In this document: positions 1 through 64,000 of the stretch, in pieces
Layout: each line of letters starts with the position of its first letter
Numbering within the stretch: the first letter of the stretch is position 1
Assembly: GCA_027532775.1 (NCBI GenBank)
Contig: JAPZTO010000001.1
Coordinates: forward strand, 248,001-312,000
DNA: 64,000 nt
Direction of reading: 5' to 3'
Origin: Beijerinckiaceae bacterium
GTDB lineage: Bacteria; Pseudomonadota; Alphaproteobacteria; Rhizobiales; Beijerinckiaceae
Program-made: the position numbers and the translations under genes
The notes under the pieces: generated by a model
Databases searched by the model: none
The model's input: the letters and a program-made list of their open reading frames with translations, nothing else
Told to the model about the DNA's origin: nothing

Positions 1-180
1 CGTCTTGTACCAGAAGCGATAGATGCCGAGCGTGATGACGGTCAGCAATGTGCCGGCGATCACCTGCCCGGCGAGCGGGGCCGTGACGGCATCGAGCGAA
101 TCCGACCGTTCCTGCGAAGCAGACGCCCCCTGACCCCAAGGAGACGGATCGGCGGCCCGCTGGATCGTGGGAACATGCAT
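1..180 (-). CDS. DUF898 (YjgN-like) membrane protein, N-terminal part
   Basis: Partial gene entering the window from the left; only the first 60 residues are visible. After a polar N-terminus of about 35 residues comes a hydrophobic segment ending in the pattern TLGIYRFWYK, which is typical of the first membrane segment of DUF898/YjgN proteins. The ATG at 180 is chosen because the frame opens there and the next gene, a MarR regulator, diverges from it. DUF898 proteins are inner-membrane proteins of unknown function. The family call rests on one short motif, so it is tentative. Confidence 0.55.
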   Translation of the reverse strand, partial: MHVPTIQRAADPSPWGQGASASQERSDSLDAVTAPLAGQVIAGTLLTVITLGIYRFWYKT

Positions 181-348
181 GGGAAGATTCCGTCATTCGC
201 CGGCCAACCGGAGGCTATCGCGCCGAAACCGGCGAGGTAACCGATTTGCAACAAGCGGCGTGTTTATGGCATGGGGCACAGGGAATGAAAAGATCCCGGC
301 GGTTTGCGCCCCCTGTACCGGGGCGGGCACCGCACCATGGAATGAACG

Positions 349-828
349 ATGACCGATCGCCAGCCTGTCACACCCGCCCGTATCTGGTTCCGGTTTCTCC
401 GCCTGCACCAGCGCGGCCATGGCGCCATTGCCCAGCGCCTGCGCCAGCTGGGTCTCTCGGTCGCCCAGTTCGACCTTCTCTCTACGCTGACGGAAGCCGA
501 GGGCATCACCCAGCGTGATCTCGCCGAGCGCCTCTACGTCACCAAGGGCAATGTGTCGGGCCTGGTCGACCGGCTGGTCGAGGCGGGCATGGTCGATCGC
601 CGGGCCATCCCGGGCGACCGCCGTTCGTACGCGCTGCACCTGACCGAAGCCGGCCGCAAGGCCGCACAGGCCGGGATGGAGACGCAGCAGCTCTTCGTCA
701 ACGAGACGGTGGGGAAACTGTCGCCGCGCGATCTCGAAATGCTCGACCAGGTGATCACCCGGTGGCGCGACACATTCCGGGCGCTCGAGCAATCCGGGCC
801 CGATGGCCAGGGCAACGCGCAGGGCTGA
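349..828 (+). CDS. MarR-family transcriptional regulator
   Basis: A 159-residue protein with the MarR layout: an N-terminal dimerisation helix region, then a winged helix-turn-helix at about residues 45-110. The segment ITQRDLAERLYVTKGNVSGL is the helix-turn-helix, followed by a basic wing (RRAIPGDRRSY) and the usual LTEAGRK. MarR proteins bind palindromic operators as dimers and usually release DNA on binding a small phenolic or other ligand. It diverges from the DUF898 gene with about 170 bp between them, so control of that gene or of itself is plausible. The target and ligand cannot be read from the sequence. Confidence 0.9.
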   Translation: MTDRQPVTPARIWFRFLRLHQRGHGAIAQRLRQLGLSVAQFDLLSTLTEAEGITQRDLAERLYVTKGNVSGLVDRLVEAGMVDRRAIPGDRRSYALHLTEAGRKAAQAGMETQQLFVNETVGKLSPRDLEMLDQVITRWRDTFRALEQSGPDGQGNAQG

Positions 829-952
829 GCGTCTCCGGAAAACGGTTTGCCGCGATTTCTCCGCTTTTTGGTCAAACGGCACCCAGAATGGGTCGCCATA
901 TCCGTTGGCAGAGCAGCCAATCAAGGCTGACGATGCAATCAAGGGGATGATA

Positions 953-1183
953 ATGACTCCGGCCTCGATCGATCGAGCCTCCATTCTTGCCGAAGCCGTC
1001 CGGAATGCGGAAGAAATCCATGTGACGCGCGAACGCCTTGCCTCGCGCGACCATGTCTCCCGGAACTACCGGGCCATCGCATTGCCGGCTCTGGCTGCGG
1101 CAACCCGCCGGATCGCCGAACAGCGCCAGCGCCTCGCCACCCTGCGGCAGGCGGAGATGCTGCCGGATCACACGGCGCCGTAA
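953..1183 (+). CDS. Small hypothetical protein
   Basis: A 76-residue protein, Ala/Arg/Glu-rich and probably helical, with no signal peptide or membrane segment and no family I recognise. An AAGGGG ribosome-binding site at 941-946 precedes two in-frame ATGs, at 947 and 953; the second has the better spacing. A bidirectional-looking hairpin terminator follows at 1255-1285, supporting a real transcription unit. The coding call rests on the ribosome-binding site, the codon pattern and the terminator. Confidence 0.5.
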   Translation: MTPASIDRASILAEAVRNAEEIHVTRERLASRDHVSRNYRAIALPALAAATRRIAEQRQRLATLRQAEMLPDHTAP

Positions 1184-1254
1184 GGCACCGCCCTCCCCGA
1201 CCTCCAGAGGCCTTCCCGGACCCCTCAGCGAAGCGCTTTCCCCGACCCGAAACG

Positions 1255-1285
1255 AAAAAGGCGGCCCGCAAGGCCGCCTTTGTTC
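1255..1285. terminator. Rho-independent terminator, probably bidirectional
   Basis: A perfect 7-bp GC stem (GGCGGCC / GGCCGCC) with loop CGCAA at 1260-1278. It is preceded by AAAAA and followed by TTTGTT, so a T-rich tail exists on both strands. It lies between the small plus-strand gene ending at 1183 and the convergent L,D-transpeptidase gene ending at 1307. Confidence 0.85.
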
Positions 1286-1306
1286 TGTCTGAAAGGGTGC
1301 CTCGCC

Positions 1307-1930
1307 TCAGCGGACGACGACCTTCGCCCCGACCTTGATGCGGTTGTAGAGGTCGATCGCATCGATGTTGTGCATCCGGATGCAGCCCAGCGAGACCGGC
1401 ATGCCGATCATTTCCGGCTCGTTCGTGCCATGGATACGGTATTCCGTGTCGCGGCCGCGCTCGTCATGCAGGTAGATGCCGCGGGCGCCAAGCGGATTGT
1501 TCGGGCCACCGGGCACCGTGGCCGGCAGCGAGGGCACCATCTGGCGCGCCGTGTTGCCCGGCGTCCAGGACGGCCATTCGACCTTGCGGCCGACAAAGGC
1601 CACGCCCGACCATTGATGGGCTTCCATCCCCGGCGAGATCTCGTAGCGGAGCGCCGTGCCGCCCTCCTCGATGTAATAGAGGAAGCGCGCATCCGAATCG
1701 ACAACGACCGTGCCGGGAACTTTCTCGTTCGTCGGGTTCGGCATCCGGAAGCGGGCCCGAGCGGGATCGAGATCCCGATTGAGCGATTGCGGCGCCAGCG
1801 CAAGCAACTGCACGTCCCGAGCCGACAGGGTCGGGTCCGGGAAGGCCGAATATTGCGTGCAGGCCGCGGCCATCAGGCAAAGGCCGAGAGCGACGATCGG
1901 GCGGAGGAAACGATAAAAATCCGTGTGCAT
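1307..1930 (-). CDS. L,D-transpeptidase (YkuD domain), lipoprotein
   Basis: A 207-residue protein of the YkuD/ErfK family, which forms 3-3 peptidoglycan cross-links or anchors proteins to peptidoglycan in the periplasm. The ATG at 1930 is chosen because it begins a lipoprotein signal peptide (hydrophobic residues 9-20, then AAAC with the lipidated Cys at about 24). The catalytic signature is near the C-terminus: HGTNEP, then SLGCIRM with the nucleophilic Cys, followed by HN. It converges on the small upstream gene and is divergent from the histone-deacetylase-like gene, with a 160-bp shared promoter region. Confidence 0.93.
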   Translation of the reverse strand: MHTDFYRFLRPIVALGLCLMAAACTQYSAFPDPTLSARDVQLLALAPQSLNRDLDPARARFRMPNPTNEKVPGTVVVDSDARFLYYIEEGGTALRYEISPGMEAHQWSGVAFVGRKVEWPSWTPGNTARQMVPSLPATVPGGPNNPLGARGIYLHDERGRDTEYRIHGTNEPEMIGMPVSLGCIRMHNIDAIDLYNRIKVGAKVVVR

Positions 1931-2090
1931 GGCCGAACTAAAGCAAGGGAAGGTTGCGGTTTGCTTAATCGCATGTGAATCAGCGGCATAGTGCTGCAAA
2001 GACACACTGCTTCCAAGCCTTGATTTTTCTTGACCCGGACGTGCGCTATCGCACAGCCTGAACCCTCCTTCGCCAGAACCGAGCTGCCCT

Positions 2091-3017
2091 TTGTCCACGC
2101 TGCTGATCTCAGACCCCGTCTTTCTCGGCCATGCCATGCCGGCCGGCCATCCCGAACGCCCTGACCGGTTGCGCGCCGTCGAGGAAGCGCTCGCGGATCC
2201 GCGATTCGCCGGCTTGCGTCGCGAGGGAGCGGCGACCGGCCGGATCGAGCTTGCGGAACTGGTGCACCCGGCTGGCTATGTCGAGGATATTGCCGGGTTT
2301 TCTCCGCAGGCGGGCTTTGCTTATCTCGATGGCGACACCTCGATGTCCCCGGGTTCGCTGCCCGCGGTTCTGGCGGCGATGGGTTCCGCCGAGCGCGCGG
2401 TCGCGGCGGTGATGGGTGGCGAGGTGAACAACGCCTTCGTCGCCGCGCGGCCGCCCGGCCACCATGCCGAACGCGAGACCGCGATGGGCTTCTGCCTGTT
2501 CAACACGGTCGCCGTGGCGGCGCGGATCGCCCAGAAACAGGGCGCGGAACGCGTGGTCATCGTCGATTGGGACGTGCATCACGGCAATGGCACGCAGGAT
2601 ATTTTCTGGGCCGACCGCGACGTGATGTTCATCTCGAGCCACGAGATGCCGCTCTATCCGGGCACGGGCGCGGCGAACGAACGCGGCGAGAATGATTCGA
2701 TCGTCAATGTGCCGCTGCGGGCCGGCGATGACGGCGCGGTCTTCCGCGAAGCCTACCGCAATGCCGTCTTCCCGCGGATCCGGGCGCATCGACCGGACCT
2801 GATCCTGATCTCGGCCGGGTTCGACGCGCATCGGCGCGATCCGCTGGCCAATCTCCGGCTGGAGGCGGCGGATTTCGCCTGGGCGACGGCCGAACTCATG
2901 GCCCTCGCCGAGAACCTCTGCGGTGGCCGCATCGTCAGCCTGCTGGAGGGCGGCTATGATCTCGAAGGGCTTTCCACCTCCGTCGCCGCCCATGTCGAGA
3001 CCTTGATGGGCGCCTGA
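2091..3017 (+). CDS. Histone deacetylase-family amidohydrolase
   Basis: A 308-residue class II HDAC-like enzyme; bacterial members remove acetyl groups from small amines (acetylpolyamines, acetoin-type substrates) or from proteins, using zinc. Visible motifs are HPERPDR (20-26), RPPGHHAE with the catalytic His pair (about 120-127), VDWDVHHGNGTQ with metal-binding Asp and His (about 158-169), SAGFDAH and LLEGGYDL. The TTG at 2091 is taken as start because the family begins exactly with M-S-T-L-L at this point; the next ATG (residue 16) would remove the first strand. The substrate is unknown. Confidence 0.9.
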   Translation: MSTLLISDPVFLGHAMPAGHPERPDRLRAVEEALADPRFAGLRREGAATGRIELAELVHPAGYVEDIAGFSPQAGFAYLDGDTSMSPGSLPAVLAAMGSAERAVAAVMGGEVNNAFVAARPPGHHAERETAMGFCLFNTVAVAARIAQKQGAERVVIVDWDVHHGNGTQDIFWADRDVMFISSHEMPLYPGTGAANERGENDSIVNVPLRAGDDGAVFREAYRNAVFPRIRAHRPDLILISAGFDAHRRDPLANLRLEAADFAWATAELMALAENLCGGRIVSLLEGGYDLEGLSTSVAAHVETLMGA

Positions 3018-3027
3018 CGGCGCCCGA

Positions 3028-4323
3028 TCACAGCGCCTCGGTCTTTTCGATCTCGATGCCGAAGGCCGAGAGGCCGATAAAGGCGCGGCTGCCGCTGGTC
3101 GAGAGATTGCGGATGGATGACACACCAAGATCGCGCAGGATCTGCGCGCCGAGCCCGACTTCGCGCCACGCCTTCTGGCGCAGCGCATCGGAACTGGCCG
3201 GCGCCTCGAAACCGGCAGAAGGCACCCCGGCAGTGCCATCGCGCAGATAGACCAGCACGCCGCGCCCCTCGGCCTTGAAGGTCTGCAGGGCCTTCTCGAT
3301 GGTCTTTCCGCCGCCGAACACATCGGTCAGGGCATTGGCGCGATGCAGCCGGGTCAGCACCCCGCGGCCATCGCCGACCTGGCCATGGACGAGCGCGAGA
3401 TGCTGCACCTCGTCGAAGGGCGTCGAGAAGGCATAGCCGGTGAGACGGCCGATTGCGGTTTCCACCGGGAAGGTGGCGACCCGGTCGATCAGCTTTTCGC
3501 GCGCCTGCCGGTAGGCGATGAGATCGGCGATGGTCAGGATCCGCAGGCCATGCCGTTCGGCAAAATCGGTAACCTGCTTCCCTTTGGTGACCGTGCCGTC
3601 ATCATTGACCAGTTCCGAGATCACCCCGACCGGCGGCAGGCCGGCCAGCCGGCAGAGATCGACCGCCGCCTCGGTATGGCCGGAGCGCATCAGCACGCCG
3701 CCATCGCGGGCGATCAGCGGGAAGATATGGCCGGGGCGGACAAAATCATTCGCCTGCACGTTGCCGTTGGTCAGCGCACGCACGGTGGCGGTGCGCTCGT
3801 CGGCGGAAATGCCCGTGGTCAGGCCCTCCCGATAGTCGATCGAGACCGTGAAGGCCGTGGTATGCGCGCTGTCATTCACGGCGACCATCGGGTCGAGACG
3901 CAGGCGGCGCGCCTCGGCCACGGTGATCGGCGCACAGACGATGCCCGAGGTGTGGCGGACGATGAAGGCCATCTTCTCCGCCGTGCAGAGCGAGGCGGCG
4001 ACGATCAGGTCGCCCTCGCCTTCGCGGTCATCATCATCCGTGACGACAACGATCTCGCCGCGGGCATAGGCCGCAATGGCCTCCTCGATCCGCCGGGTCG
4101 TATCCTGCATGGGAAATCCTCTCGAATTGGGCGCGAGGCCGAGAAAATCGTTGGGTGTTACCGTACCGCCGGTCTCCCGGGCGATGGCCTCGGCCGTCTC
4201 GCGGGAGATCCAGGGCGCGTTCTCGCGGCAGAGCTGGGTGATCGTCGCCGGCGAAACGCCGATCCGCGCGGCGAATTCGACGCGTTTCGTCTTGGTCCGG
4301 GTCAGCCAGTCCGCGAGCTTCAT
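3028..4323 (-). CDS. ribB: HTH domain fused to 3,4-dihydroxy-2-butanone-4-phosphate synthase, RibBX type
   Basis: From the ATG at 4323 this is 431 residues. About residues 1-65 form a Cro/XRE-like helix-turn-helix (RVEFAARIGVSPATITQLCR). From about 72 comes RibB, which converts ribulose 5-phosphate to the four-carbon precursor of riboflavin; it has DDDDREGEGDL, HTSGIVC and RPGHIFPL intact. The last ~145 residues resemble GTP cyclohydrolase II but lack its zinc-binding cysteines (RLHRANALTDVFGGG where RibA has Cys), which matches the known RibBX variant. A TTG at 4344 is an alternative start. An internal ATG at 4110, preceded by GAGAGGA, could give RibBX alone. It converges on the gene ending at 3017. 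Confidence 0.9.
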   Translation of the reverse strand: MKLADWLTRTKTKRVEFAARIGVSPATITQLCRENAPWISRETAEAIARETGGTVTPNDFLGLAPNSRGFPMQDTTRRIEEAIAAYARGEIVVVTDDDDREGEGDLIVAASLCTAEKMAFIVRHTSGIVCAPITVAEARRLRLDPMVAVNDSAHTTAFTVSIDYREGLTTGISADERTATVRALTNGNVQANDFVRPGHIFPLIARDGGVLMRSGHTEAAVDLCRLAGLPPVGVISELVNDDGTVTKGKQVTDFAERHGLRILTIADLIAYRQAREKLIDRVATFPVETAIGRLTGYAFSTPFDEVQHLALVHGQVGDGRGVLTRLHRANALTDVFGGGKTIEKALQTFKAEGRGVLVYLRDGTAGVPSAGFEAPASSDALRQKAWREVGLGAQILRDLGVSSIRNLSTSGSRAFIGLSAFGIEIEKTEAL

Positions 4324-4382
4324 CGCGCTGATGTGGCGGCTCAAGGTGAAGGCGTCAATGAAATTTGCGGCGAAATCGCAGG

Positions 4383-4403
4383 AATTTTATTCTTGATAAA
4401 ATT
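4383..4403. promoter_or_regulatory. Palindromic operator candidate for the HTH-ribBX gene
   Basis: A perfect inverted repeat, AATTTTAT - 5 nt - ATAAAATT, in an AT-rich patch that contrasts with the GC-rich surroundings. It covers the -10 box and most of the spacer of the promoter at 4384-4412, where a bound repressor would block RNA polymerase. The downstream gene encodes a helix-turn-helix domain, so autoregulation is the simplest reading, but binding is inferred. Confidence 0.65.
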
Positions 4404-4412
4404 TATTGCCAA
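4384..4412 (-). promoter_or_regulatory. Sigma-70-type promoter of HTH-ribBX
   Basis: On the minus strand a -35 box TTGGCA (4412-4407) is followed by exactly 17 nt and a -10 box TAAAAT (4389-4384), close to the consensus TTGACA/TATAAT. Transcription would start near 4377, about 50 nt upstream of the ATG at 4323. Confidence 0.7.
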
Positions 4413-4438
4413 AATCTCCCTCGCCCGCCTATTGCTGC

Positions 4439-4537
4439 AACCCCTCACCCGGGGGGAGAGGCGGGAGGCCGGCGGGAGAAGTCCTCACCCCGCTTGCGGG
4501 GAGAGGGTGGCCGAGCATAGCGAGGCCGGGTGAAGGG
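4439..4537. repeat. Palindromic interspersed repeat, copy 1
   Basis: Contains a strong hairpin (CCTC-A-CCCCGC-TT-GCGGGG-A-GAGG, 4483-4506) flanked by GGGGGGAGAGGCGGGAG and by GGTGGCCGAGC...GCCGGGTGA. The same blocks recur in the same order and orientation at 39147-39312. It sits directly 3' of aroC, between it and the ribBX promoter. The type is familiar from intergenic palindromes of rhizobial-type genomes. A role in transcript ends is possible but unproven. Confidence 0.8.
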
Positions 4538-4556
4538 CAGAGCCGGCTGAGAGACC

Positions 4557-5642
4557 TTAGCCCACCTGGCCGCGATGGCGGAGATAATGATCGGCCAGCA
4601 CGATGGCCATCATCGCCTCGCCGACCGGCACGGCGCGGATGCCGACGCAGGGGTCATGCCGGCCCTTGGTCAGGATTTCGGTTTCGTTGCCGAAGCGATC
4701 CACGGTCTCGCGCGGGGTCAGGATCGAGGAGGTCGGCTTCACCGCGAACCGGACGACGATGGGCTGGCCGGTGGAAATGCCGCCGAGGATGCCGCCGGCG
4801 TGGTTGGCCATGAAGACCGGCTTGCCGTCATTGCCGATCCGCATCGTGTCGGCGTTTTCCTCGCCGGTCAGTTCAGCCGCACCGAAGCCGGCGCCGATCT
4901 CGACGCCCTTGACCGCGTTGATCGACATCATGGCGGAAGCGAGGTCGGCATCGAGCTTGCCATAGATCGGCGCGCCGAGGCCCGCCGGCACGCCATCGGC
5001 CACGATTTCCAGCACAGCACCGATCGAGGAGCCGTCCTTGCGGATACCATCGAGATAGCTGGCGTAGAAAGCCGCCATTTCGGCATCGGGGCAGAAGAAC
5101 GGGTTGTTGCCGACCTCGTCCCAATCCCAGCGGCTGCGGTCGATCCGGTGCGGCCCCATCTGGACAAGGGCGCCGCGGATGCGCATGCCCGGCACGATCT
5201 TGCGGGCGATGGCACCGGCCGCGACACGCATCGCAGTCTCGCGCGCGGAGGAACGCCCGCCGCCGCGCGGATCGCGGATGCCGTATTTCGCGTCATAGGT
5301 GAAATCGGCATGGCCTGGGCGATAGGCCGAGGCGATGGCCGAATAATCCTTCGAGCGCTGGTCGACATTCTGGATGAGCAGGCCGATCGAGGTGCCGGTC
5401 GTGCGCTGGATGCCATCCGCCTCGGTGTAGACGCCGGAAAGGATCTTCACCTCGTCCGGTTCCTGCCGCTGGGTGGTGTAGCGGCTCTGGCCCGGGCGGC
5501 GGCGATCGAGATCGGCCTGGATGTCGGCCTCGACCAACGGGATCATCGGCGGACAGCCATCGACGACGCAGCCGATGGCCGGGCCATGGCTCTCGCCGAA
5601 GGTGGTGAAACGGAAGAGTTGACCGAAGGAATTATGCGACAT
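4557..5642 (-). CDS. aroC: Chorismate synthase
   Basis: A 361-residue protein, the family's usual length. It catalyses the last step of the shikimate pathway: 5-enolpyruvylshikimate-3-phosphate to chorismate, needing reduced FMN. Family signatures are [10 protein letters not shown] near residue 16, RPGHADFTY in the middle, [18 protein letters not shown] with the conserved Arg and Ser, and the C-terminal [15 protein letters not shown] block. It reads into a palindromic repeat rather than a further gene. It is co-directional with the synthetase region upstream. Confidence 0.98.
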
Positions 5643-5699
5643 CCGCGCGATCTAGCGCGAATGCGAAGTGTTGTCCAAGGCCAGAATGCGCATCCGGCC

Positions 5700-6095
5700 C
5701 TACCGGACCTCCACGCGGATGGTGAAGCGGCGGCTCGTCTTGCGCGGGGCCTCGACCGTCGGATTGAACTCGAACTCGACAACAAGTTCATCGGAGCCGC
5801 GATAGCCACCCCGCGAGGTGTAATAGACCTGCTGGCTCAGGGCCACGAGCGTGCCGCATTGCCCGGCAACGCGCGTCTGCTCGGCCCGGAATTCGATACG
5901 GCCATGGGCGGGCTGCGTGACAATCCGGGCTTCGGGAAGCGGGCCCGCATAGCAGGTATCCGTGTTGTACAAGGCGAAGTTGAGCACCGGCGTCCGCTGG
6001 CCAGTGCGGGCCTGGCGGTCGAAGGTCTCGGCGGCGACCGGCCCTGCGGCAAGGCCAATCAGGGCGGCGACAAGGAAAGCAGATTTTCGGATCAT
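5700..6095 (-). CDS. Small secreted protein with Ig/cadherin-like fold
   Basis: A 131-residue protein with a clear signal peptide (cleavage after about residue 22, VAA-ET). The mature part is one domain with a conserved Cys pair (NTDTC and QCG) and the late pattern VYYTSRGGYRGSDELVVEF. That pattern resembles the last strands of bacterial Ig/cadherin-like domains (xYxPxxGFxGxDxF). It is clearly paralogous to the gene just upstream (6103-6507) and more distantly to 11453-11968. Function unknown; probably periplasmic. Confidence 0.75.
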   Translation of the reverse strand: MIRKSAFLVAALIGLAAGPVAAETFDRQARTGQRTPVLNFALYNTDTCYAGPLPEARIVTQPAHGRIEFRAEQTRVAGQCGTLVALSQQVYYTSRGGYRGSDELVVEFEFNPTVEAPRKTSRRFTIRVEVR

Positions 6096-6102
6096 GGCGA
6101 AG

Positions 6103-6507
6103 CTACTGGACCTGGAGGGTGATGGACCGGGAATCCGAGGTCAGGCCCGGGGCATCCGACCATTTGTTGTACTGGAAATCGACGCGCATGGTGTCCGTGC
6201 CACGGAAGCCGCGGGACGGCGTGAAATAGACATTGCGGGCCCAGCCTTCGATGCGGCCGCATTGCCCGCCATCGATGACGCGGCGCTCCTGCAGGATCTC
6301 GACCCGGCCATGCTGCGGCGGCGTGACAAGCTTACCCTCGGGGATCGCCCCGAAAGTGCATGTATCGGTGTCGTAAAGGGCGAAGGTCGCAACAAGAATT
6401 CGTTTTCCTGCCGGAACACGCACCGCATAGCTCCCCGCAATCGCGGAGCCAGCAAACAAAGTTGCTGCCAATAACAAAACAAAGCGCTGCGTGAATTGCA
6501 TCGTCAT
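6103..6507 (-). CDS. Small secreted protein with Ig/cadherin-like fold
   Basis: A 134-residue paralogue of the next gene: signal peptide to about residue 22, then FALYDTDTC, HGRVEI, QCGRIEG and VYFTPSRGFRGTDTMRVDF. The ATG at 6507 is chosen because AAAAGGAG lies 6 nt upstream. That ribosome-binding site lies within a hairpin (6514-6541), suggesting translational control. It is followed after 7 nt by its paralogue, so the two form an operon downstream of the Pls-like synthetase. Function unknown. Confidence 0.78.
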   Translation of the reverse strand: MTMQFTQRFVLLLAATLFAGSAIAGSYAVRVPAGKRILVATFALYDTDTCTFGAIPEGKLVTPPQHGRVEILQERRVIDGGQCGRIEGWARNVYFTPSRGFRGTDTMRVDFQYNKWSDAPGLTSDSRSITLQVQ

Positions 6508-6513
6508 GAAAGT

Positions 6514-6541
6514 CTCCTTTTGACTGCAAGCATAAAAGGAG
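6514..6541 (-). promoter_or_regulatory. Hairpin sequestering a ribosome-binding site
   Basis: In the transcript, CUCCUUUU is followed by 12 nt and AAAAGGAG, a perfect 8-bp stem that includes the entire Shine-Dalgarno sequence of the gene starting at 6507. Pairing of a U-run with the ribosome-binding site resembles four-U RNA thermometers, but a simple stability or attenuation role is equally possible. Confidence 0.5.
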
Positions 6542-6633
6542 TTCATGACGAAAGACAACAACAGAAACGGATTGCCCACATTGCGCGGAGCATAAAGACA
6601 GGAACCGTTCCGACCCCCGCCTTGCTGCAATGT

Positions 6634-9600
6634 TCAATGAGTGTTGGCTACTGGAACCGCCGGCGCGCCGCCCCAGATTGTGCTGGCAGGGATCTGCTCG
6701 CCCTTCATGACCAGCGTCAGCGGGTTGAGGCGCGCATAATCGCCGACGCGGGTGTCATAGAGCACCGTAGCGAAGGAGCCGATCGTCACGCCGTCGCCGA
6801 TCTCGATCCGGCCGACCTTCATCACGCGGTCCTCGTAAAGATGCGTCTGGAGGCAGGAGAGATCGTTCATGGCGACGTGGTTGCCAACCTTGACGCAGTC
6901 GAATTCGGTGATGTCGGTCGTATCCATGTAGACGCCCTCGCCGATCTTCGCGCCAAAGAGGCGGAGGAACATCGGCAGGAAGGGCGTGCCGCGGAGATGC
7001 TCGAGCAGGACCTTGCCGCCGAGGCCCCAATAGAGCACGGCGACGGCCTCGGTCTTCATGGCCCACCAGGACCACATCGGCTTGGCCACCGGCTTGTAGA
7101 CGCCCATCAGCAGCCATTTGATAGCGCAGACGCACAGGACCATGATGACCGGCATGACGAGGCTGGCGGCCACGAACCAGCCGAGGGCCGCCGCATAGGC
7201 GACGCGCTCGTAGGCTGGGTAGATGAAGAAATAGACCGCGATTGAACCCAGCGTCAGGAACAGCATCGTCGGGAAGGTGGTGTGCATCGCCTCGAAGACC
7301 GCCCGCCAGAGCTTCATGCGCAAGGGCGGCTCGTAGGTCCAGTTGGCGGCGATGTCGCCGAATTTCTGGCGGACCGGGAACTTGATCGGCGGCGAGCCGA
7401 ACCAGGTCTCTTCCTTTTCCGCAAGGCCGGATTCCGGCGCGCGGGATTTCACGCCGATCAGTGCGCCTTCCTTCAGATGCGAACCATGGGCGATGACCGC
7501 GTTGTTGCCGACGAAGACGCGATCCTCGATCACCGTCTTGCGGAAGGTGACCCAGCCGCGATGGTTGTCCTCGTCGCCAAGCACGCATTCATCGGCCATG
7601 AAGGAGCCCTCGCCGATCGAGATCAGATCGTAGCGGGCGCCGATATTGGTCGAGATTTCGGCGCCCTTGCCGATCCGCGCGCCCATCAGGCGATACCAGT
7701 TGCGCATGTAGATCGTCGCGTAGAGCGAGGAGAGCGTGTCGAGCGAGACCTCGGTGGCGAGGTTCACCATCCATTGCCGGAGATAGAAGAAGGAATGGAT
7801 CGAGTGGGTGCCTTCCTGCAGCCGGCGTGGCAGCAGGATCCAGCGGATCGCGATGACAAAGGCGAGCGTGAAGACCACGAGGGCCGCGCCCATCAGCCAG
7901 GCGACGATGGGCAGCACATGGTACCATTCAACCCCGGGGAGCGAATCCACCAGGAGGGATTCGACCGTGTCGAACACGAAGAAGGCCGGGAAGAGCGGGA
8001 TCAGCCCGATGGCCGAAAAGGCCAGGATCAGCGTGCCATAGACCCAGTATTGCAGATGTGCCCAGAGGCGGTTCGGCAGGGATTTCGGCGGCAGCGCCGC
8101 AACATCCACCATGCCGATCTTGCGTGCGGGCGAACCGTCCCAGATCTCCGCATCGCCGATCCGGGCATTCTCGGCCAGCGCCGTCATGTCCTCGATCCGG
8201 GCATCCGCGCCGATGACGCAGCCGGCCGGCACGATGGACTGGTTGCCGATATAGACGTCGCGGCCGATCTCGACCCGGCCGATAATGAGTTCGCCGGCGA
8301 TGATCTCGGCATTGGCGACATTGGCCTTGTGCCCGATCGAGGCTCCGGCGCCGATCGTCACGAGATCGGCAGCGCCGAATTCGGCATGGGCGATCAGCAC
8401 GCCGGAGCCGATCTTCGCACCCATCAGGCGCAGATAGAGCCGCATGATCGGCGAATTGGCGAGATAGCTGGGATGGACCAGCGCATTGAGGCGCTGCACG
8501 AACCACCAGCGATAGAAATACGCGCCCCAGAGCGGGTAGCGGCCGGGGCGCGTCCGGCCGAGAACCAGCCATTTCAGCGCGACAACCAGCGTCAGCGTGC
8601 CAAACTTGATCGAGATATAGGCCGAGCACAGCACGATCACGGTCATGCCGAACGAAAGATCGCGTTCGCTGATGAACATGAAGGTGATGAACACCCCGAG
8701 CCATTGCAGCGTCGAGACCGAGAGGATGACCGGCATGGCGAGGGCCTGCGCAACACCGCAGGCGAAGCGCTTGAGCCGGCTCGGCGGCACGAAGGACAGG
8801 TCCGGCGGCGGCGCGGAGAGCATCGCGCCGAAGCGCTCGTCCAGCATCGAGGCGATCTTGCGCAGGGTGCGGAGCTGGTAGATGTCCTGCAGCGTAATGC
8901 CGGCAAAGGCCGGCGTCTCGCGCACGATCGAGATGAACTGCGCGGCGATCAGCGAATGGCCGCCCAGATCGAGGAAGAAATCCGCCTCGAAGGCGATGGC
9001 ACGGCCCGGCAACACCTTGCGAGCCGCGTTCAGCAGCAGCGCCTCGGTCTCGGTACGCGGCGGCTCCTCGTCATTCGCGGCGACGATCTGCTCCGAGAGC
9101 GTCATCGCCTTCAGCGCCTTGCGGTCGGTCTTGCCGGAGATGAGGCGCGGCAGGCTTTCCACCGGCTCGAACCGTTCGGGGATCATGTAGGCCGGCAGGC
9201 GGCGGCGGAGTTCCTCGCGCAACGTCGTCGGCACGACGATGCTCTCGGCCTCTGGAACGACGAAGGCGACGAGACGATCCATGCCGCCATCGCTGCGTAC
9301 CACGACAGCCGCCTGGGCGATGTCATCGCAATCGACCAGCGCATTCTCGATCTCGCCGAGTTCGACGCGGAAGCCGCGGATCTTGACCTGGTCGTCAATG
9401 CGGCCGTGGAAGACGATATTCCCCTCGGCATTGAGGCTGACAGCATCCCCCGAGCGATAGAGGATCGGGTCCGGCCCGTCGGCGACAAACGGGTTGGCGA
9501 TGAACTTCTCGGCGGTCAGTTCCGGCCGGGCGAGATAGCCCTGCGCCACACCCGGTCCGCCGATCAGCAGCTCGCCTTCGCGGCCGGGCGGGCAGAGGGC

Positions 9601-10647
9601 GAGCGCTTCATCGACGATGTAGCAGGTATAATTGGGGATCGGCTTGCCGATGGTGACCGGACGGCCGGGCATCACCTCGTCCACCGTGGCGACGACAGTG
9701 GCCTCGGTGGGGCCGTAGGTGTTGAGAATGCGCCGGCCGGGGCGGGACCAGCGCTCGACCAAAGCCGGCGGCAAGGCCTCGCCGCCCAGCAGGATGAGGC
9801 GGAGGCCGGGAATATCCTTCGGGATGACGGAGAGCAGGGTCGGCACCGTGTCGATGACGGTCACGCCTTCCTGGTCGAGAAGCTGCGGCAGCCTCTCGAT
9901 ATCGGCCATGGTCTCCGGCGTGGCGACGACAAGGGTCGCGCCGGCCAGATATGGCACCCAGATCTCCTCCATCGAGAGGTCGAAGGCGACAGAGGCGCTC
10001 TGGAAGACGACGTCATCACGCGTGATGCCGTAGACGGCATTCGCCGAGCGCAGGAAATGGCAGATATTCTGCTGGCTGATCACGATGCCCTTGGGCACGC
10101 CGGTCGAACCGGAGGTGTAGATCAGATAGGCCGGATCAGCCGGGGAGGCAGCAGTGACCGCCGCTTCCGGCAGGTCGCCTTCCGAGAGCAGGGCCGCAGC
10201 CGAGATGAGAGGCTGCGTAATCTCACGGGCTTTCGCCAGCCCGGCTTCGTCGGTAATCAGGGCGATGCTGGATGCATCGGCAAGGCAGGTGGCAATCCGG
10301 TCAACCGGGGCATCCGCGTCGAAGGGCAGGAAGGCGGCGCCGCTCTTGGCAATCGCAACCTGCGCGAGAAGCAGGTCAATGCCGCGCGGTATCCAGAGGC
10401 CGATCACGGCGCCGGGAACGGCACCGGATGCAGCAAGACGCGAGGCGGCACGGTCTGTCAGGACCTCTGCCTCGGCCCAGGAAACCGTGCGGTCGCCGGA
10501 ACGGTAGAGAATGCGCTGGCCTTCCCGGGCGGCGCTGGCCCGGAACAGGTCGGCCAGGGTTTCGGGGCGGAGAAGGCTGGCATCGCGCATGCCGTGCAGC
10601 ACCGCATGGCGCTCGGCTTCCGCAAGCCGCGAAGCTTCCGCGATCAT
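6634..10647 (-). CDS. Pls/PosA-type non-ribosomal peptide synthetase
   Basis: A 1337-residue single-module synthetase. Residues ~25-510 are an adenylation domain (YTSGSTGVPKG at 177-187, NTYGPTE at 309-315, GRIDDQVKIRG at 415-425, catalytic Lys in ISGKTDRK). A carrier domain follows with the phosphopantetheine Ser in LGGHSL (about 565). The rest is three repeats of membrane helices plus a left-handed hexapeptide-repeat domain (about 630-845, 870-1095, 1120-1335). No condensation or thioesterase domain is present. This is the layout of epsilon-poly-lysine synthetase (Pls, about 1319 residues) and related poly-diaminobutyrate enzymes; the tandem C-terminal units join monomers at the membrane. 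The product is unknown. It ends about 125 bp before the secreted Ig-like pair. Confidence 0.93.
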   Translation of the reverse strand: MIAEASRLAEAERHAVLHGMRDASLLRPETLADLFRASAAREGQRILYRSGDRTVSWAEAEVLTDRAASRLAASGAVPGAVIGLWIPRGIDLLLAQVAIAKSGAAFLPFDADAPVDRIATCLADASSIALITDEAGLAKAREITQPLISAAALLSEGDLPEAAVTAASPADPAYLIYTSGSTGVPKGIVISQQNICHFLRSANAVYGITRDDVVFQSASVAFDLSMEEIWVPYLAGATLVVATPETMADIERLPQLLDQEGVTVIDTVPTLLSVIPKDIPGLRLILLGGEALPPALVERWSRPGRRILNTYGPTEATVVATVDEVMPGRPVTIGKPIPNYTCYIVDEALALCPPGREGELLIGGPGVAQGYLARPELTAEKFIANPFVADGPDPILYRSGDAVSLNAEGNIVFHGRIDDQVKIRGFRVELGEIENALVDCDDIAQAAVVVRSDGGMDRLVAFVVPEAESIVVPTTLREELRRRLPAYMIPERFEPVESLPRLISGKTDRKALKAMTLSEQIVAANDEEPPRTETEALLLNAARKVLPGRAIAFEADFFLDLGGHSLIAAQFISIVRETPAFAGITLQDIYQLRTLRKIASMLDERFGAMLSAPPPDLSFVPPSRLKRFACGVAQALAMPVILSVSTLQWLGVFITFMFISERDLSFGMTVIVLCSAYISIKFGTLTLVVALKWLVLGRTRPGRYPLWGAYFYRWWFVQRLNALVHPSYLANSPIMRLYLRLMGAKIGSGVLIAHAEFGAADLVTIGAGASIGHKANVANAEIIAGELIIGRVEIGRDVYIGNQSIVPAGCVIGADARIEDMTALAENARIGDAEIWDGSPARKIGMVDVAALPPKSLPNRLWAHLQYWVYGTLILAFSAIGLIPLFPAFFVFDTVESLLVDSLPGVEWYHVLPIVAWLMGAALVVFTLAFVIAIRWILLPRRLQEGTHSIHSFFYLRQWMVNLATEVSLDTLSSLYATIYMRNWYRLMGARIGKGAEISTNIGARYDLISIGEGSFMADECVLGDEDNHRGWVTFRKTVIEDRVFVGNNAVIAHGSHLKEGALIGVKSRAPESGLAEKEETWFGSPPIKFPVRQKFGDIAANWTYEPPLRMKLWRAVFEAMHTTFPTMLFLTLGSIAVYFFIYPAYERVAYAAALGWFVAASLVMPVIMVLCVCAIKWLLMGVYKPVAKPMWSWWAMKTEAVAVLYWGLGGKVLLEHLRGTPFLPMFLRLFGAKIGEGVYMDTTDITEFDCVKVGNHVAMNDLSCLQTHLYEDRVMKVGRIEIGDGVTIGSFATVLYDTRVGDYARLNPLTLVMKGEQIPASTIWGGAPAVPVANTH

Positions 10648-10833
10648 CGTCCATCCCCCGCTGGCCCTTCCGGGCGTTTTTCTTCAGGCGGCAGAACCAC
10701 AGCCGGATCGACAGCATTAGTCAATCCGGATGCATTCCGGCGCGATTGTCCTGCCTCCGCCGGATACCGACGTGCCGTCACCAATCGGCGCAGCGTATGG
10801 TCCCCTGCAACTGAATTGGGGCTGAACGGCGAT

Positions 10834-11448
10834 TCAGGCGTGTCCCGGACGCGGAAGCCAAGCCATCTGCCCTGCGGCGAAACGAAGCACGCGCCCCTGC
10901 CAGATATCGGCATGGAGCACCTGTTCGGCCGGCAGATCCGCCAGGAGATGCATCATGACCCGGGCGACGCCGCCATGGGAGACGACGCAGCAAGGCCGCT
11001 CCGATTCCGCGAGAAACCCGCCGACGCGCTCTGCCACACCGGCATAGCTCTCCCCGCCCGGCGGGGCGAATCGCCAGCGGTCCCGTTCACGGTCGCGGTG
11101 GTTGATCGGATCCCGCATGCGGATTTCCGACCAGGTCCGGCCTTCCCAATGGCCGAATCCGATTTCGGCAACGCGCGGTTCCAACCCGATGGCGAGACCC
11201 GGCAGGGCCAAGGCCTCCAGAAGGAGATCGGCGGTCTGTCGCGTCCGCTTCAGCGGGCTCGCATAGACCGGCAGGTCCTTCAGGGCACCGGCGCCGAAAT
11301 CTGCCTCGACCGCGCGGCGAAGGGTTTCCGCCACGGCCCTGGCCTGCGAACGCCCGCGGGCATTGAGATCGGTATCGGTCTTGCCCTGCAGCCGGCCTTC
11401 GCGATTCCAGTCGGTCTCGCCATGGCGCACGAAATAGATCGTCGTCAT
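10834..11448 (-). CDS. Histidine phosphatase (phosphoglycerate mutase-like)
   Basis: A 204-residue member of the histidine phosphatase superfamily. It starts with FVRHGETDWN, which carries the phosphorylated His and adjacent Arg, and keeps the second Arg (SPLKRTRQTA), the Glu region (EIGFGHWEG) and the second catalytic His (VVSHGGVARV). Such enzymes hydrolyse phosphate esters; the substrate cannot be deduced. It follows the secreted protein gene by 4 nt, so it is in the fabI operon. The order fabI-phosphatase-aroC is common in related genomes, here interrupted by the Pls-like region. Confidence 0.92.
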   Translation of the reverse strand: MTTIYFVRHGETDWNREGRLQGKTDTDLNARGRSQARAVAETLRRAVEADFGAGALKDLPVYASPLKRTRQTADLLLEALALPGLAIGLEPRVAEIGFGHWEGRTWSEIRMRDPINHRDRERDRWRFAPPGGESYAGVAERVGGFLAESERPCCVVSHGGVARVMMHLLADLPAEQVLHADIWQGRVLRFAAGQMAWLPRPGHA

Positions 11449-11452
11449 CGCC

Positions 11453-11968
11453 TTACTCGACGATCACCTTCGCGGAAACCTCGCGAATGTCGCCATCGGG
11501 GTAGACGACCTTGAAGAGGAAGGTCTCCTCGCCCTTGAACCGGCGCTCGGGGCGGTAGAACACGCCGAGCCCGTAGGGCGAGGTGCCGATGCAGTTGGTG
11601 CGCGGAGCACCGGGCACGGCCCGCAGGTTGATCGCGTTCGGCCGGGTGTAGAGCTTGCCGTTCTTCGGCGCTTCCGTCGTGTCGAGGCGCGGGTTCGGGC
11701 CGACCTTGCAATCGCGCGAGAGCGTCAGGTAGGTGCTGATGAAGATCTCGCGGCCGATCCGGCCCTTCCGCTCGACTTCCGTCTTCACGATCTTCGGCTC
11801 GGGCTTCGGCTGATTGGACGGGAAGGTCTGAGAGAGCGGCTGGAGGCCGGGCACCTGGGGCGCGACAGCCTGGGCCGAGGCCGTTGCCGGCGCAAGAAGG
11901 AGACCGGCTGCGAGAACCCCGGCAAGGTACCGTGCAGGAACAGGACGCTTGTCGATGGCGGCCGGCAT
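11453..11968 (-). CDS. Secreted protein, distant paralogue of the Ig-like pair
   Basis: A 171-residue protein starting at the ATG at 11968, preceded by GAGGG at suitable spacing. A signal peptide runs to about residue 37 (ATASA-QA), then a Pro-rich linker. The mature domain has LTLSRDCKVGPNP, NGKLYTRP, NCIGTSPYG and VFYRPERRFKGEETFLFKVV. It shares the Cys pair and the xYxPxxxFxGxxxF ending with the proteins at 5700 and 6103. It lies 11 nt after fabI and 4 nt before the phosphatase gene, so it is co-transcribed with both. Function unknown. Confidence 0.8.
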   Translation of the reverse strand: MPAAIDKRPVPARYLAGVLAAGLLLAPATASAQAVAPQVPGLQPLSQTFPSNQPKPEPKIVKTEVERKGRIGREIFISTYLTLSRDCKVGPNPRLDTTEAPKNGKLYTRPNAINLRAVPGAPRTNCIGTSPYGLGVFYRPERRFKGEETFLFKVVYPDGDIREVSAKVIVE

Positions 11969-11979
11969 GATGGTTTCCC

Positions 11980-12816
11980 TCAATCCTTGTCGAGCGAGAG
12001 ATCCGGCGCGTCCGGGTTCTTCATGCCGACGATATGGTAGCCGGCATCCACATGGCTGACCTCGCCGGTCACCCCGCGCGACATGTCCGACAGGAAATAG
12101 ACCGCGCTCTGGCCGACTTCCTCGGCCGTCACGGTCCGGCGCAACGGCGCGTTGTATTCGTTCCATTTCAGAATGTAGCGGAAATCGCCGATCCCGGAAG
12201 CCGCGAGCGTCTTGATCGGGCCGGCGGAGATGGCGTTGACGCGGATCGCCTTGGGGCCGAGATCGGCCGCGAGATAGCGCACCGAGGCTTCGAGAGCGGC
12301 CTTGGCCACGCCCATCACGTTGTAATGCGGCATCCACTTCTCTGCGCCGTAATAGGTCAACGTGAGGATGGAGCCCCCCTCGGTCATCAGCTTTTCCGCC
12401 CGCTGGGCCACCGCCGTCAGCGAGTAGCAGGAGATCAGCATCGTCCGCGAGAAATTGGCTTCCGAGGTCTCGACATAGCGGCCGGTCAACTCATCCTTGT
12501 CGGAGAAGGCGATAGCGTGGACCACGAAATCCAGCTTGCCCCAGGCCTTCTCGACCTCGGCAAAGACCGCATCGATCGTGGCGCTGTCAGTCACGTCGCA
12601 ATGACCGACGACGAGAGCACCGAGTTCGGCGGCCAGCGGCTCGACGCGCTTCTTCAGTGCATCGCCCTGGTAGGTGAAGGCCAGTTCCGCGCCGGCAGCA
12701 TGGGCCGCCTTGGCAATGCCCCAGGCGATCGACATCTTGTTGGCAACGCCCATGATGAGGCCGCGCTTGCCGCGCATCACACCGCTGATCGGGTTTGCAT
12801 CCTGCGTCGTGGTCAT
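11980..12816 (-). CDS. fabI: Enoyl-[acyl-carrier-protein] reductase (NADH)
   Basis: A 278-residue FabI, which reduces the trans-2 double bond of enoyl-ACP in each round of fatty-acid elongation. It has the FabI-type nucleotide loop (GVANKMSIAWGIAK), the AFTYQGD segment, the HAIAFSD region and the active-site YYGAEKWMPHYNVMGVAKAA with Tyr and Lys. The ending DLSLDKD is typical of alphaproteobacterial FabI. It heads a minus-strand run with the secreted protein and phosphatase genes. Confidence 0.97.
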   Translation of the reverse strand: MTTTQDANPISGVMRGKRGLIMGVANKMSIAWGIAKAAHAAGAELAFTYQGDALKKRVEPLAAELGALVVGHCDVTDSATIDAVFAEVEKAWGKLDFVVHAIAFSDKDELTGRYVETSEANFSRTMLISCYSLTAVAQRAEKLMTEGGSILTLTYYGAEKWMPHYNVMGVAKAALEASVRYLAADLGPKAIRVNAISAGPIKTLAASGIGDFRYILKWNEYNAPLRRTVTAEEVGQSAVYFLSDMSRGVTGEVSHVDAGYHIVGMKNPDAPDLSLDKD

Positions 12817-12938
12817 CCGTCCTCGATCCTCGGTCTCATACGAAAGATGCCGCGCAACGCGAAGCAGCCCGGCTTTCTGCCTTCCTTACCCGGTTCCGGC
12901 GAAGGTTCAAGCCTTGGCAGCCGGCCCTGCACCGGCTT

Positions 12939-13838
12939 TCAGGCCCGCCGACGGCGGAAAAATCCTTCCATCTCCGGATCGGGCGGGCCGAGATCGATAT
13001 CGAGCGAGACGAAGAGATCGCCGGCGCTGTCCTTGCCGGGCAGGCCCTTGCCGCGCAGGCGCAGGGTCTTGCCGCCGCTCGTCCAGGCCGGGATGGTCAC
13101 CTCGACCTCGCCCTGCAGCGTGGGCACGCGGATGGTGCCGCCGAGCACGGCATCGCGGATCGGAACCGCCACCGAGAGGCGGAGATCCTGCCCGTCAACC
13201 ACGAAGCGGGGATGGCGCTGGTAGCGCAACGTGACGCGCACATCGCCATTCGGCCCGCCGAACGGCGAAGGATAGCCCTGCCCGCGCAGTCTCAGCGTGG
13301 CGCCGTTGGCTGCGCCCCGGGGAATGTTCACCTCGACCGCGCGACCATCCGGAAGGGTGATCCGTCGCGAACCGCCAGCGACCACATCCTCGAGGGAGAT
13401 GGCGGCCTCCAGTTCGATATCCTCGCCCGACGGAATGGGCGATGTGCGGTTGGTGCGCGGCTCCTCGCGGCCCGGGGTCTCGAACTGGCGGAAGAGATCG
13501 GAAAACATGTCGCGCGGATCGGCGCGGCCGCCGCCCGAGCCGAAATCGAACCGGAAGCCGCCCGGCCCGCCCGCGCCGCCGGCGGGGTCGAAGCCCATGC
13601 CAGCACCCGCCCTCGGCCGACCCTCGGCATCGATCTCGCCGCGGTCAAAAGCGCGCTTCTTGCCGGCATCGCCCAGAATCTCGTAGGCGGCATTGACCTC
13701 GGCGAATCGTTCCTTGGCTTTCGGATCGTCCTTGTTGTGATCGGGATGATGGGTCTTGGCGAGACGGCGGAAGGCGCGCTTGATGTCTTCGGCGCCGGCG
13801 TCCCGCTTCACTCCCAGAACGGTATACGGATCGCGCAT
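12939..13838 (-). CDS. DnaJ-like co-chaperone (CbpA type)
   Basis: A 299-residue J-protein. The J domain occupies residues 1-70 with the HPD motif (31-33) that stimulates DnaK. A Gly-rich linker (about 75-125) follows, then the C-terminal substrate-binding beta domains (about 145-290). There is no Cys-rich zinc finger, so it is the CbpA/type II form rather than DnaJ proper. It sits upstream of fabI in the same direction with about 120 bp between. Its client set is unknown. Confidence 0.93.
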   Translation of the reverse strand: MRDPYTVLGVKRDAGAEDIKRAFRRLAKTHHPDHNKDDPKAKERFAEVNAAYEILGDAGKKRAFDRGEIDAEGRPRAGAGMGFDPAGGAGGPGGFRFDFGSGGGRADPRDMFSDLFRQFETPGREEPRTNRTSPIPSGEDIELEAAISLEDVVAGGSRRITLPDGRAVEVNIPRGAANGATLRLRGQGYPSPFGGPNGDVRVTLRYQRHPRFVVDGQDLRLSVAVPIRDAVLGGTIRVPTLQGEVEVTIPAWTSGGKTLRLRGKGLPGKDSAGDLFVSLDIDLGPPDPEMEGFFRRRRA

Positions 13839-13943
13839 CGTGTCCTCAGCTTTGCCTGCGGCCGGTCATCGGGCCCGGGGAAAGGCCCATCCGCCATGGA
13901 CATGGGCATGGCGCAGCATTTTTGCAACAGTGACGTGCGCCGT

Positions 13944-14567
13944 CTAGGGCCGACGGATCGTATTCCCCGCATCCTCCAGCATGGAGGTGGAAGGGGCCGG
14001 GAAGGGCTGGTTGCGTTCAGCCGCGGCCGCGGCGGCGGCGGGCGCCCCCGCACGGGAGGAGGCGGTGGTCTCCGCGCCGGCCGGCTGGACTTGCCGCAAG
14101 GCCCATTCTCCCGGCCCGATCCGGCAGGCCTGGCCCTGATGGCGGATTTCGCGCGATGTGATGCCCGCCTGCTGGATCGTGGCCGTGAAGGGCCGGCAGA
14201 TCGTGTTGTCGACCAGCACGAGATTGCCCGATGCCGCAAACGTGCCCTTGCGCTTGCTGGCGGGGTTGTCCCAGTTGACGGGCTGGCCGGAGCCCTGCGG
14301 ATCGACCGCCAGCGACAAGGCGGCCTGCGCCCGGCGCCAATCCTCCTCGTCGAGCGAGGGGTCGAGCGGCGAGACCGGGCGGGTGATGGAGGCGGTGCTC
14401 TCGGGGTCATCCTGCAGGGAGGCGATATGCATCGTCAGGCTGCATCCGCCCAGTGCGAAAGGCAGGCCGGACGCGAGAAGGAGCGCCAGCCCGGCGGCAC
14501 GTGCTTTGCAGAAAGACGTGGCAACCCTATATTCAAGGGAGGCAGGCCGGTTGCTTCCAGCGCGCAA
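13944..14567 (-). CDS. RT0821/Lpp0805-like surface lipoprotein
   Basis: About 207 residues from a TTG at 14567; a GTG at 14618 is the alternative and neither has a strong ribosome-binding site. A hydrophobic segment ends in FALGGCSL, a lipoprotein cleavage site. The mature part has SLDEEDWRRAQAALSLAVDP followed by GQPVNWDNPASKRKGTF and a conserved Cys (TICRPF). That core is typical of the RT0821/Lpp0805 surface-protein family, related to the C-terminus of 17-kDa surface antigens. The C-terminus is Ala/Pro-rich and low complexity. It is divergent from pdxH. Function unknown. Confidence 0.75.
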   Translation of the reverse strand: MRAGSNRPASLEYRVATSFCKARAAGLALLLASGLPFALGGCSLTMHIASLQDDPESTASITRPVSPLDPSLDEEDWRRAQAALSLAVDPQGSGQPVNWDNPASKRKGTFAASGNLVLVDNTICRPFTATIQQAGITSREIRHQGQACRIGPGEWALRQVQPAGAETTASSRAGAPAAAAAAAERNQPFPAPSTSMLEDAGNTIRRP

Positions 14568-14666
14568 GAGGCTAGGGATGGTGATCCTGCCTGTTCGGAA
14601 CTTTGTGCAACGCAGCACGACGCGACCCCAGAGATACTCACACGCTATTAAAGAACGGAAGCGTTA

Positions 14667-15269
14667 ATGACCGGTGAGTCCCCAGAAATGCCGGACCCGT
14701 TTCGGCTGTTCGAATCGTGGTTTGGCGAGGCCCGCGCCAGCGAGCCGAATGATCCGAACGCCATGGCCTTGGCCACGGCGGATGCGGATGGCCTGCCGAA
14801 TGTCCGGATGGTTCTCATGAAGGGGATCGATCCGGCGGGCGTGGTCTTCTACACCAACACCGAGAGCCAGAAGGGCCAGGAGATTACCGCCAACGCCCAG
14901 GCGGCCGTGGTGTTCCACTGGAAAAGCCTGCGGCGTCAGGTACGGTTCCGCGGCCTGCTCGAGCGCGTCAGCGATGCGGAGGCCGATGCGTATTTTGCCT
15001 CGCGGCCGCGGGACAGCCGGATCGGCGCCTGGGCCTCGCAGCAATCGCGGCCCCTGGAAAGCCGCTTCGCGCTCGAAAAGGCGGTGGCGCGGGAAGCCGC
15101 GCGATTCGGCCTTGGCGAGGTGCCGCGCCCGCCGCACTGGACGGGGTTCCGTCTGGTACCGGCCTATATCGAATTCTGGCAGGACAAGCCGTTCCGCCTG
15201 CATGACCGGCTGGTTTTCCGACGCGACGGGCCGGGCATGCCGTTCCGGACGGAACATCTCTATCCCTGA
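14667..15269 (+). CDS. pdxH: Pyridoxamine/pyridoxine 5'-phosphate oxidase
   Basis: A 200-residue FMN enzyme that oxidises pyridoxine or pyridoxamine phosphate to pyridoxal phosphate, the final vitamin B6 step. Visible are [23 protein letters not shown], the [14 protein letters not shown] strand, [11 protein letters not shown] and [11 protein letters not shown]. The C-terminus ends RTEHLYP where many homologues have RLNP; this conservative change is common among relatives. It is divergent from the lipoprotein gene; pdxH beside dnaJ/fabI is a familiar arrangement in this order. Confidence 0.97.
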
Positions 15270-15452
15270 CATCCGTTTGGCGGCGAATGCAGCAATCCTC
15301 GTTATCGGCCGTCTTTTCGTCTATCACCCTGTTTCTGACCGATTGGAAAATGCGCTAGGACTGGTGCCGAAAGATGGGGTTCGTTCCCCTCCGTTTCGTC
15401 CCGTCCGCATTGCCCCTGCCGGTTTCCGTCCCACACCCCTGGAGTCGCGATC

Positions 15453-16211
15453 ATGGAAAGCCAGCGCAGCAATTCTTCCGGCGAACGCCGGATTCTCGTG
15501 CTAACCGGCGCCTCGCGCGGGATCGGCCATGCCACCGTGAAACGATTCGGCTCGGCCGGATGGCGCGTCATCGCCTGTTCGCGGCAGCCCTTCCCCGAGA
15601 ACTGCCCATGGGAAGGCGGCCAGGATGATCATGTCCAGGTCGATCTTGCCGACCCGCAGGATACGCTCCGCGCCATCGAGGAGATCAAGAGCCGTCTGCC
15701 GGATGGCAAGCTCCATGCCCTCGTCAACAATGCCGGGATCTCGCCCAAGGGCGATGGCGGCGCGCGCCTGTCGTCGATCGATACCGCGCTGACCGACTGG
15801 CAGAAGGTGTTCCAGGTGAATTTCTTCGCCCCGATCATGCTGGCGCGCGGCCTCAAGGAGCAATTGCACGCAACCAATGGCGCGGTGGTGAACGTCACTT
15901 CGATCGCCGGCAGCCGCGTCCACCCGTTTGCCGGGGCGGCCTATGCCACCTCGAAAGCAGCCCTTGCCTCGCTGACGCGCGAGATGGCGGCGGATTTCGG
16001 CCCGATGGATGTGCGCGTCAATGCCATCTCGCCGGGCGAGATCGACACCTCGATCCTCTCTCCCGGCACCGACAAGATTGTCGAGACGCTGCCGATGCGG
16101 CGCCTCGGCACCCCGGAAGAGGTGGCCAAGGCCATCTATTTCCTGTGCACGGAAGCCTCGTCCTATGTGACGGGCGCCGAGTTGCACATCAATGGCGGCC
16201 AGCATGTGTGA
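15453..16211 (+). CDS. Short-chain dehydrogenase/reductase
   Basis: A 252-residue classical SDR. It has the cofactor loop TGASRGIGH near the N-terminus, NNAG at about 88-91, the catalytic YATSK, and a C-terminus typical of 3-oxoacyl-ACP-reductase-like members (SYVTGAELHINGG). GGAG precedes the ATG at 15453. The gene is followed after 9 nt by a NUDIX gene and then the TIGR02301 gene, a run that recurs in Hyphomicrobiales. The substrate is unknown; cofactor preference cannot be read with confidence. Confidence 0.92.
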   Translation: MESQRSNSSGERRILVLTGASRGIGHATVKRFGSAGWRVIACSRQPFPENCPWEGGQDDHVQVDLADPQDTLRAIEEIKSRLPDGKLHALVNNAGISPKGDGGARLSSIDTALTDWQKVFQVNFFAPIMLARGLKEQLHATNGAVVNVTSIAGSRVHPFAGAAYATSKAALASLTREMAADFGPMDVRVNAISPGEIDTSILSPGTDKIVETLPMRRLGTPEEVAKAIYFLCTEASSYVTGAELHINGGQHV

Positions 16212-16220
16212 CGGCGCCGG

Positions 16221-16646
16221 ATGAGTGCGGTCCAGCGTCCGGTCCTCGCGGCCTCGATCGCGGTGTTCCGCGCCGGCAAGGTGCTGCTGATCCAGCGCGC
16301 GAAGGCCCCGGCCCTCGGGCTCTATTCGCTGCCGGGCGGGCGGATCGAAGCCGGAGAGACGCTGCGGGACGGCGTCTTGCGCGAATTGCAGGAAGAGCTG
16401 GCGCTGGAGGCGGAACTGGTCGGCTTTGTCGATCATGTCGAGCATATCGAGGCGGATGATGGCGGCGCCATCCGCGCCCATGCGGTCATCGCCGCGTTCT
16501 GCGGGCATTGGCGTTCCGGCGAGCCGATTCCCTCGGACGAGGTCAGCGACTGGCTCTGGGTTGACCCGCATGCGCCGGGCGACCTGCCAATGACACGCCG
16601 CCTGCCGGAAATCCTCGCCCGTGCGGCGGCCATGGTGACCCGATGA
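16221..16646 (+). CDS. NUDIX hydrolase
   Basis: A 141-residue NUDIX protein with the box GGRIEAGETLRDGVLRELQE, which continues into E-L-A-L and matches G-x5-E-x7-R-E-x2-E-E. NUDIX enzymes hydrolyse nucleoside diphosphates linked to another group. Its length and compact layout resemble ADP-ribose pyrophosphatases, but the substrate is open. It overlaps the next gene by 4 nt (ATGA), indicating translational coupling. Confidence 0.9.
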   Translation: MSAVQRPVLAASIAVFRAGKVLLIQRAKAPALGLYSLPGGRIEAGETLRDGVLRELQEELALEAELVGFVDHVEHIEADDGGAIRAHAVIAAFCGHWRSGEPIPSDEVSDWLWVDPHAPGDLPMTRRLPEILARAAAMVTR

Positions 16647-17194
16647 CGGCCCGCGCCTGCTCTGCCACCCTTTCCGCGCTTGCCGCTCCTGCTGCCTTTG
16701 CCGCGCTGTTGCTCCTCGCCCCCTCGGCAAGCGTCCGGGCGATCGCGCAGGAAGCGCCGCCCTCACGCATCATCCAGGCGCCCTCCGCCCCCGCCCAGAC
16801 GGGGCCGGCGGCGCCGCTGCGGGCCCGCCCCTCGATCCGGCGGCCGGCGGGCGAGAACCCGACCGCCAGCCGGCCCGCGCCACCGGTCTCGACCGCGCAG
16901 GAAAAGCCGCTGGTCGATCTTTCGGAAGTTGTCGGCGCCCTCGCCTTTCTCAGCCAGCTCTGCCAGCCCGGCGCCCAGCCCAATCCCTGGCGGGCCCGGA
17001 TGGAGGTGCTGCTGGAGGCCGAGGGCGAGCCCTCCGGTGCGCGGGAGAAGATGGCGGGTGCGTTCAATACCGGCTTTTCGGATTACGCCACCACCTATCG
17101 GCAATGCACGCCGGCGGCGGAAGCGGCCCGGCTCGCGCTGACGCGGGAGGCGGCGCGGCTGGCCCGCGAACTGGAACGCCGCTTCGGCAGCTGA
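16643..17194 (+). CDS. TIGR02301-family secreted protein
   Basis: A 183-residue protein with a signal peptide (hydrophobic to about residue 30) and a Pro-rich linker. The C-terminal domain has LAFLSQLCQPG, WRARMEVLLEAEGE, AFNTGFSDYATTYRQC and a helical end. These features match TIGR02301, an alphaproteobacterial family usually found next to a NUDIX gene as here. Two conserved Cys could form a disulfide in the periplasm. Function unknown. Confidence 0.85.
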   Translation: MTARACSATLSALAAPAAFAALLLLAPSASVRAIAQEAPPSRIIQAPSAPAQTGPAAPLRARPSIRRPAGENPTASRPAPPVSTAQEKPLVDLSEVVGALAFLSQLCQPGAQPNPWRARMEVLLEAEGEPSGAREKMAGAFNTGFSDYATTYRQCTPAAEAARLALTREAARLARELERRFGS

Positions 17195-17403
17195 TGCAAA
17201 GTCGCCACTTTCCACAAACGCGAATCGCCCCGTTAACGAAATCTCAACAGAAGGCTCGCGTTCCCGTGCCGGGCGGTCTAGGGTTCCTTTGCCCGCTCCG
17301 GTGGGAATGACGGCGGTGGGGACCGCTTCCGGAACCGGCATCAAGCCGGGAGGAAAGACAAGCCATCCGGCAAAGCCGGAGGCGAGAAGACAGGAAGGCG
17401 ACC

Positions 17404-17664
17404 GTGCAAACGAGTGACGAGCTTGGCCAATCCCGGGATTCGCTTTACGCCGACCAGCGTCGCGCGGCCTATACCTATGTGAGCGAGGCCTTCGCCGAAG
17501 GCCGCTATGACGGCATCGACGGCGATTGCCTCGCCCATGCCGCCTTGTTCGCTGCCTTTGTCGAGCTGGTGGCCAGCTATGGCGAGGATGCCGTGGCGAA
17601 ATTTGCCGAGAAGCTGCCGGACCGGATCAAGGCCGGCGAGTATTCGCTGACGACGAAGAACTGA
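17404..17664 (+). CDS. Small hypothetical protein
   Basis: An 86-residue acidic helical protein starting at a GTG with AGGAAGG about 8 nt upstream. No signal peptide, membrane segment or family I recognise; the core (YVSEAFAEGRYDGIDGDCLA...AFVELVASYGED) looks like a compact helical domain. A strong terminator follows. The 209-bp upstream gap holds a GAATC site and a CtrA-like TTAA-N7-TCAA box, hinting at cell-cycle control. Confidence 0.7.
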   Translation: MQTSDELGQSRDSLYADQRRAAYTYVSEAFAEGRYDGIDGDCLAHAALFAAFVELVASYGEDAVAKFAEKLPDRIKAGEYSLTTKN

Positions 17665-17690
17665 AAGCCGGCCATATGCCGGATGCGTCA

Positions 17691-17715
17691 AGGGCCGGTT
17701 TTCCGGCCCTTTTTC
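17691..17715 (+). terminator. Rho-independent terminator
   Basis: A perfect 8-bp stem AGGGCCGG / CCGGCCCT with a TTTT loop, followed by TTTTC. It ends the transcription unit of the small gene at 17404-17664 before the convergent cupin gene. Confidence 0.85.
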
Positions 17716-17776
17716 ATATCAGCGTCTCGCCCTGCCAGTCCCGCTTCTCGCAGAGCCTCCTTCTGGCTGGCAACGG

Positions 17777-18100
17777 TCACGCCAGCATCATCCGCGTCAG
17801 CGCGGCCGGGTTCTTCACCTCGATCTCGACAAAGGCGATCGGGTGGTCCGAGCCGTTCATCACGTCATGGGTGATGCCGGCCGCGCGCATGTAGGACTGG
17901 CCCTGTGTCAGCGGCACGTCGGTGATCTCGCTGCCATTGTGGATCCGCAGGATGCCATCCGTCAGCATGATCACGAAATACGGCCAGCCATGCTGGTGCC
18001 AGCCGGTGACGGCGCCGGGCTCGAAATCATACCGCGTGATGCGGATCGCCTCGTCATCCTGCTGGAGCGTCGGCACGGCGGGAATATCGCACTGGAACAT
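17777..18100 (-). CDS. Single-domain cupin protein
   Basis: A 107-residue cupin. The first motif, PGAVTGWHQHGWPYFVIML, carries the metal-binding His pair, and the second, QSYMRAAGITHDVMNG, carries the third His. The ATG at 18100 is chosen for the GAGGGG site upstream. It follows the dihydroorotase gene by 10 nt, so they are co-transcribed. Such small cupins may be enzymes or ligand-binding proteins; no specific role is evident. Confidence 0.88.
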   Translation of the reverse strand: MFQCDIPAVPTLQQDDEAIRITRYDFEPGAVTGWHQHGWPYFVIMLTDGILRIHNGSEITDVPLTQGQSYMRAAGITHDVMNGSDHPIAFVEIEVKNPAALTRMMLA

Positions 18101-18110
18101 GGCAATCCCC

Positions 18111-19445
18111 TCAGGCCTGCAGCGCATCACCGAAGACCACCGGCTCGCCGTGCGACGGGCCGGTCAACTCGCCCTGCCACATCACGCGGTGCCCGCGAAC
18201 GAACGTGCCGACCGGCCAGCCGGTGACGGCCTTGCCATCATAGGGTGTCCAGCCGCATTTCGAGGCGATCCAGGCATTCGTGATCGTCTCGCGGCGCTTG
18301 AGATCGACGATGGTGAAATCAGCATCGTAGCCGACGACCAGCCGGCCCTTGCGCGCGATGTTGAACAGCCGCGCCGGGCCATGGGCGGAGAGATCGACGA
18401 AGCGCTCGAGCGTGAGGCGACCAGCATTCACATGGTCGAGCATGGTGGGCACCAGCGTCTGCACGCCCGTCATGCCGGAATGGGACGCCGGATAGGCATG
18501 GTGCTTTTCCTCATGCGTATGCGGCGCATGGTCGGAGCCTAGGATATCGACCACGCCATTGGCGATGCCCCACCAGAGGACGTCCTGATGCGCCTTGTCG
18601 CGCACGGGCGGGTTCATCTGGGCATAGGTGCCGAGCCGCTCGTAGCATTCCGGCGCGGTCAGGGTGAGGTGATGCGGCGTGACCTCGATCGAGGCGACAT
18701 CCTTGTGATCAACCAGCCAGTGGATCTCGTCGCCGGTCGAGACATGCAGCACATGGACGCGCTTGCCGAGGCGGCGGGCCAGCGTGACCAGCCGCTTCGT
18801 GGCGAGCAACGCCGCCTCCACATCGCGCCAGACCGGGTGCGAGGCGGGGTTGCCGGGCTCGCGCAGGTTCATCCGGGCGCGGAGCCGGGGCTCGTCCTCG
18901 CAGTGGAAGGAGGCGCGCCGGGTGATCTGCTTCAGGATGCGGGCGAGGTTCTCGTCATCCTCGACCAGCAGGTTGCCGGTAGAGGAGCCGATGAAGACCT
19001 TGATCCCGGCCGCGCCGGGCAGCTTCTCGAGAACAGGGATCTCGTCGATATTCTCCGCCGTGCCGCCCATGAAGAAGGCATGGTCGCAATGCATGCGGTG
19101 ATGCGCGGCCGCGAGCTTGGCGGCCAGCGTTTCCGCGCTCGTCGTGTTGGGATTGGTGTTCGGCATCTCGAAGACGGCCGTCACGCCGCCCAGAACCGCC
19201 GCGCGGGAGCCGGTCTCCAGGTCTTCCTTGTGGGTCAGCCCGGGCTCGCGGAAATGGACCTGCGTGTCGATCACGCCCGGCAGGATGGTCAGGCCGCGGC
19301 AATCGACATCCTCGGCCGCCTGGCCGGTGCCGATCGCGCCAATCGCGGTAATCACGCCGCCGCTGATGCCGATATCGGCGTGCCCTCGCCCCGCCGGCGT
19401 GACCAGTTCGCCCCCGTGCAGCACCGTATCGAACCTGGCGGCCAT
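18111..19445 (-). CDS. Dihydroorotase-family amidohydrolase
   Basis: A 444-residue protein of the type I dihydroorotase group, which closes carbamoyl-aspartate to dihydroorotate in pyrimidine synthesis. The ATG at 19445 follows GGAGGG. Key sites: DTQVHFREPG, GIKVFIGSSTG with the carboxylated Lys region, FHCEDEPRL, HVLHVSTGDE and GSDHAPHT. The first metal motif is Q-V-H instead of the usual H-x-H, so one zinc ligand seems replaced. The rest of the site is intact; a related hydrolase activity (for example hydantoinase-like) is possible. Confidence 0.85.
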   Translation of the reverse strand: MAARFDTVLHGGELVTPAGRGHADIGISGGVITAIGAIGTGQAAEDVDCRGLTILPGVIDTQVHFREPGLTHKEDLETGSRAAVLGGVTAVFEMPNTNPNTTSAETLAAKLAAAHHRMHCDHAFFMGGTAENIDEIPVLEKLPGAAGIKVFIGSSTGNLLVEDDENLARILKQITRRASFHCEDEPRLRARMNLREPGNPASHPVWRDVEAALLATKRLVTLARRLGKRVHVLHVSTGDEIHWLVDHKDVASIEVTPHHLTLTAPECYERLGTYAQMNPPVRDKAHQDVLWWGIANGVVDILGSDHAPHTHEEKHHAYPASHSGMTGVQTLVPTMLDHVNAGRLTLERFVDLSAHGPARLFNIARKGRLVVGYDADFTIVDLKRRETITNAWIASKCGWTPYDGKAVTGWPVGTFVRGHRVMWQGELTGPSHGEPVVFGDALQA

Positions 19446-19509
19446 CGCTTTTCCCTCCGGCATGACGACAAGGCTTGCTTGCCCTGCAAACCGGACTTAT
19501 CTGGCTCGC

Positions 19510-20418
19510 ATGAGTGAAACAAGCCCCGTGCCGGAACCGGCGATCCGCCTTGCATGCCTGCTCTCCGACCGGGCCGTGCTGGCCGTGTCCGGTGCCGAGG
19601 CGGCGCATTTCCTGCACAACCTGCTGACCGCCGAAATCGAGGGCCTCGCCGTCGGCACGGGCGTGCCCGCGGCCTTGCTGACGCCGCAGGGCAAGATCAT
19701 CGCCGACATGCTGGTCTTCAATGCGAGCGATGACGAGCCGCTCTACCTGATCGATGTCGCGGCCGGGCTGGCGGATGATCTCGCCCGGCGGCTGACCCTC
19801 TACCGGCTGCGGAGTGCCGTGGTGATCGACCGGCTTGGCCCGGATATCGGCGTCGCCGTCATCGCCGGCGTGCCGGCCCCGGAAGGCGAGACGCATTACC
19901 GTTTCGATGACCCGCGCGACGGAAAGCTGGGTGCCCGGCTGATCGGCCCGAGCGAAGCCTTGGCCCAGCTTCTGCCGGCGGGCGCAACAACCGGCGAGGA
20001 GGCCTATCACGCGGCACGAATCAGCCTTGGCCTGCCCGAATGCGGCAAGGATTACCTCGCACAGGCGGCCTTCCCGCACGAGGTCAATCTGGACCAGCTC
20101 GGTGGCGTGGCCTTCCGCAAGGGATGCTATATCGGCCAGGAAGTGGTGAGCCGGATGGAGCATCGCGGGACAGCGCGAACCCGCACGATGATCGTCGAGA
20201 TGCTCAATGGCTTCAACGTGATGGGCGGTGCGGAATGCCGGGCGGGCGATCGCGTGCTCGGCACCGGCGGCGAGTGTTTCGGCGCCCGTGGCCTCGTGCC
20301 GATGCGGATCGACCGGCTGGAAGAGGCGCTCAAGGCCGGCGAGACAACCACCCTCGGCGGTGTTCCGGTCCGGGTTGTCCGGCCCAGCTACGCCCGTTTT
20401 CCGGTGGAAATGGGATAA
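19510..20418 (+). CDS. ygfZ: Folate-binding YgfZ/GcvT-like protein
   Basis: A 302-residue protein of the YgfZ family, tetrahydrofolate-binding factors that help maintain or repair iron-sulfur enzymes such as MiaB. The diagnostic motif KGCYIGQEVVSRM is present with the conserved Cys. The start (MSETSP) at 19510 places the folate-binding fold at the usual distance. It is divergent from dihydroorotase with about 65 bp between starts. Confidence 0.93.
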   Translation: MSETSPVPEPAIRLACLLSDRAVLAVSGAEAAHFLHNLLTAEIEGLAVGTGVPAALLTPQGKIIADMLVFNASDDEPLYLIDVAAGLADDLARRLTLYRLRSAVVIDRLGPDIGVAVIAGVPAPEGETHYRFDDPRDGKLGARLIGPSEALAQLLPAGATTGEEAYHAARISLGLPECGKDYLAQAAFPHEVNLDQLGGVAFRKGCYIGQEVVSRMEHRGTARTRTMIVEMLNGFNVMGGAECRAGDRVLGTGGECFGARGLVPMRIDRLEEALKAGETTTLGGVPVRVVRPSYARFPVEMG

Positions 20419-20431
20419 ATTTCCTCGACGC

Positions 20432-20459
20432 TTGATGCCTTCTGAATTCGTGATATAAC
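20432..20459 (+). promoter_or_regulatory. Promoter of the ArsR-type gene
   Basis: TTGATG (20432-20437), a 16-nt spacer and TATAAC (20454-20459), about 23 nt before the ATG at 20483, with CAGGAG as ribosome-binding site. The region is AT-rich compared with flanking genes. Confidence 0.55.
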
Positions 20460-20482
20460 GCGCTTGTTTCAGGAGTTGTATT

Positions 20483-20833
20483 ATGAATGTTTCATCATTG
20501 CTTGATTTTTTGACCCATCATGGCGAAGACGCCGAAGGGCTGCTGGCGATCCTCGCCAACCGCCGCCGCCTCGTTATCCTCTACAACCTTGTTCTCGAAG
20601 GCGAACTCGCCGTCGGAGAGCTTGTGCGCAGGCTGAACATCGCCCAATCGGCGCTGTCGCAGCATCTCGCGCTCATGCGGGCCGCCGGCATCGTCAGCAC
20701 CCGTCGCGAGGGCACCACGATCTTCTATTCCCTCACCGACGAGCGGACGCGGGCCATGCTGTCAGCCATCCGCGACGTGCTGGGCCCCCGGGAAACCGGC
20801 CGGCCCTGCGACGACGTCCGGCTCGCCAGCTGA
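20483..20833 (+). CDS. ArsR-family transcriptional regulator
   Basis: A 116-residue winged-helix protein: NRRRLVILYNLV, then the helix-turn-helix VGELVRRLNIAQSALSQHLA, then a wing (STRREGTTIFYSL). The ArsR/SmtB metal-site cysteines (ELCVCDL) are absent. The layout is closer to redox or sulfide-responsive relatives such as BigR/SqrR, though only one late Cys is visible, so the signal is unknown. It stands just upstream of the HD/phosphatase/NadQ-like run. Confidence 0.9.
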   Translation: MNVSSLLDFLTHHGEDAEGLLAILANRRRLVILYNLVLEGELAVGELVRRLNIAQSALSQHLALMRAAGIVSTRREGTTIFYSLTDERTRAMLSAIRDVLGPRETGRPCDDVRLAS

Positions 20834-20879
20834 GCACGATTCCCTTGCCAGTTCGGAGGGAGCGCGGCACATCAGGAGC

Positions 20880-21536
20880 ATGACAACTCCTTCTGCGCCG
20901 CGTCGATCTCCCCGCGCTCCCGTCGCCCCCCGGGCCTGGCAACGCATGTTGTCCGGCCGGCGGCTCGATCTGCTCGATCCCTCGCCGCTCGATATCGAGA
21001 TCGAGGATATCGCGCACGGGCTTGCCCGGGTTGCCCGATGGAATGGCCAGACCTTGGGCCCGGAGATCTTCTCCGTGGCGCAGCATTCGCTCCTGGTCGA
21101 CCACCTTGCGGGCCGGCTCGCGCCGCAGGCCGGAAGGCGGACACGGCTGGCCGTGCTTCTGCATGACGCGGCCGAGTATGTGATCGGCGACATGATCTCG
21201 CCCTTCAAGGCGGTGATCGGCGATGCCTATCGCGAGACCGAGCGCCTCGTGCTGGATGCGGTGATGCGGCGCTTCGGGCTGCCGGCGCCGATGACGAAAC
21301 TGGCTCATGATCTCGCCAAGCGCGCAGACCGGGCCTCTGCATTTCACGAGGCGACAAGGCTGGCCGGCTTCGAGCCCGGCGAGGCCCAGCAATTCTTCGG
21401 CGCGCCGATGCTGCTGGATGCGCAGGCCCGCGCCCTGCTCGAGCCCTGGCCCGTCGGGCGGGCCGAGGCCGCGTTCCTCGAGCGTTTCCGGATGCTGGAC
21501 CTGCCCGGCCCCCTGCAGGATGAGGGAGCCGCCTGA
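20880..21536 (+). CDS. HD-domain phosphohydrolase
   Basis: A 218-residue YfbR-like HD protein. The metal-binding residues appear as AQHSLLV, LLHDAAEYVIGD and a later Asp. Homologues act as nucleotidases or phosphodiesterases on small nucleotides; the N-terminal ~25 residues are Arg/Pro-rich and disordered. Its stop overlaps the next start (TGATG), and the following two genes also overlap, so the three are one translationally coupled operon. Confidence 0.88.
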   Translation: MTTPSAPRRSPRAPVAPRAWQRMLSGRRLDLLDPSPLDIEIEDIAHGLARVARWNGQTLGPEIFSVAQHSLLVDHLAGRLAPQAGRRTRLAVLLHDAAEYVIGDMISPFKAVIGDAYRETERLVLDAVMRRFGLPAPMTKLAHDLAKRADRASAFHEATRLAGFEPGEAQQFFGAPMLLDAQARALLEPWPVGRAEAAFLERFRMLDLPGPLQDEGAA

Positions 21537-22060
21537 TGCCGGTGATCCATGTCTGCGCCTGGCGCCTGCTGAACCGGAAAGTCGCCGAGACCGGCGCCAC
21601 CGGCGTGGTGACGCTGATCAAGAATATCGGGCAGGTCGAGCGGCCGCCCGGCATCGCGCCGGAGCGGCATCTCAAGCTGGATTTTGCCGATATCACCGAG
21701 CCGCGCGAAGGCGAGGTGATGCCCGGCTCGGAGCATGTCGAGCAGCTGCTTGGCTATTTCGAGGCCTGGGATCGCTCGGCACCGCTGGTCGTGCATTGCT
21801 ATGCCGGGGTCAGCCGCTCGACCGCCGGCGCCTTCATCGCCGCCTGCCAGTTGCGGCCGGACCGAGACGAGGCGGAATGGGCCAGCGAGATCCGCCGGCT
21901 GTCGCCCACCGCGACGCCGAATGCCCGGCTTGTCGCCCTTGCCGATGCGGCGCTCGGCCGGAACGGGCGCATGATCCGTGCGCTGACGACGATCGGGCGC
22001 GGCGAGGATTGCTTCGACGGCGTGCCCTTCGCCCTCGACCTGTCGCATCGCCAGCCATGA
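21536..22060 (+). CDS. Tyrosine/dual-specificity phosphatase-like protein
   Basis: A 174-residue protein with the Cys phosphatase loop HCYAGVSRST (C-x5-R-S) at about residues 86-95 and an upstream general-acid region (DFADITEP). It belongs to the compact dual-specificity phosphatase fold. The gene is coupled to the HD gene before it and overlaps the NadQ-like gene after it by 4 nt. The substrate could be a phosphoprotein or small molecule. Confidence 0.88.
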   Translation: MPVIHVCAWRLLNRKVAETGATGVVTLIKNIGQVERPPGIAPERHLKLDFADITEPREGEVMPGSEHVEQLLGYFEAWDRSAPLVVHCYAGVSRSTAGAFIAACQLRPDRDEAEWASEIRRLSPTATPNARLVALADAALGRNGRMIRALTTIGRGEDCFDGVPFALDLSHRQP

Positions 22061-23037
22061 TCGCAACAGGGGGCTCCGGCATCGAGATCAACCTGACGGC
22101 CGTCATCCTCGCGATGCGCGGCGACGAGCCGGTTGTCTATGCCTCGAGCCTCGGGGCGACGATGCCGCCCGGCCTTCCTTCGGGGCCGTTCGATCCCGGC
22201 CGGCACCGCACGCTGGAGCTCGGTCTGCGCAGTTTCGCGCAGGAACAGGCCGGGTTGACACTCGGCTATGTCGAGCAGCTCTACACATTCGGCGATCGCG
22301 GCCGCCTGCTGCCGGAAGGATCGGGCGAGGCAGCGGCGCTGCATCTCGTCTCAATCGGCTATCTCGCGCTGACCCGGATGGCTGCCGGCGCCACCCAGCG
22401 GGAGAATTTCCTGCCGCTCTACACATTCTTTCCCTGGGAGGACTGGCGCGGCGGGCGGCCCGATATCCTCGACCGGGTGCTGCTTCCGGCCCTCGAACGC
22501 TGGGCCGGCGAGGCGGAGGCTGGCAGCGATGCGGAGGGGCGCGGCCTCACGCGCCGCGAGCGGCTGGCTTTGTCTTTCGGCGTCGATGGCACGCCTTTCG
22601 ACGAGGAGAAGGTGCTGGAGCGCTACGAACTGCTCTATTCGGCCGGCCTTGTCGACGAGGCCGTGCGGGATCGACGGCAGGCCGCGATGCCGGATCGTCT
22701 CCGGCTCGGGCAGGTCATGCCCTTCGACCACCGCCGGATCGTCGCCACCGCGCTCGGCCGGCTGCGGGGAAAGCTGAAATACCGGCCTGTCGTGTTCGAG
22801 CTGATGGCCGACCAGTTCACGCTCACTGATCTCCAGCGGAAGGTGGAGGCGATTTCCGGCCATCATCTGCACAAGCAGAATTTCCGCCGCCTCGTCGAGA
22901 CCGGCGGGCTTGTCGAACCAACCGGCGAACAGACGACGACGAAGGGCCGGCCGGCGGCCCTCTTCCGTTTCCGGCGTGAGGTCCTGCGCGAGCGGCCGGC
23001 ACCCGGGCTCCGGCTCAGCGCGCGCAGCAGCGGCTGA
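22057..23037 (+). CDS. NUDIX-related transcriptional regulator (NadQ/NrtR-like)
   Basis: A 326-residue protein: an N-terminal NUDIX-like domain (about 1-200) without a complete catalytic NUDIX box, then a winged helix (about 230-305; KYRPVVFELMADQFTLTDLQ and HKQNFRRLVETGGLV). This architecture is that of NrtR and the alphaproteobacterial NadQ group (COG4111), repressors that sense NAD-related metabolites and control NAD synthesis genes. No NAD gene lies beside it here; the coupled HD and phosphatase genes may be partners. Regulon inferred from family only. Confidence 0.83.
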   Translation: MIATGGSGIEINLTAVILAMRGDEPVVYASSLGATMPPGLPSGPFDPGRHRTLELGLRSFAQEQAGLTLGYVEQLYTFGDRGRLLPEGSGEAAALHLVSIGYLALTRMAAGATQRENFLPLYTFFPWEDWRGGRPDILDRVLLPALERWAGEAEAGSDAEGRGLTRRERLALSFGVDGTPFDEEKVLERYELLYSAGLVDEAVRDRRQAAMPDRLRLGQVMPFDHRRIVATALGRLRGKLKYRPVVFELMADQFTLTDLQRKVEAISGHHLHKQNFRRLVETGGLVEPTGEQTTTKGRPAALFRFRREVLRERPAPGLRLSARSSG

Positions 23038-23098
23038 GTCTCGTGGAAAAGCACCGTCGAGAGTTGCCTCGCCCGGGGGATGGGCTAGGGTGCCGGTC

Positions 23099-23353
23099 AT
23101 GAATCAGGATCTGCCCGCCGATATTGCCGCCCTGCCTTTCGAGAAGGCGATGACCGAACTCGAGGCCATTGTCGGCGAGCTTGAACGCGGCGATGTGAGC
23201 CTCGAAGCCTCGATCGCCAAATATGAGCGCGGCGAGATGCTGAAGAAGCGCTGCGAGGCCCTGCTGCGCGAAGCGGAGATGCGGATTTCCAAGATCCAGC
23301 TCGGGCCGGATGGCAAGCCTGCCGGCGCCGCACCGCTCGATCCCGAGCGCTGA
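23099..23353 (+). CDS. xseB: Exodeoxyribonuclease VII small subunit
   Basis: An 84-residue XseB with the diagnostic LPFEKAMTELEAIVGELERG and the helical pattern up to RISKIQ. It binds the large subunit XseA to form the single-strand-specific nuclease; xseA is not in the window. The ATG at 23099 fits the family's start. xseB near dxs and tlyA is a well-known order in this group, though here a pirin gene lies between. Confidence 0.96.
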   Translation: MNQDLPADIAALPFEKAMTELEAIVGELERGDVSLEASIAKYERGEMLKKRCEALLREAEMRISKIQLGPDGKPAGAAPLDPER

Positions 23354-23475
23354 GTTTACCGGCGCCCGCCCGGCGCCTCGCGGCCTGCCGCGTCACAAGC
23401 CTGTCATCGGCCCTTTCCAGACACGCGGCCGACCGCCATCTTTCCGGAGGTCCGGACCCTTGCGAGGAGGCGCCC

Positions 23476-24396
23476 ATGTCCCATCTGCCGAGTGACGACC
23501 CCGAACCCGGTGATGCCCGGGCCTGCGCAGCGATCGAGCAGGTCATCGTGCCGCGCGTGAGCGATCTCGGCGGCTTCCAGGTGCGGCGCGCGCTGCCCTC
23601 GATCGGCAAGAAGATGATCGGCCCCTTCGTATTCTTCGACCAGATGGGCCCTTCGGAATTCCTGCTTGGCCAGGGCCTCGACGTGCGCCCGCACCCGCAT
23701 ATCGGCCTCTCGACCGTCACCTACCTGTTCGACGGCTCGATCCGGCATCGCGACAGCCTCGGCGTGGTGAAGGACATCACGCCCGGCGCGCTGAACCTGA
23801 TGACGGCTGGGCGCGGCGTCGTGCATTCCGAGCGCAGCAGTCCGGAGGCGCGGCAGGCCGAGACGCGGCGGCTCTTCGGCATCCAGCTCTGGGCAGCTCT
23901 GCCGGCGGCTCTGGAAGAAACCGACCCGGCCTTCATCCACCATACCGAGGCCGAGCTGCCGCGCATCACCGGCGAGGGCAAGCGCGTGCGACTGATCATG
24001 GGCGCGGCCTATGGCGAGGAATCGCCGGTGCAGTACCCGCATCCGGCGCTCTATGCCGAGGCGATGCTGGCACCGGGCGCGATCCTGCCGCTGGATGACG
24101 ATTACCCCGAGCGGGCGATCTATATCGTCTCCGGCGAGATCGACATTGCGGGTGATGTTTTCCGCCCGGGCCAGTTGCTGGTCTTCAAGCCGGGTGACCG
24201 TATCTCGATCCTTGCGCTCAGCCACGCGCGGATCATGATCATCGGCGGCGATGCGATGGATGGCCGCCGGCATATCTGGTGGAATTTCGTCTCCTCCCGC
24301 AAGGAACGGATCGACCAGGCCAAGGCTGACTGGGCTGCCGGCCGGTTCGACAGCGTGCCCGGCGAGAGTGAATTCATCCCGCTGCCAAAGGCTTGA
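23476..24396 (+). CDS. Pirin family protein
   Basis: A 306-residue bicupin. The N-terminal cupin keeps the metal ligands in RPHPHIGLSTVTYLF (two His), a third His, and Glu in VVHSERS. Bacterial pirins bind iron; some are quercetinases, others bind metabolic enzymes. GAGGAGG precedes the ATG. The C-terminus (WNFVSSRKERIDQAKADW) is typical. Function beyond the family is unknown. Confidence 0.95.
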   Translation: MSHLPSDDPEPGDARACAAIEQVIVPRVSDLGGFQVRRALPSIGKKMIGPFVFFDQMGPSEFLLGQGLDVRPHPHIGLSTVTYLFDGSIRHRDSLGVVKDITPGALNLMTAGRGVVHSERSSPEARQAETRRLFGIQLWAALPAALEETDPAFIHHTEAELPRITGEGKRVRLIMGAAYGEESPVQYPHPALYAEAMLAPGAILPLDDDYPERAIYIVSGEIDIAGDVFRPGQLLVFKPGDRISILALSHARIMIIGGDAMDGRRHIWWNFVSSRKERIDQAKADWAAGRFDSVPGESEFIPLPKA

Positions 24397-24463
24397 CGCC
24401 TCTGCTCATTGACGTTCGGCCGCAACCCGATAGATGAGGCGGCTGACAAACGGAGGCTTTCCC

Positions 24464-26377
24464 TTGGCGGTTGATACCCCCCTGCTGGACACGATCATGA
24501 CGCCCGAGGACCTGCGCCGGCTGGACCAGAGCCAGTTGCGGCAGGTCGCTGACGAATTGCGCGCGGAAACGATCGATGCGGTCTCGGTGACAGGCGGGCA
24601 TCTCGGCGCCGGACTGGGCGTGGTCGAGCTGACGGTGGCCCTTCATCACGTTTTCGATACGCCGCGCGACCGGCTGATCTGGGATGTCGGCCATCAGGCC
24701 TATCCGCACAAGATCCTGACCGGCCGTCGTGACCGGATCCGCACCCTGCGACAGGGAGGAGGCCTTTCCGGCTTCACCAAGCGCAGCGAGAGCGAATACG
24801 ATCCGTTCGGCGCGGCGCATTCCTCGACGTCGATTTCCGCCGGCCTCGGCATGGCCGTGGCGCGGGATCTTGCCGGCGGGAACAACCATGTGATCGCGGT
24901 GATCGGCGATGGTGCGATGTCCGCCGGCATGGCCTATGAGGCGATGAACAATGCCGGGGCGATGCATTCGCGGCTGATCGTCATCCTCAACGACAATGAC
25001 ATGTCGATCGCCCCGCCGGTGGGGGCGATGTCGGCCTATCTCGCGCGGCTGGTTTCCGGCCGGACCTACCGCTCGCTGCGGGAAGTGGCGAAGCAGCTCG
25101 CGCAGAGGCTGCCGAAGTTTTTCTACGACAAGGCCCGCAAGACCGAGGAATTCGGTCGCGGATTCTGGACCGGCGGCACCCTGTTCGAGGAGCTTGGCTT
25201 CTACTATGTCGGGCCGATCGACGGCCATAATCTCGATCACCTGCTGCCGGTCCTGCGCAATGTCCGCAACAGCGATACCGGGCCGGTGCTGATCCATGTC
25301 GTGACGCAGAAGGGCAAGGGCTATGCGCCGGCGGAAGCCAGCGCCGACAAGTATCACGGCGTGGTGAAGTTCGATGTCATCACCGGCAAGCAGGCCAAGC
25401 CGCCCTCGAACGCGCCGAGCTATACCAAGGTCTTCGCACAGAGCCTGATCCGCGAGGCCGAACGGGATGACAAGGTGGTGGCGATCACCGCCGCCATGCC
25501 TTCCGGTACCGGGCTGGACCTGTTCGGCGAGGCTTTCCCGCAGCGGACCTTCGATGTCGGCATTGCCGAGCAGCATGCGGTGACCTTCGCCGCCGGGCTG
25601 GCGACAGAGGGCTACAAGCCGTTCTGCGCCATCTATTCCACGTTCCTCCAGCGCGGCTACGACCAGCTGGTCCATGACGTGGCGATCCAGAACCTGCCGG
25701 TCCGCTTCGCGATGGACCGGGCCGGGCTGGTGGGCGCCGACGGGCCGACCCATGCCGGGGCGTTCGATCTTGCCTATCTGTGCTGCTTGCCGAATATGGT
25801 GGTGATGGCGGCGGCGGACGAGGCCGAACTCTGCCACATGGTGGCGACAGCGGTGGCGCATGATTCCGGACCCATCGCCTTCCGCTATCCGCGTGGCGAG
25901 GGTGTGGGCGTGGAGATGCCGGAGCGCGGCGAGATCCTCCCCATCGGCAAGGGCCGCATGATCCGCAACGGCAGCCAGATCGCGCTGCTGTCGCTCGGCA
26001 CGCGCCTGCAGGAAGCTTTGCTGGCAGCGGACGAACTGGAAAAGCTCGGGCTTTCCACCACGGTCGCGGATGCGCGCTTCGCCAAGCCGATCGACACGGC
26101 TCTGGTGCGCGATCTCGCGCAAGGCCACGCGGTGCTGGTCACGATCGAGGAGGGTTCGGTTGGCGGGTTCGGGGCGCAGGTGGTGCAGTTCCTGTCTGAC
26201 GAAGGCCTGCTCGATGGTGCGCTGCGCTTCCGATCGATGGTGCTGCCGGACAGCTACCAGGATCACGACAAGCCGGAAAAGATGTATGCCGAGGCCGGCC
26301 TCGATGCAAAGGGCATCGTGGCAAAGGTGCGCGAGGCTCTCGGCCAGGCTGGCGCGAGCACGGCTGTGCGGGCCTGA
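24464..26377 (+). CDS. dxs: 1-deoxy-D-xylulose-5-phosphate synthase
   Basis: A 637-residue enzyme that joins pyruvate and glyceraldehyde 3-phosphate with thiamine diphosphate, the first step of the non-mevalonate isoprenoid route. Present are [15 protein letters not shown], the thiamine-diphosphate site [16 protein letters not shown], and [15 protein letters not shown]. The TTG at 24464 is preferred over the ATG at 24434 because GGAGG is 7 nt upstream and the protein then begins as in homologues. ispE and ispB of the same pathway also occur in the window. Confidence 0.97.
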
Positions 26378-26423
26378 GGCCAGCCGGCTTTCTCGAATCA
26401 GCGCAACGGGTTAGGTCTTGGCC

Positions 26424-27113
26424 ATGGCCGAGACCGATCTTTACCGCCCGATCAAGCTGTTCCTCGAACGGCAGGGCTATGCCGTGAAAGGCGAGGTCCG
26501 CGATTGCGATATTGTTGCGGTGCGCGGCGCCGAGGCTCCCGTCATCGTCGAGATGAAGACGGGCTTCTCGCTGCCGCTGTTGCTGCAGGGCGTCGACCGG
26601 CAGGCGATGAGCGATGCGGTCTATCTGGCCTTCGGGCCGCCGAAACGGCGCCAGCAGAGCGATATCGTGAAGCTGTGCAAGCGGCTCGGCCTCGGCGTGC
26701 TGGTGGTGACCGGCGATTTCGTCGAGCCATTGGCCGACCCCCTGCCCTACCAGCCGCGGCGCAACACGAGGCGCACGACGCTTCTGCTGAAGGAATTCGC
26801 GCATCGTGTCGGCGATCCGAATATCGGCGGCAGCACGCGCCGGCCGCGCATGACAGCCTACCGTCAGGATGCGCTGCGGATTGCCGGGCTGATCGCTGCG
26901 GAAGGGGCGTGCAAGGTCGCGGCCCTGCGTGAACGGACAGGTGTCACGCGGGCAGCGGCGATCCTGCAGGATGATGTCTATGGCTGGTTCCAGCGCGAAA
27001 GCCGCGGCGTCTATGCGCTGTCCCCGAAAGGACTGGCCGCGCTCGACCAGTTTGCCGAGGCGGTCGCGGCCCTGACCGGGAGCGCCGATGCGCTCCCGGC
27101 CGGAACCGGATGA
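26424..27113 (+). CDS. DUF2161 protein, PD-(D/E)XK nuclease-like
   Basis: A 229-residue protein. The first ~100 residues look like a PD-(D/E)XK fold (GEVRDCDIVAVRGAEAPVIV, then EMK as the E-x-K). The C-terminal half is a winged-helix-like region (ALRIAGLIAAEG...AILQDDVYGWFQR). It matches DUF2161, predicted to be a phosphodiesterase or nuclease. A TTG 6 nt earlier could also be the start. The role is unproven. Confidence 0.85.
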   Translation: MAETDLYRPIKLFLERQGYAVKGEVRDCDIVAVRGAEAPVIVEMKTGFSLPLLLQGVDRQAMSDAVYLAFGPPKRRQQSDIVKLCKRLGLGVLVVTGDFVEPLADPLPYQPRRNTRRTTLLLKEFAHRVGDPNIGGSTRRPRMTAYRQDALRIAGLIAAEGACKVAALRERTGVTRAAAILQDDVYGWFQRESRGVYALSPKGLAALDQFAEAVAALTGSADALPAGTG

Positions 27114-27155
27114 GCCGGGAGAGGGGCCTGCCGCACGGGCAGGCCCGAAGGCACG

Positions 27156-27890
27156 TCAGATCGCGAGGCTGCCCGCCTTGGCGGCAGCGTAGCGCTCGCC
27201 GATCTTGGTCCAGTTGGCGACGTTCCACCACGTGTTGAGATAATCGGCGCGGCGGTTCTGGTACTTCAGATAGTACGCATGTTCCCAGACATCATTGCCG
27301 AAGAGCGGCATCAGACCATCCATCATCGGGTTGTCCTGGCCCGGCTTGGAGGCGAGGGCGAGCTTGCCGTCCTTGTTGACCGTCACGAAAACCCAGCCCG
27401 ACCCGAAGACGCGACCACCGGCACCGTTGAAATCGGCTTTCAGCTTGTCGAAGCCGCCGAGATCACGGTCGATCGCGGCCTTCAGGTCACCTGTCGGTTC
27501 CTTGGCCCCGCCCGGCGTCATGATTTCCCAGAACATCGTGTGGTTGGCATGGCCGCCAAGGCTGTTCTTCGCGCCCATTCGGATGGCTTCCGGCAGTTCC
27601 TGCCACTTCGCCAGAAGCTGGCTGATCGGCGTGGAGCCGATCACCGCGTGATCCTTGGCGAAATTGTTGAGGTTGGTGATGAAGGCGCCGTGATGGCGCT
27701 GCGAGTGGATCTCCATCGTCATCGCGTCAATATGGGGCTCGAGCGCGTTGTAGGCATAGCCGAGCTTCGGCGTGGCGAAGGGCCCGGCCGGCGGTGTGGC
27801 GGCCTGGGCATAGACGCGGTGCGTGGCCGGCAGCGTCAGCGCGACGGCGGAGCCAGCGAGGAAAAAGCGGCGAGAAAGGGTCGAATTCAT
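27156..27890 (-). CDS. Secreted Fe/Mn superoxide dismutase
   Basis: A 244-residue SodA/SodB-type enzyme preceded by an export signal, SRRFFLAGSAVALTL, whose Arg pair looks Tat-type. Metal ligands are visible in HSQRHHGAF, HANHTMFWE and DVWEHAYYLKYQNRRADY. It converts superoxide to peroxide and oxygen; the signal places it in the periplasm, where Cu/Zn enzymes are more usual. GGAGAG lies 6 nt before the ATG at 27890. It is divergent from tlyA. Iron versus manganese cannot be decided here. Confidence 0.94.
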   Translation of the reverse strand: MNSTLSRRFFLAGSAVALTLPATHRVYAQAATPPAGPFATPKLGYAYNALEPHIDAMTMEIHSQRHHGAFITNLNNFAKDHAVIGSTPISQLLAKWQELPEAIRMGAKNSLGGHANHTMFWEIMTPGGAKEPTGDLKAAIDRDLGGFDKLKADFNGAGGRVFGSGWVFVTVNKDGKLALASKPGQDNPMMDGLMPLFGNDVWEHAYYLKYQNRRADYLNTWWNVANWTKIGERYAAAKAGSLAI

Positions 27891-28008
27891 TGTGTCTCTC
27901 CAGAAAATGGACCGGAGAATTCGTGGGCGGCGCAGGGCCGTTCCCGAATTCCCTTGTCCTGTTACCCATCGGGACGCATACCGGATGCCGAACGAGGCAA
28001 CGTTTTTC

Positions 28009-28740
28009 ATGACCCGGCAGCGGATCGATCATTTGCTTGTTGAAAAGGGATTTTTCGCCACCCGAAGCCTGGCCAGAGCGGCCATCGAGGCCGGGCTGGT
28101 CGTCGCGGATGGCAAGCGTGTCGACAAACCCTCCCGGCTGTTCGAGGGCTCGGTCAGCCTTTCCGCCGAGCGCCCCTTTGCTACCGTATCCCGCGCCGGA
28201 GAGAAACTGCGCGCGGGGCTCGATGCAGCCCCTTTCGATCCGGCGGGTCTCGTCGCGCTCGATCTCGGCGCTTCGACCGGCGGCTTCACCGACCTGCTGC
28301 TCCAGCGTGGTGCCCGCCGCGTCTATGCTGTCGATGTCGGCCACGGGCAATTGCATCCGCAGCTGGCTGCCGATCCCCGCGTCATCAATCTCGAGGGCCT
28401 CGATGCCCGGCAGGTCAGCGAGGCCGAGATTCCCGAACCGGTGGACCTCCTGGTGGCGGATCTGTCCTTCATCGGGCTGGCCAAGGCGATCCCTGCCGGG
28501 CTGGAACGCCTGAAACCGGGCGGCGGGCTGATCGTCCTGATCAAGCCGCAATTCGAGGCCGGGCCCGGCGCCGGCAAACATGGCGTGATCCGCGATCCGG
28601 CGGTGCATCAGCGCGTGCTGGACGAAGTCGAGGCCGCCCTGAGCGGGCTCGGCATCGAGGTGCTCGCGACCCTGCCCTCGCCGATCACCGGCGGTGATGG
28701 CAACCAGGAATTCCTGCTGATCGGACGGAAATCAAGATGA
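28009..28740 (+). CDS. tlyA: TlyA-family rRNA methyltransferase
   Basis: A 243-residue protein with an N-terminal S4 RNA-binding domain (about 1-60, IDHLLVEKGFFATRSLARAA) and an FtsJ/RrmJ-type methyltransferase domain. The S-adenosylmethionine loop is LDLGASTGGFTD, with catalytic Asp in VADLSFIGL and Lys in LIKPQFE. TlyA 2'-O-methylates rRNA and was formerly called hemolysin. An ATG at 27985 is an alternative start. It overlaps the next gene by 4 nt. Confidence 0.94.
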   Translation: MTRQRIDHLLVEKGFFATRSLARAAIEAGLVVADGKRVDKPSRLFEGSVSLSAERPFATVSRAGEKLRAGLDAAPFDPAGLVALDLGASTGGFTDLLLQRGARRVYAVDVGHGQLHPQLAADPRVINLEGLDARQVSEAEIPEPVDLLVADLSFIGLAKAIPAGLERLKPGGGLIVLIKPQFEAGPGAGKHGVIRDPAVHQRVLDEVEAALSGLGIEVLATLPSPITGGDGNQEFLLIGRKSR

Positions 28741-29987
28741 AGGAAGCCCGCCTTGTCGTGGAGCGCATCGGCAATCGCGGCGATGGCATCGCCGCGCAGG
28801 AGGGCGTGAGCTATCCGCTGCCCTATACCCTGCCGGGCGAGGCCGTGCGCGCGATGATCGGCGAGGGACGGGCGGATATCCTGAGCCTCGACCCGTCCAG
28901 CCCGGAACGGGTCGCCCCGCATTGCCGGCATTTCGGCCAATGCGGCGGCTGCGCCCTCCAGCATTGGGCGCCGGAACCCGTGGCAGCGTGGAAGCGCGAC
29001 CGCATCCGGCAGGCGCTGGAACGCGTGCGGATCGAGACCGCAATTGCCCCGACGCGGGATGCGCATGGCGCGGGAAGGCGCCGCGTGACGCTCCATATCC
29101 GGCGAAACGAGGGGCCGGATGGTGTCACCATCCTCGCCGGCTTCATGAGGGCGCGGAGCCACCAGCTGGTCGATCTCGATGCCTGCCCGCTGCTGGTGCC
29201 TGCCCTTGCGCCGGTCCCCGACCTTGCCCGGCGGATCGGCCATGTGCTGCGCGGCTTCAACAAGCCGCTCGACCTGCAGGCCACAGCCAGCCTTGACGGG
29301 CTCGATCTCGACCTCCGCGGCTCGGGCCCGCTGCCGGAAGCGTTGCGCCAGAAGCTCGTCGGGCTTGCCATGGAGACAGGGCTCGCCCGGCTGACCCTGC
29401 ATGGCGAAAGGCTGATCGAGCCGCGCCCGCCCCGCGTGGCGATGGTCGACCAGCCGGGCATGACGATGTTCGTGCCGCCGGGCTCGTTCCTGCAGGCCAC
29501 GGCGGAGGCCGAGGCCGAACTGGCGGGACTGGCGGACGGCATTCTCGCAGGCACGAAGCATCTCGCCGAACTGTTCTGCGGGCTGGGCCCGTTCGGCCTG
29601 CGGCTGGCCCGGAAGATGAAAGTCACCGCCTTTGATTCCGACCGGCCCGCCATCGAGGCCTTCCAGCGTTCGATCCGGGCCAATCCCGGCGGCAAGCCGG
29701 CTGTCGCCGACGCGCGGGACCTGTTCCGCCGGCCGCTTTTTGCACCGGAACTCAAGCCCTTCGATGCTGTTCTGCTCGATCCGCCCCGGCAGGGTGCCGA
29801 AGCCCAGATCCGCGAGATCGCCAAGTCGCGCATCGGCCGGGTGGCCTATGTCTCCTGCGATCCGGAAAGCTTCGCCCGCGATGCGCAGGTGCTGGTCGCA
29901 GCCGGGTTCCGGCTCACCGGGGTCACGCCGGTCGACCAGTTCCGGCATTCGCCGCATGTCGAGCTGGTAGCGGGGTTCACGCGTTAG
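28737..29987 (+). CDS. RumA/TrmA-type RNA (uracil-5-)methyltransferase
   Basis: A 416-residue class I methyltransferase. It has an iron-sulfur set (Cys63, 69 and 72 in CRHFGQCGGC plus the later DACPLL), FVPPGSFLQ, the cofactor loop LFCGLGPFGL, DPPRQGAE and the nucleophile in YVSCDPESFARD. Family members methylate U in 23S rRNA or tRNA; the exact site cannot be assigned. It is translationally coupled to tlyA (ATGA overlap). Confidence 0.92.
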   Translation: MKEARLVVERIGNRGDGIAAQEGVSYPLPYTLPGEAVRAMIGEGRADILSLDPSSPERVAPHCRHFGQCGGCALQHWAPEPVAAWKRDRIRQALERVRIETAIAPTRDAHGAGRRRVTLHIRRNEGPDGVTILAGFMRARSHQLVDLDACPLLVPALAPVPDLARRIGHVLRGFNKPLDLQATASLDGLDLDLRGSGPLPEALRQKLVGLAMETGLARLTLHGERLIEPRPPRVAMVDQPGMTMFVPPGSFLQATAEAEAELAGLADGILAGTKHLAELFCGLGPFGLRLARKMKVTAFDSDRPAIEAFQRSIRANPGGKPAVADARDLFRRPLFAPELKPFDAVLLDPPRQGAEAQIREIAKSRIGRVAYVSCDPESFARDAQVLVAAGFRLTGVTPVDQFRHSPHVELVAGFTR

Positions 29988-29995
29988 CGGGCGGG

Positions 29996-30205
29996 TCAAT
30001 CCCCGCCGCCGCCACCGCCCCCATCGCCGCCGCCATCGCCGCTGGAATCATTGTCCGGGCCGGTATGGCCGCCCGCCTCTCCGCCACTGCTGCTGGCGCT
30101 GTCACGGCGGTCGCGCCGCTTCCTGTTGCGCCATGGCTCGGCGAGGACCCAGATCAGCCAGAGGAAGAAACACACCCCCAGCGCGAGGAACAGGATCGTC
30201 TTCAT
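29996..30205 (-). CDS. Small single-span membrane protein with Gly-rich tail
   Basis: A 69-residue protein: one N-terminal membrane helix (ILFLALGVCFFLWLIWVLAE), a basic patch (RNRKRRDRR) on the cytoplasmic side and a disordered Ser/Gly/Asp tail. The helix-then-basic order suggests an anchored protein. It follows the SRAP gene by about 47 nt on the same strand and ends 8 nt from the convergent methyltransferase gene. No family recognised. Confidence 0.6.
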   Translation of the reverse strand: MKTILFLALGVCFFLWLIWVLAEPWRNRKRRDRRDSASSSGGEAGGHTGPDNDSSGDGGGDGGGGGGGD

Positions 30206-30252
30206 GACAAGCTCTCTTGGGTTTTCGTCCTCTCGCTGCCTGGCCCCTCGGT

Positions 30253-30900
30253 TTACAACAGGCCCGGCGGTTCCTCACCGACCTTCGCGATCGGCACGAG
30301 TTCCAGCGCGTCATCGTCGAGCGGCCGCATCATCGCCTCGACCGCCTCGCGCGGCGTTTCAGCCGAGAGCCAGGCCTCGAAGGCGGAGGGTTCGAGGATG
30401 ACCGGCATCCGGTCATGGATCGCGGCAATGGTGGCATTGGCGGAGATGGTGAGGATGGCGGCTGTGTCCAGTTCGGAGCCGTTCGGGCTCTGCCAGCTTT
30501 CCCAGATGCCGCCAAGGGCGATCGGACCCTGCATCGGGCGGCGGATCAGATAGGGCTGCTTCTTCCGGCCCTTCTCATCCAGCTTGTGCCATTCGTAGAA
30601 GGCATCGGCGAGGAACACGCAGCGGCGGCGGCGGATGGCATTGCGGAAAGAGGGCTTCTCGAAGGCCGTTTCGCCACGCGCATTGATCAGTAGCGGGAAA
30701 TCCTTCTCGTCCTTGACGAAGCCGGGAATAAAGCCCCAGCGAACGAGAGCGAAGCGCCGCTCGCCCTGTTCGAGCCGCATGATCGCCACCGGCTGGGTGG
30801 GGCGGATATCGGTGCGCGGCGGGAAATTCGGCTGGTCGCGATAGCCGAACCAGGCCCGGACGGCTTCCGGGGGCAGCGTCAGGGCGAAGCGGCCGCACAT
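30253..30900 (-). CDS. SRAP protein, YedK/HMCES type
   Basis: A 215-residue SRAP (SOS response-associated peptidase) domain. It begins MCGRF; Cys2 becomes the N-terminus and forms a thiazolidine link with abasic sites in single-stranded DNA, shielding them. The other conserved residues are in INARGET, FYEW and IHDRMP. It is downstream of corA by 10 nt. No LexA box is visible before corA. Confidence 0.96.
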   Translation of the reverse strand: MCGRFALTLPPEAVRAWFGYRDQPNFPPRTDIRPTQPVAIMRLEQGERRFALVRWGFIPGFVKDEKDFPLLINARGETAFEKPSFRNAIRRRRCVFLADAFYEWHKLDEKGRKKQPYLIRRPMQGPIALGGIWESWQSPNGSELDTAAILTISANATIAAIHDRMPVILEPSAFEAWLSAETPREAVEAMMRPLDDDALELVPIAKVGEEPPGLL

Positions 30901-30910
30901 GGCTTTCGCC

Positions 30911-31924
30911 TCACAGCCAGCGCTTGATCTTGAAGAAGAAATAGGTGCAGACGGCCGAGAGGACCATCAGGCCGAGGGCCATCGGGTAGCCAAGCTGCCA
31001 ATCAAGTTCCGGCATGTTCCTGAAGTTCATGCCATAGGACGAGGCGATCAGCGTCGGCGGCAGGAAGACCACGGCCGCCACCGAGAAGATCTTGATGATC
31101 TTGTTCTGCTCGAGGCTGACAAGGCCCAGCACGGCATCGAGCAGGAACTGGATCTTGTTCGACAGGAAGGTGGCGTGGTCCTCGAGTGACTGAAGATCCC
31201 GCAAGGTGGTGCGCACCTCGGCGCGGAGCCCGTCCGGCAGGGTGGCGCCGGCCGTATTCGCGCTGAGGAAGAGCAGCATGCGCTCGATCGAGACGAGGCT
31301 CTCGCGCACCTTGGAAATGCGGGTGCCTTCCATCCCCATCGTCTGAAGCGTGGTGCGGAAGGTCTCGACATCGGCCCGGCGCGTCGCATTCGCGTCGAAG
31401 ACGGCCGAGGAGGATTCATCGATCCGCTCGCCTGTCAGGCGGAGAATCTCGGCGGCGCGGTCGATCACCGTCTCGAACAGTGCGATGAGCACGTGATCGC
31501 CCGAGGGTGTGCCTGCCCCGGGGCGGCCCATCCGGTTGATGAACATCTGGAAGGAGCGCGGCTCGTCATAGCGGACGGTGACGAGCGTGTGGTCCTTCAG
31601 GATGAAGGAGATCGGTGCAAGGGTCGGGCTTTCCGTGCCGGACTGGCAGAGGATGCGCGCGGACATGTAGCGCACGCCATTCTCGACATAGAGCACCTCG
31701 GAAGGCTCGATATTGCGGGTTTCCTCCCGCGTCGGGATCTCGATGCCGAGCGCCAGTTCGACACGGCGGTCTTCCTCGCGCGTCGGATCGATCAGGTCGA
31801 TCCAGACCGCCCCTGCCGGCACAGGATCACCCGTGCCGAGCGCCCGGCGCTCGAAGCTGCAGCGCTCCTCGCGGCGGCGGACCGGGTCGGTTTCGGCTCC
31901 CTGCGGGAGATGGACGATGATCAT
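30911..31924 (-). CDS. corA: CorA magnesium/cobalt transporter
   Basis: A 337-residue CorA. A large cytoplasmic N-terminal domain with long helices is followed by two C-terminal membrane helices. The signature YGMNFRNMPE lies in the loop after the first, and the C-terminus has the usual basic end (FFFKIKRWL). It forms a pentameric channel for Mg2+ influx. It shares a transcript with the SRAP gene downstream. Confidence 0.95.
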   Translation of the reverse strand: MIIVHLPQGAETDPVRRREERCSFERRALGTGDPVPAGAVWIDLIDPTREEDRRVELALGIEIPTREETRNIEPSEVLYVENGVRYMSARILCQSGTESPTLAPISFILKDHTLVTVRYDEPRSFQMFINRMGRPGAGTPSGDHVLIALFETVIDRAAEILRLTGERIDESSSAVFDANATRRADVETFRTTLQTMGMEGTRISKVRESLVSIERMLLFLSANTAGATLPDGLRAEVRTTLRDLQSLEDHATFLSNKIQFLLDAVLGLVSLEQNKIIKIFSVAAVVFLPPTLIASSYGMNFRNMPELDWQLGYPMALGLMVLSAVCTYFFFKIKRWL

Positions 31925-32011
31925 GCCGGCCCCCGCCTCATGCTGCCGTTTCCGCCGCTATCCAGCCGATCCGGACGCCGGAGGCAAGGGGTAATCGTGC
32001 GCCTTTCCCGC

Positions 32012-32887
32012 TTATTTCAGCGGGCCATAGGTCGCCCCGGCAGGCGGCGGGATATCATCCGGAACGAAGAAATCCGGGGCCAAGGGCTGGGTGGGATCGA
32101 CGCGGTAGCGGTCAAAATCGGTGACGCCCTCGCCCGCAAGAAACGTGTCATCGATGATGAAATTGCCGGTGAAGCTGCGGGCATCCTTGGTGAGGATGAC
32201 ATGGGCCGCATCGGCGAGAATATCCGGCGAGCGGCTGGAGCGCATCAGCGCATCCCCGCCGAGGATGTTCTTCACCGCCGCCGTCGCGATGGTCGTGCGC
32301 GGCCAGAGCGCGTTGACGCCGATCTTGCCGCGCGTCTCGCCGGCCAGGCCGAGCACGACGAGGCTCATGCCGAACTTTGCCATGGAGTAGCCGGTATGGC
32401 CGGCAAACCATTTCGTCTTCATGTCGAGCGGGGGCGACAGCATCAGGATATGCGGGTTCGCGGCTTTTGCGAGATAAGGCAAGGCCGAACGCGACACGAG
32501 ATAGGTTCCGCGGGCATTGATCTGGTGCATCAGGTCGAAGCGCTTCATCTCCAGCGCCGCGACCGGGGCGAGATTGATGGCGCTGGCATTGTTGATGACG
32601 ATGTCGATGCCGCCGAAATGCTGCGCCGCCTTCGCCATCGCGGCCTCGACCGCGGCATCCTCGCGGATGTCGAGCTGGAGCGGCAGGGCCTTGCCGCCGG
32701 CCTTCTCGATTTCCTCCGCTGCCGTGAAGATGGTGCCTTCCAGCTTCGGATGGGCCTCGGCCGTCTTGGCTGCGACAACGATATTGGCGCCGTCGGCTGC
32801 CGCGCGCAGGGCGATGGCGAGGCCGATCCCGCGCGAAGCACCGGTGATGAAGAGGGTCTTGCCCTGCAGGTTTGTGGTGGTGGTCAT
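32012..32887 (-). CDS. Short-chain dehydrogenase, HSDL2-like
   Basis: A 291-residue SDR starting MTTTTNLQGK at 32887. It has TGASRGIGLAIALR, VINNASAINL, the catalytic GYSMAKFGMS, and the C-terminal FIIDDTFLAGEGVTDFDRY that marks the HSDL2-like group linked to lipid metabolism in bacteria. It is the third gene of the acyl-CoA dehydrogenase operon, 29 nt after the enoyl-CoA hydratase. Probable role: 3-hydroxyacyl or branched-chain acyl oxidation; the exact substrate is unknown. Confidence 0.9.
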   Translation of the reverse strand: MTTTTNLQGKTLFITGASRGIGLAIALRAAADGANIVVAAKTAEAHPKLEGTIFTAAEEIEKAGGKALPLQLDIREDAAVEAAMAKAAQHFGGIDIVINNASAINLAPVAALEMKRFDLMHQINARGTYLVSRSALPYLAKAANPHILMLSPPLDMKTKWFAGHTGYSMAKFGMSLVVLGLAGETRGKIGVNALWPRTTIATAAVKNILGGDALMRSSRSPDILADAAHVILTKDARSFTGNFIIDDTFLAGEGVTDFDRYRVDPTQPLAPDFFVPDDIPPPAGATYGPLK

Positions 32888-32916
32888 GGCGTCGGTTTTC
32901 ACGGCGATCCCCGCTT

Positions 32917-33669
32917 TCAGGATTTCGGTTTGGACAGGAAGGCCTCGAAGGCGGCGCGCGCCTCGGCGGAGCCAAGCCGTTGGGCGAAGGCCGCAGCCTC
33001 CTCGTCGATCCGGGCCAGCAAGGCCGCCGGATCGCCCCGCATCAGCCGGCGCGAAACAGCAACAGCCTCGCGCGGCTTGGCGGCAATGCGCGCGGCCACG
33101 GCAAGAGCCTCGGCCTCGATATCGCCGCTGGCCACGATACGGTTGACGAGACCGGTCTCGCGGGCGCGGGAGGCATCGAAACGCTCGCCCATGACCAGCA
33201 TCTCGAAGGCGAGGCGCTGGCCCATCAGCTGTGGCACGATCAGGCTTGAACCGGCTTCCGGCACCAGCGCGAGATCGACGAAGGGCGTGGCGAAAACGGC
33301 GCGCTCGGAAGCGAGGGCGTAATCGCAATGCAGGATCATCGTGGTGCCGATGCCGATGGCGCCGCCATCGACCGCTGCCACCAGCGGCTTCTGGTTGGCC
33401 ACCAGCGCCCGCAGGAAACCGAGGATCGGTCCGCCGAGGCTGCCGCTCATGGCAAAGCCGATGAAATCCTTGATGTCATTGCCGGCGCAGAAAATGCCGG
33501 GCTGGCCGAGGATCAGGATCGTGCCGATTCCGGCATCCGCATTGGCGGATTCGATCGCCTCGGTCAGCGCCGAATACATCGCGCCGGTCAGGGCATTCTT
33601 CTTCTCGGCCCGGTTGAGGGTGAGCACGAGGACGGCGCCGTCGCGGCGCTGAAGCACGGGATCGGACAT
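32917..33669 (-). CDS. Enoyl-CoA hydratase/isomerase
   Basis: A 250-residue crotonase. The oxyanion-hole segments are FCAGNDIKDF and AVDGGAIGIGTTM. The acidic residue expected at the second catalytic position lies in PEAGSS. It hydrates 2-enoyl-CoA in beta-oxidation or isomerises it. It follows the acyl-CoA dehydrogenase gene by 9 nt and so belongs to the operon controlled from 35564-35581. Confidence 0.92.
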   Translation of the reverse strand: MSDPVLQRRDGAVLVLTLNRAEKKNALTGAMYSALTEAIESANADAGIGTILILGQPGIFCAGNDIKDFIGFAMSGSLGGPILGFLRALVANQKPLVAAVDGGAIGIGTTMILHCDYALASERAVFATPFVDLALVPEAGSSLIVPQLMGQRLAFEMLVMGERFDASRARETGLVNRIVASGDIEAEALAVAARIAAKPREAVAVSRRLMRGDPAALLARIDEEAAAFAQRLGSAEARAAFEAFLSKPKS

Positions 33670-33678
33670 GGCAGACTC

Positions 33679-35466
33679 CTATTCGGCGGCGCTGGCAAAG
33701 GCCGAGGTGATGGATTCGGCCCCTTCGACGACGGTCGTCTCGAGGCCCTCGGCGCCGACGGCAAGGTTTTCGGCGAAGAAGCGGGCATCGCGGATGCGCG
33801 ATTCATGGCGAGGATCCGTCTCGCCGGCATGGCGGGCGGCCGCGGCAGCCATGGCCTCGTCAGCGAGATAGGCCCCGCCAGCCGCAAGCGCGAAGAGACG
33901 GAGATAGGGAGTCGCGCCGGCCAAAGCCGCATTCGGATTGCCCTTCAGCGCTCCGAGCATGAAGCCCGTGGCGCGCTCCAGCGCATCGACGGCACGGCCG
34001 ATCCGCGTGCCGATGGCATTGAGCGCGGGGTCGTTGAAGCCGCGCGCGCGCTCGGCCGAGGCGCGGTAGCCGGCAATCATCGCGGCAATGCGTTGCCCGT
34101 CCGAAAGCGGCAGCTTGCGGGTCACAAGGTCGATGGCCTGGATGCCGTTCGTCCCCTCGTAGATCGCGAGGATGCGGGCATCGCGGTAATGCTGGGCGGC
34201 GCCGGTTTCCTCGACGAAGCCCATACCGCCATGGATCTGGACGCCGAGCGAGGCGACTTCGATCCCGATATCGGTCGCGAAAGCCTTGGCCACCGGGGTG
34301 AGCATCGAGGCTTCTTCATGTGCAATGCGGCGGGCTTCCTCGTCCTCCAGGCGGTGATGGCGGTCGAGGCCCGCCGCCGTGGCAAAACACAGGGCGCGGG
34401 CAGCGGCGATCTTGGCGCGCATCTCCATCAGCATGCGCTTGATATCCGGATGCTCGATGATCGGCGAGGCCGCCGGCGCCCCGACGGCGCGGCCCTGCTT
34501 GCGGTCGCGGGCATAGGACAGGGCCTGCTGGTAGGCGCGGTCGGCAATGGCGACACCCTGTACGCCGACGCCGAGGCGGGCATTGTTCATCATCGTGAAC
34601 ATGCAGGCGAGGCCCTTGTTCTCTTCGCCGATGAGGTAGCCGATGGCCCCGCCGGCATCGCCGAAGATCATCGTGGCCGTTGGCGAGGCATGAATGCCGA
34701 GCTTGTGCTCGAGCGCGTGGCAGCGCAGGTCGTTCCGGGCGCCGAGGCTGCCATCCGGGTTGACGAGGAATTTCGGCACGAGGAACAGCGAGATGCCGCG
34801 CGTACCCGCCGGCGCATCCGGCAGGCGGGCCAGAACGAGATGGATGATGTTCTCCGTCATCTCGTGATCGCCATAGGTGATGAAGATCTTCTGCCCGAAG
34901 ATCCGGTAGCTCCCATCGGCCGCCCGTTCCGCGCGGCTGGTCAACAGGTTGAGATCCGAGCCGGCCTGCGGCTCGGTCAGGTTCATCGTGCCGGTCCATT
35001 CGCCGGCAATGAGCTTGGGCAGGTAGGTCTGCTTGAGGTGATCCGTGCCATGCGCGGTGAGGGCCTCGACCGCGCCGACCGTCAGCAGCGGGTTCAGTGC
35101 GAAGGCCATGTTGGCGGCATTCCAGATCTCGCTGCAGGCGACGCTGAGCAGAGTCGGCAGGCCCTGCCCGCCATATTCGGGATCTGCCGCCAGGCTGGCC
35201 CAGCCACCCGCCGCCCAATCGGCATAGGCCTCGGCAAAGCCGGCCGGCATGCGGACGGTGCCATCGACCAGACGGGCCATTTCCTTGTCGCCAACGCGGT
35301 TGAGCGGCGCAAGCCGGCCCTCGGCGAATTTCGCGGCTTCGTCGAGGATCGCCTCGGCAACGCCATCGGCCAGATCGGCATAGAGGCCGGAGGCAATGCC
35401 CTGCTCCAGCCCGGCGACGTGGCGCATGGCGAACAGGATATCCTCGACTGGCGCGCGATAAGTCAT
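33679..35466 (-). CDS. Acyl-CoA dehydrogenase, long form
   Basis: A 595-residue FAD enzyme of the long acyl-CoA dehydrogenase group (DmdC-like rather than the 380-residue short form). Visible are TMNLTEPQAGSDL, KIFITYGDHE, GVQIHGGMGFVEE and the substrate-site region ILAIYEGTNGIQAIDL. It passes electrons to ETF, and ETF to ETF:QO, whose gene (50762-52438) has nearly the same upstream 18-mer. The chain-length range is unknown. First gene of a three-gene operon. Confidence 0.94.
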   Translation of the reverse strand: MTYRAPVEDILFAMRHVAGLEQGIASGLYADLADGVAEAILDEAAKFAEGRLAPLNRVGDKEMARLVDGTVRMPAGFAEAYADWAAGGWASLAADPEYGGQGLPTLLSVACSEIWNAANMAFALNPLLTVGAVEALTAHGTDHLKQTYLPKLIAGEWTGTMNLTEPQAGSDLNLLTSRAERAADGSYRIFGQKIFITYGDHEMTENIIHLVLARLPDAPAGTRGISLFLVPKFLVNPDGSLGARNDLRCHALEHKLGIHASPTATMIFGDAGGAIGYLIGEENKGLACMFTMMNNARLGVGVQGVAIADRAYQQALSYARDRKQGRAVGAPAASPIIEHPDIKRMLMEMRAKIAAARALCFATAAGLDRHHRLEDEEARRIAHEEASMLTPVAKAFATDIGIEVASLGVQIHGGMGFVEETGAAQHYRDARILAIYEGTNGIQAIDLVTRKLPLSDGQRIAAMIAGYRASAERARGFNDPALNAIGTRIGRAVDALERATGFMLGALKGNPNAALAGATPYLRLFALAAGGAYLADEAMAAAAARHAGETDPRHESRIRDARFFAENLAVGAEGLETTVVEGAESITSAFASAAE

Positions 35467-35563
35467 GGCCTCACTCCCCGATTCAGGCCGTTATCCGGCC
35501 TCGTTCCCTGCTGGCGAAGGTCTAGCAAGCCTCCTTGTCCGACGGAAGCACGCAACCCCGATT

Positions 35564-35581
35564 TAGTTCATATATAAACTA
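35564..35581. promoter_or_regulatory. Operator candidate upstream of the acyl-CoA dehydrogenase operon
   Basis: TAGTTCATATATAAACTA, an imperfect palindrome (7 of 9 positions) about 98 bp upstream of the dehydrogenase start. It differs at one base from the sequence before ETF:QO at 52490-52507, in the same orientation relative to the downstream gene. The size and symmetry suit a TetR-type dimer; the regulator is not identified. Confidence 0.65.
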
Positions 35582-35712
35582 TCTGGTTTCGAACCGGATG
35601 GCAAGGGCTTCCTGCCACCGTGCCCGCCATAGTCTGTCAGGGCCAGCCACGCAGTCAGGTGGCCGACAAAGAGATGTTGCAGACCTGAGGCAATTTGCCC
35701 CAAAGATGTCCT

Positions 35713-36738
35713 ATGCATTCGCCAACCGCGACGACACTCGTCCTGACCGACCGGCCGGAAGATCTGGCCCGAGCGGGGGCCATGCTCGCCGGGGGCGAGC
35801 TCGTCGCCTTCCCGACCGAGACCGTCTACGGGCTCGGCGCGGATGCAACGAACCCGCAGGCCATCGCCCGGCTCTATGCTGCCAAGGGCCGCCCGCGCTT
35901 CAACCCGCTGATTGCCCATGTCGCCAGCCTCGATCAGGCCCTCGCGCTGGGCGATTTCCCGCCGGAAGCGCAGGTTCTGGCGAAGGCCTTCTGGCCAGGC
36001 CCGCTGACTCTTGTCGTGCCTGCCCGTGCCGGGGGGCCGGTCTGCGAGCTGGCCCGGGCCGGGCTCGATTCGGTCGCGATCCGTGTCCCGGACCACCCGG
36101 TGGCGCAAGCCATTCTCATGGCGGCTGACCGGCCGGTCGCCGCGCCGAGCGCGAACCGCTCGGGCCATGTCTCGGCCAGTGATGCCCGCCATGTCGAGGA
36201 AGACCTTGCCGGCCGAATCGCCGCCATTGTCGATGGCGGGGCCACGCCAATCGGCGTCGAATCAACAATTGTCGGTTGCCTCGGCGGCGTGATCACGCTT
36301 CTCCGCCCGGGCGGCATCCCGCGCGAGGCGATCGAGGCGAAGCTCGGCCGGCCGCTCGAGGCGGCCTCGGCTGATACCAGCCAGCCGCTCGCTCCGGGGC
36401 GGCTGAGTTCCCATTACGCGCCCCGGCACGGTGTGCGACTTAACGCCACAGTTCTGCAGCCGGGCGAGGCCTATCTCGGATTCGGAACCGCCGAACCGGG
36501 CGGTGCCGAGCCCGTGGCCGCGCTGAACCTGTCGCGGTCGGGCGATCTCGCCGAGGCGGCATCGCGCCTTTATGGCTGCCTTCGCGCGCTGGATTCGCTG
36601 TCCAGCACCGGAATCGCGGTGGCACCGTTACCGGACACCGGGTTGGGCGAGGCGATTCAGGACAGGTTGTTGCGCGCGGCGGCGCCCCGGGAGGGCGCCC
36701 ATTCCGACGCCTCGGACACCCTTGCCAAAGGTCGATAA
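35713..36738 (+). CDS. L-threonylcarbamoyladenylate synthase (Sua5/YrdC)
   Basis: A 341-residue long-form Sua5: an N-terminal YrdC domain (about 15-205) with FPTETVYGLGADA, KGRPRFNPL, PSANRSGH and VESTIV, plus the C-terminal Sua5 domain beginning at SSHYAPRH. It makes threonylcarbamoyl-AMP for the t6A modification of tRNA position 37. The ATG at 35713 is chosen over an upstream TTG. It is divergent from the acyl-CoA dehydrogenase operon. Confidence 0.95.
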   Translation: MHSPTATTLVLTDRPEDLARAGAMLAGGELVAFPTETVYGLGADATNPQAIARLYAAKGRPRFNPLIAHVASLDQALALGDFPPEAQVLAKAFWPGPLTLVVPARAGGPVCELARAGLDSVAIRVPDHPVAQAILMAADRPVAAPSANRSGHVSASDARHVEEDLAGRIAAIVDGGATPIGVESTIVGCLGGVITLLRPGGIPREAIEAKLGRPLEAASADTSQPLAPGRLSSHYAPRHGVRLNATVLQPGEAYLGFGTAEPGGAEPVAALNLSRSGDLAEAASRLYGCLRALDSLSSTGIAVAPLPDTGLGEAIQDRLLRAAAPREGAHSDASDTLAKGR

Positions 36739-36792
36739 ATCATGCGGAGATGCATCCTGATAATGTATAACGAATACAATCTGTGATCCGCC

Positions 36793-37722
36793 ATGCAGCC
36801 ACTCGCCTGGGATGATTTCCGCCTCGTCCGCGCCATTGCCGACCACCGCTCCCTCGGTGGTGCGGCGGAAGCCCTCGGCGTCAACAATTCGACGGTGTTC
36901 CGGCGGCTGAATGCGCTCGAGGAGCATCTCGGCGTGCGGATCTTCGAGCGCGCCCGTTCCGGCTATTTGCTGACTTCGGCGGGCGAGGAGATGGTGGCGC
37001 TGGCAAGCCGGATGGCCGAATCGATCCTCGAATTCGAGCGCCGGATTGCCGGGCAGGATGTCCGCCCCTCGGGGGAGCTTCGCGTGACGACGACGGATAC
37101 GATCTTCTCGCATCTCGTCTCGCCGATCTTCTGCGCTTTCCGCCAGCGTTACCCCGAGATCACGCTCGATTTCGTGATCGACAACCGGGCGCTGAACCTT
37201 TCGCGCCGCGATGCGGACGTGGCCATCCGCGCCTCGGTCGATCCCCCGCCTTCACTTGTCGGGCGCCGCGTCGCCACGATCGGCTGGGGTTGCTATGCCG
37301 GCCGGGCCTTCGTTGCCGAGCAGAAGACGGATCTTGCCCAGCCCGAGAGCCTGCTGCGCAAGCCGGCCCGTTGGGTCGGCCTCGGCGACCCGATCAGCAT
37401 GACGGCGGGCGGACGCTGGATTTCCGGGCAGGTGCCACCCGAATGCGTGGTGGTGAAAGTCAACATGGTCTCGACGCTGGCCAGCGCGGCACAGGCTGGC
37501 CTTGGCATGACGACCCTGCCCTGCTTCATCGGTGACCAGTTGCCCGATCTCGTGCGGATCCATTCGCTCCGCATTTCCTCGGATACCGGCCTGTGGGTGC
37601 TGACCCATCCCGACCTTAAGAAGGCCGCGCGGGTGCGGGCCTTCCTCGAGTTCTTCGGTGCGGAGCTGACGAAGCGCCGCCGCCTGATCGAAGGCGACGA
37701 CATCGCCAACCCGCCGGCCTAG
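36793..37722 (+). CDS. LysR-family transcriptional regulator
   Basis: A 309-residue LysR protein: helix-turn-helix at about 17-50 (SLGGAAEALGVNNSTVFRRL), then the co-inducer-binding domain from about 90. The missing stretch between helix and effector domain is normal. It converges on the MFS gene across 14 bp, so it may regulate that carrier, but LysR targets are more often divergent. The co-inducer is unknown. Confidence 0.93.
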   Translation: MQPLAWDDFRLVRAIADHRSLGGAAEALGVNNSTVFRRLNALEEHLGVRIFERARSGYLLTSAGEEMVALASRMAESILEFERRIAGQDVRPSGELRVTTTDTIFSHLVSPIFCAFRQRYPEITLDFVIDNRALNLSRRDADVAIRASVDPPPSLVGRRVATIGWGCYAGRAFVAEQKTDLAQPESLLRKPARWVGLGDPISMTAGGRWISGQVPPECVVVKVNMVSTLASAAQAGLGMTTLPCFIGDQLPDLVRIHSLRISSDTGLWVLTHPDLKKAARVRAFLEFFGAELTKRRRLIEGDDIANPPA

Positions 37723-37736
37723 GCCGGCTTCGATGT

Positions 37737-39017
37737 TCAGGCGGGGCTGGGCTGCCAGCGTCCCGGCGCGGCGCGTTCCGAGATCGGCAGGTTGATGATG
37801 GCCGAGGCCACGCCGAGCCCGACCGAGAGCCACCAGACCACGTCATAGCTGCCCGTCCGCTCGAACAGCAGGCCGCCCAGCCAGACGCCGAGGAACGCCC
37901 CGACCTGATGCGAGAAGAAGGCGAAGCCGTAGAGCATCGCCATGTAGCGCGGCCCGAACATGATCGAGACGAGGGCGGCGGTGGGCGGCACGGTGGAGAG
38001 CCAGAGCAGCCCCGTGAACGCGCCGAAGGTCAGCGCCGAGAGAACCCCGACCGTCGTCACGATGCCGAAGACACTGACCGGCTGCGCGACGAAGGGAATC
38101 GACAGCAGGAGGCCGATCGTCACCACCGAGCGGGCGAAATAGATCGCGGCGAGGATCCAGCGCTTGGGCATGCGGTTGCCGAGCCAGCCGGCCGAGAGCG
38201 AGCCGACGATGTTGAAGATGCCGACCAGCGCGAGTGTCCAGCCGCCGACTTCCGGCGGCAGGCCGATATCCTTGAAATAGGACGGCAGATGCACCGTGAT
38301 GAAGGCAAGCTGGAAGCCGCAGGTGAAGAAGCCCAGCACAAGCAGCACATAGGAGCGGTGCCGGAAAGCCTGGTTCAGCGCCTGCTTGACCGACTGGTTA
38401 TCCACGCCCGGCGCCGCATTGGCGGCAGCCTGCTTCTGGGGCGGGGTGGCGATGGCCAGCGCCAGCGGCAGGACGAGCATGGTCAGGCCGGCAAAGATCA
38501 GCAGCGAATTCTGCCAGCCGTAATCGCGGATCAGCGCCACGCCGAGCGGCGAGAACAGGAACTGGCCGAACGAACCCGCCGCCGTGCCGGCACCGAAGGC
38601 CATCGAGCGCTTTTCCGGCGGCAGCAGCTTGCCGAAGGCTGCGAGGACAAGGTTGAAGGACGAACCGGCGAGGCCGAAGCCGATCAGCACGCCGGCCGTC
38701 AGGTTCAGCGTCAGCGGGTCGCCCGCCACGGTCATCAGCGCGAGGCCGGCGGCGTAAAGGGTGGCGCCGACCCAGAGCACGCGGAGCGTGCCGAAGCGGT
38801 CGGCGATGGCGCCCATGAAGGGCTGGCCGACGCCCCAGAGCAGGTTCTGGATGGCGAGGGCCATGGCGAAGACATCGCGGCCCCAGCCGTTGGTGGAGAT
38901 GATCGGCTGCTGGAAGAAGCCCATCGTGGCGCGCGGCCCGAAGGTGAGCATCGAACAGGCGCAGCCGGCAAGGATGATCAGGCCCGGCGCAAGGGCGCGG
39001 GAAGCGGTGGCATTCAT
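37737..39017 (-). CDS. MFS transporter
   Basis: A 426-residue major facilitator with 12 predicted helices; the A-loop-like GAIADRFGTLRVLW and the mid-protein cytoplasmic loop (PPQKQAAANAAPG) fit. The pattern (GFFQQPIIS, FITVHLPSYFKDIGL) resembles oxalate/monocarboxylate-type carriers. Substrate unknown. It lies between the LysR gene and a palindromic repeat. Confidence 0.88.
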   Translation of the reverse strand: MNATASRALAPGLIILAGCACSMLTFGPRATMGFFQQPIISTNGWGRDVFAMALAIQNLLWGVGQPFMGAIADRFGTLRVLWVGATLYAAGLALMTVAGDPLTLNLTAGVLIGFGLAGSSFNLVLAAFGKLLPPEKRSMAFGAGTAAGSFGQFLFSPLGVALIRDYGWQNSLLIFAGLTMLVLPLALAIATPPQKQAAANAAPGVDNQSVKQALNQAFRHRSYVLLVLGFFTCGFQLAFITVHLPSYFKDIGLPPEVGGWTLALVGIFNIVGSLSAGWLGNRMPKRWILAAIYFARSVVTIGLLLSIPFVAQPVSVFGIVTTVGVLSALTFGAFTGLLWLSTVPPTAALVSIMFGPRYMAMLYGFAFFSHQVGAFLGVWLGGLLFERTGSYDVVWWLSVGLGVASAIINLPISERAAPGRWQPSPA

Positions 39018-39146
39018 GGGAAAGCTCCAAGGTTGCCCCGAGCCTAGGCGAGATTTCCGGGCTTGGCGAGACTGTCGCTTTGCCTGAATACGTCAAGATC
39101 ACGCCAAAATGGCAGCAGGGCTGACCGAATGGCCGAATCGCGAGGC

Positions 39147-39312
39147 CCCCTCACCCGCCAGCGCTTTGCGCCGTCGGCCTCTCCCCGGGGGGAGAGGCGG
39201 GAGCGGGCTGGAAGCGCCGGGAGAGAGAAAGAACGAAGACGGTGGTGCGCCTCCCCTCGCCCCGCTTGCGGGGAGAGGGTGGCTGAGCGAAGCGAAGCCG
39301 GGTGAGGGGGCG
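39147..39312. repeat. Palindromic interspersed repeat, copy 2
   Basis: Starts CCCCCTCACCCG and includes CCGGGGGGAGAGGCGGGAG. The hairpin CCCTC-G-CCCCGC-TT-GCGGGG-A-GAGGG (39254-39279) and the tail GGTGGCTGAGCGAAGCGAAG...GCCGGGTGAGG follow. The hairpin and its flanks match the element at 4439-4537. Its outer ends are themselves complementary (CCCTCACCCG / CGGGTGAGGG), so the whole unit can fold. It abuts the glyS stop. Confidence 0.85.
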
Positions 39313-39314
39313 CC

Positions 39315-41513
39315 CTACCCCGCGATGCGGCTGAAATCCGCGACCTGCCGCGTCACGCGGCGGAGCGTGGCGAGCAAGGCGAGGCGGTTGCGGCGGATGG
39401 CCGGGTCCTCGGCATTGACGAGGACCGCCTCGAAAAACGCATCGACCGGGCCGCGAAGCGCCGCCATGGCGCGCATCGCCGCTTCGAAATCGGCCTTGTC
39501 GAGCGCGATGCCCGCCGCCTCGCCGGCTTTCGAGAGCGCCTCGAGCAGGGCCTTCTCGCTGGGTTCGCGGCAGAGGGCGGGATCGGCGGCGGCCTCGAAG
39601 GCGCCCTCGCCATCCTTCTTCTCCTCGGCGCGGAGGATATTCGCCGCGCGCTTGAAGCCGGCCAGCAGCGACTTGCCATCCTCGGTTTCGAGGAAGCGGC
39701 CGAGTGTCTTCGACATGATGGTCAGGCGGTTCGGGTTGTCCCAATCTTCACCCGACAGACGAACGGCATCCAGCGCGTCATGCCGCAATTGCTGATCCCG
39801 CAAGAGCACCTTCAGGCGGTCAAAAATGAACTCAACCAGATCGAGTATAACAACTTCGCCTGCTTCGGGCAGCAGTAAGCCCACTTTTAGCGACTGGGGT
39901 ACTCCGACCTCCGCTGCCAGCATCTTGAATAGATCCGAGTGATCTCTGCGTTGATAGGCCAGCCTCGCAAGCGGCAGGCAAAGGCTCTCATAGAGGTGGA
40001 AGTCGACCCCATTCTCCACCAGCAGCCGGATCACGCCCAAAGCCGCTCTCCTGAGCGCATAGGGGTCCTTGCTGCCGGTGGGCTTCTCGTCGATGGCCCA
40101 GAACCCGACCAATGTATCGAGCTTGTCCGCCAGCGCGACGGTGACGGAAACCGGGTCTTTCGGCACGGAATCGCCGGGGCCGACGGGCTTGTAATGCTCC
40201 TCGCAGGCGGCGGCGACCGAGGGGTCGAGTCCTGCTAGCCCGGCATAGATGCGGCCCATCAGGCCCTGCACTTCCGGGAATTCGCCCACCACCTCGGTCT
40301 GCAGGTCGAGCTTGCAGATGCGGGCGGCGAGATCGACCTTCTCCGGATCAGCCTTGGTGACGGCGCAGAGTTCCTTCGCCAAGGCGCGGATGCGCTCGAT
40401 CCTATCCCACTGGCTGCCCAGCTTCTCGTGGAAGGTGACGTTGCGGAAGCGCTCCAGCCGGGCGAAGCCCGTATCCTCGCGCCAGACCTTCTTGTCCGTC
40501 TCCCAGAAGAACTTGGCGTCGGAGAGGCGGGCGCGGATGACGCGCTCGTTGCCGGCGATGATGGTGGCGCCGCCATCCTTCGCCTCGATATTCGAGACCA
40601 GCAGGAAGCGGCTGGCGAGCCGGCCATCGGGGCCGCGCAGCACGAAGCATTTCTGGTTGGCGCGGATGGTGGCGCGGATGACCTCGCCCGGCACGTCGAG
40701 GAAGGCTTCCTCGAAGCGGCCCATCAGCACGACGGGCCATTCGACAAGGCCGGCGACCTCATCGAGCAGGCCCTCATCCTCGACCACCTCGAGCCCCTGC
40801 GCGAAGGCAAGGTTGCGGGCATCCTGCCGGATGATCTCCTTGCGGCGGGCCGGATCGAGCACGACCTTCGCCGCCTCGAGCTTCGCCACGTAATCCTCGA
40901 AGCGCTTCACGCGGATGGAATCGGGAGCCATGAAGCGATGGCCATAGGTGATGTTGCCGGCGGCGATCCCGTCCACCGCGAAGGGGACGGTCTCGGGTTC
41001 CTCGGTCTCGGCACCGAAAGTGGCGACAATCGCACGGAGCGGGCGCACCCAGCGGAGCGAGGCGGAGGAGGTGCTGGCGGCGCCCCAGCGCATGCTCTTG
41101 GGCCAGGGGAAGGCACGGATCGTTGCAGGCAGTATCTCGGCCAGAAGGTCGAGCACCGGGCGGCCGGGCTTCTCGATCACGGCGACATAGAACTCGCCCT
41201 TCTTCGGATCGCTCTCGATCTTCGCCTGATCGAGCGAGGTCAGCCCCGCCGATTTCAGGAAGCCCTGGATCGCGCCATCGGGCGAGCCGACGCGCGGGCC
41301 CTTGCGCTCCTCGCGCGTATCCGGCTGGCGGGCCGGCAGGCCGACGACATGCAGCGCCAGCCGACGCGGCGTCGCATAAGCCTGCGCGCCCTCATAGGTC
41401 ACGCCCGCCTCGACCAGCGCGTTGGTCACAAGGCGTTTGAGATCCTCCGAGGCCTGCCTTTGCATGCGGGCCGGGATTTCCTCGGAGAAAAGTTCGAACA
41501 GAAGATCGGGCAT
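39315..41513 (-). CDS. glyS: Glycine--tRNA ligase beta subunit
   Basis: A 732-residue beta subunit of tetrameric glycyl-tRNA synthetase, which holds the tRNA while the alpha subunit activates glycine. Typical blocks are [15 protein letters not shown] at the start, [16 protein letters not shown]-type segment [23 protein letters not shown] and the KRAANI of the anticodon region. Codons for about residues 490-575 (roughly 39790-40050) are much less GC-rich than the rest, suggesting a recombined patch. glyQ is 0.8 kb upstream. Confidence 0.95.
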
Positions 41514-41573
41514 GGGCGTTCCGGGTTCCGGGGGGCCGCGCCCGGATCAGGCGCGGCATCGGCAGGTTTGGGT

Positions 41574-41816
41574 TCAGAGCTTGTTATGCGTGCCATCGCA
41601 GAACGGCGATTTGCCGGTCTGCTTGCAGGTGCAGAAGAAGACGCGGCGATCGGCCTCGGCGGTCCATTGCATCGGGCTGAACTTGCCTTCCGCATTGTGG
41701 GAGCCATCGCAGAAGGGCTGGTTCTTCGAAAGGCCGCAGGTGCACCACCAGTAATCCTTGCCTTTTTCCACCTCGACGGGGATGGGCGCCGTTCCACCAA
41801 TATGCGGCTTCGTCAT
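41574..41816 (-). CDS. Tandem CDGSH iron-sulfur protein
   Basis: An 80-residue protein with two CDGSH-type motifs: CTCGLSKNQPFCDGSH (about 25-40) and CTCKQTGKSPFCDGTH (about 62-77). Each has the C-x-C-x-n-C-x3-H that binds a [2Fe-2S] cluster. Tandem CDGSH proteins resemble the Miner2/CISD3 group, thought to handle clusters or electrons. It lies between the glycyl-tRNA synthetase subunit genes, 60 bp before glyS, so it is probably co-transcribed with them. Confidence 0.92.
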   Translation of the reverse strand: MTKPHIGGTAPIPVEVEKGKDYWWCTCGLSKNQPFCDGSHNAEGKFSPMQWTAEADRRVFFCTCKQTGKSPFCDGTHNKL

Positions 41817-41858
41817 GGGTTTTCCCTCAAATGAGGCCGGAAAATGCCGGCGATCGGT

Positions 41859-42335
41859 TCAGTTACCTTTTGCGCCGGCCTCGAGCATTTTCGACCAGCG
41901 CCAGCCGTCGGTCTGGGCCGGGTTGACGATATCGTCGATCCGCCAGAGGTTTTTCTCCTGCACCAGTTCGAAGATCAGCGTCTGCTCGGGCTGCTCCTTG
42001 AAGATCCGCATCTTCACCGAGACGACAGCCTTGCCGCCCGACGGGCTGGCCGCGGCGAATTTCAGCGTATCGCGGAAATTGTCGTCGGAATCCTGCGAAT
42101 TGGTCGTCGGGTCGAAATCGAGACCGGAAACCGGCTCGTTCAGCCGCCGCGACGTCCGGATTGCCGCGGCATAGAGCTTCCGCAGCCGGGCGGAATAGGG
42201 CCGCTGGGCATCCTTGATCTTCGGATCATAGACCTGCCGCACCACGGCAACCGGATCGGGGGGAATGGCTTGCGCGAAAGCCGGCCCGCTGACAAGGCCA
42301 GCCAGCAGCGAAAGGGCGAAATGGCGACGGTTCAT
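41859..42335 (-). CDS. Secreted DUF3828-like protein
   Basis: A 158-residue protein with a signal peptide ([17 protein letters not shown], cleavage near residue 22 at AFA-QA). The mature sequence has VVRQVYDPK, the [12 protein letters not shown] helix, [12 protein letters not shown], and a C-terminal [10 protein letters not shown]...LWRIDDIV pattern. This fits DUF3828, a periplasmic fold related to nuclear-transport-factor-2-like domains. It overlaps glyQ by 4 nt (ATGA). The role is unknown; its place in the glyQS unit is notable. Confidence 0.8.
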
Positions 42336-43270
42336 GCCGCGCCTCCCGCTTCGGTCTTGACCCAGGCGGCTCCGCAGGCCTTGGCCAGTTCGCGCACGCG
42401 CAAGATGTAGCTCTGCCGTTCCGTCACCGAGATCACCCCGCGCGCATCGAGCAGGTTGAATGCGTGCGAGGCCTTGATGCACTGGTCATAGGCCGGCAAC
42501 ACCTGACGGTGGCGCTGGCCCTCGCCCGGCTCACCCGCCGCCAGCAGGGCCCGGCACTCGGCCTCGGCCTCGGCGAAGTTGCGGAAGAGCTTCTCCGTAT
42601 TCGCATATTCGAAATTGTGCCGGGAATACTCCTCCTCGGCCTGCCGGAAGACATCGCCGTAGGTGACCTTGGCCTCGCCCTCAAGCCCGTTGAAGTTCAG
42701 CTCGAAGCCGTTATCGACGCCCTGCAGATACATGGCGAGGCGCTCGAGCCCGTAGGTCAACTCGCCGGCGACCGGCGCGCATTCCTGGCCTGCAACCTGC
42801 TGGAAATAGGTGAACTGGCTGACTTCCATGCCGTCGCACCAGCATTCCCAGCCGAGGCCCCAGGCGCCGAGGGTCGGGCTTTCCCAGTCATCCTCGACGA
42901 AGCGCAGGTCATGCAGGGCCGGATCGATGCCGATGGCGTAGAGGCTTTCGAGATAGAGTTCCTGCAGGTTCGGCGGGCTCGGCTTCAGGATGACCTGGAA
43001 CTGGTAATAATGCTGGAAGCGGTTCGGGTTCTCGCCATAACGGCCATCCTTCGGCCGGCGCGAGGGCTGGACATAGGCCGCGTTCCACGGCCGGGGGCCG
43101 AGGGCACGCAGGGTCGTGGCCGGGTGGAAGGTACCCGCGCCGACTTCCATGTCGTAGGGCTGCAGGATGACGCAGCCCTTTTCCGCCCAGAAGCGCTGGA
43201 GCGTCAGGATCAGGCCCTGGAAGGAACGGTCAGGTCGAAGGGCCTCGGGCCCATGCGTCAAAGCGGTCAC
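42332..43270 (-). CDS. glyQ: Glycine--tRNA ligase alpha subunit
   Basis: A 312-residue class II synthetase alpha chain that makes glycyl-adenylate. Motifs include [64 protein letters not shown] and [14 protein letters not shown]. The start is a GTG at 43270 with only a weak ribosome-binding site; a TTG at 43261 is an alternative. First gene of the glyQ-DUF3828-CDGSH-glyS run. Confidence 0.97.
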
Positions 43271-43472
43271 GGCGGATCATCCCGGAAAAGGCGTTGGTTT
43301 CCCCTAGCCGAGCGCGCGGGAGCCTCGCAAGCCCCTTCGCCCGCAGCAGCACGGTTAACGGGTGGTGAAAGGCCCGTGCGCGAACGCACCGCCGCCCGGG
43401 CCGAGACGCGGCATTGTCACGGTCATGGCGCTCCCCCCCGACGCCCCAACCTCGAGACCCCGGAGAAAACCC

Positions 43473-43928
43473 ATGACCAAGATTTCGCACACCAAGACCA
43501 CCGCCCTCCGCAAGGCCAGCCGCTTCAGCATGCTGGCCCTCGCCCTCTCGCTCTCCACCGGCACTGTTGCCGGCATGTTCGGCATCGCCGCCCTGACCTC
43601 GGGCCCTGCCCAGGCGCAGCAAGGCGGCAATGGCGGCGGCGGTCCCGCCGGTGACGGCGGTGCCGGCAGCAACCCGATGGTTGCCGGTCGCGTTGAATCC
43701 TTCAATCGCGCCGAGCCGAACAACGAACCGAATTACGGCCGCGGACGGACGCGCAGCACGAATTGCGAAGGCAGCCAGAACGGCCTCGACAGCGATCGCT
43801 GCAAGAACAACCAGCGCTCCACGCCGCGGATCGTCCGCATCAACGGGTTCAACAACTGCGCGATCGTGCAGCAGGTCCCGAACCCGAATGGCGGGCCGGC
43901 CGAATTCTACTGCCTGCGGCCGATGTAA
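43473..43928 (+). CDS. Small secreted protein, CEGS-motif family
   Basis: A 151-residue protein starting at 43473 after CGGAG. A long signal peptide (hydrophobic about 20-40, PAQA-QQ) precedes a Gly-rich stretch and the motif NCEGSQNGLDSDRCKNNQ. A C-terminal Cys pair (NNCAIV...EFYCLRPM) follows. The motif recurs in the next gene, so the two are tandem duplicates. Periplasmic or outer-surface location is likely. No known family. Confidence 0.72.
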   Translation: MTKISHTKTTALRKASRFSMLALALSLSTGTVAGMFGIAALTSGPAQAQQGGNGGGGPAGDGGAGSNPMVAGRVESFNRAEPNNEPNYGRGRTRSTNCEGSQNGLDSDRCKNNQRSTPRIVRINGFNNCAIVQQVPNPNGGPAEFYCLRPM

Positions 43929-43979
43929 TCGCCGAATCCTCCCCCTCCCCCCCCAACCCAGCAAAAACGGAGACTGACC

Positions 43980-44306
43980 ATGAGCAACCTCACAAAGACC
44001 CAGACCGCCACAACCCGCCGGGCCGGCAGCGCCAGCATCCTTGCCTTCGCCCTCTGCCTCACCGCCAGCTCGACGGCCGGCCTTTTCGCCGCCATCGGTC
44101 CGGCCCAGGCCCGCGGTGGCGAAGCCGGCGGCGGTGCCGGTCCCAACCCGATGGCGGCCGTCGGTGCCGCCGATGTCGAAAAGGGCCGGCCGCGTCCGAA
44201 CTGGTCGAGCTGCGAAGGCAGCGCCGGCGCGATCGAGATCTCGAAATGCCGTAATGTCCAGAGCTCGCTCATGGGGCCGCACCGCACCGGCAGCATCCAC
44301 CGGTAA
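43980..44306 (+). CDS. Small secreted protein, CEGS-motif family
   Basis: A 108-residue paralogue of the gene at 43473. It shares the signal-peptide layout, a Gly-rich stretch, the -PNPM- junction (NPM in both), and SCEGSAGAIEISKCRNVQSS, which aligns as CEGS-x8-10-C-(K/R)-N-x-Q-x-S. It lacks the C-terminal Cys pair of its neighbour. ACGGAG lies about 6 nt before the ATG. Co-directional, 51 nt after the first copy. Confidence 0.7.
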   Translation: MSNLTKTQTATTRRAGSASILAFALCLTASSTAGLFAAIGPAQARGGEAGGGAGPNPMAAVGAADVEKGRPRPNWSSCEGSAGAIEISKCRNVQSSLMGPHRTGSIHR

Positions 44307-44430
44307 GCGCACCGGAGCTTAACCTGGCAAGGCCGGCCGCAGTGCCGGCCTTCGCTGTCCCGGCCGCATTGTTGCGCCAGCGTTCATGTTCAATCGGTAC
44401 GCTCAATCCGGGCGACCAAAGGAGAGCACA

Positions 44431-44751
44431 ATGACCCGTTCTTCCCCCATGATCCTCGCCGCCCTGTTCGCGGCGCTTCTCGGCCTTGTTGGCCTGACAC
44501 CTGCCCGCGCGGCAGGCATCCCTTCCGGACCGGCGCTGACACTGGATGCCCATTCCAAGGCCCAGACCGCTCCGGTCTACCACCACCGCCGGCATTACCG
44601 GCCGTACCGGCATGTCTACCGGCGGCACCATTACCGGCCGTATTACTACCGCCCGGCGCCGATCCATTACCGCCGCTGCGTGACCCGGCCGCGCGTGGTC
44701 TGGACCCCCTATGGCTATGTCCGCCGCTGGGTCCGCGTCTGCCGGTACTGA
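44431..44751 (+). CDS. Secreted His/Tyr/Arg-rich protein
   Basis: A 106-residue protein with a signal peptide to about residue 28 (ARA-AG). The mature part is dominated by repeated H/R-Y-x-P blocks (HHRRHYRPYRHVY, HHYRPYYYRP), then two Cys (RRCVTRP, VCRY). AAAGGAG lies 6 nt before the ATG. Such sequences are common as hypothetical rhizobial proteins and could bind metals or heme through His, which is inference. A terminator follows at 44777-44807. Confidence 0.7.
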   Translation: MTRSSPMILAALFAALLGLVGLTPARAAGIPSGPALTLDAHSKAQTAPVYHHRRHYRPYRHVYRRHHYRPYYYRPAPIHYRRCVTRPRVVWTPYGYVRRWVRVCRY

Positions 44752-44776
44752 GCTTCGGACCGATGCTTGATACCAC

Positions 44777-44807
44777 CCGGGCGGCGCAAGCCGCCCGGCT
44801 TTCTGTT
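44777..44807 (+). terminator. Rho-independent terminator
   Basis: A perfect 9-bp stem CCGGGCGGC / GCCGCCCGG with a GCAA tetraloop, followed by CTTTCTGTT. It closes the secreted-protein cluster before the convergent methyltransferase gene. Confidence 0.8.
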
Positions 44808-44840
44808 CCTGCCCCTCACCCCTAGCTGCCCTCAGCCATG

Positions 44841-45659
44841 TTACCCTGGACTTTGCCCGGGCCGCATGGGCAGCAAGGCCAGCCCGTCGTGAAGCGCGGC
44901 GGACAGCGCGGTCGGCCCATCGCCCTCGAACAGGACCAGCGGCGGCAGGATCGTCAGCCCCTGCCGAGAGCCCTTCTTCCCCGATACGAGCAGCCGATGG
45001 GCAGGCTCTGAAGGCCGGGGGTGGATGAAACGGAGAGCGAGGCCGCCGAAGCGCCGCGCCATGGCCGCCAGCACGTCCCCCACGGCATCCGCCCGGTGAA
45101 TGATCACGATCTCGCCGCCCGGCGCGAGCATCGTGGCGGCATTGCGCAGCCAGCCATCGAGGTCGCCGTCGAGTTCATGGGCGGCCCGCCGCTTGGCATC
45201 CGGCGAGGCGCGCACGCGCCCCGGGGTGAAATAGGGCGGGTTGGTCAGGACGAGGTCGAAGGCTTCCCGCAGGTCCTTTTCGCGCCCCAGGGCGAAGGCA
45301 TCCGCCTCCCGGCAGGAAACCCGGTCCGCGAGGCCATTGGCCGCGATGTTGTGGCGCGCCAGGGCTGCCATGGCGGGGTCGCGCTCCAGCAGGATGGCCC
45401 GTGCTTCCGGCCGGCCCATCGCGACCTGCAGCCCGACCATCCCCGTGGAGGCGCCAAGATCGAGGATATGCCGCGCCGCCGCCGGAGCCGCCGCCGCAAG
45501 GAGAACCGCATCCGTCCCGGCGCGATGGCCGCGCGCCGGCTGCCGCAGGAGAAGCGTGCCCCGGAACAGCCGGTCATCGGTCGTTTCACCCTCGCCCTGA
45601 CGGTTCGCACCCAATGCCGCATCTCCCTTGCCGGCTGGCGGCCGCGCCTCAAGTTGCAT
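44841..45659 (-). CDS. tRNA1(Val) adenine-N6 methyltransferase-like (TrmN6 family)
   Basis: A 272-residue methyltransferase starting MQLEARPP at 45659. The cofactor loop is LDLGASTGMVGLQ and the adenine-methylase motif is LTNPPYFTPG, both typical of YfiC/TrmN6. The family methylates A37 of tRNA1(Val); some members methylate other substrates. It is divergent from ispB with about 76 bp between. Confidence 0.88.
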   Translation of the reverse strand: MQLEARPPAGKGDAALGANRQGEGETTDDRLFRGTLLLRQPARGHRAGTDAVLLAAAAPAAARHILDLGASTGMVGLQVAMGRPEARAILLERDPAMAALARHNIAANGLADRVSCREADAFALGREKDLREAFDLVLTNPPYFTPGRVRASPDAKRRAAHELDGDLDGWLRNAATMLAPGGEIVIIHRADAVGDVLAAMARRFGGLALRFIHPRPSEPAHRLLVSGKKGSRQGLTILPPLVLFEGDGPTALSAALHDGLALLPMRPGQSPG

Positions 45660-45735
45660 TTGGTTTTCTTCGCGTGGCGGCGTATGGAAAGCAATCCGGC
45701 ACAAGGGCCGCATACGGAATTCAGAGGTTGGGATC

Positions 45736-46749
45736 GTGGGCGTCGTCGTTTCCTTCGGAGAAAAGCCAAAAGGCGAGACCATCGACCGGCTGGTCGGCTT
45801 GCTGAAAGACGACATGGCGCGCGTCAACGAGACGATCCTCGCGCGGACCGGCTCGGACGTGATGATGATCCCCGAAGTGGCGCAGCATCTGATCTCGTCC
45901 GGTGGCAAGCGGCTGCGGCCGATGCTGACCCTCGCCACGGCCCAGCTTGCCCGCTATTCCGGGCAGGGTCACATCAAGCTCGCCGCTTCGGTCGAGTTCA
46001 TGCATACGGCGACGCTGCTCCACGACGACGTGGTGGACGAGAGCGACCTGCGCCGTGGCAAGCCCTCCGCCCGCAAGGTCTGGGGCAACGAGGCCAGCGT
46101 GCTCGTCGGGGATTTCCTGCTCGGCCAAGCCTTCAAGATGATGGTCGAGGTCGGCTCGCTCCAGTGCCTCGATGTGCTCTCGACCGCCGCCGCCGTGATC
46201 GCCGAAGGCGAGGTCATGCAGCTTGCTGCCGCCAAGAACACCTCAACGACCGAGGATGAATATCTCTCCGTCATCCGCGCCAAGACGGCGGCCCTTTTTG
46301 CCGCTGCAGCCGAAGTGGGCCCCATTCTCGCCGGCGCGGACCAGACAGCGCAGAAGGCCTGCCGCTCCTACGGGCTCAATCTCGGCATCGCCTTCCAGCT
46401 CATCGATGACGCGCTGGATTACGGCGGCACGGCGAGCAAGCTCGGCAAGAATGTCGGTGACGATTTCCGCGAGGGCAAGATCACGCTGCCCGTGGTGCTG
46501 GCCTTCCGGCGCGGCTCGGATGACGAGCGCGCCTTCTGGCGCGAGGCGCTGGAAGACGGCGCACATGACGATGTCGCGCTTGGCCGGGCGATCGAGCTGC
46601 TGAAGAAGCACCGGGCGCTTGAAGACACGGTCGAGCGCGCCCGCCACTATGCCGCCATGGCGAAAGACGGGCTGGCACTGTTCCCCGCCTCTCCGATGCG
46701 CGACGCGCTGGACGAGGTTGTCGATTTCTGCGTGAACCGGGCGCATTGA
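45736..46749 (+). CDS. ispB: Polyprenyl (octaprenyl) diphosphate synthase
   Basis: A 337-residue trans-prenyl synthase from a GTG at 45736, chosen for AGAGG upstream and the homologous N-terminus (GVVVSFGEKP). Both Asp-rich motifs are present: LLHDDVVDESD and QLIDDALDYGG. It elongates FPP with IPP to make the ubiquinone side chain; chain length cannot be fixed from the sequence. dxs and ispE of the precursor pathway are nearby. Confidence 0.95.
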   Translation: MGVVVSFGEKPKGETIDRLVGLLKDDMARVNETILARTGSDVMMIPEVAQHLISSGGKRLRPMLTLATAQLARYSGQGHIKLAASVEFMHTATLLHDDVVDESDLRRGKPSARKVWGNEASVLVGDFLLGQAFKMMVEVGSLQCLDVLSTAAAVIAEGEVMQLAAAKNTSTTEDEYLSVIRAKTAALFAAAAEVGPILAGADQTAQKACRSYGLNLGIAFQLIDDALDYGGTASKLGKNVGDDFREGKITLPVVLAFRRGSDDERAFWREALEDGAHDDVALGRAIELLKKHRALEDTVERARHYAAMAKDGLALFPASPMRDALDEVVDFCVNRAH

Positions 46750-46762
46750 CGCTCGGCCCCTC

Positions 46763-47281
46763 TCAGGGCGGCCCCTCGCCGGCCGGATCCACGAAGAACA
46801 GATCCGTATCCTCCGGGCAGGCTCCGGCCGCCGTCAGCATGGCATGGACCTGCCCGCGATGATGCGTCTGGTGGTTGAAGAAATGCGCCGCCAATGCCCA
46901 GTTCGGGCGTGAAACCTCGCGGCCTGCTGCGCCGGACATCCAGCTCTGCGAGGCTGCCAGCCAATCCGCCTGCACCCGGCCTGCCCAATCGAGAATCTCG
47001 TCATCGAGGTCAATCCGCGCCACCCGATAGCTCGCCCAATCGGGGAACAAGGTTGCCGAAAGACGGTTGGGCAAAGCCGGTTTCGGCCGCCCCGTGAACC
47101 GATGCATCCAGACCGTATCGCCCCAGGCGACATGGTTCAGCGTGCCGAAAATGCTGCCGAAAAACGCACCGCGATCCTGCCGGCGGGCGGCCTCGTCAAG
47201 CGCGTCCGCCGCCGTCACCAGCGACCGGTTCTGCCAGGCATTGTAGCGTGCCATCAGGCGCACGTGATCAGGGCCGATCAT
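46763..47281 (-). CDS. DinB-family protein
   Basis: A 172-residue four-helix DinB-like protein. His ligands are in GTLNHVAWGD and in the C-terminal FNHQTHHRGQVHAML. DinB-like proteins bind a metal and act as thiol-dependent transferases in some cases, but no role is known here. It starts 3 nt after the ispE stop, so it is translated from the ispE transcript. Confidence 0.9.
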   Translation of the reverse strand: MIGPDHVRLMARYNAWQNRSLVTAADALDEAARRQDRGAFFGSIFGTLNHVAWGDTVWMHRFTGRPKPALPNRLSATLFPDWASYRVARIDLDDEILDWAGRVQADWLAASQSWMSGAAGREVSRPNWALAAHFFNHQTHHRGQVHAMLTAAGACPEDTDLFFVDPAGEGPP

Positions 47282-47284
47282 GGT

Positions 47285-48187
47285 TCAGCCCCCCATCGGC
47301 GCGCGGGTCACGATATCCCAGCCGGGCAGGCGGAGCGCGGTCGCGGATACCCACCAGCCGGGGTTCCGGGCGGTGATCTCGCGCGCGGCGGCATTGCGGG
47401 CATGGGCGCTCGAGAAGATGGCGTAGCAGGTCGCGCCCGAACCGGACATCCGCGCCAGCCAGCAGCCGGCCTGACGCCGCAAGCTGTCGACAACCTCGGT
47501 GATCGCCGGCACGAGGGACTCGGCAATGGGCTGGAGATCGTTCCGCGTCTGAGAGGCGAGAAAATGCAGCGGCTGGAGCGACAGCTTCTCGTAGGTGACC
47601 GGCGGCTTCTCGTGGCGCTGGCCAGGCTCCAGGCCCAGTTGCCGGAAGATCTCGGCGGTTTCGACCCCGATCCCCGGATTGACGAGCAGGACCGGCGCCG
47701 GCTCGCTGGCCAGAGGCGGGCCGAGTTCGTGGCCGATGCCGGAAATCAGCCGCGTCTTCCGGTCGAGACAGGCGGGCACATCGGCGCCAAGCATGGCGGC
47801 GCAATCGACGAGGCGTGGATCGGTGAAGGGGATATCATTCGCCCGGGCCAGCAGGCGCAGGGCGGCAGCGGCATCGGCCGAGCCGCCCCCGATGCCGGAA
47901 GCCACGGGCAAGGCCTTGACCAGAACGAAGCGCCCCATACGGCCGGGGCCGATATGCGCCACGAAGGAGCGCGCGGCCCTCAGGACGAGATTATCCTCGG
48001 CAACGGCAAGGGAGCCAGCGAACGGCCCCTCGATCGAGAGGCCAAGCGGTTGTCCGGGCAGGAAATGCAACTCATCGCCATGATCGGCAAAGGCGACGAG
48101 GCTTTCGAGCAGGTGGTAGCCATCCGGCCGGCGGCCGAGGACATGGAGGAACAGGTTGACCTTCGCCAGCGCGAATTCGGTCAGCAT
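47285..48187 (-). CDS. ispE: 4-diphosphocytidyl-2-C-methyl-D-erythritol kinase
   Basis: A 300-residue GHMP kinase that phosphorylates CDP-methylerythritol in the non-mevalonate pathway. It has the AKVNLFLHVLGRRPDGYH start, the ATP motif PVASGIGGGSADAAAALR and the C-terminal MSGSGATCYAIF. It lies 18 bp after the TPR gene; a TPR-ispE order is typical of this group. Confidence 0.96.
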   Translation of the reverse strand: MLTEFALAKVNLFLHVLGRRPDGYHLLESLVAFADHGDELHFLPGQPLGLSIEGPFAGSLAVAEDNLVLRAARSFVAHIGPGRMGRFVLVKALPVASGIGGGSADAAAALRLLARANDIPFTDPRLVDCAAMLGADVPACLDRKTRLISGIGHELGPPLASEPAPVLLVNPGIGVETAEIFRQLGLEPGQRHEKPPVTYEKLSLQPLHFLASQTRNDLQPIAESLVPAITEVVDSLRRQAGCWLARMSGSGATCYAIFSSAHARNAAAREITARNPGWWVSATALRLPGWDIVTRAPMGG

Positions 48188-48205
48188 GCGGTTGCCCTGC
48201 CCCGC

Positions 48206-50020
48206 TCAGCCGCCATTCGGCTTCGGCGGCGCGGCATTGGCCGCCGGGCCTTCTTCCAGCCCGGTCTCGAGCTTCCGGCGGATCTTCTCGGCATCCTCCG
48301 GCTCCGGGTTCAACCCGAGGGCCTGTTCCCACTTGAACTGCGCCTCGCGCTTGCGGCCGACCTTCCAATAGGCATCGCCGAGATGATCGTTGATCGTCGG
48401 ATCCCCCGCCTTGAGCAGGACCGCGCGTTCGAGTTCGCGCACGGCATCCTCGTAGCGGCCGAGGCGATAGAAAGCCCAGCCGAGGGAATCGACGATGGCC
48501 CCGTCACCGGGCGAGAAGGACACGGCCTCGCGGAGCATATCGAACGACTTCTCGATATTCATGCGCATGTCGACCCAGGAATAGGCGAGATAGTTCAGCA
48601 CTTGCGCCCGCTCGACACGCTCGCGCGGGGTCCGCGGCCGGGCTGGCAACAGATCAAGCGCGGCGAGGAAATCCGACTCGGCCTTTTCCCATTGCTTCGA
48701 CCGTTCGTAGCCGATGGCCCGGCCGAAGAAGAGCGGCCAATGGCGCTGCTCCACCTTGGGCAGGGCCGCGATGGCGGCGCTGTAGACCTCGACCGATTCG
48801 GTCCAGCGCTTCTTGACGCGCAGGATCGTACCCAGCGTATCGGCGGATTCCATATCGCCGGGATTGCGCGCCAGCAATTCGCGCAGGACCGTGATGGCCT
48901 CGTCGGTCCGCTCCATGCGCTCGAGCGCGCCGGCCCGGCCGATCGCCGCGCGATTGGCGAGGACGGAGCTGGCGGGGATGGTCTCGTAAAGCTGGGCAGC
49001 GCGGGCATATTGACGCATCTGCTCGAAAAACTCGGCCAGCGTCGTCGCGATCACCTCGTCCTTCGGCGAGAGATAGCGCGCCATCTGGAGGTAGATCACC
49101 GCCGACATCGGGTCCCGGGCGGCGGAGCCGACAGCGCCGAGCCCGTAGAAGACCTCTGCCGTGCCCTCGGCGATCGACCCGGCAAGCGGCGGCAATTGCT
49201 CGCCCTTCGCGAGCAAAGCGGCCTGGCGATCAAGATAGGGCTGGTTGGGGTTACGCTGCTGCCAGGTCTCGATCACCTTGGCCGCGTCGCCGATCTTGCC
49301 CCTGCGCGAGAGGATGCGGGCATAGGCATCGACCACGCGGAGGATGTTGGGATCGGCCTTGTAGGCGCTTTCGAGCCGGGCCTCGGCCTCGCCGAAACGC
49401 CTGGCGGATTCCGCGATCAGCCCGGCGAAGAAATCGCGGTAGCCGCGCAGCTCGTTATCCTTGAACCGATCAACGGATTGCAGCGCGCCGTTGATCTCGC
49501 CGAGACCGGCCATCGCCCACGAGCGCAACAGCGAAATGGTGAGATCCGCCTCGCGCACCGTGCCGCCGGCGCGCTCGAAACTCGATTTGGCGCGCTCGTA
49601 TTGCCGGCTGCGCAGCGCGCGAACGCCCAGGGCGACATGCGCCAGCGCGTTGGATTTGTCACGCTGGATGGCCCGCTCGGCCAGCCGGAAAGCCTCGTCC
49701 ATGTTGCCATCAACGAGTTCGGCGAGGAAGGCCTGGTCGATCAGCCCGGCATTGCGCGGATCCGCGCGGAGCGCTTCCCGGAAGAACGCGGCCGCCGCTG
49801 CCGTATCCCGCTCGGTATTGGCGACAACGCCGGCGAGGAAAGCGCCCGAAGCCCCGAGCCCGGGCGTGACGCGCTCCTGGCTGGCAGGTGCTGCCTGTGC
49901 CGAGGGCAGCCCCAGCATCAACGCGAGCGCAACACCGAGGAACCGCAGCCTGACCTGCCATTCCGTGCGGGAAGACGTGCTGGCGCTGAGAGACAAACGG
50001 GCGCTGTTCGTGCAATCCAT
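48206..50020 (-). CDS. Secreted TPR-repeat protein
   Basis: A 604-residue protein with an N-terminal export signal (FLGVALALMLGLPSAQA) and tetratricopeptide repeats through most of its length, for example in AFFREALRADPRNAGLIDQA and SLGWAFYRLGRYEDAVRELE. TPRs bind other proteins; the best guess is an envelope scaffold. The position beside ispE and ETF:QO is conserved in Hyphomicrobiales. It is divergent from the thioredoxin gene. Confidence 0.9.
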   Translation of the reverse strand: MDCTNSARLSLSASTSSRTEWQVRLRFLGVALALMLGLPSAQAAPASQERVTPGLGASGAFLAGVVANTERDTAAAAAFFREALRADPRNAGLIDQAFLAELVDGNMDEAFRLAERAIQRDKSNALAHVALGVRALRSRQYERAKSSFERAGGTVREADLTISLLRSWAMAGLGEINGALQSVDRFKDNELRGYRDFFAGLIAESARRFGEAEARLESAYKADPNILRVVDAYARILSRRGKIGDAAKVIETWQQRNPNQPYLDRQAALLAKGEQLPPLAGSIAEGTAEVFYGLGAVGSAARDPMSAVIYLQMARYLSPKDEVIATTLAEFFEQMRQYARAAQLYETIPASSVLANRAAIGRAGALERMERTDEAITVLRELLARNPGDMESADTLGTILRVKKRWTESVEVYSAAIAALPKVEQRHWPLFFGRAIGYERSKQWEKAESDFLAALDLLPARPRTPRERVERAQVLNYLAYSWVDMRMNIEKSFDMLREAVSFSPGDGAIVDSLGWAFYRLGRYEDAVRELERAVLLKAGDPTINDHLGDAYWKVGRKREAQFKWEQALGLNPEPEDAEKIRRKLETGLEEGPAANAAPPKPNGG

Positions 50021-50278
50021 CCGGTCGTGCCAATCCTGTTTCTTGCCGAGTCGCGGCCCTGAACATCCTTTCGGTTAGCACCGAAACAAGGCTTCAGAAA
50101 GGCCCAAATGCCAGCCGTTACATGGGACCATGCCCATGTGCAGGGAGGGGCCGGGCACGGGAATGTGATCGGCCCGTGCCTGCTCGTGATATGACTTCCC
50201 CGGCAGCACCATGCACAGGGTGACGTGGTCAAGAGGGTGCAGCGCCCTGCATAGCCCATTCCACCAAGGAGAACCCCG

Positions 50279-50701
50279 ATGTTCCGTCCGTCCCTGCTCT
50301 CTCGGCGCCAGATGCTGGCTGCCGGTCTGGCGGCTTCCGCCGTCGTTGCCGCGCCCGCATTCGCCGTTACACTGGCGACGGGTTTCTCGGCCTACAAGAA
50401 GGAAACCTTCGACGCTGCGCTGAAGGGTTCGAAGCCGGTTCTCGTCCATGTCCATGCCGATTGGTGCCCGACCTGCAAGCGCCAGCAGGTCGTGTTCAAC
50501 GAACTCGCTAAGACCCCGGAATTCGGCAAGCTCGTCGCGTTCACGGTGGATTTTGACATGGATACCGAGTTCAAGACCGCGCATAACGTGCGCAACCAGT
50601 CGGTCATCCTTGTCTTCAAGGGTGGCAAGGAAGTCGCCCGCTCGGGCGGCGTCACCGACAAGGCGCAGATTGCGGCGCTCGTCGTCCAGGCGGCGAAGTA
50701 A
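50279..50701 (+). CDS. Secreted thioredoxin-like protein
   Basis: A 140-residue protein with an export signal (LSRRQMLAAGLAASAV, twin-Arg and possibly Tat-type) and a thioredoxin fold with active site WCPTCKRQ (Cys63 and 66). AAGGAG precedes the ATG. It probably reduces or exchanges disulfides in the periplasm. The 258-bp divergent region upstream contains two short inverted repeats. Confidence 0.92.
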   Translation: MFRPSLLSRRQMLAAGLAASAVVAAPAFAVTLATGFSAYKKETFDAALKGSKPVLVHVHADWCPTCKRQQVVFNELAKTPEFGKLVAFTVDFDMDTEFKTAHNVRNQSVILVFKGGKEVARSGGVTDKAQIAALVVQAAK

Positions 50702-50716
50702 CGCCCGGAGCGACAA

Positions 50717-50751
50717 GCCCCGGGGCGCGACCGCAAGATCACTCCCGGGGC
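50717..50751. terminator. Possible terminator between convergent genes
   Basis: An 8-bp palindromic stem GCCCCGGG / CCCGGGGC with a 19-nt loop, between the thioredoxin gene ending at 50701 and ETF:QO ending at 50762. There is no T-run, so it is weak. Confidence 0.35.
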
Positions 50752-50761
50752 AAGGGCCTTC

Positions 50762-52438
50762 TCACATGTTCGGATAGGTCGGCCCGCCGCCGCCTTCCGG
50801 CGCGATCCAGTTGATGTTCTGTGACGGATCCTTGATGTCGCAGGTCTTGCAGTGGACGCAGTTCTGCGCGTTGATCACGAAGCGCGGATCGGTCTTCGCG
50901 GCCTCGTCGCCATAGACGACCTCATACACGCCGGCCGGGCAATAAAGCCGCGCCGGCTCGCCATAGACCGGCAGGTTCCGCGCGATCGGCACGGAAGCAT
51001 CCTTCAGCGTCAGATGGATCGGCTGGTCTTCCTCGTGGTTCGTACCGGACAGGAATACCGAGGACAGCTTGTCGAACGAGATCACGCCATCGGGCTTGGG
51101 ATAGGCGATCGGCTTGACCTCGGCGAGCGGCTTCAGCGAGGCGGCGTCGGTCTTGCCGTGCTTCAGCGTGCCGAAGGGCGAGAACCCCAACAACTCGTTG
51201 CACCACATGTCGAGAGCGCCGAGCGGCACGCCGATCCAGGTGCCGAATTTCGACCAGAGCGGCTTCACATTGCGGACCTTCTTCAGGTCCTTGCCGATCT
51301 CGCTTGATCGCCAGGCCTGCTCGTAGGCGAGAAGCTCGTCGCCGGCGCGGCCATCCGCCAGCGCCTCGACAATCGTATCCGCCGCGAGCATGCCCGAGAG
51401 CATCGCATTGTGGCTGCCCTTGATGCGCGGCACATTGACGAAACCGGCCGAGCAGCCGAGCAGCGCGCCGCCGGGGAAGCAGAGTTTCGGCACGCTCTGC
51501 CAGCCGCCCTCGGTGATGGCGCGGGCGCCATAGGAGAGGCGCTTGCCGCCTTCCAGCATCTCGCGGATCATCGGGTGCTGCTTGAAACGCTGGAACTCGT
51601 CGAAGGGCGAGAGCGTCGGATTCTGGTAGTTCAGATGGACGACGAAGCCGATCGAGACGAGATTGTCGTCGAAATGGTAGAGGAACGAGCCGCCGCCGGT
51701 CTTCGAATCGAGCGGCCAGCCGAAGGAATGCTGCACGAGGCCCGGCTGGTGCTTCGCCGGGTCGATCTGCCAGAGTTCCTTGAGGCCGATGCCGAATTTC
51801 GGCACGTCGCGGCCCTCGTCGAGGCCGAACCGGGCAATGAGCTGCTTCGAGAGATGGCCCCGCACGCCTTCCGCGAAGAGCGTGTACTTGCCCATCAACG
51901 CCATGCCGCGGGTGAAGCCATCCTTCATCTCGCCGGACCGGGCAATGCCCATATCGCCCGTGGCGATGCCGGTCACGGCGCCGGCATCGTTGTAGAGCAC
52001 TTCCTGCGCCGCGAAGCCGGGATAGATCTCGACGCCCAGCGCCTCGGCCTTCGTGGCGAGCCAGCGGCAGAGATTGCCCAGCGAGATGACGTAATTGCCA
52101 TGGTTGTCGAGCAGTTTCGGCATGGCAATGTTCGGCAGCCGGATGCCCCCGGCCGGGCCGAGGAAATAGAAGCGGTCATCCACAACCGGCGTTTTCACCG
52201 GGCATTCGGGATCATCGCGCCAGTCCGGGATCAGCTTGTCCAGACCGACAGGATCGATCACCGCACCGGAGAGGATATGCGCACCGACCTCGGAGCCCTT
52301 CTCGACGAGGACAACCGAAATCTCCTCGCCCCGTTCGGCAGCGGCCTGTTTCAGCCGGATCGCCGCGGAGAGCCCGGCGGGGCCGCCACCGACGATGACG
52401 ACATCATATTCCATCGCGTCGCGTTCCGGCAGTTCCAT
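50762..52438 (-). CDS. Electron-transfer flavoprotein:ubiquinone oxidoreductase
   Basis: A 558-residue ETF:QO, which moves electrons from ETF (fed by acyl-CoA dehydrogenases) to ubiquinone in the inner membrane. It has the FAD fold VVIVGGGPAGLSAAIRL, a second flavin block GAHILSGAV, and the C-terminal [4Fe-4S] motif NCVHCKTCDIKDP followed by INWIAPEGGGGP. GAGGG precedes the ATG. Its upstream 18-mer matches that of the acyl-CoA dehydrogenase operon. Confidence 0.97.
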   Translation of the reverse strand: MELPERDAMEYDVVIVGGGPAGLSAAIRLKQAAAERGEEISVVLVEKGSEVGAHILSGAVIDPVGLDKLIPDWRDDPECPVKTPVVDDRFYFLGPAGGIRLPNIAMPKLLDNHGNYVISLGNLCRWLATKAEALGVEIYPGFAAQEVLYNDAGAVTGIATGDMGIARSGEMKDGFTRGMALMGKYTLFAEGVRGHLSKQLIARFGLDEGRDVPKFGIGLKELWQIDPAKHQPGLVQHSFGWPLDSKTGGGSFLYHFDDNLVSIGFVVHLNYQNPTLSPFDEFQRFKQHPMIREMLEGGKRLSYGARAITEGGWQSVPKLCFPGGALLGCSAGFVNVPRIKGSHNAMLSGMLAADTIVEALADGRAGDELLAYEQAWRSSEIGKDLKKVRNVKPLWSKFGTWIGVPLGALDMWCNELLGFSPFGTLKHGKTDAASLKPLAEVKPIAYPKPDGVISFDKLSSVFLSGTNHEEDQPIHLTLKDASVPIARNLPVYGEPARLYCPAGVYEVVYGDEAAKTDPRFVINAQNCVHCKTCDIKDPSQNINWIAPEGGGGPTYPNM

Positions 52439-52489
52439 GACGTCCCTCGTTCGTTCGATTCCGGTCTGGTCGATCTTGCCTGTCCTGAA

Positions 52490-52507
52490 TAGTTCATATG
52501 TAAACTA
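52490..52507. promoter_or_regulatory. Operator candidate upstream of ETF:QO
   Basis: TAGTTCATATGTAAACTA, 17 of 18 bases identical to 35564-35581. It lies about 52 bp upstream of the ETF:QO ATG in the intergenic region shared with the divergent uracil-DNA glycosylase gene. The local AT-richness also suggests a promoter. Confidence 0.65.
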
Positions 52508-52665
52508 AATTCAAGGACCGGCTTGTCGCCTTGCCCTCCGGTGGGTAGTTTCAGGTTCGGGAACGACCTCCCGAACCCGGCAAGGTGCCGGAGGGCGCCT
52601 CTTTCTGGCGTCGGGATGGCCGAATTGCAAGCTGGAAGCATCAGGGAAAGGACCGCGCCTTGGCG

Positions 52666-53478
52666 ATGACCGAACCGCAATCGCCGCGCCGGATCCTCGA
52701 GTTCCTGGTTGCCGCCGGGGTGGACATGATCGTCGGCGACGAGCCGGTCAACCGGCTCCAACCGCCGCCTCCCCTGCCGGAACGTCAGGCCGAGGCAAGT
52801 CCGGGCCGGGCGGCCCCAGCGGCCCCAACACCGGCACAGGCGCCCGCTGCCCTGCGGGCGGCCCCGCCTGCGCCGGATGATGCGATCATGCAGGCCCGCC
52901 TGCAGGCCCGCTCGGCGGCAAGCCTCGAGGAACTGGCCACGATCATGGCGGCTTTCGACGGCTGCGCGCTCAAGGCGACAGCCTCGCGCCTCGTCTTCGC
53001 GGACGGCAATCCGCAGGCGCGCGTGATGATCATCGGCGAGGCGCCGGGCCGCGAGGAGGACGAGACCGGGAAACCTTTCGTGGGGCGCGCCGGGCAATTG
53101 CTCGACAAGATGCTGAAGGCGATCGGCCTCGACCGGAGCGGTGTCTATATCGCCAATGTCGTGCCGTGGCGGCCGCCGGGCAACCGCACGCCGACCCCGC
53201 AGGAAGTGGCGATCTGCCTGCCCTTCATCCACCGCCAGATCGAGCTGGCCGCGCCGGATATCCTGCTGACCATGGGCGCTCCGGCGACACAGAACCTCAC
53301 CGGCCGCAAGGACGGCATCCTGCGGCTGCGCGGCCAATGGTTCGAGGTCGATATCGCGGAGCGGAAGATTCCGACGCTGGCGACCCTGCATCCGGCCTAT
53401 CTGCTGCGGCAGCCGGGCCAGAAGGCACTGGCCTGGCGCGACCTCCGGGCGCTCAAGGCGCGGCTTGCGGCGGAGTGA
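52666..53478 (+). CDS. Uracil-DNA glycosylase, family 4-like
   Basis: A 270-residue glycosylase. Motif A-like GEAPGREEDETGKPFVGRAG and the HPAYLLRQPGQK motif fit family 4. Residues ~20-95 are Pro/Ala-rich and disordered. The four Cys that bind the [4Fe-4S] cluster in classical members are not all present: only DGCALK and AICLPF remain, and KCRPPGNR is PWRPPGNR. A TTG 6 nt earlier has better ribosome-binding spacing and may be the true start. It excises uracil from DNA. Confidence 0.9.
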   Translation: MTEPQSPRRILEFLVAAGVDMIVGDEPVNRLQPPPPLPERQAEASPGRAAPAAPTPAQAPAALRAAPPAPDDAIMQARLQARSAASLEELATIMAAFDGCALKATASRLVFADGNPQARVMIIGEAPGREEDETGKPFVGRAGQLLDKMLKAIGLDRSGVYIANVVPWRPPGNRTPTPQEVAICLPFIHRQIELAAPDILLTMGAPATQNLTGRKDGILRLRGQWFEVDIAERKIPTLATLHPAYLLRQPGQKALAWRDLRALKARLAAE

Positions 53479-53564
53479 CGCCATCCCGGCGCCCTGCAAA
53501 AAGTCGATTTTGTTCCCGGCCCCGGTTTGGTATCCGTGGGCTTAGCGTTCGGGAGGAATGAACC

Positions 53565-54476
53565 ATGCGTCTCGATGACATCCAGGAATCCGCGAATGTC
53601 GAGGATCGCCGTGGCAGCAGCGGTTCCGGCGGGATGCTGGGCGGCGGCTTTCCCGGCGGGCGCGGCAGCCTCGGCTTCGGCACGATCGCCGTTCTCACGC
53701 TGATCGGCTGGGCGCTCGGCATCAACCCGGCGATCCTGATCGGCGGGGCCGAGATCATTTCCGGCGGGGGCGGCGGGCAGGTCGTGCAGCGCCAGCAGAA
53801 TGCGCCGCCGCGCTCCTCCACGCCGCAGGAAGAGCAGCTCCGCGTCTTCGTGTCGCGGGTTCTGAAGACGAACGAGGATGTCTGGCAACAGGTGCTGCCG
53901 CAGCAGCGCGGCGTGCCGTTCAAGCCGGCACCCCTGGTGATTTTCCGCGGAGCGACGCGCTCGGCCTGTGGTGGCGCGCAATCGGCGATGGGCCCGTTCT
54001 ATTGCCCGGCCGATACACGCATCTATCTCGATATGAGCTTCTTCGAGGAGATGCGCACCAAGATGCGGGCCGGCGGTGATTTCGCCTATGCCTATGTGAT
54101 CGCGCATGAAATGGGCCACCATATCGAGAACCTGCTCGGCATCCTGCCGCGCGTCCAGCAGGCGCAGCAACGCCTCTCGCGCCGCGAGGCGAACCAGCTC
54201 TCGGTCCGGGTGGAACTGATGGCGGATTGCCTCGCCGGCGTCTGGGCGCATCATGCCAACCAGCGCTGGCGGATCCTCGAACAGGGCGATCTCGAGGAGG
54301 CGATGAACGCAGCCGCGGCCATCGGCGACGACAAGCTCCAGAAGCAGTCGCAGGGCTATGTCGTGCCGGACAGCTTCACGCATGGCTCGTCCGAGCAGCG
54401 CGTCCGCTGGCTTCAGCAGGGGTTGCGGACCGGGCAGGTTGCCTCCTGCGACACGTTCAACACCCGGGCGCTCTGA
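53565..54476 (+). CDS. YpfJ-family neutral zinc metallopeptidase
   Basis: A 303-residue protein: a Gly-rich N-terminus, one membrane segment (about 37-62), and a zinc site HEMGHH at 181-186, with downstream Glu in [11 protein letters not shown]. YpfJ-type proteins have the HExxH of metallopeptidases but no proven substrate. It is co-directional with moaB, which begins 2 nt later. Confidence 0.92.
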
Positions 54477-54478
54477 CC

Positions 54479-55048
54479 ATGTCGATGGCGCGCCTCGACG
54501 AGAGCAAGGCCTTCATCCCGCTCAATATCGCGGTGCTGACCGTATCGGATACCCGCACGCTCGCGGATGACAAATCCGGCGATACGTTGGTCGGGCGGCT
54601 CGAAACGGCCGGGCACAGGCTGGCCGACCGCGCCATCGTGCCGGATGATGTCGAGGCGATCCGCGCCCGGTTGCGCGGCTGGATTGCCGACAAGGGTGTC
54701 GATGTCATCATCACCACCGGCGGCACCGGCTTTACCGGCCGGGATGTTACACCGGAAGCGGTGGAACCGCTCTTCGAGAAGCGGATGGACGGATTCTCGG
54801 TGCTGTTCCACCACATCTCGATCCCGAAGATCGGCACCTCGACCATCCAGTCCCGCGCGACGGCGGGCGTGGCCGGCGCGACCTATATCTTCTGCCTGCC
54901 GGGTTCGCCGGGCGCCTGCAAGGATGCGTGGGACGGGATTCTCGCAGCGCAGCTGGACTACCGGCACCGGCCCTGCAATTTCGTCGAGATCATGCCCCGC
55001 CTCGACGAGCATTTGCGCCGTGTCAAAGCGCAGGGTGCCACCGTCTGA
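54479..55048 (+). CDS. moaB: Molybdenum cofactor biosynthesis protein MoaB
   Basis: A 189-residue MoaB/Mog-type protein. It has [16 protein letters not shown] and the nucleotide-binding [16 protein letters not shown], plus GSTxQS-like [10 protein letters not shown] and [13 protein letters not shown]. It binds molybdopterin, possibly for adenylylation. The adjacent YpfJ and cytochrome genes are probably fortuitous neighbours. Confidence 0.94.
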
Positions 55049-55060
55049 GAGAATGTGCCG

Positions 55061-55351
55061 ATGAAAGCCCGATTGATCCTCCTGGCCCTGCTGGCCAGTT
55101 CCGGCGCAGTGGCGCAGCAGCCGAACCGGCAGCTCATTCTCGAATGCATGGCCTGCCATGGCGATGACGGCATCGCCAAGGACAAGGACGTGCCGCATCT
55201 GGCAGGCCAGAACTATGAATATCTGCTCAAGCAGATGCGGGATTTCCGCGCCGGAAGGCGGCCGCACAAGGAAATGCGCGTGATGAGCCGCCTGATGGAT
55301 GATCAGGAAATGCAGGAAATCGCGGATTTCTATGCTCGCCTGCCGCGATAG
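55061..55351 (+). CDS. Small c-type cytochrome
   Basis: A 96-residue class I cytochrome c. A signal peptide (to about residue 19) is followed by the heme motif CMACH (29-33), PHLAGQNYEYL and a candidate Met ligand late in the chain (EMRVMSRLM). It resembles cytochrome c553/c4-like monoheme proteins. The partner is unknown. An alternative GTG start lies at 55055. Confidence 0.9.
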   Translation: MKARLILLALLASSGAVAQQPNRQLILECMACHGDDGIAKDKDVPHLAGQNYEYLLKQMRDFRAGRRPHKEMRVMSRLMDDQEMQEIADFYARLPR

Positions 55352-55360
55352 GCGACGCGT

Positions 55361-55903
55361 TCAGCGCAATTCGACGCGCGTCACCGAGGCCTTGAGGCGA
55401 ACCAGTTCAGCGCCGAACCGCACGGAATAGGGGTCGAGCTTGGCGAGTGCGATATCCCGCGCGCGGCTCGGCGGCAGCAGCAACGCCGCGTTCCGGCTCG
55501 GCCGGCCACCCATGGTGCGCACACCCTCGATCAGACCGTCGAACAGGCCGCCCATGCCGCCGCCCAGAGCCGGCTGGGACATGGCCGGCCTTGCCCCGAG
55601 GGCCGGCAGGATATCCGCCAGGACCGGCCAGAAATCGGGTCCGAGCAGGAGGCCGGTATCGAGGACGAGCAGACCTGAACCCGGGGCCAGGGTGGCAGCG
55701 CGGGCAAAGCCGTCGGGCCAGCTTTCGGCGGTGACGATCCGGCACCCTGCCGCATCGGCAATCGATTCCAGGTCCTCGGTGGACTGGCGGCAGATCAGCA
55801 TCGCATTGCCGACCAGCCCCTCGACCACGCCCCTGACCAGCGGGCCCAACGTTGCCGTCAGGGCAAGCGGTTCGGGACGCACATCGATGACAGCCGTGAG
55901 CAT
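55361..55903 (-). CDS. Degenerate glycosyltransferase-like protein
   Basis: A 180-residue protein whose order of segments recalls a GT-A fold: MLTAVIDVRPEPLALTATL, LVRGVVEGLVG, CRIVTAESWPDGFARA, and SGLLVLDTGLLLGPDFW in place of the DxD region. The catalytic DxD is absent, and the length is below the usual family-2 size, so it is probably not an active transferase. The call is tentative. It is divergent from the radical SAM gene. Confidence 0.5.
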   Translation of the reverse strand: MLTAVIDVRPEPLALTATLGPLVRGVVEGLVGNAMLICRQSTEDLESIADAAGCRIVTAESWPDGFARAATLAPGSGLLVLDTGLLLGPDFWPVLADILPALGARPAMSQPALGGGMGGLFDGLIEGVRTMGGRPSRNAALLLPPSRARDIALAKLDPYSVRFGAELVRLKASVTRVELR

Positions 55904-56033
55904 GGAGCCTTTCCGGACGGGCACACAGGAAAAATAGCCGCTCCGGTTATTGTGCAGCGCAGCAAGCTTTTTGGCAAGGGGGCGCCAACCTCCCGCAGGG
56001 CCGCCGCGCCGACTTGACTCCCACCCGCAGATT

Positions 56034-56048
56034 GTTCACTTTTCGTTC
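56034..56048. promoter_or_regulatory. LexA box (GTTC-N7-GTTC)
   Basis: GTTC ACTTTTC GTTC is an exact match to the alphaproteobacterial LexA-binding consensus. It lies 15 bp before the radical SAM ATG and just downstream of a TTGACT -35-like element (56014-56019), where LexA would block transcription. The operator call is by motif only. Confidence 0.75.
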
Positions 56049-56063
56049 TAACATCAGGAGCGA

Positions 56064-57197
56064 ATGATGAATGGTTTCGACCCTCGCGATCCCGCCGAGG
56101 CCGAGCGGGTCAAGCGTGTGGAGACTCCTCTGGCCCGTGCGCATGAGCGGGGCCGCGGGACGGTCACCAATGCCGGCGGCCGTTTCGAGAAACAGCAGCG
56201 CGAGACCTTCGATGATGGCTGGCACGAGGACGAGGCCCTGCCGCCCTTCCGCACCGAAACGACAATGGAACGGGCGGTCTCGGTCATCACCCGGAACGAT
56301 TCGCCCGACCTGTCTTTCGACCGCTCGATCAACCCCTATCGCGGCTGCGAGCATGGCTGTTCCTATTGCTATGCCCGGCCGAGCCACGCCTATCTCGGCC
56401 TGTCGCCGGGGCTGGATTTCGAGTCGCGTCTCTTCGCCAAGCCCAATGCTGCCGAATTGCTGGAGCGTGAACTCGCGCATCCGCGCTACCAGCCGCGGGA
56501 GATCGCGCTCGGCACCAACACCGATCCCTACCAGCCGATCGAGCGCCATTACCGGATCACGCGGCAGATCCTTGAGGTGCTGGCCCGGACGCAGCATCCG
56601 GTGACGATCGTGACCAAGAATGCGATGGTCCTGCGTGATCTTGACCTGCTCGCCCCCATGGCTGCGAAGGGGCTGGCGCGCGTCGCCCTGTCGGTGACCA
56701 CGCTGGACGGAACCCTGGCGCGGAAGATGGAGCCCCGCGCCTCGATTCCGGCGCGGCGGCTCGATGCGCTGCGCCAGCTTTCCGCCGCCGGCATTCCCAC
56801 GGCGATCCTCGCCTCGCCGATGATCCCCGCGATCAACGATCACGAGATCGAGGCCATCCTCGAGGCCGGCGCGGCAGTGGGTGTCGAGGAGGCCAATTAC
56901 ATCCTGATCCGGCTGCCGCTGGAACTGCGCGAGTTGTTCCGCGAATGGCTGCTGGTGCATTATCCGGGCAAGCTCCGGCATGTGCTGAGCCTTGTCCAGT
57001 CGATGCGGTCCGGCGCGGATTACGATTCGTCCTTCGCGACCCGCCAGACCGGGACCGGGCCCTATGCCGAGCTGCTCGCCAAAAGATTCCGGATTGCCTG
57101 CCAGCGGCTCGGCATAAGGCGACGGCATTCCTCGCGGCTCAGGACAGATCTCTTCACGCCGCCGGTTCTGCCCGGCACGCAGATGTCGCTGTTCTGA
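56064..57197 (+). CDS. PA0069-family radical SAM protein
   Basis: A 377-residue radical SAM enzyme related to SplB-like COG1533 proteins. The cluster motif is CEHGCSYCYARPSH (Cys95, 99 and 102). It has GTNTDPYQPIE and VTKNAMVLRD, typical of the PA0069 group. Function unknown; spore photoproduct lyase-like relatives repair DNA. The LexA box upstream puts it in the SOS response. Confidence 0.9.
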   Translation: MMNGFDPRDPAEAERVKRVETPLARAHERGRGTVTNAGGRFEKQQRETFDDGWHEDEALPPFRTETTMERAVSVITRNDSPDLSFDRSINPYRGCEHGCSYCYARPSHAYLGLSPGLDFESRLFAKPNAAELLERELAHPRYQPREIALGTNTDPYQPIERHYRITRQILEVLARTQHPVTIVTKNAMVLRDLDLLAPMAAKGLARVALSVTTLDGTLARKMEPRASIPARRLDALRQLSAAGIPTAILASPMIPAINDHEIEAILEAGAAVGVEEANYILIRLPLELRELFREWLLVHYPGKLRHVLSLVQSMRSGADYDSSFATRQTGTGPYAELLAKRFRIACQRLGIRRRHSSRLRTDLFTPPVLPGTQMSLF

Positions 57198-57202
57198 GAG
57201 CG

Positions 57203-57661
57203 TCAGAGCGGCCGGACGAACAGGACCCGCAGGAGCAGCGACGTGGCGATCACGGCCAGAAGCAGCATGCCCAGCCGGTAGAGCAGGCCGCGCCAGTTCA
57301 CCTTGTCCGGCTGGTCCGGCATCAGCATGGGCGGACCGCCGAAGACAGCCATCCAGCGGTTCCGGCGGCGCGGCGCGGGATCAGCCGGTTTGGTCGGCGC
57401 GGGGCCCAGCCGGCGGAAAGCTTCCTCGCGGTAGGCGGCGAGCCGGGCCGGCGTGGTTTCCGAAATCAGAAAGGCCTGCTCGGCCTCGCTCGAGGGCGCG
57501 GCGCCGGTCCGGCGGGTGAATTCCGTTCGGAAGGCCAGCAGCGCCCGGCGATGCAGCGCATAGGCGACGAGCCCGACCGTATCGGCCTCCTCGGGCGCGA
57601 GCCGCGTAAGAATAGCGGCGTCGTCCAGGCTGTCCACATGGCCGGGGTGTGTCTCGCTCAT
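57203..57661 (-). CDS. Hypothetical membrane-anchored protein
   Basis: A 152-residue protein: a helical, charged N-terminal region (ALHRRALLAFRTEFTRRTG...), a Pro-rich linker and one C-terminal membrane helix (LGMLLLAVIATSLLLRVLF). It looks like a tail-anchored inner-membrane protein with a cytoplasmic head. It is divergent from rnhB and convergent with the radical SAM gene. No family recognised. Confidence 0.7.
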   Translation of the reverse strand: MSETHPGHVDSLDDAAILTRLAPEEADTVGLVAYALHRRALLAFRTEFTRRTGAAPSSEAEQAFLISETTPARLAAYREEAFRRLGPAPTKPADPAPRRRNRWMAVFGGPPMLMPDQPDKVNWRGLLYRLGMLLLAVIATSLLLRVLFVRPL

Positions 57662-57726
57662 GGCCGGGCTTGAACCTCGCTGCTTCCGGTTTAGGACGTA
57701 TACGCAGAAACCGGGCGCAAGACATC

Positions 57727-58341
57727 ATGGCCGACGAAATTCCCCAATGGTCTGCCTGGCGCAAGGCCGGGCTGACGCGGATTGCCGGCATCGACGAAGT
57801 CGGCCGCGGGCCTTTGGCCGGGCCGGTGGTGGCCGCCGCCGTCATCCTTCCGGCGGAGGGAATTCCGCCCGGGCTTGCTGATTCGAAGGCGCTGTCGGCC
57901 CCTCGGCGGGAGGCGCTGGCGGAGGTGCTGTTCGCCTGCGCCGAAATCGGGCTTGCCACCGTGCTGCCGGCGGAGATCGACCGGCTCAATATCCATGGCG
58001 CGACCTTGCTGGCGATGGCGCGGGCGCTGGCCGCCCTGCCCCGCCCGGCCGAGGCGGCGCTCGTCGATGGAAAATTCACACCGCCGGGCCTCGCAATCCC
58101 CGCCGCTGCGGTGATCGGCGGCGATGCCCGCGTGGCGGCAATCTCGGCAGCTTCGATCATCGCCAAGGTCACGCGGGATGCCATGATGCGGGAAGCAGAA
58201 CGACTTTATCCCGGCTACGGCTTCGACCGCCATGCCGGCTATCCCGCGCCGGCGCACAAGGCGGCGCTCGCAACGCTTGGCCTATGCCCGCTGCACCGGC
58301 TGTCCTACGCGCCTTGCCGCGCCCTCGCCGGGGAGGGATGA
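57727..58341 (+). CDS. rnhB: Ribonuclease HII
   Basis: A 204-residue RNase HII, which removes ribonucleotides from DNA. The start is AGIDEVGRGPLAGPVV with the Asp and Glu of the active site, then LADSKAL, ALVDG and SASIIAKVTRD. The ATG at 57727 is used. It precedes ccrM on the same strand by about 110 bp. Confidence 0.97.
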   Translation: MADEIPQWSAWRKAGLTRIAGIDEVGRGPLAGPVVAAAVILPAEGIPPGLADSKALSAPRREALAEVLFACAEIGLATVLPAEIDRLNIHGATLLAMARALAALPRPAEAALVDGKFTPPGLAIPAAAVIGGDARVAAISAASIIAKVTRDAMMREAERLYPGYGFDRHAGYPAPAHKAALATLGLCPLHRLSYAPCRALAGEG

Positions 58342-58377
58342 GGCGCTGCAGCCATCCCAAAAAGGGACAGGCAGCGT

Positions 58378-58382
58378 GAATC
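58378..58382. promoter_or_regulatory. GAnTC methylation site before ccrM
   Basis: GAATC, a CcrM target, lies 72 bp upstream of the ccrM start in the short rnhB-ccrM gap. In Caulobacter, ccrM transcription depends on the methylation state of GAnTC sites in its own promoter, so this site may be regulatory. Single-site evidence only. Confidence 0.4.
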
Positions 58383-58390
58383 CCCCGTAA

Positions 58391-59632
<1,242 letters not shown>

Positions 59633-59637
59633 GCGGG

Positions 59638-60699
59638 CTATCCGGCCGCCCCGATCACCTTTCGGAACAAGGTTGGAAGGGCCTCGTCGGGCAGGTCGGC
59701 CTCGGCCACCCAGCGGAGACCGGGCGGCGGTGGCGGCTCGGCGGCGAGACGCGCCTCCGCCACCGACAACCGCAACTCGAAATGCGTGAAGACATGGATG
59801 ACCGGCGCATTGCGTCGCATCCAGTCTGCCTGCACGGGCGGGAAATCCGGCGGCGCGATCTCGGCCCAGCCGGTATTCGGCAGTTCCGCCATCCCGGCCA
59901 GCAGGCCTTTTGCAGGCCGCGTGCCAAGCAGGATCCGCCCGGCGCCATCGCGGACGAGATAGGCCGTGCCATGGCGGACAGGCTTGCCCTTGCGGGCCGG
60001 CTTGACCGGAAAGGCCATCGCGCGGCCCTCGTTGGCGGCCTTGCAGCCGGCACGCAACGGACAGAGCAGGCAATCCGGGTTGCGGGGCCGGCAGATGCCG
60101 GATCCGAGATCCATCAGCGCCTGCGCGAAATCGCCGGGCCTGCCAGCGGGAACCATCGGGCGGAGGACGGCCGCGATCTCGACTTTCGCGCGCGGCAGCG
60201 GCGTTTCAATCGCTTCCAGCCTGGTGATGACGCGCTCGATATTGCCGTCGATCACCACCGCCGGTTCGCCGAAGGCAATGGCCGCGATGGCGGCTGCTGT
60301 GTAGGCGCCGATGCCCGGCAGGGCGCGCAGACCTTCCTCGGATTCCGGAAAAGCTGCGCCGGGGCGGGCGGCGACGGCGCGGGCACAGGCAATCAGGTTG
60401 CGGGCCCGGGCATAATAGCCGAGGCCGGCCCAGGCCGAGAGGACGGCCTGGTCTTCAGCGGAAGCCAGCGCGCGGATATCCGGCCAAAGAGCCAGGAACT
60501 TCGCGAAATAGGGTTTCACGGTCTCGACCGTGGTCTGCTGCAGCATGATCTCCGACAGCCAGACATGGTAGGGATCGGGCCGTCGGCCGGGCAGCGCGCG
60601 CCAGGGCAGGACGCGGCGATGCCGGTCATACCAGTCGAGCAGGGCAAAGCTCCGCGGATCGGCGGGCCCGTCCGTTTGTGTCGGGTGTAGAGCGGCCAC
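59638..60699 (-). CDS. mutY: A/G-specific adenine glycosylase
   Basis: A 353-residue MutY, which removes A opposite 8-oxoG. It has the helix-hairpin-helix LPGIGAYTAAAI, catalytic Asp in VIDGNIERVI, an N-terminal QQTTVETV with the catalytic Glu in SEIMLQQT, the [4Fe-4S] cluster motif CRPRNPDCLLCPLRAGC, and a C-terminal NUDIX-like domain. The GTG at 60699 is the start. It converges on ccrM across 5 bp and is divergent from the DUF721 gene. Confidence 0.96.
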   Translation of the reverse strand: MAALHPTQTDGPADPRSFALLDWYDRHRRVLPWRALPGRRPDPYHVWLSEIMLQQTTVETVKPYFAKFLALWPDIRALASAEDQAVLSAWAGLGYYARARNLIACARAVAARPGAAFPESEEGLRALPGIGAYTAAAIAAIAFGEPAVVIDGNIERVITRLEAIETPLPRAKVEIAAVLRPMVPAGRPGDFAQALMDLGSGICRPRNPDCLLCPLRAGCKAANEGRAMAFPVKPARKGKPVRHGTAYLVRDGAGRILLGTRPAKGLLAGMAELPNTGWAEIAPPDFPPVQADWMRRNAPVIHVFTHFELRLSVAEARLAAEPPPPPGLRWVAEADLPDEALPTLFRKVIGAAG

Positions 60700-60848
60700 G
60701 GATATCTCCCTGACGGGGATCTGCCAGGCCCTTGGTCTGCCGGAGGGAACCCGCTACGATCCTCCTGGATGTGTGACGGCTTCCGAAGCCGCCAACAAGC
60801 CGGCAGAACCGCGCAGCCCGCCGGCGCCCCCAACCGATTGTGGAGAAG

Positions 60849-61442
60849 ATGAGCCAGGACAGCCCGCAGAGGAAACCGCGCCGCAAGGGGCCGGCCCGGC
60901 TCTCCGACCTGGTGCCGGGCACGATCGAGCCCGCCTTGCGGCAGCGCGGCTTCGCGACCTCGGCAATCCTGACCGAATGGCCCGAAATTGTCGGGCCACG
61001 GCTCGCCGAATGGACGCGACCGCTCGAAATCCGCTGGCCGCGCCGGACCGAGATTGATGCGCCGGCGGGAAAGAGCGTCAGCGAAAAGGCCGAAAGGGCC
61101 CGCCGGGCGACTTTGGTCGTCGCCTGCCCCGGCGCCTTTGCGCTCGACGTGCAGATGGCATCGGCCGGGCTGATCGAGGCGGTGAACCGCCGGCTCGGCT
61201 TCGGCTGCATCGGGGCCATCGTGGTCCATCAGATGCCGAAGGCGCCGCCGCCCGCGCCGCCGCGCTCACGACAACTTGATCCGGCTCTCGTCGCCCGGAT
61301 GGAACAGGGGCTCGGGCGCATCGAGGCCGAGGACCTGCGCCATTCGCTGGCGGTTCTGGGTGCCGGAATTGCGCGGAAAGCGGAAGAGATGGCCGGCCAG
61401 CCGCCGGCAACGGCCACAGTTCCGGCAAAAAAGCCGCGCTAG
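60849..61442 (+). CDS. DUF721 (DciA-like) protein
   Basis: A 197-residue protein. Its core has RRKGPARLSDLVPGTIEPAL and LTEWPEIVGPRLAEWTRP, then a SQARLRQS-like helix region (VQMASAGLIEAVNRRLGF). DUF721 includes DciA, which loads replicative helicase, though the alphaproteobacterial forms are less studied. A GTG 9 nt earlier could also start translation. It precedes the DsbA-like gene by 125 bp. Confidence 0.87.
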   Translation: MSQDSPQRKPRRKGPARLSDLVPGTIEPALRQRGFATSAILTEWPEIVGPRLAEWTRPLEIRWPRRTEIDAPAGKSVSEKAERARRATLVVACPGAFALDVQMASAGLIEAVNRRLGFGCIGAIVVHQMPKAPPPAPPRSRQLDPALVARMEQGLGRIEAEDLRHSLAVLGAGIARKAEEMAGQPPATATVPAKKPR

Positions 61443-61567
61443 ATTTGGTTGATCCTGCATGCCATGCGGAGAAGCGGGGCTTGCCTTGCAGCGCGGCTTG
61501 GAACAAATGGCGGGCAGGTTTCGAATTCTCGCGCGGCCGGACGCCGCGCCCTGCCACGGGATTTGTC

Positions 61568-62221
61568 ATGATGAGCCAGCCCTTCCTTCGTGCCGACCGC
61601 CGGACCGTGATGCGCTCTGCCGCGCTGGCCCTTGGCCTTGCTGCCCTCCCTGCCGGTGCGCTCGCGCAGGCCAAGACGCCGGATGCCCTTCTCCAGGCCG
61701 GCCCGCTGGGTGACAAGGTGCTCGGCCGCGACGATGCGCCGGTGACAATCATCGAATATGCCTCGCTGACCTGCGGGCATTGCGCGAACTTCCACAACCG
61801 GACCTTCCCGGCGCTCAAGGAAAAGTACATCGATACCGGCAAGGTCCGGCTGATCTTCCGGGAATTCCCGCTCGATCCGCTCTCGACCGCCGCCTCGATG
61901 ATGGCGCGCTGCTCCAGCGAGCAAAGGTATTTCCCGCTGGTCTCGGTGCTGTTCCAGCAATTGCCGCAATGGGCCGGCTCGGACAAGCCGCTCGATGCCC
62001 TGCTCGCGATTGCGCGCCAGGCCGGTTTCACACAGGAAAGCTTCGAGGCGTGCTTGAAAAACCAGTCCGTTTATGACGGCCTGAATACTGCGAAGAAGCG
62101 GGGCGCGGAAGTGCATGGTGTGAATTCCACGCCGACCTTCTTCATCAACGGCCAGATCCGCCGCGGTGACATGAGCATCGAGGAACTGGACAAGGTGCTC
62201 GAACCCTTGCTGAAACCATAA
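61568..62221 (+). CDS. DsbA-family thiol:disulfide protein
   Basis: A 217-residue periplasmic protein with an export signal (LRADRRTVMRSAALALGL) and a DsbA-like thioredoxin fold. The active site is CGHC (69-72) in SLTCGHCANF, with the cis-Pro loop at STPTFFINGQ. It could oxidise or isomerise disulfides. The order DUF721-dsbA-smc is well conserved in this order. ATGs at 61568 and 61571 are both possible. Confidence 0.95.
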   Translation: MMSQPFLRADRRTVMRSAALALGLAALPAGALAQAKTPDALLQAGPLGDKVLGRDDAPVTIIEYASLTCGHCANFHNRTFPALKEKYIDTGKVRLIFREFPLDPLSTAASMMARCSSEQRYFPLVSVLFQQLPQWAGSDKPLDALLAIARQAGFTQESFEACLKNQSVYDGLNTAKKRGAEVHGVNSTPTFFINGQIRRGDMSIEELDKVLEPLLKP

Positions 62222-62269
62222 GCCGGAGCGGTTTTCCGCCGGCCGGAACAGAAACGGAGGCGGGACAGG

Positions 62270-64000
62270 GTGAAGTTCGAACGGCTCCGCCTTGCAGGCT
62301 TCAAGACCTTCGTCGATCCCACCGATGTGCTGATCGCACCCGGCCTCACGGGCGTGGTTGGCCCCAATGGCTGCGGCAAGTCCAACCTTGTCGAGGCCCT
62401 GCGCTGGGTGATGGGCGAGACCTCCTCCAAGTCGCTGCGCGGCGGCGGCATGGACGACGTGATCTTCGCCGGCTCTGGCAACCGGCCCGAGCGGAACCAT
62501 GCCGAGGTTTCGATCCGGCTGAGTGACCCGCCCTCCGATCTTCCCGGCTTTCTGGCCGGGGCCGACCAGATCGAGATTTCCCGCAAGATCGTGCGCGAAC
62601 AGGGCTCGACCTACCGCATGAATGGCCGCGAGGTCCGCGCGCGGGATGTGCAGATCCTCTTCGCCGATGCGGCCAGCGGAGCGCGCTCGCCCTCCATGGT
62701 TCGGCAGGGGCAGATCGGGGAGCTCATTGCCGCCAAGCCCCAGCATCGCCGCCGCATCCTCGAGGATGCCGCCGGCATTGCCGGGCTGCATGCCCGCCGC
62801 CACGAGGCCGAATTGCGGCTGAGGCAGGCCGAGGAGAATCTCACCCGTACCGAAGATGTGCTCGGCCAGCTCGACCGGCAGATGGCCGATCTGCGCCGGC
62901 AGGCCAAGGGCGCGGAGCGCTATCGACTGCTTTCTGCCGAGATCCGCGAGCTTGAATTGCTGCTGCTTGCCGAAGGGTTGGCCGAGGCGGAAGCCGAGGT
63001 CAGCCGGCTCAGGCAGGCCCATGATGTTTCCGTCCGGGCGATTGCCACGGCGATGACCGCCCAGGGCGAGGCCGAGCGGGGCCGCGCCGTGGCGCAACAC
63101 GAGCTGGACCAGGCGCGCCGCACGGCCGGGCTTGCCCAGTCGGCGTTGCAGCAGGACGTCGTCCAGCGCGAGACCCTGGACAGCGAGATCCGGCAGGTCG
63201 AGGCGCGGCTGGCGGAACTGGCGTCGCGGCAGCGCGATTCCGAAAAGGATGTCGAGACCGCGCGGAATGTGCTGGCCGATGCCGATGGCGCTCTGGCGAA
63301 GCTGGCCGCAGAGCAGGACAGCCTGAATGAGGCCGTTGCCGGCGATGCAGTGATGACGGAGGGAGACCGGCTCCGGCTCGAGCAGGCTGCCGCCGCGCGG
63401 CATCAGGCCGAAGCCGATCTGGCCGCGTTGCAGCTGGAACTGGCCGAGGCACAGGCCAGTCGCCGGGCCGCCGAACAGCGGCTGCAGGAGGCCCGGCAGG
63501 ATCTTGCGCGGCTGGATGCCGCCATGGAGCAGGCCCGCGCGGCCCTTGCGCAGGCGGAGCGGGAATCCGGAGCGCTGGCGGAGGTCGATCGGCTGCAGGC
63601 GGCTTCCGACGCGGCAAGCGTGGCCTTCGCGGCCATGCAGGCCAATCTGGACGAAGCCGAACGGCAGGCGCATCAGGCGCGCGGCGAGGAGCAGGCCGTC
63701 CGCCCCCGCCTCGCAGAGGCGGAACGGAATGCCCAAAGGCTCGACACGGAAGCGCGGACGATCCGCAAGCTGGTCGACCAGACCGAACCCGGCCTCTGGA
63801 CCCCGGTGATCGACCTCGTTGCGGTGCAGGCGGGCTACGAGACCGCGCTGGCTTCCGCCCTGGGCGAGGATCTCGAGGCCGCGATCGAGACCGGCGCAAC
63901 GCGCCACTGGGAGGGTGCTGCTCGGGACGAGAGCCTCCCGCCACTGCCGGACGGCGTGATGCCGGCTCTGTCGGTGGTCGAGGCGCCCGCCGTACTGCAT
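62270..64000 (+). CDS. smc: Chromosome segregation protein SMC, N-terminal part
   Basis: Runs off the right end; 577 residues are visible. It starts at a GTG with GGAGG 9 nt upstream. Walker A is GPNGCGKSN (31-39), then LRWVMGETSSKSLRGG, and a long heptad-rich coiled coil from about 165, entering the hinge near 510 (LWTPVIDLV). SMC dimers form the condensin ATPase that compacts and segregates the chromosome. The hinge and C-terminal half are outside the window. Confidence 0.97.
   Translation, partial: MKFERLRLAGFKTFVDPTDVLIAPGLTGVVGPNGCGKSNLVEALRWVMGETSSKSLRGGGMDDVIFAGSGNRPERNHAEVSIRLSDPPSDLPGFLAGADQIEISRKIVREQGSTYRMNGREVRARDVQILFADAASGARSPSMVRQGQIGELIAAKPQHRRRILEDAAGIAGLHARRHEAELRLRQAEENLTRTEDVLGQLDRQMADLRRQAKGAERYRLLSAEIRELELLLLAEGLAEAEAEVSRLRQAHDVSVRAIATAMTAQGEAERGRAVAQHELDQARRTAGLAQSALQQDVVQRETLDSEIRQVEARLAELASRQRDSEKDVETARNVLADADGALAKLAAEQDSLNEAVAGDAVMTEGDRLRLEQAAAARHQAEADLAALQLELAEAQASRRAAEQRLQEARQDLARLDAAMEQARAALAQAERESGALAEVDRLQAASDAASVAFAAMQANLDEAERQAHQARGEEQAVRPRLAEAERNAQRLDTEARTIRKLVDQTEPGLWTPVIDLVAVQAGYETALASALGEDLEAAIETGATRHWEGAARDESLPPLPDGVMPALSVVEAPAVLH

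Follow-up and report, generated by a model that had tools for sequence, protein, structure and literature searches.

Two nearly identical 18-bp sites stand before the genes of an acyl-CoA dehydrogenase and an ETF:ubiquinone oxidoreductase (ETF:QO), raising the question of whether both are operators of one regulon and, if so, which protein reads them. The window, meaning the whole 64-kb stretch of DNA that was analyzed, is G000:C15:248001-312000 of the 3.80-Mb source genome (G000). A sequence-only reading of it had attributed the pair to a shared TetR-type fatty-acid regulator.

The two window sites and their copies in the source genome

The sites TAGTTCATATATAAACTA and TAGTTCATATGTAAACTA are one base apart, in line with the near-identity first claimed, and their description as AT-rich intergenic dyads in a GC-rich genome was borne out (G+C of 17% in the first site, 35564-35581, and 66% in the window; both sites intergenic). 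Pfam confirmed the earlier identification of the two gene products (Table 1); NCBIfam models match the acyl-CoA dehydrogenase only below their curated cut-offs. At three mismatches or fewer, TAGTTYAYATRTRAACTA matches exactly twice in the window and not at all in 100 dinucleotide shuffles of it, and the two sites are real, non-chance features. They lie 97 bp (acyl-CoA dehydrogenase) and 51 bp (ETF:QO) from the start codons, in intergenic regions shared with the divergent genes for TsaC and uracil-DNA glycosylase, both of which are probably bystanders. The ETF:QO is 96% identical in two Beijerinckiaceae MAGs (L158 and L159), its nearest named relatives. Even-length palindromes are not expected of LysR sites, and because the present site is one, the LysR gene beside tsaC (36793-37722) is unlikely to encode its reader.

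Table 1 Features of the window and core sites of the source genome
Feature	Position in window	Strand	Evidence or context
159-aa MarR-family protein, proposed site regulator	349..828	+	Pfam MarR_2 (PF12802) 4e-19
595-aa acyl-CoA dehydrogenase, target	33679..35466	-	Pfam acyl-CoA dehydrogenase domains, PF00441 5.5e-30
Near-palindromic 18-bp predicted operator TAGTTCATATATAAACTA	35564..35581	none	between acyl-CoA dehydrogenase (minus) and tsaC (plus)
TsaC/L-threonylcarbamoyladenylate synthase, divergent neighbour	35695..36738	+	TIGR00057 8e-49
558-aa ETF:ubiquinone oxidoreductase, target	50762..52438	-	Pfam Fer4_ETF_QO 2e-47, ETFQO_UQ-bd 4e-44
Near-palindromic 18-bp predicted operator TAGTTCATATGTAAACTA	52490..52507	none	between ETF:QO (minus) and uracil-DNA glycosylase (plus)
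Family 4 uracil-DNA glycosylase, divergent neighbour	52585..53478	+	TIGR00758 6.5e-62
Core site 1 of 6			before acyl-CoA dehydrogenase 33679-35466
Core site 2 of 6			before ETF:QO 50762-52438
Core site 3 of 6			before etfB-etfA (etfBA); hydroxyacyl-CoA dehydrogenase downstream
Core site 4 of 6			before operon acyl-CoA dehydrogenase (fadE)-thiolase-FadJ-thioesterase
Core site 5 of 6			before AMP-binding protein (putative acyl-CoA ligase)
Core site 6 of 6			before DUF2147 gene

Scanning the whole genome with the pattern at three mismatches or fewer gave eight distinct places (four exact, one with one mismatch, one with two and two with three), against one match for the backwards pattern. The core GTTYRYRYRYRAAC occurs in exactly six of these eight places and nowhere else in the genome (three matches for the backwards core). 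Five of the six core sites stand at beta-oxidation and electron-path genes; the two three-mismatch places (L013 and L014) were left out of the count of regulon members. With sites at etfBA, at a further acyl-CoA dehydrogenase operon and at an AMP-binding gene, the first two of which had been predicted, the proposal of a shared fatty-acid regulon is strongly supported. On sequence grounds, the standing of the two window sites as predicted operators of a beta-oxidation regulon is secure. The claim that the sites face their genes in the same orientation holds for the window pair and fails for the etfBA copy, which is reversed relative to its gene; orientation says little because the 18-bp site is nearly palindromic.

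The sixth core site, an exact copy, lies just upstream of the DUF2147 gene L009:7918-8363 (C5). Another DUF2147 gene, in L048 (G037), has a one-mismatch site just upstream that also serves an acyl-CoA dehydrogenase. Linked to the site in two genera, the DUF2147 gene may belong to the regulon, and the analysis places this unstudied gene beside it.

One of the places left out adjoins a further MarR gene of the source genome (L014:4805-5315, C13; 152 aa), which stands beside a divergent TctC receptor gene. About 35 bp upstream of it is TAATTGACATATCAACTA, with three mismatches to the present site and a self-complementary change at positions 6/13; perhaps this is an operator of a sister type that belongs to the L014 MarR protein itself.

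Conservation of the site in the family and the order

Among 60 Beijerinckiaceae genomes, the source genome included, 31 carry the site at one mismatch or fewer, and the backwards control gave none. We retrieved 60 site-containing loci from relatives and assigned their targets by tblastn against references from the same set. The site stands at an acyl-CoA dehydrogenase in 36 loci and at ETF:QO in 14 (together 50/60), and genes of acyl-CoA metabolism account for 53/60 once single cases at etfB, at a ccr-like/mutase pair (L086) and at an AMP-binding ligase are included. One further site adjoins tsaC alone, and six loci are without assignment. Relatives L045, L052, L068, L073, L092 and L097 keep the arrangement of acyl-CoA dehydrogenase, site and tsaC. 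The arms GTT...AAC do not vary among 66 sites, partly by construction, as 65 of the 66 were selected at one mismatch or fewer. Most sites of the relatives lie 17-150 bp before start codons, as extrapolated from tblastn. Of 297 genomes drawn from across the order, four have the exact pattern; all four are Beijerinckiaceae, of which 12 were drawn, and the backwards control gave one match, in G153.

Several individual sites depart from the common setting. Three of the six loci without assignment (L047, L051 and L055, from three genomes) have sites flanked by members of clusters c18 and c19 and not adjacent to a beta-oxidation gene; c18 is peptidase-like by eye, and the c19 member of L055 is a methylmalonyl-CoA mutase by Pfam. 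Also without assignment are the site of L089, which precedes a nitronate-monooxygenase-type gene, and that of L081, which precedes a 164-aa protein that matches no Pfam model. The last of the six, the exact site at L066:4035-4052 (G014), has no adjoining fatty-acid gene, and etf-type genes begin 2.5 kb on, at 6622. By eye, the intervening genes appear mobile, which would suit an insertion that separated the site from its target.

At L086:4000-4017 (G056), a one-mismatch site is flanked by two divergent genes, one for a crotonyl-CoA-reductase-like dehydrogenase and the other for a methylmalonyl-CoA-mutase-family protein (ccr and ecm, as named by eye). This placement suggests that the regulon extends to the ethylmalonyl-CoA pathway in that genome.

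The candidate regulator

Candidate regulators were narrowed with a site-bearing genome of 2.3 Mb (G039). Above the Pfam cut-offs, the source genome yields 14 matches to TetR and 23 to MarR_2, some of the latter belonging by eye to other winged-helix families such as ArsR and Lrp. G039 has two TetR matches, one of them 41% similar to a TetR protein of the source genome encoded between zapE and mdh (G000:C13:259442-260038) and likewise adjoining mdh; this is the only TetR clearly common to both genomes. It also has a homologue, at 55%, of the MarR protein encoded at 349-828 in the window, which scores 68.9 bits against PF12802 (Pfam cut-off 27). Other MarR proteins common to the two genomes, all described by eye, are an ilvE neighbour, one of 116 aa and one that is LdtR-like.

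The distributions of this one MarR and this one TetR were profiled over the 60 family genomes. With orthologues called at E <= 4e-40 (next match 2.8e-21), the MarR is present in 29/31 genomes with the site and 5/29 without it (Fisher p=1.1e-9), and by genus in 23/25 and 2/18 (p=7.6e-8). The genus g20 contains both states, as G019 has the MarR and the site and G059 has neither. Exceptions occur in both directions: G043 (98% complete) and G023 (92%) carry the site without a clear MarR orthologue, none having emerged on inspection of their diverged MarR proteins (L345-L347), and G001, G012, G016, G046 and G053 have the MarR without a site at one mismatch or fewer. On a tree of the 30 genomes whose TetR loci were fetched, built from ZapE, TetR and Mdh with several gappy rows, the MarR changes five times and the site seven. 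Five independent pairs differ in the MarR; among these, the average number with a concordant difference in the site is 4.6 and with a discordant one 0.0. The resulting p of 0.0625 is the floor for five pairs, which are too few to reach 0.05. In the draw from the order, the MarR was found in 11/297 genomes, all of them Beijerinckiaceae (11 of the 12 drawn), with a best match outside the family of 2.6e-21 and 39% identity; 12 first-look candidates were scored per genome, making absences less certain than in the 60-genome search.

The zapE-mdh TetR gave a different picture. Its orthologues (E 7e-26 or better) occur in 26/31 genomes with the site and 19/29 without it (p=0.14), and the site-bearing genomes without a strong orthologue include the one-contig G036. 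Nor does any of the 14 TetR loci of the source genome, searched over about 1.5 kb on each side, have anything closer than five mismatches; the site predicted before a TetR gene was not found there. TetR proteins do control fatty-acid degradation elsewhere, PsrA and FadP among them (PMC5343134). The site of L086, in one relative, would suit a relative of Methylobacterium CcrR, whose mutant in M. extorquens is described as having its Ccr activity halved (PMC4207312). The TetR type first proposed is nonetheless not supported, and that a TetR fatty-acid regulator, be it the zapE-mdh protein or a CcrR relative, reads the sites is decidedly improbable.

Autoregulation through an own operator is common among MarR proteins. 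Within 250 bp upstream of the MarR genes (loci were available for 30 of the 34 orthologues), degenerate sites at four mismatches or fewer precede 8/30, with 2, 2, 3, 3, 4, 4, 4 and 4 mismatches, and the best copy before each of the other 22 has at least seven. Among 100 shuffles of these regions the mean was 0.1 and the maximum 1 of 30. Six further orthologues (L333-L338) added a three-mismatch site in L336, giving 9/36 in total. No such site precedes the MarR of the source genome or those of two congeners (G026 and G339), where the best copy has eight mismatches. Upstream of 30 orthologues of the zapE-mdh TetR, the count at four mismatches or fewer was 0/30 (29 without a site at six or fewer, one with six). 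This is a rather weak control: the TetR gene overlaps zapE in the source genome and may, for that reason, have no promoter of its own.

Gene neighbourhoods were also surveyed. An AMP-binding, ligase-type gene adjoins the MarR in 13/36 loci, and in L305 the MarR gene is followed by one of patatin type. Around the sites themselves, a DNA-level search of the 60 relative loci for TetR and MarR genes found none clearly similar to those of the source genome; two of its four matches lie in an antisense frame of L133, and the other two are ArsR-like.

Cluster c10, of MerR type by eye, has seven members near fadE, spread over 6 of the 60 relative loci. In L050, L061, L079 and L103 no other called gene stands between c10 and the fadE site downstream of it, and in L053 and L085 c10 is one called ORF further away. 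That c10 binds the site is nevertheless extremely unlikely, as the source genome has six core sites and no c10 orthologue, its sole c10 match being a different MerR (E 1.9e-6, 37% over 75 residues). The c10 protein may instead read the TTTACGT-type box TTTACGTNNACGTAAA discussed below.

Because only two candidates were profiled over the 60 genomes, and genomes with the MarR but not the site occur as well as the reverse, the reader might belong to another family and have been gained and lost together with the MarR. We regard this as improbable, since it leaves the degenerate sites before 8/30 MarR genes unexplained. Taken on the distribution and upstream evidence, the MarR protein 349-828 is the likely regulator of the sites.

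A model for the regulon and its relation to known systems

MarR proteins are typically dimeric repressors that recognize palindromes, and several sense CoA or ACP thioesters. By this model, a dimer of MarR 349-828 would bind the 18-bp palindrome TAGTTYAYRTRTRAACTA at the promoters of the acyl-CoA dehydrogenase, ETF:QO, etfBA, fadE-thiolase-fadJ and the acyl-CoA ligase and repress them. Binding of an acyl-CoA or fatty-acid ligand would release the protein, and dehydrogenases, electron carrier and quinone reductase would be switched on together. The spacing of 17-150 bp before start codons fits a repressor. Promoter scans at both window sites found no consensus promoter, so repression is putative and activation is possible.

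The ETF:QO promoters of other Hyphomicrobiales were compared as well. In 79 named loci (80 less the incomplete L211), the present site occurs at two mismatches or fewer in 12, and a second box, TTTACGTNNACGTAAA, which we take to be LiuR-like, occurs at three mismatches or fewer in 31 (within L174-L235; reversed-pattern control 2). Carriers of the second box include Sinorhizobium, Shinella, Stappia and Roseibium. Neither box was found in 36 promoters. The near relative Camelimonas lactis is one of those in which ETF:QO lacks the present site (best copy five mismatches). Both boxes together were found in 0/79. This mutual exclusivity suggests a regulator swap, as far as promoter sequences can tell; two readings of the pattern remain, replacement of one regulator by the other or independent recruitment of ETF:QO in each lineage. 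Our tentative proposal, to which we give slightly less than an even chance, is that in the Beijerinckiaceae the MarR displaced a MerR-type acyl-CoA sensor and took over the entire route that leads from acyl-CoA to ubiquinone, together with ethylmalonyl-/methylmalonyl-CoA genes in some relatives. If true, this would be a clean replacement of one regulator by a non-orthologous one, with the promoters rewired to match.

The analysis offers the Beijerinckiaceae a candidate regulator, an operator that can be read by eye, a list of targets and a testable account of regulator exchange, and it suggests that ETF and ETF:QO are regulated jointly with the dehydrogenases for which they work. Literature listings and the beginnings of abstracts yielded no account of the control of fatty-acid breakdown, nor of a MarR regulator of beta-oxidation, in this family; the literal core sequence had one match in the literature, a PCR primer.

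Among solved structures, the chain closest to MarR 349-828 is 3boq (7.5e-18), labelled a MarR-family regulator. FabT (6jbx, as we take that entry to be) and CouR (6c28) belong to the MarR family too and are presumably acyl-thioester-sensing proteins; their similarity to MarR 349-828 is weak (E 5e-5 and 9e-6, respectively). Methylobacterium extorquens, which we assume to fall in the same GTDB family as the source genome, has in CcrR a TetR regulator whose target, ccr, likewise belongs to an acyl-CoA pathway. CcrR differs in being described as a TetR-family activator of an ethylmalonyl-CoA pathway gene.

The operator sites of FadR, PsrA and FadP are palindromes. Like the system proposed here, the regulons of FadR (GntR), PsrA and FadP (TetR) place several fatty-acid-degradation operons under one regulator, and of the classes studied only the betaproteobacteria have FadP (PMC5343134). 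The present candidate differs in belonging to the MarR family and in being confined, among the genomes drawn, to one alphaproteobacterial family. LiuR, given as a MerR-type regulator for the use of branched-chain amino acids (PMC5343134), shares with it the control of acyl-CoA catabolism, in the case of LiuR that of branched-chain amino acids. The two regulons differ in box and spacing, and the present site and the LiuR-like box never stand together at ETF:QO (0/79).
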